IMG/VR virus record: IMGVR_UViG_3300025137_000110 | Location: 1 to 37,225 of that record | Reading direction: 5' to 3' (one strand) | Length of the DNA stretch: 37,225 nucleotides | DNA from: a virus | Part shown: positions 1 to 37,225 of the stretch, piece after piece | Layout of the letters: each line of letters starts with the position of its first letter | How positions within the stretch are numbered: the first letter of the stretch is position 1 | Translations under genes and position numbers: made by a program | Notes under the pieces: generated by a model | Told to the model about the DNA's origin: nothing | The model's database searches: none | Seen by the model: the letters and a program-made list of their open reading frames with translations, nothing else

Positions 1-2
1 GT

Positions 3-257
3 CGTAACTATTCTTATGCACTAATCTCTGGTCGTAAGTATCACAAACTGATGCAATGTGTAGATGGTCAGACTGAATCAGTTCATGCCTTCATTGATAG
101 GAAGTCTGGTGAAGTATACAAACCAGCATCAATCAAGGCACCTGCTAAGGGTGTACGTTTCAATCTGCTGATTATCACCGAGCGTGAATTTGTGTTGGAG
201 AACTGTGACTGGGCAGGCGGTTATCTTTACAAGAATGCATACTACACAGCAGGTTGA
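3..257 (+). CDS. conserved small cyanophage-type protein, 5' end cut by window edge
   Basis: The frame is open from base 3, so the first ATG at 51 is probably internal and the N-terminus lies outside the window. The visible 84 residues contain the stretch FIDRKSGEVYKPASIKAPAK, which I recognise as typical of a short hypothetical protein common in marine cyanophages. No enzyme motif is visible. The C-terminus is rich in aromatic residues and ends GGYLYKNAYYTAG. The next gene starts two bases after the stop, suggesting cotranscription. Function is unknown. Confidence 0.75.
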   Translation, partial: RNYSYALISGRKYHKLMQCVDGQTESVHAFIDRKSGEVYKPASIKAPAKGVRFNLLIITEREFVLENCDWAGGYLYKNAYYTAG

Positions 258-259
258 TT

Positions 260-397
260 ATGAAACTATCACAACTATTAGTGACTGGTATTTTTGCCGT
301 CTTTGGTATTACTTGCTACCTGTTATTCTTGGCACATCGTGATGCAGAGTTGATGCATCGTTATCATCCAAGCATTGAAAGAACAGTTGAAAAGTAA
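260..397 (+). CDS. 45-aa single-pass membrane protein
   Basis: ATG lies two bases after the preceding stop, as in an operon. The product starts MKLSQLLVTGIFAVFGITCY and has one hydrophobic segment (about residues 5-25) followed by a charged, His-containing tail (HRDAELMHRYHPSIERTVEK). This fits a small inner-membrane protein with its C-terminus exposed. No family is recognised. The stop is five bases upstream of the first palindromic leader repeat. Confidence 0.55.
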   Translation: MKLSQLLVTGIFAVFGITCYLLFLAHRDAELMHRYHPSIERTVEK

Positions 398-401
398 ACA
401 T

Positions 402-489
402 TGTGCCAATAGTATTAGTGTCACAATAAAAGAGCACAGTGTTCTAAATCATGTATTGTATCAACAGTTCAAACCAATTCAACATCATG
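402..489 (+). repeat. palindromic leader repeat, copy 1
   Basis: TGTGCCA (402-408), ten bases, then TGTCACA (419-425; one mismatch to a perfect arm), followed by ATAAAAGAGCACAGTG and an AT-rich segment with ATGTATTGT and AGTTCAAACCAA leading to the ATG at 487. The same order of blocks recurs at 967, 1529 and in part at 2013. There is no T-run after the stem, so it is not a standard terminator. Confidence 0.85.
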
Positions 490-756
490 ACTGACTTTGT
501 TTGTGTTTATTTTGGTAACGATTGGAGCATAACTGCACGTGGTTTCGCTAACATCGAAGATGCAAGAAAGCATGGATTGTTTATGATGCCAACGCCAGGA
601 TGTTTTGGTTTCGTTGTTATCGTGCAAGGTCAAGGTTTTTGGCAAGTAAGAGAAGATCAAAGTATTATGCCTGATACAATGAAAGTTGAAATGGGTGATT
701 ACAATAATTTTGCAATGAAAACTGTCAAACAATCACAAACAGTAGGTGCACGATGA
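487..756 (+). CDS. hypothetical 89-aa protein downstream of leader repeat
   Basis: The frame is open from an ATG at 451, but that ATG lies inside the repeated leader, which is conserved at DNA level around other genes. The ATG at 487, preceded by CATC as in neighbouring genes, is the likely start. The product (MTDFVCVYFGNDWSITARGF...) has aromatic and hydrophobic strands and a Gly-rich centre (TPGCFGFVVIVQGQGFWQV), suggesting a small beta-rich fold. No family is recognised. Its stop overlaps the next start (ATGA at 753-756). Confidence 0.65.
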   Translation: MTDFVCVYFGNDWSITARGFANIEDARKHGLFMMPTPGCFGFVVIVQGQGFWQVREDQSIMPDTMKVEMGDYNNFAMKTVKQSQTVGAR

Positions 757-953
757 TCTACACTAAAGCACAAATTATCGATGCACTAGTGCGTGAGTGG
801 GATTACCTTTGCCACGATGATTATAATCCTGAAGATGATACTACCGAAGAATATCGTTTGAAATTAGAATGTTATTCAGTGGAGGAATTGATCGAAGAGA
901 CATGCACTGGAGAAGGGTTTAGTTTGGATGATTTTATGGATGTTCATGGATGA
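753..953 (+). CDS. hypothetical acidic 66-aa protein
   Basis: The start overlaps the upstream stop in ATGA, indicating translational coupling. The product is strongly acidic (DDYNPEDDTTEEY; VEELIEETCTGEGFSLDDF) and probably helical. Small acidic early proteins of this sort are common in T4-like cyanophages, but no function can be assigned. It ends just before leader repeat copy 2. Confidence 0.65.
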   Translation: MIYTKAQIIDALVREWDYLCHDDYNPEDDTTEEYRLKLECYSVEELIEETCTGEGFSLDDFMDVHG

Positions 954-966
954 TAAGTTATATCGA

Positions 967-1054
967 TGTGCCAATTGTTTTAGTGGCACAATAAAAGAGC
1001 ACAGTGAACTGATTGATGTATTGTTCTAATAGTTCAAATCAATCTTACATCATG
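967..1054 (+). repeat. palindromic leader repeat, copy 2
   Basis: Perfect arms TGTGCCA (967-973) and TGGCACA (984-990) around a ten-base loop, then ATAAAAGAGCACAGTG (991-1006), then GATGTATTGT and AGTTCAAATCAAT leading to CATC-ATG at 1052. It matches copy 1 block by block. Confidence 0.9.
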
Positions 1055-1219
1055 CTCAAAACACAATTGCTCAAAGTCGTCGGTGAAACTTCAAAGGGCA
1101 TTGATGCTAACCTAACACGAGTTGAAAAGTTTGAAGTATTCTGTCAAGTGTGTGATGGATTACTCCAAGATGGTAGGATTAGTTCTGCTAAACATTATTC
1201 ATGGACGAACGTATTCTAA
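1052..1219 (+). CDS. hypothetical 55-aa protein downstream of leader repeat
   Basis: The frame is open from ATG 1013, but that start lies in the repeated leader; the ATG at 1052 sits in the same CATC-ATG context as copy 1 and is preferred. The product begins MLKTQLLKVVGETSKGIDAN and ends SSAKHYSWTNVF. It appears helical with a mixed charge pattern. No domain is recognised. Confidence 0.6.
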   Translation: MLKTQLLKVVGETSKGIDANLTRVEKFEVFCQVCDGLLQDGRISSAKHYSWTNVF

Positions 1220-1250
1220 CTCTAACTAACATCCAATTCAGGTCTAAATC

Positions 1251-1520
1251 ATGAATTACACTCTCAAACAACTCCAGAACAGAGTATCAAAAATGATTGC
1301 AGAATATGGTGATAATGCACATTGTGCAGCATGGATTTATAGTAAGGAAGATATACATTTATTGGATGAAAATGGTGATATTGATTATGATACCCAATTA
1401 GAGGATTACAAACTAATTGGTGATATCATGGAGGATCTTGGTGATTCAGATTACATTTATTCTAAGATACAAGATCACCTTGATGAGATAACATCAGAGC
1501 ATATCAAGGAGACTAAGTGA
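1251..1520 (+). CDS. hypothetical acidic 89-aa protein
   Basis: Starts MNYTLKQLQNRVSKMIAEYG, with an N-terminal amphipathic helix, then an acidic middle (LLDENGDIDYDTQLEDY) and an acidic C-terminal helix. The net charge is strongly negative. Phage early proteins of this type often bind host proteins, but nothing here shows a partner. The stop is eight bases before leader repeat copy 3. Confidence 0.65.
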   Translation: MNYTLKQLQNRVSKMIAEYGDNAHCAAWIYSKEDIHLLDENGDIDYDTQLEDYKLIGDIMEDLGDSDYIYSKIQDHLDEITSEHIKETK

Positions 1521-1528
1521 TAAGAATG

Positions 1529-1611
1529 TGTGCCAATTGTTTTAGTGGCACAGTAAATGAGCACGGTGTCCTAAAACATGTATTATATAAACAGTTCAAA
1601 CAAAGGCAATG
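1529..1611 (+). repeat. palindromic leader repeat, copy 3
   Basis: Perfect arms TGTGCCA (1529-1535) and TGGCACA (1546-1552), then a variant tail AGTAAATGAGCACGGTG and ATGTATTATATAAACAG, then AGTTCAAACAAAGG before the ATG at 1609. The tail has drifted more than in copies 1 and 2, while the palindrome is intact. Confidence 0.88.
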
Positions 1612-1788
1612 ACTAAAGCACAAGCACTAGAGCAATTCCGTTACAACTGGAAATGTGACACTAAGGGCACAAAAATGGCGACTGATTCTATTGCCAAGCG
1701 TCTGTCATGGTCATATTATACTGATGCACTTTGCAAGGAAGGTTACATCACCATGAAAAAATATGAATCATGGTCTAACCCTTTCTGA
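1609..1788 (+). CDS. hypothetical 59-aa protein
   Basis: ATG at 1609 follows AAAGG at a usable ribosome-binding distance (CAAAGGCAATG). The product is MTKAQALEQFRYNWKCDTKG, then a mixed-charge stretch, ending KKYESWSNPF. The pattern suggests two helices with several aromatic residues. It is the third gene placed directly behind a copy of the palindromic leader. No family is recognised. Confidence 0.6.
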   Translation: MTKAQALEQFRYNWKCDTKGTKMATDSIAKRLSWSYYTDALCKEGYITMKKYESWSNPF

Positions 1789-1829
1789 TCCAAAGTAACA
1801 CTAACTCACCCTCACTATCTAACATCATC

Positions 1830-2000
1830 ATGTCTTTTGTATCTTGGTCAGTATATCCTAAGGGACAACAATTCGATGCAGAGTATTTCACGAGTGAAGA
1901 TCATGCGGTTGATGTTGCTTATTCGTGGAGTGCTGAAGAACATGGAAAGACAATGATTGTAGCACGTAATGAGATGATGTGGATGGAAGTATCCTGCTAA
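1830..2000 (+). CDS. hypothetical 56-aa protein
   Basis: ATG in the recurrent CATCATG context. The product starts MSFVSWSVYPKGQQFDAEYF and ends MIVARNEMMWMEVSC; a central SEDHAVDVAYSWSAEEHGK looks helical, flanked by strands. The layout (aromatic strand, DA-containing helix, strand, W-containing end) resembles the 89-aa protein at 487, so they may be distant relatives. Function unknown. Confidence 0.55.
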   Translation: MSFVSWSVYPKGQQFDAEYFTSEDHAVDVAYSWSAEEHGKTMIVARNEMMWMEVSC

Positions 2001-2012
2001 AAATGTTATCGT

Positions 2013-2053
2013 TGTGCCACAAGTATTAGTGGCACAATAAAAGAGCACAGCAG
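2013..2053 (+). repeat. palindromic leader repeat, copy 4 (shorter)
   Basis: Perfect arms TGTGCCA (2013-2019) and TGGCACA (2030-2036), then ATAAAAGAGCACAG. The downstream leader differs from copies 1-3 and instead leads into CAAGTCAAAGGAA before the gene at 2095, so this is a junction between the two leader types. Confidence 0.88.
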
Positions 2054-2094
2054 TCCATTTTTGCTATTATTCATTCAAGTCAAAGGAACACATC

Positions 2095-2349
2095 ATGCAA
2101 CTCACAGCGAACGGCGCTCACATGGTAGTTGATTTCTATCCCGTCAAGTATACTGATGGAACTATCAGCGAGCGCCTAATGTATAAGACCGTCACATTCT
2201 GCGAGAAAATGCAGTCTAAGTCTTATATCAATAAAGAATCCTTTGAGAAAGAGGTTGAGAATCGTATTGAGGGTTATAAGTATGAAGTGACTGATATGCA
2301 CTTAGAACCACAACTTTTCAACTCTGCACTGATTCAAACTCGCTGGTGA
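2095..2349 (+). CDS. hypothetical 84-aa protein
   Basis: Start ATG preceded by GTCAAAGGAA at ribosome-binding distance. The product begins MQLTANGAHMVVDFYPVKYT and shows two strands, then a Lys/Glu-rich helix (YINKESFEKEVENRIEGYKY) and a final strand, suggesting a compact alpha/beta fold. Its stop is one base before the next ATG. No family is recognised. Confidence 0.65.
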   Translation: MQLTANGAHMVVDFYPVKYTDGTISERLMYKTVTFCEKMQSKSYINKESFEKEVENRIEGYKYEVTDMHLEPQLFNSALIQTRW

Positions 2350-2350
2350 T

Positions 2351-2497
2351 ATGTTTACTAAAGAAGACAATGAATTTATCGATTTTCTCTTCGGTAAACT
2401 TACTTCTCTCACTGATACTGAGATGATTGATTTGCAGGATGATGATTCTTGTGATGATCATCTTCAATTTGAACAACTTACTCTTCCCGAATTATGA
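2351..2497 (+). CDS. hypothetical acidic 48-aa protein
   Basis: ATG follows the previous stop by one base and the gene ends in an ATGA overlap with the next. The product (MFTKEDNEFIDFLFGKLTSL, then a run rich in Asp) is short and very acidic (LQDDDSCDDHLQFEQ). The tight packing supports it as a real gene; function unknown. Confidence 0.5.
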   Translation: MFTKEDNEFIDFLFGKLTSLTDTEMIDLQDDDSCDDHLQFEQLTLPEL

Positions 2498-2679
2498 TTT
2501 ACAACAATCCACGATTCTTAGATGCACTTCAAGGACTACAATCATTCATCCTGAATAATAATGCCGATATCGATATGGCATATGATTGGGTGAGTGATCA
2601 AGCAGATATTTCATCGTTTGTATGTGATCTAAAAGCATGGAATATGTTTTATGAAATCTATGATGAGGCAACATTATGA
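2494..2679 (+). CDS. hypothetical acidic 61-aa protein
   Basis: Coupled to both neighbours by ATGA overlaps. The product starts MIYNNPRFLDALQGLQSFIL and is predicted helical, with acidic and aromatic residues (DMAYDWVSDQADISSFV). No recognised domain. Confidence 0.6.
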   Translation: MIYNNPRFLDALQGLQSFILNNNADIDMAYDWVSDQADISSFVCDLKAWNMFYEIYDEATL

Positions 2680-2840
2680 TCAGTAAACTAATGCAATACA
2701 GGAACGTTTTCACTAATAAAGAATATCATTACGATTCTATAGTTGATCACATAAAGATCCTAGAATCTTCAATCGAGAATTTAGAACAGAAAATGTGTCA
2801 ATTGGAGGAATTAGTAGACAGTTATAAAACTGGCACATGA
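2676..2840 (+). CDS. hypothetical 54-aa coiled-coil-like protein
   Basis: ATGA overlap with the gene before it. The second half (DHIKILESSIENLEQKMCQL) has a heptad-like spacing of I, L and M typical of a short coiled coil. It ends in ATGA at 2837, but the following frame probably uses a later start. Function unknown. Confidence 0.5.
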   Translation: MISKLMQYRNVFTNKEYHYDSIVDHIKILESSIENLEQKMCQLEELVDSYKTGT

Positions 2841-2874
2841 TATGGGATAGACCTGCAAAATGCTGTATTGTAAG

Positions 2875-2896
2875 GGAGTCAAAGGAAAGCATCATG
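2875..2896 (+). repeat. shared leader/RBS repeat TCAAAGGAAAGCATCATG, copy 1
   Basis: A 22-base block ending in the start codon of the gene at 2894 is identical to the block at 3202-3223. AAAGGAA serves as the ribosome-binding core. A related version (GTCAAAGGAACACATCATG) precedes the gene at 2095. Confidence 0.8.
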
Positions 2897-3145
2897 AAAC
2901 TAACAACTCACTTGGGTAATCTTGTTGAACAGACAATAGATTATAAGGTGCAAGAGACATTGATTTTTACTGGAGATAGGGCACCGATTACACTGGAAAC
3001 AAAATATATCAAACGGGGATTATCTTGCCCCATGTCATCAAAGACGGTATATCGTAATGAGTTTACGAGTTCATATACTTGGAGTTGGTTTGATCATTAT
3101 GAGGATTTAGTCGCTATTAGTTACACCATTGAGACAGTAGACTAA
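2894..3145 (+). CDS. hypothetical 83-aa beta-rich protein
   Basis: The frame is open from an ATG at 2837 that overlaps the upstream stop, but residues 1-19 of that longer frame are encoded by the repeated leader; ATG 2894, directly behind AAAGGAAAGCATC, is the better start. The product (MKLTTHLGNLVEQTIDYKVQ...) alternates hydrophobic and polar residues as in beta strands and has many Thr, Tyr and Trp (SYTWSWFDHYEDLVAISYT). Function unknown. Confidence 0.6.
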   Translation: MKLTTHLGNLVEQTIDYKVQETLIFTGDRAPITLETKYIKRGLSCPMSSKTVYRNEFTSSYTWSWFDHYEDLVAISYTIETVD

Positions 3146-3201
3146 ATGTTACAGTGTAACAAATGATACTTGCATAATCCTTTGAAGTATGGGATTCTAG
3201 A

Positions 3202-3223
3202 GGAGTCAAAGGAAAGCATCATG
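3202..3223 (+). repeat. shared leader/RBS repeat TCAAAGGAAAGCATCATG, copy 2
   Basis: Identical over 22 bases to 2875-2896, again ending in the start codon. Its presence decides the start of the gene at 3221 rather than an upstream TTG at 3170. Confidence 0.8.
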
Positions 3224-3430
3224 ATCAGACGTAACGCAACCGCAGCAGATTTTCAGAACTGGGAGACACTTGCCGCTGAAATGTCTGATGCTGAGTTGTT
3301 ATACGCTGCCAGGGATTGTCGTAAGGTTGAATCACTTTGGAGGCACCATGATCCCATGGTTGAAGGATTTTATAGTGACCAAGCATCCACTTTCGGAACT
3401 GTCCTAAATCGCCGGAGAATGTCACACTGA
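3221..3430 (+). CDS. hypothetical 69-aa helical protein
   Basis: Start chosen at the ATG behind the shared leader repeat. The product begins MIRRNATAADFQNWETLAAE, has a helical centre (MSDAELLYAARDCRKVESLW) and ends in RRRMSH. It is less acidic than its neighbours and contains Arg clusters at both ends. No family is recognised. Confidence 0.6.
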   Translation: MIRRNATAADFQNWETLAAEMSDAELLYAARDCRKVESLWRHHDPMVEGFYSDQASTFGTVLNRRRMSH

Positions 3431-3469
3431 CCGACTAGGATACAATCAATCAAACAAAGGAAACCAATC

Positions 3470-3796
3470 ATGCGTAAGATCGAAATCCAGATGAATCAAG
3501 CGATCAGGTCTAAGAAAGATTGGAAGAATGATAACACTAGCGTTCACTTTGATCCCGAAACTGGTGTCGCTATTGTACGTCTCTTCGGCAACAAAATTGC
3601 TGTAGTTACTAACAACAACGACCTCACAATCTTTGATGGTGGTAATCGATCAGTCACAACAAAATTTAGATTGAACGCTATCATCAACGAGTTCTGCAAT
3701 GCATTCACTGATGGAGTATTTCAAAGCAATTCTAAATGGTATATAAGAGATAACAATAATGTGATCCCTTTTATATCTGGTTACGTATTTTCATGA
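3470..3796 (+). CDS. conserved cyanophage small protein, 108 aa
   Basis: ATG behind AAAGGAAACCAATC. The product starts MRKIEIQMNQAIRSKKDWKN and has the stretches VHFDPETGVAIVRLFGNKIA and LTIFDGGNRSVTTKFRLNAI. This pattern (short helix, three strands ending in GNKIA, then DGGxxxVTTKxRLNAI) is one I recognise from hypothetical proteins of many marine cyanophages and some cyanobacterial genomes. The role is unknown. The stop overlaps the next start (ATGA). Confidence 0.75.
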   Translation: MRKIEIQMNQAIRSKKDWKNDNTSVHFDPETGVAIVRLFGNKIAVVTNNNDLTIFDGGNRSVTTKFRLNAIINEFCNAFTDGVFQSNSKWYIRDNNNVIPFISGYVFS

Positions 3797-3999
3797 CTCG
3801 TTACATCGTAGACTCTATCCAATTTGATTTTATTGACGGTGATTTTGAACTCCCAATTCACTGGCAGCAAGGTATAATCAATGCTACATTATCAACAGTT
3901 TATTTTGCTGATAGTGAAGAAGAGGTTATCAATCAAATTCAACAATCTGCTAGATTTAGTGTAGCATCAATCAAAACTATTTCTATTCCATTATCATGA
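3793..3999 (+). CDS. hypothetical 68-aa protein
   Basis: Coupled to the gene before and after by ATGA overlaps. It begins MTRYIVDSIQFDFIDGDFEL with alternating strands, then a helix (SEEEVINQIQQSARFSV) and a last strand. The alpha/beta pattern is typical of the small cyanophage proteins that travel with the 108-aa protein upstream, an association I recall only loosely. No function is assigned. Confidence 0.6.
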   Translation: MTRYIVDSIQFDFIDGDFELPIHWQQGIINATLSTVYFADSEEEVINQIQQSARFSVASIKTISIPLS

Positions 4000-4169
4000 A
4001 TGATTTCAACTCACAAACTAACATCAACAGTGCATGGGAGGAGTATGAAAGAGATGTAGAATATGATCAGTCTAACTATCATGAACCACACTTCCTAGAT
4101 GTTATTGATGAAAATAACATCAGAGAGAATCTAGATACTTATACAGTAAAATTGTTGGAGAATGTATGA
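3996..4169 (+). CDS. hypothetical acidic 57-aa protein
   Basis: ATG overlaps the previous stop (ATGA). The product (MNDFNSQTNINSAWEEYERD...) is acidic and probably helical. A second ATG in another frame at 4000 gives a much shorter frame and is not preferred. The end overlaps the next start. Confidence 0.5.
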   Translation: MNDFNSQTNINSAWEEYERDVEYDQSNYHEPHFLDVIDENNIRENLDTYTVKLLENV

Positions 4170-4333
4170 TACGCGCATCCTATGAGTTAGTATCATCTAA
4201 GAGGGTAAGATCTATTGGTAAAACTAATAGTGTGCTCTCAATGGAGGTGTATATAAGTTTGCTAAATATGCACCCTGTTGATGCTATTTCGTGGGGTGTT
4301 ATTGCAAATACTAAGTATAATATAAATGTATGA
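4166..4333 (+). CDS. hypothetical basic 55-aa protein
   Basis: ATGA overlap with the upstream gene. The product MIRASYELVSSKRVRSIGKT is basic at the N-terminus and hydrophobic later (MEVYISLLNMHPVDAISWGV). It is the last member of the ATGA chain that begins at 3470. No family is recognised, and because the reading frame is short the call is tentative. Confidence 0.45.
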   Translation: MIRASYELVSSKRVRSIGKTNSVLSMEVYISLLNMHPVDAISWGVIANTKYNINV

Positions 4334-4340
4334 ATAAATA
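4334..4340 (+). promoter_or_regulatory. possible late promoter core ATAAATA
   Basis: ATAAATA directly after the last gene of the early cluster, in the sequence GAATAAATATATG. If real it would transcribe the structured region 4370-4655 and the ORF at 4656. In AT-rich DNA this 7-mer can occur by chance. Confidence 0.3.
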
Positions 4341-4655
4341 TATGTTCTTTTTGTATAAGGTTTGGTAATGTTAGATAATAACCCTTATTGTCCGGTGTCG
4401 TTGTTACCTTAGCGGTCGCACTATGAGACACCACCGAGACATAATGAGACCCGCTAAGTAACATTCAGTCCCTCACAGTTTTTTCGCCAATTCTATCACA
4501 AATTCTCATAGAATGCAACCCCCAAAGTTCACCAGTATGCGAACACTAAGTGAATGTGACAGTCTACAAAGTGGCATAGACAGTCACACAAACCCCGTGA
4601 GAATCGCCTATACTCGTTGTAACGAACACAGGAGGAATCAGAGACCACTAAGTGA
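4341..4655. other. non-coding structured stretch with inverted and direct repeats
   Basis: No convincing gene. An imperfect inverted repeat pairs 4403-4417 with 4448-4462 (14 pairs, two single-base bulges, 30-base loop). Further on are GACAGTC twice (4558-4564, 4579-4585), the 13-base direct repeat CACTAAGTGAATG (4544-4556 and 4646-4658), a TCGTT-GT-AACGA palindrome near 4614-4625 and an AGGAGGAA near 4629-4637. It could be a leader for the ORF at 4656, a small RNA or an old insertion scar. Confidence 0.55.
4403..4462. repeat. inverted repeat, 14 base pairs with two bulges
   Basis: GTTACCTTAGCGGTC (4403-4417) pairs with GACCCGCTAAGTAAC (4448-4462), leaving one unpaired C in each arm. The loop holds GAGACA and GAGAC repeats. 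No T-run follows immediately; the nearest is TTTTTT about 15-20 bases downstream. Confidence 0.7.
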
Positions 4656-4943
4656 ATGATAAGGGGCACACAGTTCCTCACACTAACTGCTAACAATCGT
4701 GTTCCTTATCTAACAACAACCCCATCGTTATTCTTTCGTCTTATGAGTTACTTACAGAACGCACAATTGGTTGGAGATGTTGCTGAGTTTCAGGGATGTT
4801 CATGGGACAGTGATGATAACTCCCACACATATTACACCTTTGAACGTACAACTTGGGCATGTAATCTAGAGGACAAACCTAACACTTTTGTGGATCCAAT
4901 CGCTAGTGGTAGACTAACACTTTGGGAAGCGATGTTCGGGTAG
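4656..4943 (+). CDS. hypothetical 95-aa protein, start uncertain
   Basis: The first ATG (4656) lies inside the second copy of the CACTAAGTGAATG repeat, about 20 bases behind AGGAGGAA, which is far for a ribosome-binding site. A second in-frame ATG at 4743 (MSYLQNAQLVGDVAEFQGCS) would give 66 residues. The C-terminal half (DDNSHTYYTFERTTWACNLE) reads as a real soluble protein with aromatic and acidic residues. No family is recognised. It stands alone between two non-coding structured stretches. Confidence 0.45.
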   Translation: MIRGTQFLTLTANNRVPYLTTTPSLFFRLMSYLQNAQLVGDVAEFQGCSWDSDDNSHTYYTFERTTWACNLEDKPNTFVDPIASGRLTLWEAMFG

Positions 4944-4948
4944 TTTAT

Positions 4949-5009
4949 GTTAGATAGCAGAGGGACAGTGAGTAACACACAGTCTCCATGATTGTCCCCC
5001 CTATCTAAC
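4949..5009. repeat. long hairpin just after the ORF at 4656
   Basis: GTTAGATAG (4949-4957) pairs perfectly with CTATCTAAC (5001-5009), and inside it GGGACA (4962-4967) pairs with TGTCCC (4993-4998). It begins six bases after the stop codon. There is no downstream T-tract, so it may be an mRNA-end structure instead of a standard terminator. Confidence 0.7.
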
Positions 5010-5054
5010 ACCTACTCCACACACCGTGAATAACACTTAGAGACAGTTATTATG

Positions 5055-5076
5055 CCCCTTATGTTATGTAAAGGGG
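5055..5076. repeat. hairpin CCCCTT/AAGGGG
   Basis: CCCCTT (5055-5060) and AAGGGG (5071-5076) flank a ten-base loop; the right arm continues into a G7 run and GGGCCC. It is the second of three hairpins in the convergent intergenic stretch 4944-5244, where no gene was found. Confidence 0.55.
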
Positions 5077-5196
5077 GGGCCCGTTGCTAAAAAAGTACCT
5101 TCTTTCTAACCTACAAACGTTTCCAAACGACCTCTAGAAGGTGAATCCATTTATTTTTTCAGATACCCAGAACGCCGTATAGAAAAAATTCCGAGG

Positions 5197-5227
5197 AAAA
5201 AAAATCCCCCTGTAGGTTTCGAGGGGG
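5197..5227 (-). terminator. intrinsic terminator of the minus-strand operon
   Basis: Read on the minus strand: CCCCCT, a ten-base loop, AGGGGG, then one A and eight T. The stem occupies 5206-5211 and 5222-5227 and the T-tract 5197-5204. It lies 18 bases beyond the stop of the SGNH-like gene, at the right place to end the minus-strand unit. Confidence 0.85.
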
Positions 5228-5244
5228 TAGAAGTGTTCAACTAT

Positions 5245-6036
5245 CTAATTATAGCAAGGGTTTAGAGATTTGTCAATTTCTTGATGTAGGAGGTCAGCGA
5301 AGAAGGAATGAGATTGCCGAGTGGGATGAAAGGAGTGTGGGTTTATATGTTTATGTTGTTCTAGGTATTGGATACGGCGGGAGTCGGTCTTTTGATATTG
5401 GGAGACGTGGTAAGTATCGTTAGTGGGAGTGTAACCGTGATGGGTAGATAGGATGGAACAGAGGTCCCTGTGAGGGCGATCAGAGAATAGGAGACGGGGG
5501 ATATGAGTGGGGTATATGTGATGATTGAAGAGATCTACCCAGTAGTTTTGGATACCGAGTGCATCAAAGTAAGTATTCCAATGAAGCATTTGACTGGAAA
5601 GTTCTTTGAGGACTACGGAGTGATTGTAGTGTAGGAGGAGGTGAGTTTTGGAATCAAAGTTATTTTTACGTTGTTGGTTATCTGCGGAATACCCATGACC
5701 CCATACTCTACTTACGTAGGAGTTACGAGAATTGTAGTATATTTCATCACGAGCGGTAGAAGTTATACCCCAGAGGACGATGGAGTCTTTCGAGGGGGGA
5801 GAAGTGTTGAAGAACTCAGTAGCCAAGCGGAATTGTTTTTGGTTACTTGAACCATTGATTGAGAAATTTATGTTGGTTTTATTGAGTTTCTCTGAGAGTA
5901 GGTGACGGTATGAGTATTTTGTGAAGTATTCAGAGTGTCTTTGGGTATTGAATTGTTCTCTAGGTTGTCCAGGGGTGTAGCAGAGACCATGCCCCCACAT
6001 CCAGGAGCAACCGAAGGTAACTAAGGATGAATCCAT
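5245..6036 (-). CDS. SGNH/GDSL hydrolase-like protein, copy 1
   Basis: The 263-aa product opens with VTFGCSWMWGHG, which fits SGNH block I (G9-x-S11, candidate nucleophile Ser11), followed by NGSSN (61-65), resembling block II. The C-terminal HINPHSFHPTRQSH (230-243) resembles block V, with His237 in HPT as a candidate catalytic base. The usual GxND of block III is not evident; instead there is WGITSTARDE (89-98). SGNH proteins hydrolyse or transfer acyl esters, often on glycans, but catalysis here is unproven. The gene overlaps the upstream sulfotransferase by 16 bases and is the last gene before the terminator. It aligns along its whole length by eye with the protein at 7686-8504. The product is unusually His-rich. 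Confidence 0.65.
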   Translation of the reverse strand: MDSSLVTFGCSWMWGHGLCYTPGQPREQFNTQRHSEYFTKYSYRHLLSEKLNKTNINFSINGSSNQKQFRLATEFFNTSPPSKDSIVLWGITSTARDEIYYNSRNSYVSRVWGHGYSADNQQRKNNFDSKTHLLLHYNHSVVLKELSSQMLHWNTYFDALGIQNYWVDLFNHHIYPTHIPRLLFSDRPHRDLCSILSTHHGYTPTNDTYHVSQYQKTDSRRIQYLEQHKHINPHSFHPTRQSHSFFADLLHQEIDKSLNPCYN

Positions 6037-7013
6037 GATGTAGGGAGGTCACCGAATGTTTCTTTCCAGTCTTGGTAGACAGGTGCAAGGATATGCTTTG
6101 CTTTGTTGATAATATCTAAGGTTAGTGGATCGGTATCGGAGGACCATTGATCCTGTAGGTAAGGGTATTTGGGAGCATTGATACCTTTATCAGGGTAGTA
6201 AGCGTTTTGGTGGAGTGTATGTAGTGGAAACTCTAAGAAGTCTGAGAGATTTTGTAAGGATGATGTTGAGGGATTCCAGAGGTCTTCCATGATAATAGCA
6301 TGAACCCTCTCTGGGAAAGCGGTGGACCAAGTTTTGAATAGTTTAGCGTATGCTGTATGTTCATCAATGCCTTTAGTTAGTAGGGCATGAGTGGTATCTT
6401 TGAAGTATTTCTTAGGTGTTCTATCGAGATCAGACATCCAAGCACCGCGACGGTTGAAACCCTCTCTTTGAGATGAAAGTTCAAATGCTTGCAGATCATT
6501 GATCAGGTAATTGATATGAGACCAAAGGCGTTTGATAGGGTCTCTGAAGATCATGATGACTTTGATGTCAAAGTAATGATCTAAGGATGGTTTGATATGT
6601 TGTAAGAAAGGTAATTGAAGGGATGCATTAGAGTTATTGAAATCTACTACAGAATGATAATGTGGTTTTATATTGTTGTATTGTTTTTGATGATAGGATA
6701 TGTATTTTTCTATAGTAAATGGTGGGGACATAAAGTCCTTTTCGGATTGAATATCAACTGTACCTAGGAGGGGGTTATTAGAAACCAGTGTAGGTAGTTT
6801 AGCATTAGATGGATTATCTAAGTTATGATGATAACGTTTTAGTGCAGATTCTTGATTATTACGACCTTGCATGAAAGTAAGGTAACCATGCTGTTGTGCC
6901 CTCCAAGAGTGGCAATAATGGTTATCATGAGATAGTGTGTATAATAAAGGTGTGGTGGCAGAATGTGGAGTGCCGACACCAAATAACAAAGGGATTTTAT
7001 GCATCACCACCAT
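6021..7013 (-). CDS. PAPS-dependent sulfotransferase-like protein, copy 1
   Basis: About 330 aa. The N-terminal PLLFGVGTPHSATTPLLYTL matches the 5'-phosphosulfate loop of sulfotransferases in position and shape, and VIMIFRDPIKRLWS (about 142-155) is a clear 3'-phosphate-binding motif (RDPxxRxxS). Such enzymes move sulfate from PAPS to hydroxyl or amino groups of sugars, lipids or proteins. The middle (PPFTIEKYISYH...VVDFNNSN) and the C-terminus (NAPKYPYLQDQW) are shared with the copies at 8615 and 9785. The loop has His where many family members have Arg or Lys. ATG 7013 overlaps the previous stop (TGATG); a second ATG at 7004 is possible. The acceptor is unknown. Confidence 0.8.
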   Translation of the reverse strand: MVVMHKIPLLFGVGTPHSATTPLLYTLSHDNHYCHSWRAQQHGYLTFMQGRNNQESALKRYHHNLDNPSNAKLPTLVSNNPLLGTVDIQSEKDFMSPPFTIEKYISYHQKQYNNIKPHYHSVVDFNNSNASLQLPFLQHIKPSLDHYFDIKVIMIFRDPIKRLWSHINYLINDLQAFELSSQREGFNRRGAWMSDLDRTPKKYFKDTTHALLTKGIDEHTAYAKLFKTWSTAFPERVHAIIMEDLWNPSTSSLQNLSDFLEFPLHTLHQNAYYPDKGINAPKYPYLQDQWSSDTDPLTLDIINKAKHILAPVYQDWKETFGDLPTSWIHP

Positions 7014-7282
7014 CAAAGGTCACCGAATTTATCTCTCATATCTTCACGTTGGTTCTTGAGGGATGTGAAGGCACCGTCTATGAAACCACGACGATATTCC
7101 CAGGTATCACCACCAGTTTTACCTCTAGAAGGGTTGATGCATAGTGAGGAATCTGGATCATCTTTTCTAAGGTTATTGCATACTAAACCAGCAAGATCGA
7201 GATCTTTACCGGGTTTGCCGGTGCCTTGCCAATAGAGTACTCCTTCCATCCAGGTAGCACCACACTTCTCACATTTCTTCAT
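7013..7282 (-). CDS. conserved 89-aa Cys-rich cyanophage protein
   Basis: Starts MKKCEKCGATWMEGVLYWQG and continues to DLAGLVCNN and SSLCINPSRG. The CxxC pair at residues 4-7 and later Cys residues (34 and 48) suggest a small zinc-binding fold. I recognise the CEKCGATW...DLAGLVCN pattern from hypothetical proteins of T4-like cyanophages. The stop shares its last base with the ATG of sulfotransferase copy 1, so the two are probably translated together. It separates the two sulfotransferase/SGNH pairs along with the DUF3310 gene. The role is unknown; zinc binding is inferred. Confidence 0.7.
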   Translation of the reverse strand: MKKCEKCGATWMEGVLYWQGTGKPGKDLDLAGLVCNNLRKDDPDSSLCINPSRGKTGGDTWEYRRGFIDGAFTSLKNQREDMRDKFGDL

Positions 7283-7324
7283 GGGGAGAACAGTAGTAAT
7301 TGATCAAATTATTTAGAGTATAGT

Positions 7325-7555
7325 TTAGCGATTTCTTTCTTGAGATGCGAGTAATAATGCCTTTTCAATATAAACCTGTGCTTTACGGAGATCGTGTAAG
7401 TAATCTTCATGAGGTTTATGACCAGCACGACAGACATACTTTACGACATTACCACAGAAGAAGTCTAAGTTTTGATCAGCAATAAAATCCCATACTTGAA
7501 TAGATCCTTGTTGATAGTGTGCAGGACTGTATTTACTCTCTGTGTTTTCAGACAT
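7325..7555 (-). CDS. DUF3310 family protein
   Basis: The 76-aa product contains HYQQGSIQVWDFIADQNLDF and GNVVKYVCRAGHKP, then EDYLHDLRKAQVYIEKAL. This is the DUF3310 signature (HY..G.I...DFI.DQ.LDF..GN..KY..RAG.K....DL.KA..Y). The family is widespread in phages and is sometimes labelled a nucleotide kinase; I see no P-loop here and would not assign that activity. It is the first gene behind a sigma70-like promoter within the minus-strand operon, with a short leader and no clear Shine-Dalgarno. It is unrelated by sequence to the sulfotransferase and SGNH genes on both sides. Confidence 0.9.
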   Translation of the reverse strand: MSENTESKYSPAHYQQGSIQVWDFIADQNLDFFCGNVVKYVCRAGHKPHEDYLHDLRKAQVYIEKALLLASQERNR

Positions 7556-7576
7556 GGATATCAGTGACGTGATACA

Positions 7577-7606
7577 ATCATAGCATCGACGCTACATGTT
7601 TGTCAA
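7577..7606 (-). promoter_or_regulatory. sigma70-type promoter inside the minus-strand operon
   Basis: On the minus strand: TTGACA (7606-7601), 18 bases, TATGAT (7582-7577). The expected start is near 7570, about 14 bases before the DUF3310 ATG. A perfect -35 and a 5/6 -10 make this the best host-type promoter in the window. It would drive DUF3310, the Cys-rich gene and sulfotransferase/SGNH copy 1 independently of copy 2. Confidence 0.75.
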
Positions 7607-7685
7607 GGAGGTTAGCGATTACTATTGGAGCACCGGAAACCTCTGCCGTCATTTGTGGCGGATGCCCCTCAGGTCAAAGTACTGT

Positions 7686-8504
7686 TTACATCTTTGCTTT
7701 TATTGCAGCGTCCATCCAATCTGCAATCTTTGCTTGAGATGCTGCGGTGGGTAGAATAGCGTGAGGGTTGACTGCCTTCTTCTCTACCAAATACTTTGTC
7801 CGCTTACAATCTTGATGATTGGACTGACCGGAGGCATCAGTATCCTCTTCAGGAGTCCAACCTGCATCTACAGCAAGCATGGTCAGCAAAGAACGATCGT
7901 CCTTATCAGTAAACAGATAGTTGTCAGGTACCGTGGTGTACTTGGTCTGGTTGAGTTCATCATACCAGAAGACCTTATAACCAAGGTTAGTCAGATAACG
8001 ATTCCAGTGGGCAATGTTATATGACAACTGTTCAAGTTCATTCGCTTCACTATAGTGATTCTTGACATACTTGAACATGTCAAAATCTTTAGTCTTCAAC
8101 TTATTAGCATTGTTACCATATCCGTTAGCATACAGAACACCAACATATCCTTTGCCAGAGGCATTGAAACCCATTGAGTCATCGTTCATGTAAATTTCAT
8201 GACGGGCAAGGTGAGGAACACCCACCAAAACAATAGTCTCAGCAGCATCAGTGCCGTCAAGAACTTCCGTCATCTGACGGAAGTTTCTCATATTGCTGGA
8301 ACCAACACGAGCATATGTAGTCAGTTCCCAACCATTTTTCTCGGCAAGGAGGTTCTTCCAAGTTAGGGGGTTGTTTTTATCCTTATCGTAAGTAGTTTCA
8401 CCTGCAATACAGCATGCGGTCTTATATTCTGCCAACGTCATACCATCAATGTAACCCGCCCCTGTTCCTTGGGTCCAAGAAGATCCAAACGTAAGGAGTT
8501 TCAT
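7686..8504 (-). CDS. SGNH/GDSL hydrolase-like protein, copy 2
   Basis: The 272-aa product starts MKLLTFGSSWTQGTGAGYID; GSSW places a Ser (residue 9) where SGNH block I has its nucleophile, and ARVGSSN (65-71) fits block II. VLVGVPHLARHEIY (92-105) aligns with copy 1 in the region of block III, without the usual Asn. The C-terminal VNPHAILPTAAS (245-256) aligns with the HPT segment of copy 1, but Leu251 stands where copy 1 has His237. Either His248 serves as base or this copy is not a classical hydrolase. It follows sulfotransferase copy 2 by 110 bases and is separated from DUF3310 by a 130-base gap holding a promoter. Confidence 0.65.
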   Translation of the reverse strand: MKLLTFGSSWTQGTGAGYIDGMTLAEYKTACCIAGETTYDKDKNNPLTWKNLLAEKNGWELTTYARVGSSNMRNFRQMTEVLDGTDAAETIVLVGVPHLARHEIYMNDDSMGFNASGKGYVGVLYANGYGNNANKLKTKDFDMFKYVKNHYSEANELEQLSYNIAHWNRYLTNLGYKVFWYDELNQTKYTTVPDNYLFTDKDDRSLLTMLAVDAGWTPEEDTDASGQSNHQDCKRTKYLVEKKAVNPHAILPTAASQAKIADWMDAAIKAKM

Positions 8505-8553
8505 TTATACTTCGTGCGATGGTATAGTAAGCATGATCTTCCATGCCCTCTGG

Positions 8554-8560
8554 TATTTAT
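8554..8560 (-). promoter_or_regulatory. possible T4-type late promoter before SGNH copy 2
   Basis: ATAAATA on the minus strand in GATAAATACC, about 50 bases before the ATG at 8504 and inside the 110-base gap after sulfotransferase copy 2. The position is suitable; the core is short and could be chance. Confidence 0.4.
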
Positions 8561-8614
8561 CAGAGACTAATTTCCTAATCATCAGCAATGACATCAAGGT
8601 CGTTTGGTATGCGA

Positions 8615-9601
8615 CTACTTCTTCCATGAATTTGGGATATAACCGAAAGTGCTGTAAAAATCAACATAGTATCTAGACATACTATGAAGTGCTCGTTGAT
8701 ATTCTTCGTCATTCAATTCTTGAATATCGCTTCCCCACTGATCTTGAAGAAATTCATACTGTGGAGCATTCTTTCCCATAAACGGAACATAGGCATTTTC
8801 ATGAATTTTTTCAACTTTATATGACAAAAAATCTGATAATTGTTGTAATTGATTTTTTTCTTGTTTTTTATCCCAAAAATCTTCCATTATAACAGTATAA
8901 ACGTTTTCTTTACCAAAAACATCTGCGTATTTGGCATAACCTCCCAGGTAATCTGAATTAGGTGAGTACCAACCTTGCGAAAGATAGTAAAAAAACAGTT
9001 TTGTGTGCTTTTTTTGCCGAATTAGCGACTGGACTTTGAAATCGTTGTGATTTCTTGATCCAAAATCAATAGTTTTGGCAAAAAGACTTCCAATTTCCGA
9101 ATAATAACGTCTTACTGGGTCCCGAAATTCCATCAAAACCTTGACATTGAAGTGATCAAGTATTTTTGGTGCAATTTGTTTCAAAAATCCATAATCCAAA
9201 CCCCAATTTCCGTTACAAAAATCACAAACGGCGGCATAATCACCTTTTATGTTGTCCCAGTGCGTCAAATAGTACTCAATGTAGTCATCAATTTTGATTT
9301 TTTTCCGAAAAAAGATGTCTATCGGGGTGTCCTTGGCAATGTCGTTGCGAGATGATAGAATTTTACCCCAAGGATGGTCATATGGGCGTTTACCAATTGA
9401 TCCTTCCATTGCACGAGAGTTTGCTTTCTTGAAAACCTCATTGAAATAGTCATCATTCTTCTGTAGTTTCACCAAAAACCAATTTTCTTTATAATGTCCC
9501 TGATGAGCGTACTTATTATCCAACGCAAGAGTGTAAAACATGGGTGTGGTTGCCGACCACCCAGTGCCAGGGTTGATTAGTAGTGTTGGTTTCGTAATCA
9601 T
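8615..9601 (-). CDS. PAPS-dependent sulfotransferase-like protein, copy 2
   Basis: 328 aa starting MITKPTLLINPGTGWSATTP; GTGWSATT (12-19) corresponds to the PAPS 5'-phosphosulfate loop and VLMEFRDPVRRYYS (155-168) to the 3'-phosphate motif. KIDDYIEYYLTHWDNIK and AVCDFCNGNWG in the middle and NAPQYEFLQDQWGSD near the end are shared with the other two copies, showing a common origin. The product is Lys- and aromatic-rich, and the DNA is visibly richer in A/T runs than copy 1. It is the first gene of the minus-strand unit and is divergent from the + strand unit, with only 28 bases between the start codons. Substrate unknown. Confidence 0.82.
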   Translation of the reverse strand: MITKPTLLINPGTGWSATTPMFYTLALDNKYAHQGHYKENWFLVKLQKNDDYFNEVFKKANSRAMEGSIGKRPYDHPWGKILSSRNDIAKDTPIDIFFRKKIKIDDYIEYYLTHWDNIKGDYAAVCDFCNGNWGLDYGFLKQIAPKILDHFNVKVLMEFRDPVRRYYSEIGSLFAKTIDFGSRNHNDFKVQSLIRQKKHTKLFFYYLSQGWYSPNSDYLGGYAKYADVFGKENVYTVIMEDFWDKKQEKNQLQQLSDFLSYKVEKIHENAYVPFMGKNAPQYEFLQDQWGSDIQELNDEEYQRALHSMSRYYVDFYSTFGYIPNSWKK

Positions 9602-9629
9602 ATATATTATACGAAATACGAGGTAAAGT

Positions 9630-9788
9630 ATGCCGTATGATATCTATCTAGACAAAAAAATTATCTTCAAAGAATTGACAAAAGAACAAGCAGAAGACAT
9701 TCAAGTTACAATGCAACAAATGATTATGGCGGGGATAAAAACTGACTACACAAGGGAACAAATTAGAATTGAACTTTCTAAACCATGA
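9630..9788 (+). CDS. hypothetical 52-aa protein
   Basis: ATG behind GAGGTAAAGT, a plausible ribosome-binding site, and an ATGA overlap with the sulfotransferase that follows. The product MPYDIYLDKKIIFKELTKEQ, then a helix, ends REQIRIELSKP. Its outline (YDIY..K....LT.E.AE followed by a helix and I.IE) resembles the 54-aa protein at 13062, so the two may be paralogues bracketing the + strand part of the island. No function known. Confidence 0.6.
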   Translation: MPYDIYLDKKIIFKELTKEQAEDIQVTMQQMIMAGIKTDYTREQIRIELSKP

Positions 9789-10678
9789 AACCCACCCTAT
9801 TTTTGAATGTTGGTACTGGATGGTCTGGTACAACTCCTTTATATTACACTTTAGGTTGGTATAACAAGTATTGTCATGCAGGACATCGGAAAGAGAAGGG
9901 ATATTTGTGGTTGATAAACTTAGCAGAAGAAAAAAAGACGTTTGAACGGGTTAGATTCTACAAAGAATTTTTTGGACCATCAAAAAAGTCAACATCAACG
10001 AGAAAACCGAAAATATTCACTCACGAGTCCCCTCATGTTGCAGGAAAGTGGACTGAGGAAGAAGTAAAGTATTTTTGGTCTCCTCCATTTACGCTAGACA
10101 AGTATATTGAGTATTATGAAAAGCATTGGGACAATATCAAAGATGAGTATAAGGCAGTAGCAGATTTTAGTAACCCAAATGGTTATTGTGATGAAAATTT
10201 TGTCATGTCGATTGCTCCTGATCTAAAAAAACACTTTGACGTAAAAATTAGCATTGTTTTCCGAGATCCGATTCGTAGATTGTGGTCTATGCGTCAAAAA
10301 CAAAATCCTCGTGACCCAGTTCGCCATTTTATGAAATCTGGTGTTGATTTTGGGTATACAGAAATGTTTTTGAAGTGGGCAATGGCATTTGGATCAGAAA
10401 ATTGTCATATTACAATTATGGAAGATTTTTGGAATGGAGAAACTCAATCATTGTCAGATTTTATCGGATATGAAATCAAGGACGTTCATAAAAACGCATA
10501 TGTGCCGGATTTAGGTCCAGCAGCACCCCACATACAGTATTTGAACGATCAGTGGGAATCTGACGTAATGCATATGCCAAAAGAGACGATGGAGTATGCA
10601 AAAGAAATGTGTGCACCAATATATGAAAATTTCAAGATGTATTTCGGTTATTTGCCACAAAGGTGGGAAGTAATCTAG
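9785..10678 (+). CDS. PAPS-dependent sulfotransferase-like protein, copy 3
   Basis: 297 aa starting MKPTLFLNVGTGWSGTTPLY. GTGWSGTT (10-17) is the closest of the three copies to the family consensus for the 5'-phosphosulfate loop, and SIVFRDPIRRLWS (146-158) is a clean 3'-phosphate motif. SPPFTLDKYIEYYEKHWDNI (99-118) and AAPHIQYLNDQWESD match the other copies. It is shorter in the region between the loop and SPPFT and after the RDP motif. It is coupled by ATGA to the small ORF upstream and followed by the carbamoyltransferase unit, so it belongs to the + strand part of the tailoring island. Acceptor unknown. Confidence 0.83.
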   Translation: MKPTLFLNVGTGWSGTTPLYYTLGWYNKYCHAGHRKEKGYLWLINLAEEKKTFERVRFYKEFFGPSKKSTSTRKPKIFTHESPHVAGKWTEEEVKYFWSPPFTLDKYIEYYEKHWDNIKDEYKAVADFSNPNGYCDENFVMSIAPDLKKHFDVKISIVFRDPIRRLWSMRQKQNPRDPVRHFMKSGVDFGYTEMFLKWAMAFGSENCHITIMEDFWNGETQSLSDFIGYEIKDVHKNAYVPDLGPAAPHIQYLNDQWESDVMHMPKETMEYAKEMCAPIYENFKMYFGYLPQRWEVI

Positions 10679-10705
10679 CATACATATAAAACACTATTCA
10701 TCCCT

Positions 10706-10825
10706 ATGTTCAATCCGTTTTCTTGGTTACTTACACAGTGGCGGTTACGTCAAATTCGCAGAATGGACCCGTTCGTTTACGAAGATGATGATGATATGGA
10801 TGAGGAACTTCCCCCGGACTTATGA
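10706..10825 (+). CDS. 39-aa ORF coupled to the carbamoyltransferase
   Basis: ATG 10706 opens a frame whose TGA overlaps the carbamoyltransferase ATG (ATGA at 10822-10825). The product MFNPFSWLLTQWRLRQIRRM is amphipathic and basic, followed by a very acidic tail (DPFVYEDDDDMDEELPPDL). Short proteins with a MFN-type N-terminus and an acidic DDD tail seem familiar from cyanophages. It could be a real peptide or a coupling leader. Confidence 0.5.
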   Translation: MFNPFSWLLTQWRLRQIRRMDPFVYEDDDDMDEELPPDL

Positions 10826-12207
10826 TTGGGTTTTCTGAAGGTTTTCATGACTCAGCAGTTGCAGTAGTTCATGAAGATAGAATTATCTTTGCCACACATG
10901 GCGAAAGATATTCAAAGAAGAAACATGACAAAAAATTATGTGATGAAGCTGCATTTATGGCAGAGGCACTGAATACTTATGATAGTGTCTACGCTTTTTA
11001 TGAAAAATGGTTTCCGAAGCGTGCAAGACAATTTTTTGCAGGTCAGAGACATTGGAATAAACCTAGAGACTTGAGATTTCGTCCTACAGTAGATTTCAAC
11101 CATCATTTGTCTCATGCTGCCGCTGCCTTCCAAACTTCTGTGTTTGATCAGTCATCATGCGTTGTGGTAGACAGTATTGGTGAGTGGGACTGTAGTTCTG
11201 TCTGGGTTGCTAATATGATTGACGGAAGAGCAAAATATACAAAAGTTTGGTCTCAGAAATATCCAAAATCGATTGGTCTTTGGTATTCTGCTCTAACAAA
11301 GTATGCAGGTCTTCGTCCTTTGGATGAAGAGTATATTTTTATGGGTATGGCAGCATTTGGAGAAAATAATCATGAGCATGAACTTAGAAAACTTCTAACT
11401 CGCAATAATCATCGTGGGGTCAATATTGACTTCACAAATTCAACTTTTGACTTAGCAAAGAGTGCACAAGTTGTTTTAGAACAAGAACTATCTAAAATTT
11501 TCAAAATAGCACTTGAGTACAGTAATAACGTTTGTTATGGTGGTGGAGTTGCTCTAAACTGTGTTGCTAATACCAAATTACGGGAAATATGTAATTTATG
11601 GATTATGCCTAACCCAGGAGACGCTGGAGCAGCATTAGGTGCTGCATTGTTGGTATCTGGTAAGAAAGTGCAGTGGACGCCTTACTGTGGGCATAATATT
11701 GACCGTAAGGTTGATCCTAAAGAAGTTGTTGAATGTTTACTTGAAAATGGGGTTGTAGGTATTGCAAATGGGAAGGCAGAGTATGGTCCCCGTGCTTTAG
11801 GTAATAGATCACTTTTGGCGGACCCTAGGAAAGTTGAAAACAAAGAAATAGTAAATCGTATCAAAAAACGTCAACAATTCCGACCTTTTGCTCCGGCAAT
11901 CCTAGAGGAGTATTGTCAAGATTATTTTGACATGAAGCATTCCCACTCTAGGTATATGTCATATGTCTATCAGTGTCTGCGTTCTGAGGAGATTCCTGCT
12001 GCTGTACACGTCGATAATAGTGCAAGAGTACAAACAGTGCCTGAGACTTCTGATAGCATTCTAAGACCAATATTGGAAGAGTGGTATCGTGTTACCGATT
12101 GTCCTGTACTATTGAATACTTCATTGAACATAAAAGGGAAACCAATGGTCAATGATTGGGGTGATGCACTGGATTTCAAAGAAAAATATAACGTAAAAGT
12201 GTTCTAG
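10822..12207 (+). CDS. NodU/CmcH/TobZ-type O-carbamoyltransferase
   Basis: 461 aa. The N-terminal Kae1-like part has SEGFHDSAVAVV, GERYSKKKHD (27-36) and the metal-binding-like HHLSHAAAAF (94-103), then GGGVALNCVAN (about 240-250) and NPGDAGAALGAAL. The C-terminal YrdC-like part shows AEYGPRALGNRSLLADPR (about 319-336), FRPFAPAI and LLNTSLNIKGKP (about 430-441). These enzymes use ATP and carbamoyl phosphate to make a carbamoyl-adenylate and transfer the carbamoyl group to a hydroxyl, classically on a sugar or antibiotic; from memory, one phage branch modifies 5-hydroxymethylcytosine. The protein is shorter than NodU-type relatives of about 550 aa. All core motifs are present, so activity is likely; the acceptor is unknown. 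Neighbours favour a glycan. Confidence 0.9.
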   Translation: MIGFSEGFHDSAVAVVHEDRIIFATHGERYSKKKHDKKLCDEAAFMAEALNTYDSVYAFYEKWFPKRARQFFAGQRHWNKPRDLRFRPTVDFNHHLSHAAAAFQTSVFDQSSCVVVDSIGEWDCSSVWVANMIDGRAKYTKVWSQKYPKSIGLWYSALTKYAGLRPLDEEYIFMGMAAFGENNHEHELRKLLTRNNHRGVNIDFTNSTFDLAKSAQVVLEQELSKIFKIALEYSNNVCYGGGVALNCVANTKLREICNLWIMPNPGDAGAALGAALLVSGKKVQWTPYCGHNIDRKVDPKEVVECLLENGVVGIANGKAEYGPRALGNRSLLADPRKVENKEIVNRIKKRQQFRPFAPAILEEYCQDYFDMKHSHSRYMSYVYQCLRSEEIPAAVHVDNSARVQTVPETSDSILRPILEEWYRVTDCPVLLNTSLNIKGKPMVNDWGDALDFKEKYNVKVF

Positions 12208-12227
12208 ATGTTCTAACCTATATAACG

Positions 12228-12236
12228 TGGTATAAT
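12228..12236 (+). promoter_or_regulatory. extended -10 promoter before the glycosyltransferase
   Basis: TGGTATAAT: a perfect TATAAT (12231-12236) with TG one base upstream, the extended -10 form that tolerates a weak -35. No good -35 is visible. The start would be near 12243, short of the ATG at 12260. Confidence 0.5.
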
Positions 12237-12259
12237 TGATTTGACACTGATTTTATTTC

Positions 12260-13027
12260 ATGGCTAAAGGATTCCGGGTGGTAACGACTCCACCTGAAAG
12301 CGAAGACGCAAAACAAAAGTCAGAAGAGTTTAGTATTGATGCTGCTCGCGAATTAGTAAAAGGAAAAACATTCGTTTTTTGTCTTCCTGGACGTACAGTT
12401 TCATATATCTATCTAAAGAATTTTGTACAACTCGCTTTTGAGATTGTGCAACGTGGAGGTTCTTTGCAAATCTCCCAAGATTATTCTTCAATGGTCAACT
12501 TTGCCCGTTGTAAGTGTTTGGGTGCAAATGTACTACAAGGTCCTGATCAAGAACCTTGGCAAGGTAATCTAAAGTATGATTATCAATTGTGGATTGATAG
12601 TGATATTGTTTTTGGTTTAGAGCAGTTCTATCGCCTCCTCTGGATGGACAAAGATATTGCTGGTGGATGGTATGTAACTGAAGATGGTCAAACAACATCT
12701 GTTGCACATTGGTTAGAAGAGGAAGATTTCAAAAATAATGGTGGTGTGATGAACCATGAGATGGTTGATGGTATCCAAAAGCGTCGTAAACCATTCACTG
12801 TAGACTATACCGGTTTCGGTTGGTTATTGATCAAGCATGGTGTGTTTGAGAATGAGAAGATCAAGTATCCTTGGTTTGCACCACAGATGCAAGTTTTTGA
12901 ATCTGGTGAAGTACAAGATATGTGTGGTGAAGACGTATCATTCTGTCTTGAGGCACAGAAAGCAGGTTTTGAAATTTGGTGTGATCCCAAATGTCGAGTT
13001 GGACATGAGAAGACTCGAATTCTTTGA
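12260..13027 (+). CDS. GT-A-like glycosyltransferase
   Basis: 255 aa. After a polar N-terminus, VFCLPGRTVSYIYLKNF (39-55) starts the nucleotide-sugar-binding part. YDYQLWIDSDIVF contains a DxD-type motif (Asp113-Ser-Asp115) that normally binds the divalent metal and sugar nucleotide. CGEDVSFCLEAQKAGF (222-237) and the final His (CRVGHEK, His249) fit the acceptor-side acidic residue and metal-binding His of GT-A enzymes. There is no signal peptide or membrane segment, so it acts in the cytoplasm. A protein of this type often lies just upstream of gp25 in T4-like cyanophages, from memory. Sugar donor and acceptor are unknown. It may prepare the sugars that the sulfo- and carbamoyltransferases decorate, which is inference. 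Confidence 0.75.
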   Translation: MAKGFRVVTTPPESEDAKQKSEEFSIDAARELVKGKTFVFCLPGRTVSYIYLKNFVQLAFEIVQRGGSLQISQDYSSMVNFARCKCLGANVLQGPDQEPWQGNLKYDYQLWIDSDIVFGLEQFYRLLWMDKDIAGGWYVTEDGQTTSVAHWLEEEDFKNNGGVMNHEMVDGIQKRRKPFTVDYTGFGWLLIKHGVFENEKIKYPWFAPQMQVFESGEVQDMCGEDVSFCLEAQKAGFEIWCDPKCRVGHEKTRIL

Positions 13028-13061
13028 TTTGTATATATAATGTATTGTTGCCATAATACAT

Positions 13062-13226
13062 ATGGATCTTTACGATATCTGGGTATGTGGTAATAAAGTA
13101 CATTCTTGTATAAGTGAAGAAGAGATGGAGGAATACTCCCAAAATTTTGCTGACGAATACTACAAAAATGGTCACCCTCATCCAGCGGATGTAGAAATTT
13201 GTTACTTAGGGCATGAGGAGGTCTAA
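13062..13226 (+). CDS. hypothetical 54-aa protein
   Basis: The product MDLYDIWVCGNKVHSCISEE is followed by an acidic helix and GHPHPADVEICYLGHEEV. It resembles small cyanophage proteins with an N-terminal strand pair, one helix and a final strand, and loosely the 52-aa protein at 9630. A TATAAT lies at 13036-13041 upstream, without a clear -35. The last codons overlap the left arm of the terminator at 13216, so coding sequence and transcription stop share bases. Confidence 0.6.
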   Translation: MDLYDIWVCGNKVHSCISEEEMEEYSQNFADEYYKNGHPHPADVEICYLGHEEV

Positions 13227-13242
13227 AGGGACCTCCTTTTTT
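13216..13242 (+). terminator. intrinsic terminator before the baseplate operon
   Basis: GGAGGTC (13217-13223), six-base loop, GACCTCC (13230-13236), then six T (13237-13242). It is a textbook stem and T-run that insulates the late baseplate genes from the tailoring island upstream. Confidence 0.9.
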
Positions 13243-13256
13243 GTGCCTCTAAATAG

Positions 13257-13263
13257 ATAAATA
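13257..13263 (+). promoter_or_regulatory. T4-type late promoter before gp25
   Basis: ATAAATA in GATAAATAT, 20 bases before the gp25 start and directly after the terminator. Position and core agree with T4-like late promoters (TATAAATA) used by the phage sigma factor gp55. Confidence 0.7.
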
Positions 13264-13283
13264 TACGAGATAATAGGGTCACT

Positions 13284-13688
13284 GTGCCTATTCAGAGAAC
13301 CTCGGAAGGTTTCAGGGATATTTCGTTATCCATGAAACTACATCCTGTCACTAAAGACATAATCCCTCTGAAGAACGAAGATGCTATCAAGCGTTCCGTT
13401 CAAAATTTGGTTCGTATACAATTAGGTGAAGTATTTTTCAATACACTTCTAGGAACAAGAATTACTGGTTCATTATTTGAACTTGCAAATGATGACTATA
13501 TTGATCCTATCCGAGGAGAGATTGAGACTACCATAACTAACTTTGAACCTAGGGTTGACCTAACAGACATTCAAGTTGTTAGCAGACCTGACGATAATGC
13601 ACTTGCGGTGACTATTAGTTACGACATTGTGGGACTGACTAGACCTACTCAGTCAGTATCATTCATACTTGAACCTACTAGGCTATAA
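13284..13688 (+). CDS. 25: baseplate wedge protein gp25
   Basis: 134 aa (T4 gp25 is 132), GPW/gp25 family. The start is GTG: the N-terminus PIQRTSEGFRDISLSMKLHP with the following VTKDIIPL matches what I recall of cyanophage gp25, so the later ATG at 13332 would truncate the protein. The core IKRSVQNLVRIQLGEVFFNT and LLGTRITGSLFELA is typical. gp25 sits at the centre of the baseplate wedge next to the tail tube and sheath and helps start sheath assembly. The stop overlaps the gp6 ATG by one base (TAATG). Good late-promoter context. Confidence 0.93.
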   Translation: MPIQRTSEGFRDISLSMKLHPVTKDIIPLKNEDAIKRSVQNLVRIQLGEVFFNTLLGTRITGSLFELANDDYIDPIRGEIETTITNFEPRVDLTDIQVVSRPDDNALAVTISYDIVGLTRPTQSVSFILEPTRL

Positions 13689-15598
13689 TGGCTCTAACTC
13701 AATTTACCAATCTAAATTTTGAGGATATCAAAACCTCAATCAAAAATTATCTGAGAGAGAACAGCAACTTCTCAGATATGGATTTTGAGGGGTCTAATCT
13801 CTCCATTCTAATCAATATTTTAGCGTATAATTCATATAGCACCGCCTACAACACCAACATGGCGGTCAATGAAACTTTCATTGATTCTGCAACGTTGAGG
13901 GAGAACGTTGTATCTCTGGCACGTAATATTGGATATGTTCCTCGTTCATCTAGAGCAGCACGTGCTCTGGTTGCTATTGACGTTTCTAATCTAGACTCTA
14001 ATACTGAGACTGTAAGTATTCAAGCAGGAATCGTTGCTAACGGTTCTTCTAATGACTCAAGTTTCTTGTTCTCAATCCCCGAGGAAATTACTTTCCCAGT
14101 TACCGACTCTGAAGGTGGGGCAAACATTGAGATCTATCAGGGACAATATATCAAAAATACGTTTGTTGTAGATCAATCACAACCTAATCAAAGGTTTGTG
14201 ATTCCTAATAACAATGTAGATACTTCTACAATCAAAGTCAAGATCAAAAATAATTCTTCTGACAATACTACAACAGATTACAACTTAGTTGATAACATTA
14301 TTGGTATAACCTCCACATCCAACATTTATTTGATCCAAGAGACCTCTGACGAGAAATATGAGGTCTTGTTTGGTGATGGTATATTTGGTAAGAAACTGTC
14401 TTCCGGCAATATCATTGAAATTGGTTATATCAAGACTAATGGTAAGGCAGGTAATGGTGTCAAGCAGTTCAATTTTGCGGGAACATTCAAAGATCAAGAT
14501 GGTGCTACCGAGTCTGGATTCAATGCTGTTCTACTCGCCCTAGAACCGTCTCAGAACGGCGATAGCATTGAACCACTAGAGAGTGTCAAGTATTACGCTC
14601 CCCGTCTCTATGCGTCCCAATACAGGGCAGTGACGGCGAATGACTATGAAGCGATCCTTCCATCAATCTTCCCTAACATTGAATCTGTTAGTGCTTATGG
14701 TGGTGAGGAGTTAGATCCTCCACAGTTTGGTCGGGTCTATATTGCTGCCAAACCTAAAAATGGTTCTTTTCTGTCAAATCTGACTAAGAAAAATCTTTTG
14801 AATGAATTGAAGAGTTATTCCATTGCTGGAATTGTTCCTACCTTTATTGACCTCAAATTTTTGTTCGTCGAAATTGATTCTTACATTTATTACAACTCCA
14901 ACTTTGTTGGAGATATTGACAATCTAAAAACTAATGTTATCAAAGCTCTTTCTACTTTTGGGTCTGGCAAAGAACTCAACCAATTCGGTGGCAGATTCAA
15001 GTATAGTAAGATTCTATCTACGATTGACAATGTTGATACTTCTGTCACTTCAAATATCACCCTTGTGAGAATGAGAAGGGACCTGATTGCTAAACTCAAT
15101 CAGTTTGCTCAGTATGAGATTTGTTATCTCAATACCATGTATGCTCCGGATTCTCAGTATAACATCCGCTCTACCGGATTTACTGTGTCTGGTGTTGTAG
15201 GAACTTGTTACTTTAGTGACCAAAAGGTGACTGATAACAAAGGCACTATCTTTATGTTCCAAATTCTTCAGGATGATAGCATCAAAGTTATCTCCAAGAA
15301 TCTTGGTCGAATTGATTATGCTAAGGGTGAGATTGTTCTTGATACAATCAATATTACTTCCACTCTTGTGGGTGACAACACTATTGAGGTTGAGGCGATT
15401 CCTCAATCAAATGATGTTCTTGCAAAGAACGAACTGTATCTACAGTTTGCTATTTCTAAGAGCAACTTCTACATGAGAAGGGATAGTATTGCAACCGGTG
15501 CAAATACTTCTGGATCCCAATTTACTCCACAGTCCAGTTACTTCGCTGATAAGAAGGTCCGTGGAACTGTTATAACTAGCACTGGTGCATCTAACTAG
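13688..15598 (+). CDS. 6: baseplate wedge protein gp6
   Basis: 636 aa (T4 gp6 is 660). The N-terminus MALTQFTNLNFEDIKTSIKN followed by FEGSNLSILINILAYNSYST and the alpha-helical NETFIDSATLRENVVSLARN is characteristic of gp6 in T4-like phages, part of the Baseplate_J-like fold. The middle carries VLFGDGIFGKKLSSGNIIEI, a hallmark of this family, and later SVSAYGGEELDPPQFGRVYI. gp6 forms the inner ring of the baseplate that expands during sheath contraction. It is coupled to gp25 upstream and followed after 17 bases by the gp7-like giant. Confidence 0.95.
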   Translation: MALTQFTNLNFEDIKTSIKNYLRENSNFSDMDFEGSNLSILINILAYNSYSTAYNTNMAVNETFIDSATLRENVVSLARNIGYVPRSSRAARALVAIDVSNLDSNTETVSIQAGIVANGSSNDSSFLFSIPEEITFPVTDSEGGANIEIYQGQYIKNTFVVDQSQPNQRFVIPNNNVDTSTIKVKIKNNSSDNTTTDYNLVDNIIGITSTSNIYLIQETSDEKYEVLFGDGIFGKKLSSGNIIEIGYIKTNGKAGNGVKQFNFAGTFKDQDGATESGFNAVLLALEPSQNGDSIEPLESVKYYAPRLYASQYRAVTANDYEAILPSIFPNIESVSAYGGEELDPPQFGRVYIAAKPKNGSFLSNLTKKNLLNELKSYSIAGIVPTFIDLKFLFVEIDSYIYYNSNFVGDIDNLKTNVIKALSTFGSGKELNQFGGRFKYSKILSTIDNVDTSVTSNITLVRMRRDLIAKLNQFAQYEICYLNTMYAPDSQYNIRSTGFTVSGVVGTCYFSDQKVTDNKGTIFMFQILQDDSIKVISKNLGRIDYAKGEIVLDTINITSTLVGDNTIEVEAIPQSNDVLAKNELYLQFAISKSNFYMRRDSIATGANTSGSQFTPQSSYFADKKVRGTVITSTGASN

Positions 15599-15615
15599 AA
15601 ATAGTATCGGAATAA

Positions 15616-18600
15616 ATGATAGAGACCTCTCTTAGCCGAGTAAAAATTCACGAGGTTGTTCAAAGTCAAATTCCTGCGTCTATAGATGCTGAGAATCCTG
15701 ATTTTGGAGAGTTTCTAAAGCAATATTATATCTCCCAAGAATTCCAAGGGGGATCGATTGATATTGCCGAAAACCTTGTTGAGTACAAGGGTCTTGATTT
15801 CCTAAACAATGAAAACCTGATTGGTTTTACATCCACCACTTCTTATCGTGATGGTGCTCAAAAAACTATTGAGGTTTTGTCAACAAAAGGTTGGCCTCAG
15901 AGATATGGTCTTCTGAAGATCAATGATGAGATTATTACATATACTGGTATCACCACAAATTCATTCACTGGTTGCACCAGAGGATTTAGTGGTATTGAAA
16001 ACAATATCAAAACCAACCAACCTGAGTATCTGACCTTTAGTGTCAGTGGTGTAGGCACTCATGACACTGGTGCAAGAGTAGAAAATCTTAGTAATGTTTT
16101 TCTAACTCAGTTTCTGAAGAAATTGAAAAAGCAGGTTCTACCTGGTTTCTCAGAACGTCCTCTGCACGGTAGAGTTGATCAAAGCAACTTTATCCGTCAA
16201 GCAAAAGATTTTTATCGTTCCAAAGGAACAGAAGAAGCATTCAAAATTCTGTTTGGTGCTTTGTATGGTGAAAAGGTTGAGATGATTCAACCCGCCAAAT
16301 TTATGATTCGTCCGTCTTCGGCGGATTATGTCGTCAATGATGTCATCATTGCAAAAGGTATTAGTGGTGATGCTCTAAAAATTTCAGGAGAATCATTAGA
16401 ACAAGACACTTCTCCTACTAAGACTGAAGGATCCATCTATAATGTCGAGTCTGTTATTGTTGGTCTCTCAACATATTACAGCATTGCTATTTCTGAAAAC
16501 ACCACTTTTGGGGAATTCCAACAGAAAAATAAGACCTTTACAACTATTCAAGCACCACTTGGCGCTGTTTCCCTTTTTGTCGATTCCACCGTTGGTTTTG
16601 GCACTACTGGTTTTGTCAACATAGATGACCAAAATTTATACTACTCAAGCAAGAGTTATACTAAATTTGATCTAGATTTACCTACTGCTTCTGTAATTCC
16701 TATTGGTTCAGCAGCAACTCAAGGAATCAATGCAAAGTCTTATGAGAATGGAGACCTGAACTTCCCAGTAGAACTGGAGATTGTTGGGTCACTTAGTACT
16801 TTCAATGGAGAAGCAGTCAACCAGCAGCAAGGTAGTGACATCAATATCAAGACTCTAGGGGTAGAGCAAGATGATCGTCGTTGGTCTAGTTGGATTTACA
16901 ATACCGCTGTATCTTACGGTGTTTTAGAATTTATTTCAAATGGCGCTAATAATTATAACATCAAACTTGATAGTGATCATGTATTGTTTGCTAATGACTC
17001 CATTGAGATCATCGATCTTGATAACAACGTAATTCCCGGCACGATTACTGCCAATATTAGTGCCGATACTATTACAGTTGCTTGTTCAACTCTTACTCCC
17101 CAAACTTTATATAAAATCCGTCGTAATCTAAAGATCAACCAACAGGTTATTGCCGACGTTCAAAATACTTATTCTGATCCACACAGTAGTGTTTTTGTTG
17201 CATCAAACAGTATTCCTCATTGGAGTATTTCTCCATCTAAAAGAATTCGCAACTTCTTCACTCCTGCTAGTGCTACCAATCTAATCGATATTACTGATCA
17301 TAATCTATCTGATGGGGATCAGGTTGTTTATGAAAACGTTCTTGGTACAGAACTGACTAACCTTTCCCAAGGTGAGTCATACATTGTCAAGAGAATCAAT
17401 GATAGTCAGATTGCTTTAGCGTTTACACCTGAGAACGTTCGCAGTGGTCAGTACATCCAAGTATTCTCTACAGCAGACATTGGAACATCCCTTTCTGGAA
17501 AACTGACGCCTACAATTTTTTATGGAACTGAGTTGGGTGCTCAGAAACTGCTTCGCAAATTCAACACTCCAGAGTTTTCTTCAACTAGTGCAGTCAAAAC
17601 GACACAAGGTGGCGTTGGCATGTTTGTCAACGGTGTTGAAATTTACTCTTACAAAGCAACCGATAAACTTTTTTATGGTTCACTAAAATCTGTCACTGTC
17701 TTGAATGGTGGTGGTGGATTTGATATCATAAATCCACCTCGTCTGTCCTCTGCACAGGTAGGACACACTGGAGTGGGTGCATCTTGCATACCACAGATGA
17801 AAGGGACCTTACAAGAGGTCCTAGTGGACGCTGACGATACTGTGGGTCTTGACTATGAAGAAGTTCCTACTGTATCCATCCTCGGTGGCAACCATAAGGA
17901 TGTTGTAGCACGAGCAAAGATGAAAACCGTGCCTCAAATTATTGATTTTGACAGCACAACAACGGGTGGTGTGGTAAACACCTCAACAGATACCTTCCTA
18001 TTTTCTAAACCTCATGGTTTTGTGAATGGTGATGAAATTATTTACACCACTAATGGTACAAGTAATATTGGTATTGGTACGACACCAGGAACCCTTATTG
18101 ACTCTTCATCATATTTTGTCAAAAAAACTAACGACTTCTCATTCCGTCTCGCTGAAACTAAGTCTAATGCCTTAGCAGTGAATGTTGATATCATTATTCC
18201 AATTACTGGTAGTGGTGGAGGTATCCAAAGATTCACCTCTGTCAGAAAACGTAGTAGAGTTGATGAGATTTTGATTGAAGGAGAAGGTTCTTTCCATAAC
18301 AGAGAAATTACCACTACCTCTGGAATCAATACGTTTACAAATACAATTCATATCGATAACCATGGATTCAATAGTGGTGATGTAGTTGTTTACTCCTCGG
18401 ATGTTGCATCTGCTGGAGGTTTGAGTAATAATAGTCAATATTTCACATCAAAAGTTTCTGATAATAGTTTCCAACTAACCACTGACAAAGATAATAAAAA
18501 TATTATCTCAATTCTTTCTCCAGGTACAGGTACACAGACATTCAAAGATCCTGAGATTCAAATTACTATCAGTGGTCGTCAGGGTATTTCAACTTCTAAT

Positions 18601-21600
18601 ACTACAGCAACGCCTATTGTCAGAGGAACTGTTGAAAGAGTTTTTGTTACCAATCCTGGTACTGACTTTGGTTCTACTGTAATCAACGATAACTTCAAAC
18701 CAGAAATCAATACCGTTATTGGTAAAGAAGCATTCCTACAACCATTTATTGTCAATGGTCGAGTAGATCAAATTATCATCAAGTCTGGAGGAAAAGATTT
18801 CTTCAGCACACCTGATATTATTATCACTGGTGATGGTGTAGGAGCAAAGGCAAAGGCCATTATTTCTAATGGTCAGATTATTTCTATTGAGATGATCGAG
18901 AAGGGTGGTAACTACACTCAATCGGAAACTACAGTTGCAGCAAAAACTCCTGGTGGTGATGCAATCTACTCTGCAAATTTGAATGAGTGGGTTATCAACC
19001 AGGTAGATCGATATGCACGTTTTGGTGACGTATCAGCAGATGATGGTTTTTACGAAGTCACTAAAGACAGCAGTCTTGGTAACCCTTATGTAAATTACTA
19101 TGCACCAAGTAACTTGAGGAATTATCTTCAAGATCTTGGTAACACCCACTCACCAATACTTGGTTGGGCATATGACGGCAACCCCATATATGGACCTGTA
19201 GGATTCTCAAATCCTAATGGCACTGGTGTTCTTGCATATATGCAGTCTAGTTATGTAAAACTATCCACTCAGCGTAGTAATGGTCCTAGCATTGTAGATT
19301 ATCCTGCTGGATTCTTTGTTGAGGATTATACATATACCCCTGGTTTTGGGGACCTTGATGAGCATAATGGTAGATTTACTGTTACCCCAGAATATCCGAA
19401 TGGTGTATATGCATACTTTGTCACAGTAACTAGCAACCAGATTTCTAATCCTGGTAGTCCATTCAACAATGGTAGAGAACCTCTTTTCCCATATGTTGTA
19501 GGAGATTCTTACAGATCTCAACCAGAGGTATTGAATCTGGGATTCAACTTTGACCAAAACATTGATCCCCTGAAGTATAACCTGGTTAGGAATACTAAAA
19601 ACTATAATATCAATTCATATAATTTCGTCTCTAATTCCCAGAAAAACACATTCGTTCAATCGCGAATTGTTTCTACAAACAGTGGAGGAATTACTTCACT
19701 TGAGATTATTGATGGGGGTAATGAGTATGGTGTTGGTGACCGTGTAGTATTTGATAACAGTGATACCGATGGATTTGGTGCAATTGCCCACGTTTCAAAA
19801 ATTAGTGGTCCAATCATCAGTTCATTTACTTCCACAATAAACACTTTCCCTGATACTACGTTTGTGTATACTGGTGGCAGTGTCACTGGTATCACAACTG
19901 TTCCTCACAACTTGGTTACTGGAACTACTTTGAGAGTTGATGATGTCTCTTCTACTCTTCATAACGAACTTGAAGGTCGTCGTACTGTTACTGTAAATTC
20001 TGTAAAATCTGGTCTGTCTACTACTATCAATGCTCTTGGTGTCAATGGTGGTATTACTACCAGCGTCAAGTTGACTGATGACCCAGGTAAGTTTGAAATT
20101 GATGATATCCTTCGTATTGATAACGAACAGTTCCTTGTTTATAGAATTGACAGTGCACGAAATGAAATTGATCTAATTCGTGCACAGAACGGCACTGCTG
20201 GGGTTGCTCATACTAATGGGGCACGTATTGATCGTCTTGAGCGCAAGTTTACTTTCGGACTTGAAAATTGTGACTCCACTCCAACAGATGATCGTATTTA
20301 CTTTGACGCTAGCTCTCAGTTGGGTATTGGTGCATCCATCGGGCAAGGAGAAGTTCATACTATCACCGACCAAAGAATTCTAGGTGCTGGTGGTTCTCGT
20401 GATATTCCTAAAGGTTCTATCTTCCTACCAAATCATCAGTTTAGCAATGGTGAAAAAATTGCTTACAACTATGACAACAGCACTGCTATTCAATATCTAA
20501 CTGCCGGTGTTGGTACTGCTTCTGGTTGGTCTGCTAGTCTGCCAGAAACTCTGTTTGTTCAGGTTATTGATAATAACTTGGTTGGTGTTGTCACCATGCA
20601 GAACCAGATTAGTTCTTCCAGTAACCGAGCACTTTTCTACAGTAACATTGGTATTGGCAACACTCACTCCTTCACATCAGTCAGAGGAAAAATTACGGGT
20701 AGCATTCAAATTACCGATGTAACTGCTACTACTAAAGATCCTCATACCTTACGTCCTGGTGATCAAATTGATATGAACATAGTTTCTACTGGAACTAGTT
20801 CTATTGCTCTTACTTACAATCCCGGTAATAGATTTGTAAGTATTGGTTCTTCGTCAAACCCCAAAGTTACGGTTATTGATGGAGATCTGCTTGAATTTGA
20901 TATGGCAGATGCATCATTGATCAATACCAAACTTGGATTCTATCTAGATCAGTCTTACCAAAAGTCCTTTGTTGGTTCTGGAAAGTCTAATATTGAAGTT
21001 CTTTATAATGGTGTTCCCGGTTCTGCTGGTGCTAAAGCATCTGTGCATTTTACACCAGAAATTCCTAGAACTTTATTCTATAAATTAGAATCATTTGATA
21101 ATACTAAAATTATTGAGATTGATGACTCTATTGATGACTACACTAAAATTGTAGTCACTCAAAGCGATTTCACAAGCAAATCGTCTATTAGTTCTGTTAC
21201 TAGTAATACTTTCAAATTCAACATATTTGAAAACCCAGAACGTGTTGGTTACACTTCAGTAACAGCAGATATCAATTATACCACTACTTCTAAAAATGAG
21301 AAGGGTCCAATTGCTAATGTTCTTTTAGTTTCTAAGGGTGCTCGGTATAAAGATCTCCCTCAAGTAACCATTGGGTCAACAACTGGAACATCTGCATTGT
21401 TACGTGCTTCTGGTTCAAATATTGGTAAGTTGGATACTGTAGAAATTATCCAATCTGGTTATGACTATCCTTCAGATAAAACCTTACGTCCAGAGGCAGA
21501 AATGCCTCAGGTTATTTTCCTAAAAGATAACTTTACAGTTTCTAACGTCGCTATTACTAGCACCGGAAAGAACTATCTGATAGGTCCAGATCTAATCATC

Positions 21601-23850
21601 TATAACACGAAGAAGAACGAAGTTAGTTCTAATACTGAAATCAAAGCAGAACTCCATGGTTCTAGTGTATCTGGAGTCCGCATCGTTAGTGGAGGTAATA
21701 ATCTGAGTAGTGGTGACAATAAGATGGTCGCTATCAACAACAGCAATGGAGTTGGTATTGTAACTGTCGCATATAGTGCTCCTAATGTTATTGTAACCCT
21801 AAAAACTCCTAATACAGGATTTACTGCAACTAACATTCCGTTTGCAGTTGGTGATAAAGTGTTTGTTGAGAATGTTGGTGTAACTTCTGGTCATGGATAC
21901 AACTCCTCCACGTTTGGATTTGATACCTTTACTCTAACGGCAGTCAATCCGGCTGTCGGTCTTATCGACAAAGCAACAATTACTTATGAGGTTCCTGTTG
22001 ATCCAGGCATATATGATTTAGGGACATTTGGTACAGTTAGTAATGATAAGGACATTGCTAAATTTGAAGTGACTCTAGAAGAAGGTAACTTCTTCAAAGG
22101 TGAGCAAATTATCAATAAGAGTAATTCCAAAACTTCTAGAATTGTCTCTGGGCAAGGAAAAACAAGAAATGTCATTCGTGTCAATAATGTTCGCGGATTC
22201 CAAGTTGGTGACAGCATTACTTCTGAACTATCTGGTGCAGGCGGTACTATTGAAAAGATAGAAACCTTTACTGGAAACTTTGATGTTGATGTGGTTTTCA
22301 AAAAACGTTTTGGTTGGGAAAATTCTGTTGGGGAATTGTCTAACTTCTATCAACGCATTCAAGACAGTGATTACTATCAATCATTCGCATATTCTCTGAA
22401 GAGCACTATTGGTATTTCATCTTGGAGTGAACCAGTTGATGCACTGGCACACATCGCGGGATTCAAAAAACATTCGGACATGTTGATCCCGTCTACTGGT
22501 ATTGGACAAACCTCTACTGTAAGTGTTGGCATAGGAACAATCTCTAAGTCTGTAGTTCTGATTGATACTGAAGACTCGTTGTCTAACGTTCACAACTTTG
22601 ACACTGTTTATGAAGAACCAAACTCAAGTAATACGATTAGTGACAAGATTATTTTCAACTCTAAACGTTTTGGTTCTTCTCTGATCTGCAAATCTAATCG
22701 TGTTCTGGAGATTGATGATATTAGTCCCCAGTTCTATGATGATCCTAATCTCATCAAAGCAGTTGCTATTGATCAGTTTGACACCACTTCTGCCAGTAGT
22801 CCTGTTTGTGTCAAATATTATGCTCAAGTTGTCCTAGATTCTTCTCTAGGAATTTCATACAATGCTACTCAGTATTGTGAGTTTGCTGTCTTTACAGATG
22901 GAACTGACGCATATATCAACCAATATTCTGATCTGTCAGATGCATTTGATTTAGGAGAATTTATTGTAAATCAAAGTGGATCTATTGTTGAAGTTTCATT
23001 TGAACCTTACAATAATACATACACCTACGACATCACATTCTATAAAGAATCAGTTTTGAAAACTCTTGGTGTAGGAAGCACTTCCTATGCCAACGTTGAG
23101 AAAATTGGTGTTAGTTCTGCTTTTTCAGCAACTGGTTCTCCAGCAACTCATACAATTCAAGATATTGATGCATCCGAGTTCAAGTCTGGAACAATTTTAG
23201 TTGTCCATTCTGCCAGTGGTGAAACTGATCTTGAGGAGTATAACTTCTTGGCAAATGGCACTGGCGGAGTTCTGTTCTCAGATTATGGCAACATGAATTC
23301 TGGCAGCACCTTAGGTGATTTTGATCTTGTTCAAAATAGTGGAGTTCTCAAACTCCAGTACACCCCCGCAGCAAACCAAGCAGTTACTATTAGAACTTTG
23401 ACTACATCTGTTGGTGTTGCTACTACTGCTGGACTGAATGTTTCTGAAATTCCTAATCTTAGTGTAGGTGACGCTGAGTTGAATGCTACTCGTACAGCGA
23501 TTGCTGCTACTGGTAGTCCTTCAGCAGTTATTGTTTCTAACAAGGATTATACAAACTATACTTCAGTGAAGTATTTTATTGAAGTGCATAACACCACAGA
23601 TAATGTATATTCAGTGTTCAACGTATCCGCAAATGCATTTGCTGGATATTCAAATTATAACGTATATAATAACCTGTCTAATGCTACTGAAATCAAGCGT
23701 GATATTCGTGCCATAGATATAAACATCAGTGGCAACAATATGCGTTTGCGGTTTACTCCACTAGCAAACAAAGACTACATTGTCAGGGTTTCTGAAATCC
23801 GAATTGACAAACCTGATAACGTCGCAAACGACACAACCATAACAATCTAA
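15616..23850 (+). CDS. 7: giant gp7-like baseplate wedge protein with YHYH domain
   Basis: 2744 aa, against 1032 for T4 gp7. The first 230 residues (SRVKIHEVVQSQIP...FLKQYYISQEFQGG...RQAKDFYRSKGTEEAFKILF) are the conserved cyanophage gp7-type region. The rest is a string of beta modules: EII-Y...TRGFSG segments (about 98-118 and 1498-1545); HGF..GD..VY...YFV...NSF.L units resembling the FCCH-type fold (about 556-608, 794-848, 909-974); and many GG..Y/GxGY segments (near 693, 1052, 1092, 1359, 1901, 1976, 2018). HSPILGWAYDGNPIYGP (about 1175-1195) is a YHYH-domain signature. By gene order it should link wedge and outer baseplate. Which parts contact receptors is unknown. The stop overlaps the next ATG (TAATG). 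Confidence 0.8.
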   Translation: MIETSLSRVKIHEVVQSQIPASIDAENPDFGEFLKQYYISQEFQGGSIDIAENLVEYKGLDFLNNENLIGFTSTTSYRDGAQKTIEVLSTKGWPQRYGLLKINDEIITYTGITTNSFTGCTRGFSGIENNIKTNQPEYLTFSVSGVGTHDTGARVENLSNVFLTQFLKKLKKQVLPGFSERPLHGRVDQSNFIRQAKDFYRSKGTEEAFKILFGALYGEKVEMIQPAKFMIRPSSADYVVNDVIIAKGISGDALKISGESLEQDTSPTKTEGSIYNVESVIVGLSTYYSIAISENTTFGEFQQKNKTFTTIQAPLGAVSLFVDSTVGFGTTGFVNIDDQNLYYSSKSYTKFDLDLPTASVIPIGSAATQGINAKSYENGDLNFPVELEIVGSLSTFNGEAVNQQQGSDINIKTLGVEQDDRRWSSWIYNTAVSYGVLEFISNGANNYNIKLDSDHVLFANDSIEIIDLDNNVIPGTITANISADTITVACSTLTPQTLYKIRRNLKINQQVIADVQNTYSDPHSSVFVASNSIPHWSISPSKRIRNFFTPASATNLIDITDHNLSDGDQVVYENVLGTELTNLSQGESYIVKRINDSQIALAFTPENVRSGQYIQVFSTADIGTSLSGKLTPTIFYGTELGAQKLLRKFNTPEFSSTSAVKTTQGGVGMFVNGVEIYSYKATDKLFYGSLKSVTVLNGGGGFDIINPPRLSSAQVGHTGVGASCIPQMKGTLQEVLVDADDTVGLDYEEVPTVSILGGNHKDVVARAKMKTVPQIIDFDSTTTGGVVNTSTDTFLFSKPHGFVNGDEIIYTTNGTSNIGIGTTPGTLIDSSSYFVKKTNDFSFRLAETKSNALAVNVDIIIPITGSGGGIQRFTSVRKRSRVDEILIEGEGSFHNREITTTSGINTFTNTIHIDNHGFNSGDVVVYSSDVASAGGLSNNSQYFTSKVSDNSFQLTTDKDNKNIISILSPGTGTQTFKDPEIQITISGRQGISTSNTTATPIVRGTVERVFVTNPGTDFGSTVINDNFKPEINTVIGKEAFLQPFIVNGRVDQIIIKSGGKDFFSTPDIIITGDGVGAKAKAIISNGQIISIEMIEKGGNYTQSETTVAAKTPGGDAIYSANLNEWVINQVDRYARFGDVSADDGFYEVTKDSSLGNPYVNYYAPSNLRNYLQDLGNTHSPILGWAYDGNPIYGPVGFSNPNGTGVLAYMQSSYVKLSTQRSNGPSIVDYPAGFFVEDYTYTPGFGDLDEHNGRFTVTPEYPNGVYAYFVTVTSNQISNPGSPFNNGREPLFPYVVGDSYRSQPEVLNLGFNFDQNIDPLKYNLVRNTKNYNINSYNFVSNSQKNTFVQSRIVSTNSGGITSLEIIDGGNEYGVGDRVVFDNSDTDGFGAIAHVSKISGPIISSFTSTINTFPDTTFVYTGGSVTGITTVPHNLVTGTTLRVDDVSSTLHNELEGRRTVTVNSVKSGLSTTINALGVNGGITTSVKLTDDPGKFEIDDILRIDNEQFLVYRIDSARNEIDLIRAQNGTAGVAHTNGARIDRLERKFTFGLENCDSTPTDDRIYFDASSQLGIGASIGQGEVHTITDQRILGAGGSRDIPKGSIFLPNHQFSNGEKIAYNYDNSTAIQYLTAGVGTASGWSASLPETLFVQVIDNNLVGVVTMQNQISSSSNRALFYSNIGIGNTHSFTSVRGKITGSIQITDVTATTKDPHTLRPGDQIDMNIVSTGTSSIALTYNPGNRFVSIGSSSNPKVTVIDGDLLEFDMADASLINTKLGFYLDQSYQKSFVGSGKSNIEVLYNGVPGSAGAKASVHFTPEIPRTLFYKLESFDNTKIIEIDDSIDDYTKIVVTQSDFTSKSSISSVTSNTFKFNIFENPERVGYTSVTADINYTTTSKNEKGPIANVLLVSKGARYKDLPQVTIGSTTGTSALLRASGSNIGKLDTVEIIQSGYDYPSDKTLRPEAEMPQVIFLKDNFTVSNVAITSTGKNYLIGPDLIIYNTKKNEVSSNTEIKAELHGSSVSGVRIVSGGNNLSSGDNKMVAINNSNGVGIVTVAYSAPNVIVTLKTPNTGFTATNIPFAVGDKVFVENVGVTSGHGYNSSTFGFDTFTLTAVNPAVGLIDKATITYEVPVDPGIYDLGTFGTVSNDKDIAKFEVTLEEGNFFKGEQIINKSNSKTSRIVSGQGKTRNVIRVNNVRGFQVGDSITSELSGAGGTIEKIETFTGNFDVDVVFKKRFGWENSVGELSNFYQRIQDSDYYQSFAYSLKSTIGISSWSEPVDALAHIAGFKKHSDMLIPSTGIGQTSTVSVGIGTISKSVVLIDTEDSLSNVHNFDTVYEEPNSSNTISDKIIFNSKRFGSSLICKSNRVLEIDDISPQFYDDPNLIKAVAIDQFDTTSASSPVCVKYYAQVVLDSSLGISYNATQYCEFAVFTDGTDAYINQYSDLSDAFDLGEFIVNQSGSIVEVSFEPYNNTYTYDITFYKESVLKTLGVGSTSYANVEKIGVSSAFSATGSPATHTIQDIDASEFKSGTILVVHSASGETDLEEYNFLANGTGGVLFSDYGNMNSGSTLGDFDLVQNSGVLKLQYTPAANQAVTIRTLTTSVGVATTAGLNVSEIPNLSVGDAELNATRTAIAATGSPSAVIVSNKDYTNYTSVKYFIEVHNTTDNVYSVFNVSANAFAGYSNYNVYNNLSNATEIKRDIRAIDINISGNNMRLRFTPLANKDYIVRVSEIRIDKPDNVANDTTITI

Positions 23851-26747
23851 TGGGATTTCAACTAGGGTCCGTCAACAAAAAATTCAACTCTGAGCAAGAG
23901 ACCTTTCTTCATACGTTCGATCTGAAACATGAGGGAGATCCCCTGTTCAAGAAAGAATTTGTTGGTGATAGCACAACCGGCATTCTTCTGGGAGACGACT
24001 CCTTTATTATCTCTAACCATTTCTATCGGACTGGTGAGGAGTTGATATACGATTCTCATCCTGATATAGAATTTACTGGGGCAAGTTCTCCGATTGGTAT
24101 TCAGCATGGACTGAATGGAGTTGGTGCTGCAACTACCTTACCTAAGAGTGTGTTTGCAATCAAGGTTGATGAGAATAAGATTCGTCTGGCAGCAACAAAA
24201 GCATTAGCGTTACAGAATTCTCCTATTGGTATTACAACTGTTGGTGTGGGTGCTACTCATGCCTTCACTACAACTAAATTGAATACAAAATGTATTATTT
24301 TACTTGATAACATTGTTCAATCTCCAGTTTATCCACGCCAAACTTCTACTTCAACACTAGTTTCTATTGCTAATAATACGGTTGTATTATCTGATGCAAG
24401 TGATTTTGAACCGTATAGTCTGATCAAGATCAATGATGAGATCATGCAGGTTGAAGTCACCGCTGTTGGTGGCAATCCAAATGCAATGCTTGTAAAGAGG
24501 AATTGGTTAGGAACTAGGTTACAATCCCATGCTTCTGGATCCACCGCCATGATGGTGCTTGGTGATTATAACATTATTGGAGATAAAATTACTTTTGTAG
24601 ATGTTCCTTTTGGTGGTAATCGTAGACAAGTTGGTATCAATTCAGATATTATCGTTGGTCTAGGAACAAACCACAACTTTAGTATACTTACAGAAAGTCT
24701 TGAAACGGGAAGTACTATCAAACTTAGTTCGTTGAACCCACCATCTCCATTGGTTAGTAACCAGGAGTATTTTATTATTCAATCTGCTCCTAACACGTTT
24801 AGATTTGCAGAGACTAAAGATGACGCAGTAACTGGTCAACCAATTGCACTTACCTCTGCTGGTATTGGAACTCATACCCTAATCTTTGCTGACGATATTG
24901 TTGGTAGTTCTTTCCAAGGTAGAGCATTTACTCGCAGTGACTATGACGGCAATATTGTCGTTGACGACATCGCACAAAATTTTAGTGGTATTGGCAAGAC
25001 ATTTACCTTGACTTCTGATGGCAGTAATACTACAGGCATTACTAGCGACTTTGGTGCAATTCTAATCAATAATATTTTCCAAAAACCTTCTACTGATTAT
25101 AGTTTTATTGGTGGTTCTGCAACAGGTATTACCTCAGTTCGATTCACTGGATCTCAAACCCCTGGTGGTGTAGAGGTCATTAGCACCGATGATGTAAATG
25201 CCAACAAACTACCTAGAAGAGGTATTGTTGTTTCTATTGGCAATAGTCAAGGTTTTGGTTATCAACCTGGTTTATATGATGATGTAAAACTAGAAAGTGC
25301 TAACACTGGTGTGGGTGCTAGCATTTCTGTTGAGATTGGTGTTGGAAAAAGTCTGGGTGAGTTCACAATCACTAATCCTGGATATGGGTATACCGTTGGG
25401 GAGACCCTCAATGTAGTTGGTATTCCGACTATTAGTACCATTGGAGCAAATTTCCAAAACGCTATCTTTACAGTAGAAGACACAGCAGATGATGAGTTTG
25501 CTGGTTGGGTGTTTGGTAAGTTGCAAATTCTTGATGATATCAGCAATGAATTTGACAGTCGTAAGAGTGTGTTCCAACTAAAGAATGAGAATGTTGTTCT
25601 TAGTATTGAAAAACTTCAAGGTAGTCTAATTAGTCTTGATGATGTTCTGTTGATTTTTATCAATGATGTCCTCCAAAAACCAGGTGTTGCATACAATTTC
25701 TCTGGAGGAACTAGAATTGAATTTACTGAACCTCCTGTAGAAGGTTCCAGTTGCCAAATTCTATTTTATAGAGGAACAGATTCTGATATTGATAGTGCTA
25801 CTGCCCTCCAGTCTATCAAAAAAGGTGACGGTGTAAAGATTATTGATCAAGATGGACGAATTGTTCGTGATATTTTGAGTCGCGATACCCTTCTTACTAC
25901 AAACTATAAGGGTCCTAATATTACTGATGTGAAAGATCCACTTCGTCCTCTACGATGGACTAAGCAGAGAGATGATATTTTTGTAGACGGTGTAAAAGTT
26001 AGTAAGTCTCGTATTGAACTTTCTGGAAATGTTTTCCCATCTTCCCGAATAATCAAAAATATTGCTAGCAGTAACACTAGTGTTTATTTGCAAGGTGGTG
26101 CTCTTGGATTTAGATTTAGTGAGGGTAATACATTCAATCCAACATCAGATTTCCCCATCAAGATTGTAGACACTGCCAGACCCACCACTGGATTTGGTCT
26201 TACCACTTACGTACAACCTGTTGTTAGTATCGAAACTGCTAACATTGCAGGTGACCAGGGAACTATATGTGGTGTGGGTGTAAGTGCCCAAGCAATGCAA
26301 TTACACTTCCATATCCCACTCAATGCTCAAGCAAGAGTCGCTAAATATGGTGGTATATCCAAGACCGGTATTAGTACCGGTGATTACTTTGTTATCTCCC
26401 GATCTAATGTTGGTAATGGTGTAACTGCACTTTCTCAAGACAGAACTGCAACAGTTGGTATTGCTACAGAGTTCCTAGATGGTGTATATGAAGCATCACA
26501 CATCGAAGATCTTGCTTCCCAAGTTGTTAGAGTTCATGTCAATCTCCAAACAAACCATGGTTTAGCATCAGGGTTTGTAGGTTTGAGTAGTGATGTAGGT
26601 AACAACTATGGCACATTTAGTTGGGCAAAAGTTACCTGTGGAACTATAGGTACTTCGTTTGCTGTCAACTCTACAGAAGGTCTAGTTGGTCTGTCCACTG
26701 CACCTGAAGTTGTGAGAACTAGCAAATTACTCTTGGATCTCCCATAA
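23850..26747 (+). CDS. virion structural (baseplate) protein, 965 aa
   Basis: Starts MGFQLGSVNKKFNSEQETFL by TAATG overlap with the giant gene. It shares modules with it: HFYRTGEELIYDSHPD and a following KVDENKIRLA unit (about 57-110), INDEIMQVEV...KRNWLGTRLQSHASG (about 190-230), EYFIIQSAPNTFRFAET (about 304-320) and NPGYGYTVGETLNVVG (about 508-523). Two segments of the form I-NNIFQKP..DY.F.GG and INDVLQKPGVAYNFSGG (about 405 and 607) are a duplicated unit common in cyanophage structural proteins. I cannot match it to a T4 gene. Position between gp7-like and gp8 argues for a baseplate or baseplate-fibre component. Confidence 0.75.
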   Translation: MGFQLGSVNKKFNSEQETFLHTFDLKHEGDPLFKKEFVGDSTTGILLGDDSFIISNHFYRTGEELIYDSHPDIEFTGASSPIGIQHGLNGVGAATTLPKSVFAIKVDENKIRLAATKALALQNSPIGITTVGVGATHAFTTTKLNTKCIILLDNIVQSPVYPRQTSTSTLVSIANNTVVLSDASDFEPYSLIKINDEIMQVEVTAVGGNPNAMLVKRNWLGTRLQSHASGSTAMMVLGDYNIIGDKITFVDVPFGGNRRQVGINSDIIVGLGTNHNFSILTESLETGSTIKLSSLNPPSPLVSNQEYFIIQSAPNTFRFAETKDDAVTGQPIALTSAGIGTHTLIFADDIVGSSFQGRAFTRSDYDGNIVVDDIAQNFSGIGKTFTLTSDGSNTTGITSDFGAILINNIFQKPSTDYSFIGGSATGITSVRFTGSQTPGGVEVISTDDVNANKLPRRGIVVSIGNSQGFGYQPGLYDDVKLESANTGVGASISVEIGVGKSLGEFTITNPGYGYTVGETLNVVGIPTISTIGANFQNAIFTVEDTADDEFAGWVFGKLQILDDISNEFDSRKSVFQLKNENVVLSIEKLQGSLISLDDVLLIFINDVLQKPGVAYNFSGGTRIEFTEPPVEGSSCQILFYRGTDSDIDSATALQSIKKGDGVKIIDQDGRIVRDILSRDTLLTTNYKGPNITDVKDPLRPLRWTKQRDDIFVDGVKVSKSRIELSGNVFPSSRIIKNIASSNTSVYLQGGALGFRFSEGNTFNPTSDFPIKIVDTARPTTGFGLTTYVQPVVSIETANIAGDQGTICGVGVSAQAMQLHFHIPLNAQARVAKYGGISKTGISTGDYFVISRSNVGNGVTALSQDRTATVGIATEFLDGVYEASHIEDLASQVVRVHVNLQTNHGLASGFVGLSSDVGNNYGTFSWAKVTCGTIGTSFAVNSTEGLVGLSTAPEVVRTSKLLLDLP

Positions 26748-26750
26748 ATA
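26744..26750 (+). promoter_or_regulatory. T4-type late promoter before gp8
   Basis: ATAAATA in CATAAATAAAAG, 22 bases before the gp8 ATG. The core overlaps the stop codon of the preceding gene. Confidence 0.6.
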
Positions 26751-26772
26751 AAAGATAAAGTTCAATAGCGTA

Positions 26773-28302
26773 ATGCCAGCCATTATAACTGATCAAATTA
26801 GGGTGTTGAACGCATCTAACTTTGTTAGTGGTATTTCGACCACTGATAACAGTTATTATGTTTTTATTGGCTTACCGAACGCCACTGATGTATCTTCTGA
26901 TTGGAACACCAACACCCCGGCACCCATCGATAATTTCGATGAGCACGATAAAATCTATGACACATTGATTTCTGCAAAGAAAATCAATTCAACCGATGTC
27001 CTTCGGGTTATTCGTAAGAATAATTGGACTAGTGGTTCTATCTATGAAATGTATCGTCATGACTATAGTATTGATAACCTAAGTCCAAACACTAGTTCGA
27101 CTAACCTTTACAATTCTAATTATTACATCATAAACTCAGACTTCCGAGTTTATGAATGTGTCTATAATGGTGCTGCACCATCAAATAGTGGTAAGGGGAT
27201 TATTTCTCTCCAAGAACCAGTGCATACGGATCTCCAACCTCGTTTGGAAAGTGATGGATATATTTGGAAGTATCTTTATACTATCAAACCCGGCGACATT
27301 ATCAAGTTTGATAGTGCCGACTACATTCCAGTCCCCCGTGATTGGGCAAAAAATACTGATGTAGCAGACGTTCGCAATGCTGCTGTTGACGGAAAGATTG
27401 AAGTTATTGTTATTGACAACGTTTCTAGTGCGTCATATCAGTTCTCTGGTACAAAGAATGGAGTTCCCATTCGTGGGGACGGTCAAGATGGGGTAGCGTC
27501 TGTTACCTTTGTCAATGGCAAACCGACAACAGTACAGGTCACCAACGGTGGCACTGGATATACATTTGCAACCCTTGACCTTGATTCCGTCGTCAATGGT
27601 TCTGGTGCGTCCTTCTCAGTAATTATTCCTCCTCCAGGTGGGCATGGTTCTGATATATACCGGGAACTAGGTTCCAATAAAGTTCTAGTTTACTCACGTA
27701 TTGAAAACTCAGACGTTACCAATCCTGACTTCCCTACAGGTAACCAGTTTGCTCGTATTGGAGTTATCAAGAATCCTCTTGTTAGTGGTAGCACTAACCT
27801 GTTGGATGCTCCTACTGCATCTGGTCTGTATGGTATTCGTTTGACTGGTGCTGCCTCTACTACCATGTCAGTGCAGACTGATGGGCAGTTGTCGCAGACA
27901 GTAGGTATTGGTTCTACTGCTCTTGGTAAAATTATCGGGTACGATACTATAACCCAAGTTCTCCAGTATTGGCAAGATCGTAGTGTTGCCAATGGAGATA
28001 CAGCATCCATGCATCAATACCGTCTAAATAGGTTTACGAAAACTCCTGGTACAGGAGGATCTTTGAACGTCGTGGTCCAAACAACCACTGGTACAGAGAC
28101 TCTTACTATTGATAGTGGATTTACTGGTGTATCTACATCTGTAAACAACCGCACTTATTATTTCGGACAAACTTTCAATTCTGGTATTGCTTCTCCTGAA
28201 ATCCAAAAGTATTCTGGTGATATTATCTACGTAGATAATCGCCCAGAAGTTACTAGAGCGACAAATCAAAGAGAAGATATCAAAATTATCTTAGAATTCT
28301 GA
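26773..28302 (+). CDS. 8: baseplate wedge protein gp8
   Basis: 509 aa (T4 gp8 is 334). The ends match T4 gp8: an N-terminal half with DVLRVIRKNNWTSGSIYEMY, YECVYNG, LESDGYIWKYLYTI and YIPVP, corresponding to T4 IPRRDWGDTRY, YRCL, GDGYVWEYLFEI and YIVVP, and a C-terminus IIYVDNRPEVTRATNQREDI that mirrors MIYMENRPPIIMAMDQTEEI. About 170 extra residues in the middle include VNGKPTTVQVTNGGTGY (about 242-262), the GxGY-type module of the neighbouring giants, so a foreign beta unit has been inserted into the gp8 core. In T4, gp8 dimers sit on the wedge periphery near gp10 and gp7. Confidence 0.9.
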   Translation: MPAIITDQIRVLNASNFVSGISTTDNSYYVFIGLPNATDVSSDWNTNTPAPIDNFDEHDKIYDTLISAKKINSTDVLRVIRKNNWTSGSIYEMYRHDYSIDNLSPNTSSTNLYNSNYYIINSDFRVYECVYNGAAPSNSGKGIISLQEPVHTDLQPRLESDGYIWKYLYTIKPGDIIKFDSADYIPVPRDWAKNTDVADVRNAAVDGKIEVIVIDNVSSASYQFSGTKNGVPIRGDGQDGVASVTFVNGKPTTVQVTNGGTGYTFATLDLDSVVNGSGASFSVIIPPPGGHGSDIYRELGSNKVLVYSRIENSDVTNPDFPTGNQFARIGVIKNPLVSGSTNLLDAPTASGLYGIRLTGAASTTMSVQTDGQLSQTVGIGSTALGKIIGYDTITQVLQYWQDRSVANGDTASMHQYRLNRFTKTPGTGGSLNVVVQTTTGTETLTIDSGFTGVSTSVNNRTYYFGQTFNSGIASPEIQKYSGDIIYVDNRPEVTRATNQREDIKIILEF

Positions 28303-28306
28303 TACG

Positions 28307-31300
28307 ATGCCACAGAACACCAACCTAAATGTCAGTCCATATTTTGACGACTTTGATTCTGAAAAGAATTTCAACAAAGTTCTGTTCAAACCAGGATCTC
28401 CGGTTCAAGCAAGAGAACTAACAACGTTACAATCTATCCTACAGGGACAGATTGAGAAGTTTGGTAAACATATCTTCAAAGAGGGATCTGTTGTAATTCC
28501 TGGTAAGTTCAACTATGACTTTGACTATACGTATGTCAAAGTAGAGTCTACATTCTTTGGTGTTCCTGTAGAACTCTACTACGACAAACTGATTGGTCTT
28601 CGTATCAAAGGAAAGACTTCGGGCGTCATTGCTCAGGTGGTTCTTGTTCTGTCATCAGAAGATTCTACTGATAATTGTACTACAATTTATCTCAAGTATG
28701 AGACTAGTTCTGAGGATCTTTCAACATCTACCTTCCTAGACGGAGAAAACTTAGTTACTCTGAAAGATTTCACTTATGGAGTAACAACTATTACTGAGGG
28801 TTCTGACTTTGCCACTACTCTCAATTCTAATGCAAGTGGTGCAGGTTCTGCCTTTACTCTGATTCGTGGTGTTTACTTTGCACGTGGTGCCTTTGTTGAA
28901 GTACCCACTCAGACCCTCCTGCTAGACCAGTACAGCAACGCTCCTTCCTTCCGTGTAGGATTCCAAGTAGTTGAGGAGATCATCACTGCTGTAGAGGATC
29001 CTACGCTGTATGATAACGCAGCAGGTTTCTCTAACTTTACTGCTCCGGGTGCAGATCGACTGAAGATTAGTCTTGCTCTGACCCGTAAGAGTTTAGATGA
29101 TTTCAATGATGAAAACTTTATTGAACTGCTTCGTACAGATAATGGTGAAGTCAAGCAGTTAGTTGATCGTACTGTTTATAGTGAAATTGCTAAAGAATTT
29201 GCTCGTCGTACGTTCGATGAAAGTGGCAATTACTTTGTCAATAAGTTTGATTTAGAAGCAAAAGAGTGTCTAAATGATCGGTACTCTAACTTTGGGCAAT
29301 TCAGTGCATCAAGACTGACTGAAGATGGTAACAAACCATCTAAAGATTTGATGTGTATCCGGGTTGGTCCTGGTAAAGCATACGTACAAGGTTTTGAAAC
29401 ACGGGTTATTGGTACTCGATTTATTGATGTCAAGAAACCTCGTACCACAAACGATGTAAAAAATCGTGCGATCCCATTTGAGGCAGGTAATCGCCTCCGT
29501 GTCAACAATACATTGAGTGCAGCCCAGATTGCTATTGCTGCGGCTAACTCTGATTTTGTTGACCTCCGTAGTGAGCGTCTTGATAGTAATAAAGCAACTG
29601 CATCCGGTGACAGCATCGGTCGTGCTCGCGTCTATGATTATAAACTTCAAAACACATCCTACACCGGCAATAGTTCAGTTTTTGAACTCTTCTTGTTTGA
29701 TATTGTCACAGATACTAAACTGACTGTCAACCAAGCAATCACTTTGAATGCACCTGCTCTAGTTGAGGGTACTCGTTCTGGTGCCCGTGGTATGCTTCGT
29801 AGCAACACCAGTAGTGCAGAACTTATTCTTTGCGAAACTGCTGGTAAGTTCTTGATCGATGAACCCATTCGGGTGAATGGAGAAGACCAAGGTCGTATCA
29901 TCACCAATGTGCGTGAGTATGGTATGGCAGATGTGAAGTCTGTCCGTTCTACAGGTGGTAGTCGTACATTTGCTGCCGACACTGTTCTTGAGGACCAGTT
30001 CAACTTCGGTTCACAAGAATTCTTCCTAACCTCCGCTGGAGCGTTGACTTCCGGTTCTACTGGATGGGCAAAGCGTTTGAAGATTGGTGACATTGTTTCA
30101 TATAATGCCTCTGGACAAAGCGATACTGTTTATAACCAGGTCTCAGCCATTGCAGGAACTAATCAGAGTGCGACTCTAGTAGCAAGTGCTGATGCAGCAG
30201 TTTCTGGTGTTGCACATCATGCTTTGCCTAGTGGCACCATTGCAATCACTGGTCTAAAAGTCGTCTCTCCCAAATTAGTTGGTTCTGACACAGGTTTCCT
30301 ATTTGCAGAAATGCCCAACAGCAATGTTGAGAGCGTTGATCTAACAAACGCAGTTATTTCTACTCGTCAAGAACTAACAGGGCAATCAACTGATAGTAGT
30401 GGTCAGTTGACTTTACCGTCTCTGGTTGGTACGGATTTTGTATATTCTGCGTTTGATGAAGAGCGTTATACTATTGCTTACAGTAACGGTGCTATTGAAA
30501 CACTGTCGGAAGACCAAATTGTATTCACTGGTGGCAGTAAGTCTGGTACTATTTCTGGATTGACTGCTAGTCAGTCTTCAAATGTTATTGTTCATGTTAC
30601 AAAACAGAAAACAAACGTATCTTCTAAACTGAAGACGCTGACAAAATCTACTGCTCTTGTGGTAGATGGATCTAGCAACTCTAGTAGTGCAGGTCTTTCT
30701 GATGGTCTTACCTCTAATTCAATTTACGGAAAACGAGTTCAAGATAGAGAAGTTTCACTTGACTACCCTGACATTGTTCAGGTTCATGCCGTATTTGAGT
30801 CTTCTGGGTCTGGAGATCCAACTATACCATCTATAACTTTATCATCATTTACTGGTCCTAATAACAACAATACTGACTTGATTGTTGGTGAAGTTGGTAT
30901 TGGACAGTCTTCTGGTTGTGCTGCTTGTATTTTAGCGCGTAGTGGTAGCACTTCTATTGAAATTTTTACTAAGAACTCGCGCAACTTTATTGAAACTGAA
31001 GAGATTCTGTTTGAAACTAGTGGTGTCAAGGCAAATGTTTCTGTCATCACTCCTGGCGATCCTAACATCCGTAAGAACTTTGTTCTGGACAACGGTCAAA
31101 GAGATGAGTATTTTGACTTCGGACGTTTGGTTCGTAAGCAAAATGCTGGTGAACCTCAAGGTCGTTTGAAGATTTTCTTTGACCACTATGAGGTCAATGC
31201 ACAGGATGCTGGTGATATTGTTACTGCATCTAGTTATGAGAAGGCGGAGTATGACAGAATTCCTTCTTATGCAAACGTTCGTAACAGTGACATCATTGAT

Positions 31301-34300
31301 TTACGTCCTAGGGTAGCACCTTACTCTGGTAGTCGTTCTCCCTTTGAGTTTGATTCTCGTAGTTTTGCTTCTGGTGGACAGTCTGTTCCTAATGTTCTTG
31401 AGTCTAACGAGAATATTCTTTTCAACTTCAGTTACTATCAGGGAAGAAAAGATCGTTTATATCTAAATCCAGATAACTCTTTTAGTATTGTAGAAGGTAT
31501 TCCTTCTGATAATCCGGTTCTTCCAGACACTGTTGGTAATGCTTTTGAACTTGCAACTATTGAGTATCAACCATACATTTATGATGCTCGCCTAGAAACT
31601 ATTATCAGATTCAAGGCAAACCGTCGATATACCATGAAGGATATCGGCAAACTAGAAAATCGTATTGACGATCTAGAAGAAATTACATCACTGTCTTTGC
31701 TTGAGTCTAGGACAGAAAGTTTGTCTATCAAAGATCCTGATACGGGACTTGATCGTTTCAAGAATGGTTTTGTTGTTGATCCATTCAGATCATTTGATGT
31801 TGCAGATAAGACGCAGACAGAAATCAAATATGAAATTGATGGTGGCAAACTAACACCTAAGAAAACACGTGACTCTGTTGATCTCTTGATTGGATCTAAT
31901 AGTGTTGTTGGTTTGAATGGTGCCCCTAATCCTGCCGTGGATCCTCGCTTTGTTGATGATTTAGGTTCTCCTAACATCAAAAAGACTGGAGATGTAGTGA
32001 CTCTCCAATATGACGAAGTTGAAGATCGTAATCAACCTTACGCTACTCGTTTAGAAAGTGTCAACCCATACATGTATCGTGATTGGAACGGTGTCCTTCA
32101 ATTAGTTCCTGATTCTGATGTTTATGTTGATCGTGTTCAACAAACTATTACTGAGGGTGAAGGATTCGCAAATGATTTCATCTCTCAAACTGAACCAGTT
32201 CCATTCATGCGTGAGCAGAACATTGAATTCAATTCAACTGTCCTGAAACCACATACCCGTCACTATTCATATTGGTCTGGTACCGATATGATTGATGATA
32301 ACTTCTATACTGTCCCTAAACTGGTTGAGGTTACTCCTCAGAGTGGATCTTTCCAGACTGGTGAGACTGTAATCGGTTATATGTTTACGATGCAGAATGC
32401 TACCACTTCTGCTGATATTCGTTTCCGATTAGCAGCACCTAATCACAAAGCAGGTCCTTTCGCTGCCCCCCAAATTACTTACGGAGATAACCCATATTCC
32501 TCTACTGTTGGTCTATCTTCTTCTTATTCAGAAACCACAACTGTTCTAAACGTTGATTGTTCTTCCCTGAACCAAAAGTCTGATTCTAACTTCTTTGGAG
32601 TCTTGACACCTGGTATGCTTCTGGTCGGTGAGACTAGTGGTGCACAAGCAACAGTAAATGATGTTCGCCTGGTGTCTGACTCCACTGGTTGTGTTCAAGG
32701 TTGTTTCTACATTCCAGCAACTACTTTCCAAGATGGAGAGAACACTGCTCAGTTGATTGAGATCAAACCCGAAGATCAGATTCCTGGTAAGAACTTCAGT
32801 AACTCTACGCAAAACTTCTTCTCTGAAGGATTTGAAATTACAGAGACTACTGTTATCCGCACAGAACCTGCTCTACCCGAACCGGTTATTATCAACATCA
32901 CAAACGTTGTAAATAACGTCACCAATATTACTCCTCCACCACCACAAGATAACAGTGACGATCCTCTAGCACAGTCGTTTGAGGTTATGGATAACCCTGG
33001 TATCTTCTTGACCTCTGTGGACATGTTCTTCCAGAGTAAAGCAGAAGAAGTTCCAGTCAAAGTTCGTATTGTTCCTCTGGAAAATGGTTATCCATCTGCC
33101 AAGATGATGAAAAATAGTGAAGTTGAATTGAACCCAGATCAGGTTTCAATTTCTAATGATGGAACTGTACCAACAAACTTCAAATTCCGTTCTCCAGTAT
33201 ATCTTCCCAAAGGCAACTATGCATTCTATTTGGGTTCTGCATCTGGCGAATATGATGCCTGGATTTCTCAAGTTGGTGAAGCAGACATTACCACTGCTGA
33301 CTTGAATCAGTTCCAACAAGTTATTGTTGCTAAGCAACCTGCTCAAGGTTCTTTGTTCAAAGCACAAAGCAACTTTACTTGGACTGCATCGCAGTTGGAA
33401 GACTTGAAGTATAAGTCATATAAAGCAAAGTTCACTACACAACCTGGATCAATTCGGTTGTACAACCCACAGTTGAACTTGTTCAACCAACGTAATAAGT
33501 TGCCTGAGAATCCTATTGAAACATTCTCTAAGCGCGTATACATTGGTCTCGCGTCAGGTACTGACAGTCCTCATATTATTGAGGGTGTGGTTGTTTCCCA
33601 AGAAAACAATACTAATGCCCGAGGCACAATTGCTTCTCGTTTGTCTCACCTCAGTCAAGCAGCAAACACTCTGTCTATCACTAAATCTGGTACCGACTAC
33701 GAAGATGGTACTTATAGCACGGTGAACTTTATCACTTCTACTGGTCGTGGTCAGAATGCAGTTGGTGTGGTGACTGTCTCTAGTGGTAACATTACTAGTG
33801 CAACTGTCAAATTAGATAACACTGGTGAGGGTTATGCTGTTGGTGATACCCTGACTGCCAACCTTGGAACCAAGGGTCTTGGTAAAAATCTTGTCCTGAC
33901 GGTCGGTGTTACTACTAATACTAGTGCACTTGTAGTAACTAATGTCTCTGGTCCTGACTTCAATACCACTGACTCAATTTCTTACATCCCATCTGCTGGT
34001 CCTCAAGCAGGTATTGCATCTGTTCAAACTAATATTATTCCCAAGGTTGTTACTGTCAACTCTGACCAATATGATGGTCGTCACTTGAAAGTCACCCATC
34101 CGAGTCATGGTAACCATTCTTCAAACTCTGTTGTCTCCTTGTCTGATGTTGGTGGCGATAGCATCCCAACCCGATTGACTGTTGGTTATGCTGCAAGTTT
34201 GACTTCTGTTGTCAGTGTTGCAAGTAGCACAGGATTCAACTTCTTTGAAGGTGCACAGGTATCTGCAAGCAACCCTGGATACACAAAAATTGGTGCCGAG

Positions 34301-35374
34301 ATTATTTCCTACACCAGTGTTGGCACAAACCAACTTTCCGGAACTATTACTCGTTCTATTGATAACACCATTGCTATCGATCATGCCATCGACACTCCAA
34401 TTCAAAAATATGAATTCTCTGGAATGTCTCTTCGTAAGATCAATACTGATCATGACCTGATTGATGTTACTAATAACATTGAAGGTAAGATTGCTCTTGA
34501 TAGTTACTTCCTAAAAATTAGTGGTAGTGTTCTATTTGCAAAGGATAAAGTGGGTGGTGGTGACGGTGCACGTGGTTCTAGTAACATCGTGTACGATACT
34601 ATCAATCCTAATATCTCTCACAGTACACCAATTGGAACTAAAGTAACTGGCAAAATTCGTACTACTAGTGGAACCAGTGTTGATGGTAATGAGACTTCTT
34701 TCACAGACCAAGGGTTTGAAGATATCTCCCTTCTTGGTCGTACTAAGTTGTCATCTACTCGTATCATTGCTTCACGTAAGAATGAGCAAGCAAAGTCTTC
34801 TATCCTTGCCCTTCCTGGTGCTAAATCATTCACCTTTGAGGCAAATCTTACCACAGATAATGAAAACGTATCACCTGTAGTTGATGTATTCAAAAGTTCT
34901 ATTCTTACTGAGTCTAATCGAATCAACAAACCGATTACAAACTTCTTGACAGATAGTCGTTCCAACGTACTTGACGATCCACATACCATGGTCTATCAGA
35001 CTAAAGAAATTGGACTTGAAAATCCTTCTACATCACTGAAAGTTCTCTTTGCTGCCAATCGTCCTTCTAATTGTGAGATGCGTGTTTTCTATCGCCTCAA
35101 GCGAGAAGATACTTCTGAGTTTGATCAAATTTTTGAACCCATGCCTGGATTCAATAACTTAGATGCATCTGGCGATGTTATCAATGATAGCAACAACAGT
35201 GGTTTGCCTGACAAAAACATTTCTCCAAGTCTCAAAAATTCGTTCAACGAATATGAGTATACTGCTGACGACCTACCACAATTCACTTCCTTCCAAGTGA
35301 AGATTGTGTTCAACTCTAGCAGTCAGTCTGAGGCACCAGAACTACTTGACTTCCGTACTATTGCAGTAGCATGA
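28307..35374 (+). CDS. giant DUF4815 virion structural protein
   Basis: 2355 aa. The N-terminus LNVSPYFDDFDSEKNFNKVL and FKPGSPVQARELTTLQSILQ, then IEKFGKHIFKEGSVV, is the DUF4815 signature. This family region continues to RYTMKDIGKLENRIDDLEEI (about 1107-1126) and FKNGFVVDPFRSFDV. After a Pro-rich linker (TNITPPPPQ) comes DPLAQSFEV (about 1550) with GIFLTSVDMFF and SPVYLPKGNYAFYLGS, a domain typical of tail structural proteins. Downstream lie GxGY-type units (near 1785 and 1840) and IGAEIISYTSV...ITRSIDN (about 1995-2025) shared with the gp7-like giant. It probably forms baseplate appendages or a fibre-attachment part. Its ATGA overlaps the following small gene. Confidence 0.8.
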   Translation: MPQNTNLNVSPYFDDFDSEKNFNKVLFKPGSPVQARELTTLQSILQGQIEKFGKHIFKEGSVVIPGKFNYDFDYTYVKVESTFFGVPVELYYDKLIGLRIKGKTSGVIAQVVLVLSSEDSTDNCTTIYLKYETSSEDLSTSTFLDGENLVTLKDFTYGVTTITEGSDFATTLNSNASGAGSAFTLIRGVYFARGAFVEVPTQTLLLDQYSNAPSFRVGFQVVEEIITAVEDPTLYDNAAGFSNFTAPGADRLKISLALTRKSLDDFNDENFIELLRTDNGEVKQLVDRTVYSEIAKEFARRTFDESGNYFVNKFDLEAKECLNDRYSNFGQFSASRLTEDGNKPSKDLMCIRVGPGKAYVQGFETRVIGTRFIDVKKPRTTNDVKNRAIPFEAGNRLRVNNTLSAAQIAIAAANSDFVDLRSERLDSNKATASGDSIGRARVYDYKLQNTSYTGNSSVFELFLFDIVTDTKLTVNQAITLNAPALVEGTRSGARGMLRSNTSSAELILCETAGKFLIDEPIRVNGEDQGRIITNVREYGMADVKSVRSTGGSRTFAADTVLEDQFNFGSQEFFLTSAGALTSGSTGWAKRLKIGDIVSYNASGQSDTVYNQVSAIAGTNQSATLVASADAAVSGVAHHALPSGTIAITGLKVVSPKLVGSDTGFLFAEMPNSNVESVDLTNAVISTRQELTGQSTDSSGQLTLPSLVGTDFVYSAFDEERYTIAYSNGAIETLSEDQIVFTGGSKSGTISGLTASQSSNVIVHVTKQKTNVSSKLKTLTKSTALVVDGSSNSSSAGLSDGLTSNSIYGKRVQDREVSLDYPDIVQVHAVFESSGSGDPTIPSITLSSFTGPNNNNTDLIVGEVGIGQSSGCAACILARSGSTSIEIFTKNSRNFIETEEILFETSGVKANVSVITPGDPNIRKNFVLDNGQRDEYFDFGRLVRKQNAGEPQGRLKIFFDHYEVNAQDAGDIVTASSYEKAEYDRIPSYANVRNSDIIDLRPRVAPYSGSRSPFEFDSRSFASGGQSVPNVLESNENILFNFSYYQGRKDRLYLNPDNSFSIVEGIPSDNPVLPDTVGNAFELATIEYQPYIYDARLETIIRFKANRRYTMKDIGKLENRIDDLEEITSLSLLESRTESLSIKDPDTGLDRFKNGFVVDPFRSFDVADKTQTEIKYEIDGGKLTPKKTRDSVDLLIGSNSVVGLNGAPNPAVDPRFVDDLGSPNIKKTGDVVTLQYDEVEDRNQPYATRLESVNPYMYRDWNGVLQLVPDSDVYVDRVQQTITEGEGFANDFISQTEPVPFMREQNIEFNSTVLKPHTRHYSYWSGTDMIDDNFYTVPKLVEVTPQSGSFQTGETVIGYMFTMQNATTSADIRFRLAAPNHKAGPFAAPQITYGDNPYSSTVGLSSSYSETTTVLNVDCSSLNQKSDSNFFGVLTPGMLLVGETSGAQATVNDVRLVSDSTGCVQGCFYIPATTFQDGENTAQLIEIKPEDQIPGKNFSNSTQNFFSEGFEITETTVIRTEPALPEPVIINITNVVNNVTNITPPPPQDNSDDPLAQSFEVMDNPGIFLTSVDMFFQSKAEEVPVKVRIVPLENGYPSAKMMKNSEVELNPDQVSISNDGTVPTNFKFRSPVYLPKGNYAFYLGSASGEYDAWISQVGEADITTADLNQFQQVIVAKQPAQGSLFKAQSNFTWTASQLEDLKYKSYKAKFTTQPGSIRLYNPQLNLFNQRNKLPENPIETFSKRVYIGLASGTDSPHIIEGVVVSQENNTNARGTIASRLSHLSQAANTLSITKSGTDYEDGTYSTVNFITSTGRGQNAVGVVTVSSGNITSATVKLDNTGEGYAVGDTLTANLGTKGLGKNLVLTVGVTTNTSALVVTNVSGPDFNTTDSISYIPSAGPQAGIASVQTNIIPKVVTVNSDQYDGRHLKVTHPSHGNHSSNSVVSLSDVGGDSIPTRLTVGYAASLTSVVSVASSTGFNFFEGAQVSASNPGYTKIGAEIISYTSVGTNQLSGTITRSIDNTIAIDHAIDTPIQKYEFSGMSLRKINTDHDLIDVTNNIEGKIALDSYFLKISGSVLFAKDKVGGGDGARGSSNIVYDTINPNISHSTPIGTKVTGKIRTTSGTSVDGNETSFTDQGFEDISLLGRTKLSSTRIIASRKNEQAKSSILALPGAKSFTFEANLTTDNENVSPVVDVFKSSILTESNRINKPITNFLTDSRSNVLDDPHTMVYQTKEIGLENPSTSLKVLFAANRPSNCEMRVFYRLKREDTSEFDQIFEPMPGFNNLDASGDVINDSNNSGLPDKNISPSLKNSFNEYEYTADDLPQFTSFQVKIVFNSSSQSEAPELLDFRTIAVA

Positions 35375-35517
35375 TAAAAAGAAACAAAGGAGATCGAAAG
35401 ATCGCTAAAAAAATCCTAGAAATTGCTAAGAAGCACCCTGGCACTTATACGCCAGCGGAGATTGCTTATGCTAAAATCATCAAAAGGATCAACAAAAAGA
35501 GACCGTTAGAAGAATGA
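35371..35517 (+). CDS. very basic 48-aa protein
   Basis: ATGA overlap with the giant gene. The product MIKRNKGDRKIAKKILEIAK, then KHPGTYTPAEIAYAKIIKRI, is more than one third Lys and Arg and probably helical. A nucleic-acid-binding or assembly role is possible but not shown. Its stop overlaps a further ATG (ATGA at 35514). Confidence 0.6.
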   Translation: MIKRNKGDRKIAKKILEIAKKHPGTYTPAEIAYAKIIKRINKKRPLEE

Positions 35518-35621
35518 GTTGGGGATTTCTATGGGAGTTGCTTTATGAACAAGAGAGCGAAAGTGGAGAACTATCCGAACCTGGAGAAGGATCTCACGAC
35601 GAGTGCTGTGGTGTCAACTGA
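35514..35621 (+). CDS. possible 35-aa ORF overlapping the next gene
   Basis: Coupled by ATGA to the basic 48-aa gene. The product MSWGFLWELLYEQESESGEL is acidic and ends DECCGVN. It overlaps the start of the 67-aa gene at 35545 by 77 bases in another frame. The chain of overlaps argues for translation; it could also be only a route for ribosomes to reach the next start. Confidence 0.35.
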   Translation: MSWGFLWELLYEQESESGELSEPGEGSHDECCGVN

Positions 35622-35748
35622 CACCACTGGATATAAAAAATATATTGCTGACAGGGATGCTCGTCGGTTACAAAACGGGCGTATTAGTGAGTTAGAAGAC
35701 GAGATCAAAGAACTCAAAGATCTAATTCACAAGCATTTGAATAAATAA
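35545..35748 (+). CDS. 67-aa coiled-coil-tailed small protein
   Basis: GGGAG lies eight bases before the ATG. The product begins MNKRAKVENYPNLEKDLTTS, has VSTDTTGYKKYIADRDARRL, and ends in a heptad-like helix (ISELEDEIKELKDLIHKHL). I recognise this pattern from short proteins beside tail-fibre genes in T4-like cyanophages. The stop overlaps the late promoter core at 35741. Function is unknown; an oligomerising or chaperone-like role is possible. Confidence 0.7.
   Translation: MNKRAKVENYPNLEKDLTTSAVVSTDTTGYKKYIADRDARRLQNGRISELEDEIKELKDLIHKHLNK
35741..35747 (+). promoter_or_regulatory. T4-type late promoter before the 113-aa structural gene
   Basis: ATAAATA in GAATAAATAAT, 23 bases before the ATG at 35771, overlapping the preceding stop codon. 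Spacing agrees with the cores at 13257 and 26744. Confidence 0.6.
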
Positions 35749-35770
35749 TACAGAGACATTCTAAGCAGAT

Positions 35771-36112
35771 ATGGCAGTACCAGTTGTAAATATTCAAATT
35801 GAACAAGGTACTGATTTTTCTGCTACCTATTCAGTAACAGCAGCCACTGGATTACCTCTAAATCTAACGAATCACAGCATCACCGCAAAGATGAGTAAGC
35901 ATGCGGGTGTTGATGCTGGATTTATTGGTTTTGGTGTAACTTTTGGTAATGTACCAACTGCTGGTAAAATTACTATTAGTCTAACAAACTCTCAAACCGG
36001 TATCATTACTGGTGGTCGTTATAACTATGACGTTTTGGTCACGAATGATGTTACTTCCTCAGTAACAAAAGTTATTCATGGTCAGTCACAAGTCAATGGG
36101 ACGATCGCATGA
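35771..36112 (+). CDS. probable virion structural protein, 113 aa
   Basis: Starts MAVPVVNIQIEQGTDFSATY and alternates Thr/Val/Ile-rich strands (GKITISLTNSQTGIITGGRY, then NYDVLVTND), giving a compact beta sandwich. IQIEQGTDF..TY is typical of N-terminal domains of small phage baseplate or fibre proteins. It ends in ATGA overlap with the 119-aa gene. A late promoter core precedes it. The exact place in the virion is unknown. Confidence 0.65.
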   Translation: MAVPVVNIQIEQGTDFSATYSVTAATGLPLNLTNHSITAKMSKHAGVDAGFIGFGVTFGNVPTAGKITISLTNSQTGIITGGRYNYDVLVTNDVTSSVTKVIHGQSQVNGTIA

Positions 36113-36468
36113 AGGTACAATTAGAGAATAATCAATTTTCAGTACGCCTCGTCTCTTCAGGACCATCTGAAAGTTTTACCGTAAATTTACAAGCAGCAGG
36201 AGGAAGCGACGTGGATCGAATGACACAACTTACGGATGTGGATACATCCAATCTTACAGATGCAGATCAAAACAGGTTTGTTTTGGTTTATGATGCATCA
36301 ACATCAGCGTTCAAGTTTGTAAATCCTGACGAAGTAATTGATGCTGCAACAGGAGCATCAACCGTTCCTGGAGGAGCACCTCCTAGTGCAGGAATATCTG
36401 CTGAAGCACTTCAATATCTGGATGATGCTTTAGATGATAAGATTGACCTTGATGCTGGGTCCTTCTAG
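36109..36468 (+). CDS. probable fibre-associated structural protein, 119 aa
   Basis: Starts MKVQLENNQFSVRLVSSGPS. The segment MTQLTDVDTSNLTDADQNRF followed by VLVYDASTSAFKFVNPDEVI is the LTDVD...VLVYD...F.FV.PDEV unit that recurs in cyanophage fibre proteins. A Pro/Gly-rich linker (VPGGAPPSAG) separates it from an acidic C-terminal helix (EALQYLDDALDDKIDLDAGS). Coupled to the 113-aa gene by ATGA, so the two products probably act together. Confidence 0.65.
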   Translation: MKVQLENNQFSVRLVSSGPSESFTVNLQAAGGSDVDRMTQLTDVDTSNLTDADQNRFVLVYDASTSAFKFVNPDEVIDAATGASTVPGGAPPSAGISAEALQYLDDALDDKIDLDAGSF

Positions 36469-36469
36469 G

Positions 36470-36483
36470 TATAAATATTTATA
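36470..36483. promoter_or_regulatory. palindromic TATAAATATTTATA: late promoter core on both strands
   Basis: The 14 bases are a perfect palindrome containing the full T4 late core TATAAATA on each strand. It starts two bases after the stop at 36468 and lies 110 bases before the ATG at 36594. The + strand copy is well placed for the fibre gene; the minus copy would make antisense RNA over the 119- and 113-aa genes. Confidence 0.65.
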
Positions 36484-36593
36484 TACAAAATACGTTATTA
36501 TTATCATAGTTTACGGAATGTAAATTATTATTTGTGGTGATATCAATTATTATTTCTAGTGACTATCGGCAAAAAATTATCGAATAGTAATCA

Positions 36594-37225
36594 ATGACTG
36601 CTCCTGTCTTACAGTTCAAGCGCGGTAACTTCTCAGCACTTCCAGGTCTTCAAGCAGGTGAACCAGGATGGGTTGTAGACGAGTTTGACCTATTTGTAGG
36701 TATTGATTCTACATCAAACAATAATAAGATTGTTGGATCTGCTCGTTACTGGGAAAGAGAAACATCAACATCTGGATCTGCTGTTCGCCTTGTAGAAGGT
36801 GTAAACAATGGAGACCATTATGTTGCCCTCAAGTCACCAGCAGCACTAACTTCTAGTCAGGATTATATCCTTCCCGCGGCTGCTGTAGCAGGCGGATACA
36901 TGAAGGTAGACGGATCAGGCAATATGTCCTGGTCTACAGAAGTTGATATTACTACTCCTCTCTCGGTGTTGGACATCGACGGTGGTACTGATATTGGTGC
37001 TGACTTAGTAGACGGCGATCTCCTCATCGTTGATGATGGTGGTGGTGGAACGAACCGTAAGACAGCAATGTCTCGTATCAAGACTTATGTTCTTGGCGGC
37101 GGTGCTGGTGCTAGTTTTGCTGCTATCAATGTTACGGGTATTTCTACCAATACCTTCTTGAAGTCCACCACCGCTACTGTGGGTGCTGGTCTGACTGTTA
37201 CGGGTATTGTTGATGGCAACGGTGG
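36594..37225 (+). CDS. tail fibre-like structural protein, 3' end cut by window edge
   Basis: ATG 36594; the frame is open to the end (210 codons visible). The N-terminus MTAPVLQFKRGNFSALPGLQ, then AGEPGWVVDEFDLFVGID, has the LQ.KRG...LP.L..GEPGW..D...L.VG pattern of trimerising N-terminal domains in phage fibres. The later Gly/Thr-rich part (VLGGGAGASFAAINVTGIST, FLKSTTATVGAGLTV) looks like repeated beta-helical shaft units. It is probably an adsorption fibre, with the receptor-binding tip outside the window. Confidence 0.7.
   Translation, partial: MTAPVLQFKRGNFSALPGLQAGEPGWVVDEFDLFVGIDSTSNNNKIVGSARYWERETSTSGSAVRLVEGVNNGDHYVALKSPAALTSSQDYILPAAAVAGGYMKVDGSGNMSWSTEVDITTPLSVLDIDGGTDIGADLVDGDLLIVDDGGGGTNRKTAMSRIKTYVLGGGAGASFAAINVTGISTNTFLKSTTATVGAGLTVTGIVDGNG

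Follow-up and report, generated by a model that had tools for sequence, protein, structure and literature searches.

In the middle promoters of T4, which depend on MotA and AsiA, the MotA box lies near –30. For T4-like cyanophages, work on Syn9 and P-TIM40 by Doron et al. in 2016 (ISME J) reportedly described a novel early-gene regulatory element, unlike that of T4 and conserved within the group. No alt, modA, motA or asiA gene occurs in cyanomyoviruses, whose control of early and middle transcription was considered unknown in a 2010 review (PMC2984593). PeSL cassettes (early promoter plus stem-loop) of T4-like phages are attributed to Arbiol 2010 and Comeau 2014 in PMC4503421, and few PeSLs were found in S-PM2 by Puxty et al. 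(PMC4503421). Additionally, NtcA and Pho boxes have been predicted in cyanophages (PMC3037559).

The stretch of DNA analysed here (the window), a virus record 37,225 bases long, is a fragment of a T4-like cyanophage and is most closely related to T4-like phages of Synechococcus and Prochlorococcus. On its minus strand, between 5245 and 12207, a gene pair coding for a protein of 263-272 aa and a sulfotransferase-like one of 328-331 aa occurs twice in tandem; a third relative of 297 aa (recognized by eye) and a carbamoyltransferase (PF16861/PF02543) follow, and of the three sulfotransferase-like proteins only one approaches the Pfam cut-off. A sequence-only reading of the window had claimed four copies of a 24-bp dyad, TGTGCCA-N10-TGGCACA, and a pattern search recovered all of them where they had been placed (Table 1), copies 2 to 4 being exact and copy 1 carrying one mismatch (TGTCACA). 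With up to three mismatches allowed, seven matches were found in the window versus an expectation of 1.5 from 100 shuffles (sd 1.3, maximum 5). Two sites beyond these four were also identified, listed as the fifth and sixth operators in Table 1, and the matches at 22428 and 29908, both within long structural ORFs, are probably due to chance.

Copies 1 to 3 had been described as alike up to the start codon, which agrees with the 82% (copy 2) and 78% (copy 3) identity to copy 1 across 88 nt reaching the start codon region; for copy 4 the figure is 66%. The tail ATAAAAGAGCACAGTG, claimed for all four copies, is in fact exact in copies 1 and 2 only, copy 3 having GTAAATGAGCACGGTG and copy 4 ending in ...GCACAGCAG. 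The genes behind the copies were said to differ, and they do, except for those behind copies 2 and 3, which both belong to phrog_336 and are distant paralogues (alignment z = 7.9), suggesting that promoter-gene cassettes were duplicated there. With a probability of roughly 0.78, the copies are control regions of phage promoters, at each of which a dyad bound by a dimer would activate host sigma-70-type RNA polymerase.

Table 1. Coordinates of the operator and predicted promoter features in the window.
Feature	Position	Strand	Source or remark
Dyad operator, copy 1	402..425	+	pattern search and PWM; one arm mismatch
GAGCAC at –35 position, copy 1	432..437	+	16 bp upstream of –10
–10 hexamer TATTGT, copy 1	454..459	+	ahead of gene 487-756
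Dyad operator, copy 2	967..990	+	pattern search and PWM
GAGCAC at –35 position, copy 2	997..1002	+	
–10 hexamer TATTGT, copy 2	1019..1024	+	ahead of gene 1052-1219 (phrog_336)
Dyad operator, copy 3	1529..1552	+	pattern search and PWM
GAGCAC at –35 position, copy 3	1559..1564	+	
–10 hexamer TATTAT, copy 3	1581..1586	+	ahead of gene 1609-1788 (phrog_336)
Dyad operator, copy 4	2013..2036	+	pattern search and PWM
GAGCAC at –35 position, copy 4	2043..2048	+	
–10 hexamer TATTAT, copy 4	2065..2070	+	preceded by TGC; ahead of gene 2095-2349 (phrog_500)
Sixth operator, distal half worn (GTAGACAGTTATAAAACTGGCACA)	2814..2837	+	relaxed scan
–10 hexamer TATTGT of the 2814 site	2866..2871	+	
Fifth operator, TGTGACA-N10-TGGCATA (TGTGACAGTCTACAAAGTGGCATA)	4555..4578	+	pattern search and PWM
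–10 hexamer TATACT of the 4555 site	4609..4614	+	

The position of the dyad relative to a –10 hexamer is nearly invariant. In copies 1 to 4, the hexamer begins exactly 51 nt past GTG, the offset at the 2814 and 4555 sites being +51 and +53, that is, within 2 bp of the four copies, and the best –10 was located at +51 to +53 from GTG in 275 of 299 distinct sites. A scan of viral contigs with GTGCCA-N7-TAGTGGCACA-N-TAAA yielded at least 118 stretches, which, when stacked, display the palindrome, about 28 nt, a –10 hexamer (TATAAT, TATTGT, TATATT or TATTCT) and then the start codon. Such a constant distance between dyad and –10 is what the dyad operator of a sigma-70-type promoter requires, and the palindrome forms the upstream portion of a predicted promoter. 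The GAGCAC found at the –35 position is a poor match to TTGACA, and a plain sigma-70 scan of the region did not detect these promoters, returning 19 matches versus 19.6 by chance; therefore, the promoter call rests on conservation, and the chance-level scan fits dependence on an activator. If transcription is assumed to start 7 nt past the hexamer, the dyad would be centred at –52.5 (–54.5 at the 4555 site), and the palindrome would thus lie outside the mRNA under its control. In S-SSM7, the sites either overlap the stop codon of the gene upstream or come after it, mostly 65-92 nt ahead of the next start.

Single dyads with a properly spaced –10 on both sides were also observed in P-SSM2 (66591-66614) and P-HM2 (39292-39315), which may be divergent promoters with one common operator. 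Separately, some viral contigs among the matches listed (L025, L033, L035, L036, L064, L068, L082, L097 and L116) carry TATAAT and a dyad with longer arms (TTAGTGTGCCA...TGGCACACTAA), the GAGCAC region being absent.

It had been proposed earlier that the element could be either an RNA-processing or translation-control leader or a binding site for a dimeric regulator common to several genes, and the variation among sites points to the second. Covariation was assessed in 99 sites taken from stretches fetched whole and picked irrespective of the dyad centre. Each half-site accepts C or G at position 6 (mirror position 15), and the 6/15 combinations were CG 41, GG 19, CC 18 and GC 9, so distributed that complementarity was 0.51 observed versus 0.50 shuffled (z = 0.1); at positions 3/18, 29 of the 99 sites are non-Watson-Crick (z = 0.8). 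The arms, for which covariation had been suggested as a check, vary independently, and the half-sites are constrained separately rather than through base pairing. This absence of hairpin-type covariation argues for a DNA operator read by a dimer and not for an RNA leader; non-covarying arms had been named as grounds against the element as a whole, but they refute the RNA reading only, leaving the DNA-operator reading unaffected.

An RNA leader, in which the palindrome and GAGCACA would form mutually exclusive mRNA hairpins controlling processing or translation, could account for the complementarity of the arms within each copy and for the good fold of copy 4. Nevertheless, it is hardly tenable, since in addition to the missing covariation transcription is predicted to start past the palindrome and GAGCACA occupies the would-be –35 box and is replaced in many relatives. 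RNA fold z values for copies 1 to 4 were –2.2, –1.0, 0.1 and –4.8, with a preferred fold that varies among copies and with copies 2 and 3 folding no better than shuffles, and an Rfam scan returned chance snoRNA matches only and no relevant family. In agreement with the earlier remark that the element has no T-run and is not a standard terminator, no stem followed by a T-run, as expected for a PeSL or rho-independent terminator, was found at any window copy. The hairpin or terminator reading was dropped, as covariation, T-run and spacing are all against it.

The search of related cyanophages that had been recommended revealed that the element recurs. The composite of dyad, 28-32 nt and TAnnnT was found in 12 of 21 named cyanomyoviruses, versus none of the 21 for the reversed pattern. 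When the distal arm was allowed to wear, the relaxed composite gave 99 matches versus 0 in the control in twelve sequences, which include the ACG-2014d and ACG-2014g stretches. These two phages had seemed devoid of the site under the strict pattern, but the relaxed scan gave one site per 20-kb stretch examined, and one ACG-2014g promoter has a variant proximal arm (AACTGGACAA). PWM matches versus those of the reversed control, some palindromes being scored on both strands, amounted to 18/1 in S-SSM7, 22/0 in P-SSM2, 11/0 in P-HM2, 14/0 in S-PM2, 20/0 in S-SRM01, 4/0 in Syn9, 5/0 in S-T4, 3/0 in S-RSM4 and 2/0 in Syn33. Sites in Syn9 lie at 48558, 51000, 52996 and 127492. In S-SSM7 and P-SSM2, the majority of sites fall in the interval from the helicase gene to the gp25/gp6 baseplate genes, which is occupied by small unknown genes, as seen in the window too. 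Most likely, the element fronts promoters of small genes in many marine and freshwater cyanobacterial viruses.

Absence from equivalent places in related phages, which would have weakened the proposal, is not what is seen, as the element precedes homologues of the genes starting at 1609 and 2095. For gene 1609, it stands ahead in most relatives having that gene, namely in L147 (record G005), L088 and L090 and, with variant arms, in Syn9, Syn33, ACG-2014g and L101; for gene 2095 (phrog_500), it stands ahead of relatives in S-T4, L115, L059, P-SSM2 and S-SSM7, and homologues of gene 487 are preceded by it in L088 and L112. Among gene 1052 homologues, it is kept only in L072, the nearest relative, and is absent in Syn33, ACG-2014d and ACG-2014g, where the gene sits behind other genes. 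These predicted promoters are thus gained and lost between relatives across related strings of genes. Such turnover, the extension of similarity into the leader in copies 1 to 3 and the paralogues behind copies 2 and 3 are compatible with a recombination module, similar to a PeSL-like cassette boundary, conserved through gene shuffling with regulation secondary. This is very improbable, because distant phages retain only the dyad and its spacing with no flanking identity, which is expected from binding and not from homologous recombination.

For the favoured promoter reading, the following mechanism may be proposed. A dimeric, sequence-specific protein would bind the 24 bp of the dyad (consensus TGTGNCASTT-N4-AASTGNCACA), which is centred about 52.5 bp before the predicted start, with its proximal half-site ending beside the –35 position. 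Because the –10 is kept but the –35 is poor (GAGCAC), the dimer on the dyad is proposed to stand in for the –35 contacts and so activate transcription of the one or two genes behind each copy. Many small genes of the hypervariable region would be coordinated in this way, probably early in infection, by a regulator that may be phage-coded or virion-borne.

Two observations bear on the sign of this regulation. Among worn sites, those with the proximal half intact and the distal half worn are somewhat commoner than the reverse, background being allowed for. Additionally, a terminator-like GC-rich hairpin with a T-run is found between dyad and –10 at P-SSM2 53915, S-SSM7 39336 and S-SRM01 50173, where the –10 spacing is kept and no room is left for a –35 box. 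Retention of the proximal half and a –35 region filled by a hairpin would mean that the bound protein does the work of the –35, hence activation fits best. It could instead be supposed that a phage protein on the dyad acts as a repressor, shutting the promoters once early transcription has served, as strictly spaced dyads suit repressors too. Repression is nonetheless rather unlikely, considering that the dyad lies upstream of the –35 instead of covering the –35 and –10, that the –35 is non-consensus, that a promoter working unaided could hardly afford the terminator seen in some phages, and that the proximal half is the one retained somewhat more often.

No candidate survived the search for the regulator in the phages, and no widely conserved DNA-binding regulator was found there. 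The best co-occurring gene, GC66 (phrog_1987), is present in 7 of 8 site-rich versus 2 of 13 site-poor named phages, and it was rejected as regulator because Syn9 and the G005 record have sites but lack this gene, and because no PDB entry matches its predicted fold (pLDDT 73). GC66 is itself often behind the site in many phages, and both it and phrog_500 genes have the site in several phages; it is more likely a regulated gene than the regulator. GC321 (phrog_385), annotated as "transcriptional regulator", was also set aside, having no Pfam domain and no structure match.

The lack of a conserved phage regulator, together with the fact that host factors are already present when infection starts, would suit a dyad read by a host transcription factor recruited by the phage. 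On the other hand, the 24-mer, even at 3 mismatches, was absent from 174 of 201 genomes of the picocyanobacterial Synechococcus WH7803 family, WH7803 included; the composite occurred in 2 of these 201, and a stricter form gave two matches in 300 picocyanobacterial genomes, both within one mobile island. The sites in host chromosomes that a host regulon implies are therefore too scarce, which makes a host regulon unlikely and a phage-borne regulator likely. Several imperfect 24-mers (TGTGTCAGTTTGATTAGTGGCACA and similar) were noticed in a few host genomes (G023, G146, G162 and G104; L264-L271, L276-L279), mostly without the –10 spacing, and two of them flank an HTH-antitoxin/PIN-like gene pair beside restriction-like genes, as named by eye.

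The integrative island with both stricter matches occupies about 113626-130033 (16.4 kb) of G044:C1 (L272, L273, L387, L388), at a tRNA-Ser gene, with a GC content of 0.39-0.51 versus about 0.7 and with 13 bp of the tRNA 3' end repeated at its borders, 113626 and 130021. One of its cyanophage-type operator-promoters stands ahead of a tyrosine integrase (TAAATT at +52) and the other is placed at the head of a leftward operon that encodes a type IIG restriction-methyltransferase (TATAGT at +53); a Sak-like annealing protein (weak match) and an Ig/PKD-type protein are also encoded. That two exact composite matches should fall within 14 kb, in a single genome, when roughly 660 Mb were searched, is hard to credit to chance. 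It may tentatively be suggested, as a possibility with less than even odds, that the island senses the phage activator, either as a phage satellite or as a defence element triggered by infection. Were the site to respond to a phage regulator, infection would switch on the island, and an operator in a host island would suggest that mobile elements may eavesdrop on infection. A 24-mer with fixed geometry and many copies in marine and freshwater phages also provides a handle on the missing regulator, both as pull-down bait and as a predictor of co-regulated orphan genes.

Compared with the systems introduced above, the present element is probably the early-gene element of Doron et al. or a form of it; that element is reported to be conserved among T4-like cyanophages, and the present one is likewise present in Syn9 and numerous relatives. 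The predicted promoters resemble PeSLs in their compactness and in their location between small hypervariable-region genes, with a terminator merged in some phages, but the conserved palindrome is here an operator at a fixed distance from the –10 and not a terminator stem. As in the MotA/AsiA middle promoters of T4, a phage-type box would replace the –35 while the sigma-70 –10 is kept; however, a 24-bp dyad at –52 differs in geometry from the MotA box, and these are not MotA-dependent middle promoters. Finally, like the NtcA and Pho boxes, the dyad would be an upstream activator site of cyanophage promoters, although GTA-N8-TAC and CTTA-N7-CTTA do not resemble TGTGNCA-N10-TGNCACA.

Follow-up and report, generated by a model that had tools for sequence, protein, structure and literature searches.

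Given that a virus genome fragment carries a sulfotransferase (ST) gene next to a gene for an SGNH-hydrolase-like protein twice on one strand, we questioned how the two pairs are related, how far their association extends among other viruses, and on what their products might act. The window analysed here is the whole 37,225-nt stretch of IMG/VR virus record IMGVR_UViG_3300025137_000110. The original prediction had listed six minus-strand genes, and their positions and transcription order were as it gave them: ST_A, a sulfotransferase-fold protein of 328 aa (8615..9601); SGNH_A, an SGNH-fold protein of 272 aa (7686..8504); a DUF3310 protein (7325..7555; Pfam E=3.9e-13); a Cys-rich protein (7013..7282; phrog_484, E=4e-31); ST_B, a sulfotransferase-like protein of 331 aa with a TTG start (6021..7016); and SGNH_B, an SGNH-hydrolase-like protein of 263 aa (5245..6036) whose reading frame overlaps that of ST_B by 16 nt. 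The sequence motifs it had named in the ST and SGNH proteins are likewise present. It had missed a conserved 40-aa microprotein gene between ST_A and SGNH_A (8505..8627, minus strand), as well as the loss of the catalytic His in SGNH_A. On the plus strand, a conserved 52-aa ORF (9630..9788) overlaps the start of ST_C, a third sulfotransferase-like protein of 297 aa that is divergent from ST_A (9785..10678), and is followed by a Nol/NodU-like carbamoyltransferase (10822..12207), a GT-like protein (12260..13027; phrog_1574, function unknown, with weaker matches to glycosyltransferase PHROGs) whose gene is conserved in cultured cyanophages, and a gp25-like baseplate wedge protein (13284..13688) at the conserved edge of the island. 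The contig ends within the start of a giant repeat-rich gene (36594..37223, plus strand) that looks fibre-like by eye and has no PHROG match.

Alignment scores show true homology of the two pairs rather than chance likeness: ST_A and ST_B share 32% identity (160 bits, E=2e-51) and SGNH_A and SGNH_B 31% over 271 columns (135 bits, E=3e-43), placing both copies in the same two protein families, as predicted. ST_C is 35% identical to ST_A (189 bits, E=5e-63). In a tree of proteins of at least 230 aa, one per 85% cluster, ST_A, ST_B and ST_C occupy three separate supported clades. Pair B (module B, 5277..7012, minus strand) is a clean 1.7-kb insertion, missing in the closest relative, L009, whose flanks join there with a 4-nt overlap, and in three contigs its coding strand is distinctively poor in G. 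Because the three clades are separate and the site in L009 is empty, a recent tandem duplication is rejected; of the two origins first proposed, an old duplication or separate gains, a separate gain fits pair B. The Cys-rich protein forms one edge of a cargo slot whose contents differ between relatives. At the junction 7624..7685 (no strand), L009, L008 and L006 have additional SGNH genes that the window is without, and window positions 7650-7686 match a 37-nt piece of one extra SGNH gene of L009.

The sulfotransferase fold is evident in the predicted model of ST_A (pLDDT 93), for which all 50 matches listed by Z are sulfotransferases, and it is predicted for ST_B and ST_C from their homology to ST_A. 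The highest Z scores belong to heparan-sulfate (HS) 3-OST-3 and NDST1 (17.0) and bacterial 3rnl (16.8), with tyrosylprotein sulfotransferases at 11.9 and cytosolic sulfotransferases at about 11; Foldseek's E-value order puts the tyrosylprotein enzymes slightly before the heparan-sulfate ones. A profile of the phage STs (A3; 67 of 72 rows, omitting L008:9802, L033:437, L108:4295, L108:5137 and L109:6004) retrieved 3rnl (1e-7) and HS 3-O-sulfotransferases (0.002-0.006) from the PDB at E<=0.01. The phage proteins resemble HS 3-O-sulfotransferases, N-deacetylase/N-sulfotransferase and 3rnl in fold (Z 16.8-17.0), weak profile similarity and the 3'-phosphate motif, and differ from them in their 10-17% identity, an aromatic residue instead of the basic one in the 5'-sulfate loop and their occurrence in phage-borne multi-gene arrays. 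Their Lys-Glu motif is as in cyanobacterial relatives. In Pfam, ST_B reached 26.6 bits for Sulfotransfer, under the cut-off of 27, and ST_A and ST_C had no sulfotransferase match in the scan; of 67 ST relatives, five matched Sulfotransfer_3 and four Sulfotransfer_1 at E<=0.01. The F46 proteins (TGPQGSGNH), encoded close to the fibre-like gene, were considered as extra sulfotransferases and rejected (profile comparison probability 2.3%).

Our best reading is that the island acts on a virion or host-surface glycan, with a putative activity and acceptor, and that it represents a new form among phage glycan-modification clusters. More specifically, and tentatively, at somewhat below even chances, we regard it as a glycan-tailoring island of T4-like marine phages (probably cyanophages) whose likeliest acceptor is a fibre or baseplate glycan of the phage itself. 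The ST-fold proteins, as putative heparan-sulfate-like enzymes working on polysaccharide, would take sulfate from PAPS made by the host and place it on glycan hydroxyls, and O-acyl groups of that same glycan would be removed or moved by the SGNH proteins; the carbamoyltransferase would add carbamoyl groups and the GT-like protein sugar. A phage fibre or baseplate glycan would be the first candidate acceptor and a host surface glycan the second, and swapping of paralogues and of modules like ST_B-SGNH_B at the cargo slot would change the tag pattern. The data directly demonstrate homology, folds, gene neighbourhood, the insertion and purifying selection; PAPS use, acyl chemistry, the acceptor and the biological role are predictions. 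The island adjoins baseplate genes in the window, and in three further contigs (G001, G003 and G005) ST genes lie two to four genes behind a homologue of the giant fibre-like gene, within a same-strand run of structural genes that leads from it to the neck genes, which together speaks for action at virion assembly. Against this reading, the close relative G002 lacks an ST behind its fibre-like gene, even though SGNH is represented there, and the window proteins scanned include no sugar-building pathway. A bolder version, which we consider rather unlikely, is a heparan-sulfate-like writing system of cyanophages, in which arrays of polysaccharide-type STs with an aromatic-for-Lys PAPS loop, together with a coupling microprotein and SGNH proteins of both kinds, live and His-less, would lay down a swappable, combinatorial pattern of sulfate, acyl and carbamoyl groups on the glycans of the phage's tail fibres, adjusting adsorption in this way.

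Alternatively, though we hold this somewhat unlikely, the island could act on a glycan of the host surface (LPS or an exopolysaccharide precursor), the receptor change blocking superinfection or re-adsorption of progeny. The same enzyme set and the fold of ST_A, HS-like by Z, agree with this, and passages of PMC4390846 describe LPS as a receptor for some cyanophages and sulfate as common on cyanobacterial polysaccharides. Distant relatives of the STs also occur in the host family, with profile A3 matching 36 of 300 genomes from the family to which Synechococcus WH7803 belongs and none of five picked genomes including WH7803. Against it stand the position beside baseplate genes and, in the three contigs, the same-strand placement of STs inside the fibre-to-neck run. 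The facts behind the virion-glycan reading also fit a host-surface acceptor. An A2 search of genome contigs for a cellular origin gave no relatives in 108 stretches.

The 3'-phosphate site is conserved in the phage STs (Arg in 72/72 rows, Ser in 71/72), and the basic position of the 5'-phosphosulfate loop (PSB) is occupied by W in 48, F in 12, H in 8 and Y in 4 of the 72, compared with K in 8 and R in 2 of 10 host relatives (10 of 12 host loci, omitting L212, a near copy of L211, and L213, which has an odd frame). ST_A has Trp15 at this position and keeps Lys38-Glu39; ST_B has His18 there and carries Gln42 instead of the conserved Glu, a residue kept in 66/72 phage STs and replaced in the ST_B clade. 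Since the basic PSB residue is missing in all 72, canonical sulfotransferase catalysis is unassured, and we file these as sulfotransferase-fold proteins with putative activity. The predicted model of SGNH_A (pLDDT 89) resembles TesA (Z 15.1) and a CE2 carbohydrate esterase (Z 14.6), and the Ser of block I, Gly of block II and Asn of block III are found in both window proteins (Ser9 and Asn71 in SGNH_A, Ser11 and Asn65 in SGNH_B). The catalytic His of block V is present in SGNH_B (His237) and replaced by Leu251 in SGNH_A, having been lost in 9/9 orthologues; over a 141-row alignment it is kept in 87% of rows that have a residue there. Compared with SGNH/GDSL hydrolases, the group of TesA and CE2, the phage proteins have no Asp three residues ahead of the His (the SGNH_B motif is NPHSFHPT). 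Ser-His dyad enzymes exist, CE2 being an example. From these residues, SGNH_A is predicted to be an SGNH-fold protein rather than a typical hydrolase. An SGNH tree was built from proteins of at least 170 aa, one per 85% cluster; the SGNH profile (A4; 52 rows, long clade only) had no credible relative in the PDB, and 0/339 cyanobacterial genomes matched in a search without a positive control.

Because SGNH_A is without the catalytic His and ST_B without the conserved Glu, neither pair in the window qualifies as a textbook pair of enzymes, and the suggested sulfation of a hydroxyl freed by the SGNH partner is not readable from pairs in which one partner each lacks an active-site residue. Both proteins are nonetheless kept under purifying selection (dN/dS 0.07-0.47 for the five ST and SGNH genes, 34 comparisons). 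An array made up mostly of non-catalytic scaffolds that bind glycans or each other would account for the missing PSB residue, the Glu-less ST_B clade, the His-less SGNH_A orthologues and the alternation of His-bearing with His-less SGNH copies in L064 and L066; this is improbable given how widely the Glu, the 3'-phosphate site and the SGNH His are retained. On the glycan-tailoring reading, His-less copies such as SGNH_A may instead serve His-bearing copies, SGNH_B for example, as binding or partner subunits.

The ST-SGNH association reaches beyond the window genome, an SGNH gene being found in the fetched flanks of 44/54 ST-found loci, although the "fixed pairing" first described was not borne out: only 24/56 SGNH-found loci have an ST in the fetched flanks (32/56 do not), SGNH_B stands without ST_B in L020, and SGNH is a direct neighbour of 49 of the 139 STs for which both neighbours were seen. 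Several loci are near copies of one another, so that counts of loci, here and below, are not independent. Among 60 ST contigs, 48 have SGNH, 48 the carbamoyltransferase, 41 the GT-like gene and 37 gp25; up to eight ST genes occur per contig, and some arrays also hold 2OG oxygenases and radical SAM proteins. In the eight records over 46 kb (out of 22) used for a rotation test, an ST is no more than 5 kb away from 27 of the 30 SGNH matches (mean over rotations 7.0, with 0/20,000 as high) and no more than 1.5 kb away from 17 of them (3.3 expected, P 0.0002). The 246-kb contig G004, outside the eight tested, holds a single SGNH match and lacks an ST, making 27/31 when included. The island is found in many uncultured marine viruses, whose hosts are probably cyanobacteria; a 192-kb contig encodes two Photo_RC genes (psbA- and psbD-like).

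The microprotein start overlaps the ST_A stop, and its stop abuts the SGNH_A start. Sought in 20 of the 28 loci whose ST and SGNH genes are 70-110 nt apart, a microprotein of 37-45 aa lies between ST_A and SGNH in 20/20; it has no PHROG match. RNA structure in this gap was considered and dropped, the gap being a conserved ORF. That the neighbourhood lacks functional coupling, with a hotspot upstream of gp25 gathering unrelated cargo, would suit the clear cargo slot with its varying contents and the dTDP-sugar genes upstream of gp25 in S-B43, but we find it quite improbable, as the same few families recur, the ST_A-microprotein-SGNH order is constant across the 20 loci examined and SGNH-ST clustering exceeds the rotation expectation.

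Hypermodification of DNA bases, with sulfate, carbamoyl and sugar groups placed on modified phage bases, draws on the 2OG oxygenases and radical SAM proteins of some arrays and on ST- and glycosyltransferase-based nucleotide modification reported in phages (parts of PMC10829341, citing Iyer et al. 2013). We judge it very improbable given the ST_A fold, HS-like by Z, and the location beside baseplate genes, together with the result that five contigs contain no thymidylate-synthase-family gene in a search positive for 9/14 control genomes. The thymidylate-synthase family includes base hydroxymethylases. A Tet/JBP search had no match anywhere and hence carries no weight either way. Auxiliary sulfur metabolism or small-molecule sulfation, a heading under which portions of PMC12285232 and PMC13079714 list phage sulfotransferases, is the least probable of these explanations, as five contigs, all fragments, yielded no PAPS-making or PAPS-reducing gene (APS kinase, PAPS reductase) and small-molecule SULTs are structurally more distant (Z about 11 versus 17).

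The original prediction knew of no such phage system. Sulfotransferases of phages have been published, as excerpts of PMC10580990 mention Sulfotransfer_3-like genes in OM43 phages and Synechococcus phage S-SRM01 and call their function unclear; for the island itself we found no description in the literature excerpts available, nor a paper there reporting STs at a scale of up to eight per contig. Those excerpts of PMC10580990 record the sulfotransferase as a gene that two viral genomes carry. According to PMC3037559, in part, cyanophages S-SSM7 and P-SSM2 carry LPS gene clusters and S-SSM5 and P-RSM4 a Nol-like carbamoyltransferase, glycan-modification genes in cyanophages as in the island, and in S-SSM5 and P-RSM4 a tail fibre gene lies five genes away from the carbamoyltransferase; the word "sulfotransf" does not occur in that paper's main text, and the S-SSM5 and P-RSM4 stretches inspected contain no annotated sulfotransferase.

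If the enzymes are active, uncultured ocean phages would tag a glycan with sulfate using up to eight ST genes per contig, and, if the glycan-tailoring reading is true, unexplained marine-virome sulfotransferases would be tied to adsorption, away from sulfur metabolism. The testable proteins are an ST subfamily without the usual basic PAPS-loop residue, a selection-kept His-less SGNH and the 37-45-aa microprotein. A late-promoter scan was uninformative on expression timing, with TATAAATA occurring twice against 2.4 expected, never at the ST genes, and TAAATA 17 times against 34. A megablast match to S-B43 and S-B05 falls within the GT-like gene, at window positions 12692-13017, rather than in an SGNH gene, and tblastn of four STs against the phage collection gave a sole match, the single-cell virus AG-345-D19.

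The original prediction read six minus-strand genes as a sulfotransferase, an SGNH-like protein, a DUF3310 protein, a Cys-rich protein and then a second sulfotransferase and SGNH-like protein, and ORF calls on this single virus record of 37,225 bases bore out all six positions. Pair A comprises sulfotransferase-like (ST) ST_A (9601-8615) and SGNH-hydrolase-like SGNH_A (8504-7686), and pair B comprises ST_B (7016-6021) and SGNH_B (6036-5245). The proposed likeness of the copies was likewise upheld, with ST_A and ST_B sharing 32% identity (E=2e-51) and SGNH_A and SGNH_B 31% over their full lengths (E=3e-43), while the intervening genes matched Pfam DUF3310 and, for the Cys-rich protein, phrog_484. 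A third ST, ST_C (plus strand, 9785-10678), shares 35% identity with ST_A. ST_A and SGNH_A are separated by 110 nt, and this gap is occupied by a 40-aa ORF (8505-8627), which begins within the last 13 nt of ST_A and stops directly next to the SGNH_A start. All 20 loci examined (20/20) have an ORF of 37-45 aa with the same start point, typically with the pattern ME.I..YQ.T.MT..M..KL..DKY.R; dN was below dS in seven of eight comparisons, all those with differences, and the microprotein had no PHROG match. Given this conserved ORF in the gap, pair A reads ST-microprotein-SGNH. On the plus strand, a 52-aa ORF of family F6 (9630-9788) overlaps the ST_C start (CCATGA), is conserved in many relatives and matches phrog_2626 weakly (E=0.004).

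ST_B was the sole window ST near any Pfam sulfotransferase model, scoring 26.6 bits with Sulfotransfer_3 (cut-off 27). A structure prediction of ST_A from a 65-row alignment (pLDDT 93) gave Z 17.0 with heparan-sulfate 3-OST-3 and NDST1 (rmsd 3.5-3.6, 231-236 residues), 16.8 with bacterial 3rnl, 11.9 with tyrosylprotein sulfotransferases and about 11 with cytosolic ones; Foldseek E-values ranked 3rnl first, then tyrosylprotein, then heparan-sulfate enzymes. The SGNH_A model (52-row alignment, pLDDT 89) matched TesA (Z 15.1), a CE2 esterase (Z 14.6) and an uncharacterised viral protein (TM 0.80), and among 52 SGNH relatives six matched Lipase_GDSL and eight DUF6071 (E<=0.1).

We then assessed how widely the two gene families travel together. 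IMG/VR searches returned 56 loci for the SGNH pair and 54 for the three STs; SGNH was present in 44 of the 54 ST-found loci and ST in 24 of the 56 SGNH-found loci, some flanks being short. Across 60 ST contigs, the common neighbours were a Nol-like carbamoyltransferase (48), SGNH (48), a GT-like protein (41), gp25 (37) and gp6 (26). A single contig can hold up to 8 ST genes; a listing with 9 match rows counts pieces of one gene separately. Within eight contigs longer than 46 kb, 27 of 30 SGNH matches lay within 5 kb of an ST, and block rotation gave an expectation of 7.0 (sd 3.7), with 0/20,000 rotations reaching 27, for contigs that were recruited via the ST/SGNH genes themselves and include close relatives. 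The 246-kb contig G004 carries one SGNH and no ST. Several ST contigs (L091, L093, L094, L099, L103-L106; L079, L082) also contain genes for 2OG-Fe(II) oxygenase, HpcH/HpaI aldolase and radical SAM proteins along with unassigned genes, hinting at a longer tailoring pathway.

ST_A, ST_B and ST_C each fall in a separate supported clade of a quick tree (SH-aLRT support only), and SGNH_A and SGNH_B share a single 12-row clade (SH-aLRT 93) with SGNHs located after ST_A-type genes, their precise position being unsure because both have long branches and an atypical composition. The ST at L023:10678-11664 shares 77% identity with ST_B, and an SGNH_B orthologue follows it, overlapping it by 16 nt as in the window. 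In the nearest relative, L009 (95% identity over window 7685-13300, BLAST), the sequences corresponding to 7013-7623 and 4997-5276 are joined at one point with 4 nt common; from this junction, module B (5277-7012, the ST_B and SGNH_B stretch) reads as a clean insertion adjoining the Cys-rich gene (7013-7282). In L008 and L012 a distant ST of 369 aa occupies this slot, and L020 has SGNH_B without ST_B. Extra SGNH genes lie between SGNH_A and DUF3310 in L009, L008 and L006, and none do in the window. The module B coding strand is G-poor and C-rich (skew -0.31 to -0.42 for window 5277-7012, L023:10678-12419 and L020:9770-10534), compared with -0.13 to +0.23 for the neighbouring genes measured.

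Inspection of the active sites revealed that the basic-residue position of the 5'-sulfate loop is aromatic in 72/72 non-redundant phage STs (W 48, F 12, H 8, Y 4) and Lys or Arg in 10/10 relatives from cyanobacterial genomes; ST_A has Trp15 there. This aromatic PAPS loop places sulfate transfer by the phage STs in doubt. The 3'-phosphate Arg is present in 72/72 and the Ser in 71/72, and 66/72 keep the Glu of the Lys-Glu motif (Glu39 in ST_A), which holds the catalytic base in heparan-sulfate 3-OSTs; the ST_B clade lacks this Glu (Gln in 3/4 rows, Ser in 1/4). Across a 141-row SGNH alignment, Ser (94%), Asn (99%) and the block V His (87%) are conserved among rows with a residue there. Block V is Leu in 9/9 SGNH_A orthologues, the window (Leu251) included, and His (His237) in SGNH_B, such that the window has one Leu-type and one His-type SGNH in separate pairs; successive SGNH copies read L-H-L-H in L064 and L066 and L-H-H in L009. 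Both SGNH_A (dN/dS 0.16-0.34, 10 comparisons) and ST_B (0.13, one comparison) are under purifying selection, suggesting that these altered proteins are in use. ST matches at G008:C1:31488-32321 and G001:C1:74343-75209 contain one in-frame stop, and on this basis some ST paralogues may be decaying.

Fold class, gene neighbours and position together suggest glycan tailoring as the role of the island (ST, SGNH, carbamoyltransferase and GT-like gene upstream of gp25), whose acceptor would be a virion glycan or, as a second choice, a host-surface glycan. The host would supply PAPS, as a search of five contigs, all fragments, found neither APS kinase nor PAPS reductase. Modification of DNA bases is a further rival reading; a search of the same five contigs found no thymidylate-synthase-family gene. 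Phage sulfotransferases are already known, and their function is called unclear (PMC10580990). Other papers class them among genes of sulfur metabolism or auxiliary metabolism (PMC12285232, PMC13079714), and one connects them with the modification of nucleotides or proteins (PMC10829341). LPS clusters and carbamoyltransferase are likewise known from cyanophages (PMC3037559). No description of this island was found in the open-access literature searched.

Plus-strand genes from 13284 onward matched baseplate wedge families, gp25 and gp6 among them, and the top gp6 match (61%) is in the single-cell virus AG-345-D19, whose contigs also encode three STs, two SGNH proteins and a carbamoyltransferase. 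A cyanobacterial host is likely, judging from two Photo_RC genes (psbA-like, psbD-like) in a 192-kb relative contig. The GT-like gene occurs in 103 phage records, of which 95 have Synechococcus, Prochlorococcus or cyanophage in their names, and four ST queries against the collection holding these records matched AG-345-D19 only. Upstream of gp25, cultured phage S-B43 (L001, 2482-5649) has annotated dTDP-glucose dehydratase, epimerase and TagD-like genes and no annotated ST.

Extra STs in G001, G003 and G005 follow two to four genes after a giant fibre-like gene that is rich in repeats; neck genes, which in G001 match the PHROGs for head-tail adaptor and head closure, come after these STs on the same strand. 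The label fibre-like was given by eye from repeats and place, the protein having no PHROG match; upstream of it in the window, a small gene matches a tail-fibre assembly PHROG. Behind this gene G002 has an SGNH and two unrelated P-loop-like proteins and no ST, and AG-345-D19 has an ST with three genes between. Because the window ends within the start of the fibre-like gene, further ST/SGNH-type genes may lie past its end. Downstream of another AG-345-D19 ST (L002:5907-8737) lie a cytidylyltransferase (Pfam CTP_transf_3) and, named by eye, SIS-like and HAD-like proteins, an arrangement that suggests CMP-sugar synthesis in that phage. Also beside the fibre-like gene, on the strand opposite to the structural genes, are P-loop-like proteins with a TGPQGSGNH motif seen by eye (L112:6141-6776, L112:11191-11871, L114:8413-9820, L215:13086-13835 and 14603-15313); one member searched against each of Pfam and PHROG gave no match, and profile comparison found the family unrelated to the STs. 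In the left arm, small genes have leader stretches alike by eye (451-490, 1013-1060, 2837-2890, 3170-3220), which translate as YCxNSSNQxxIM and ESKESIM and may represent a recurring element for ribosome binding or regulation.
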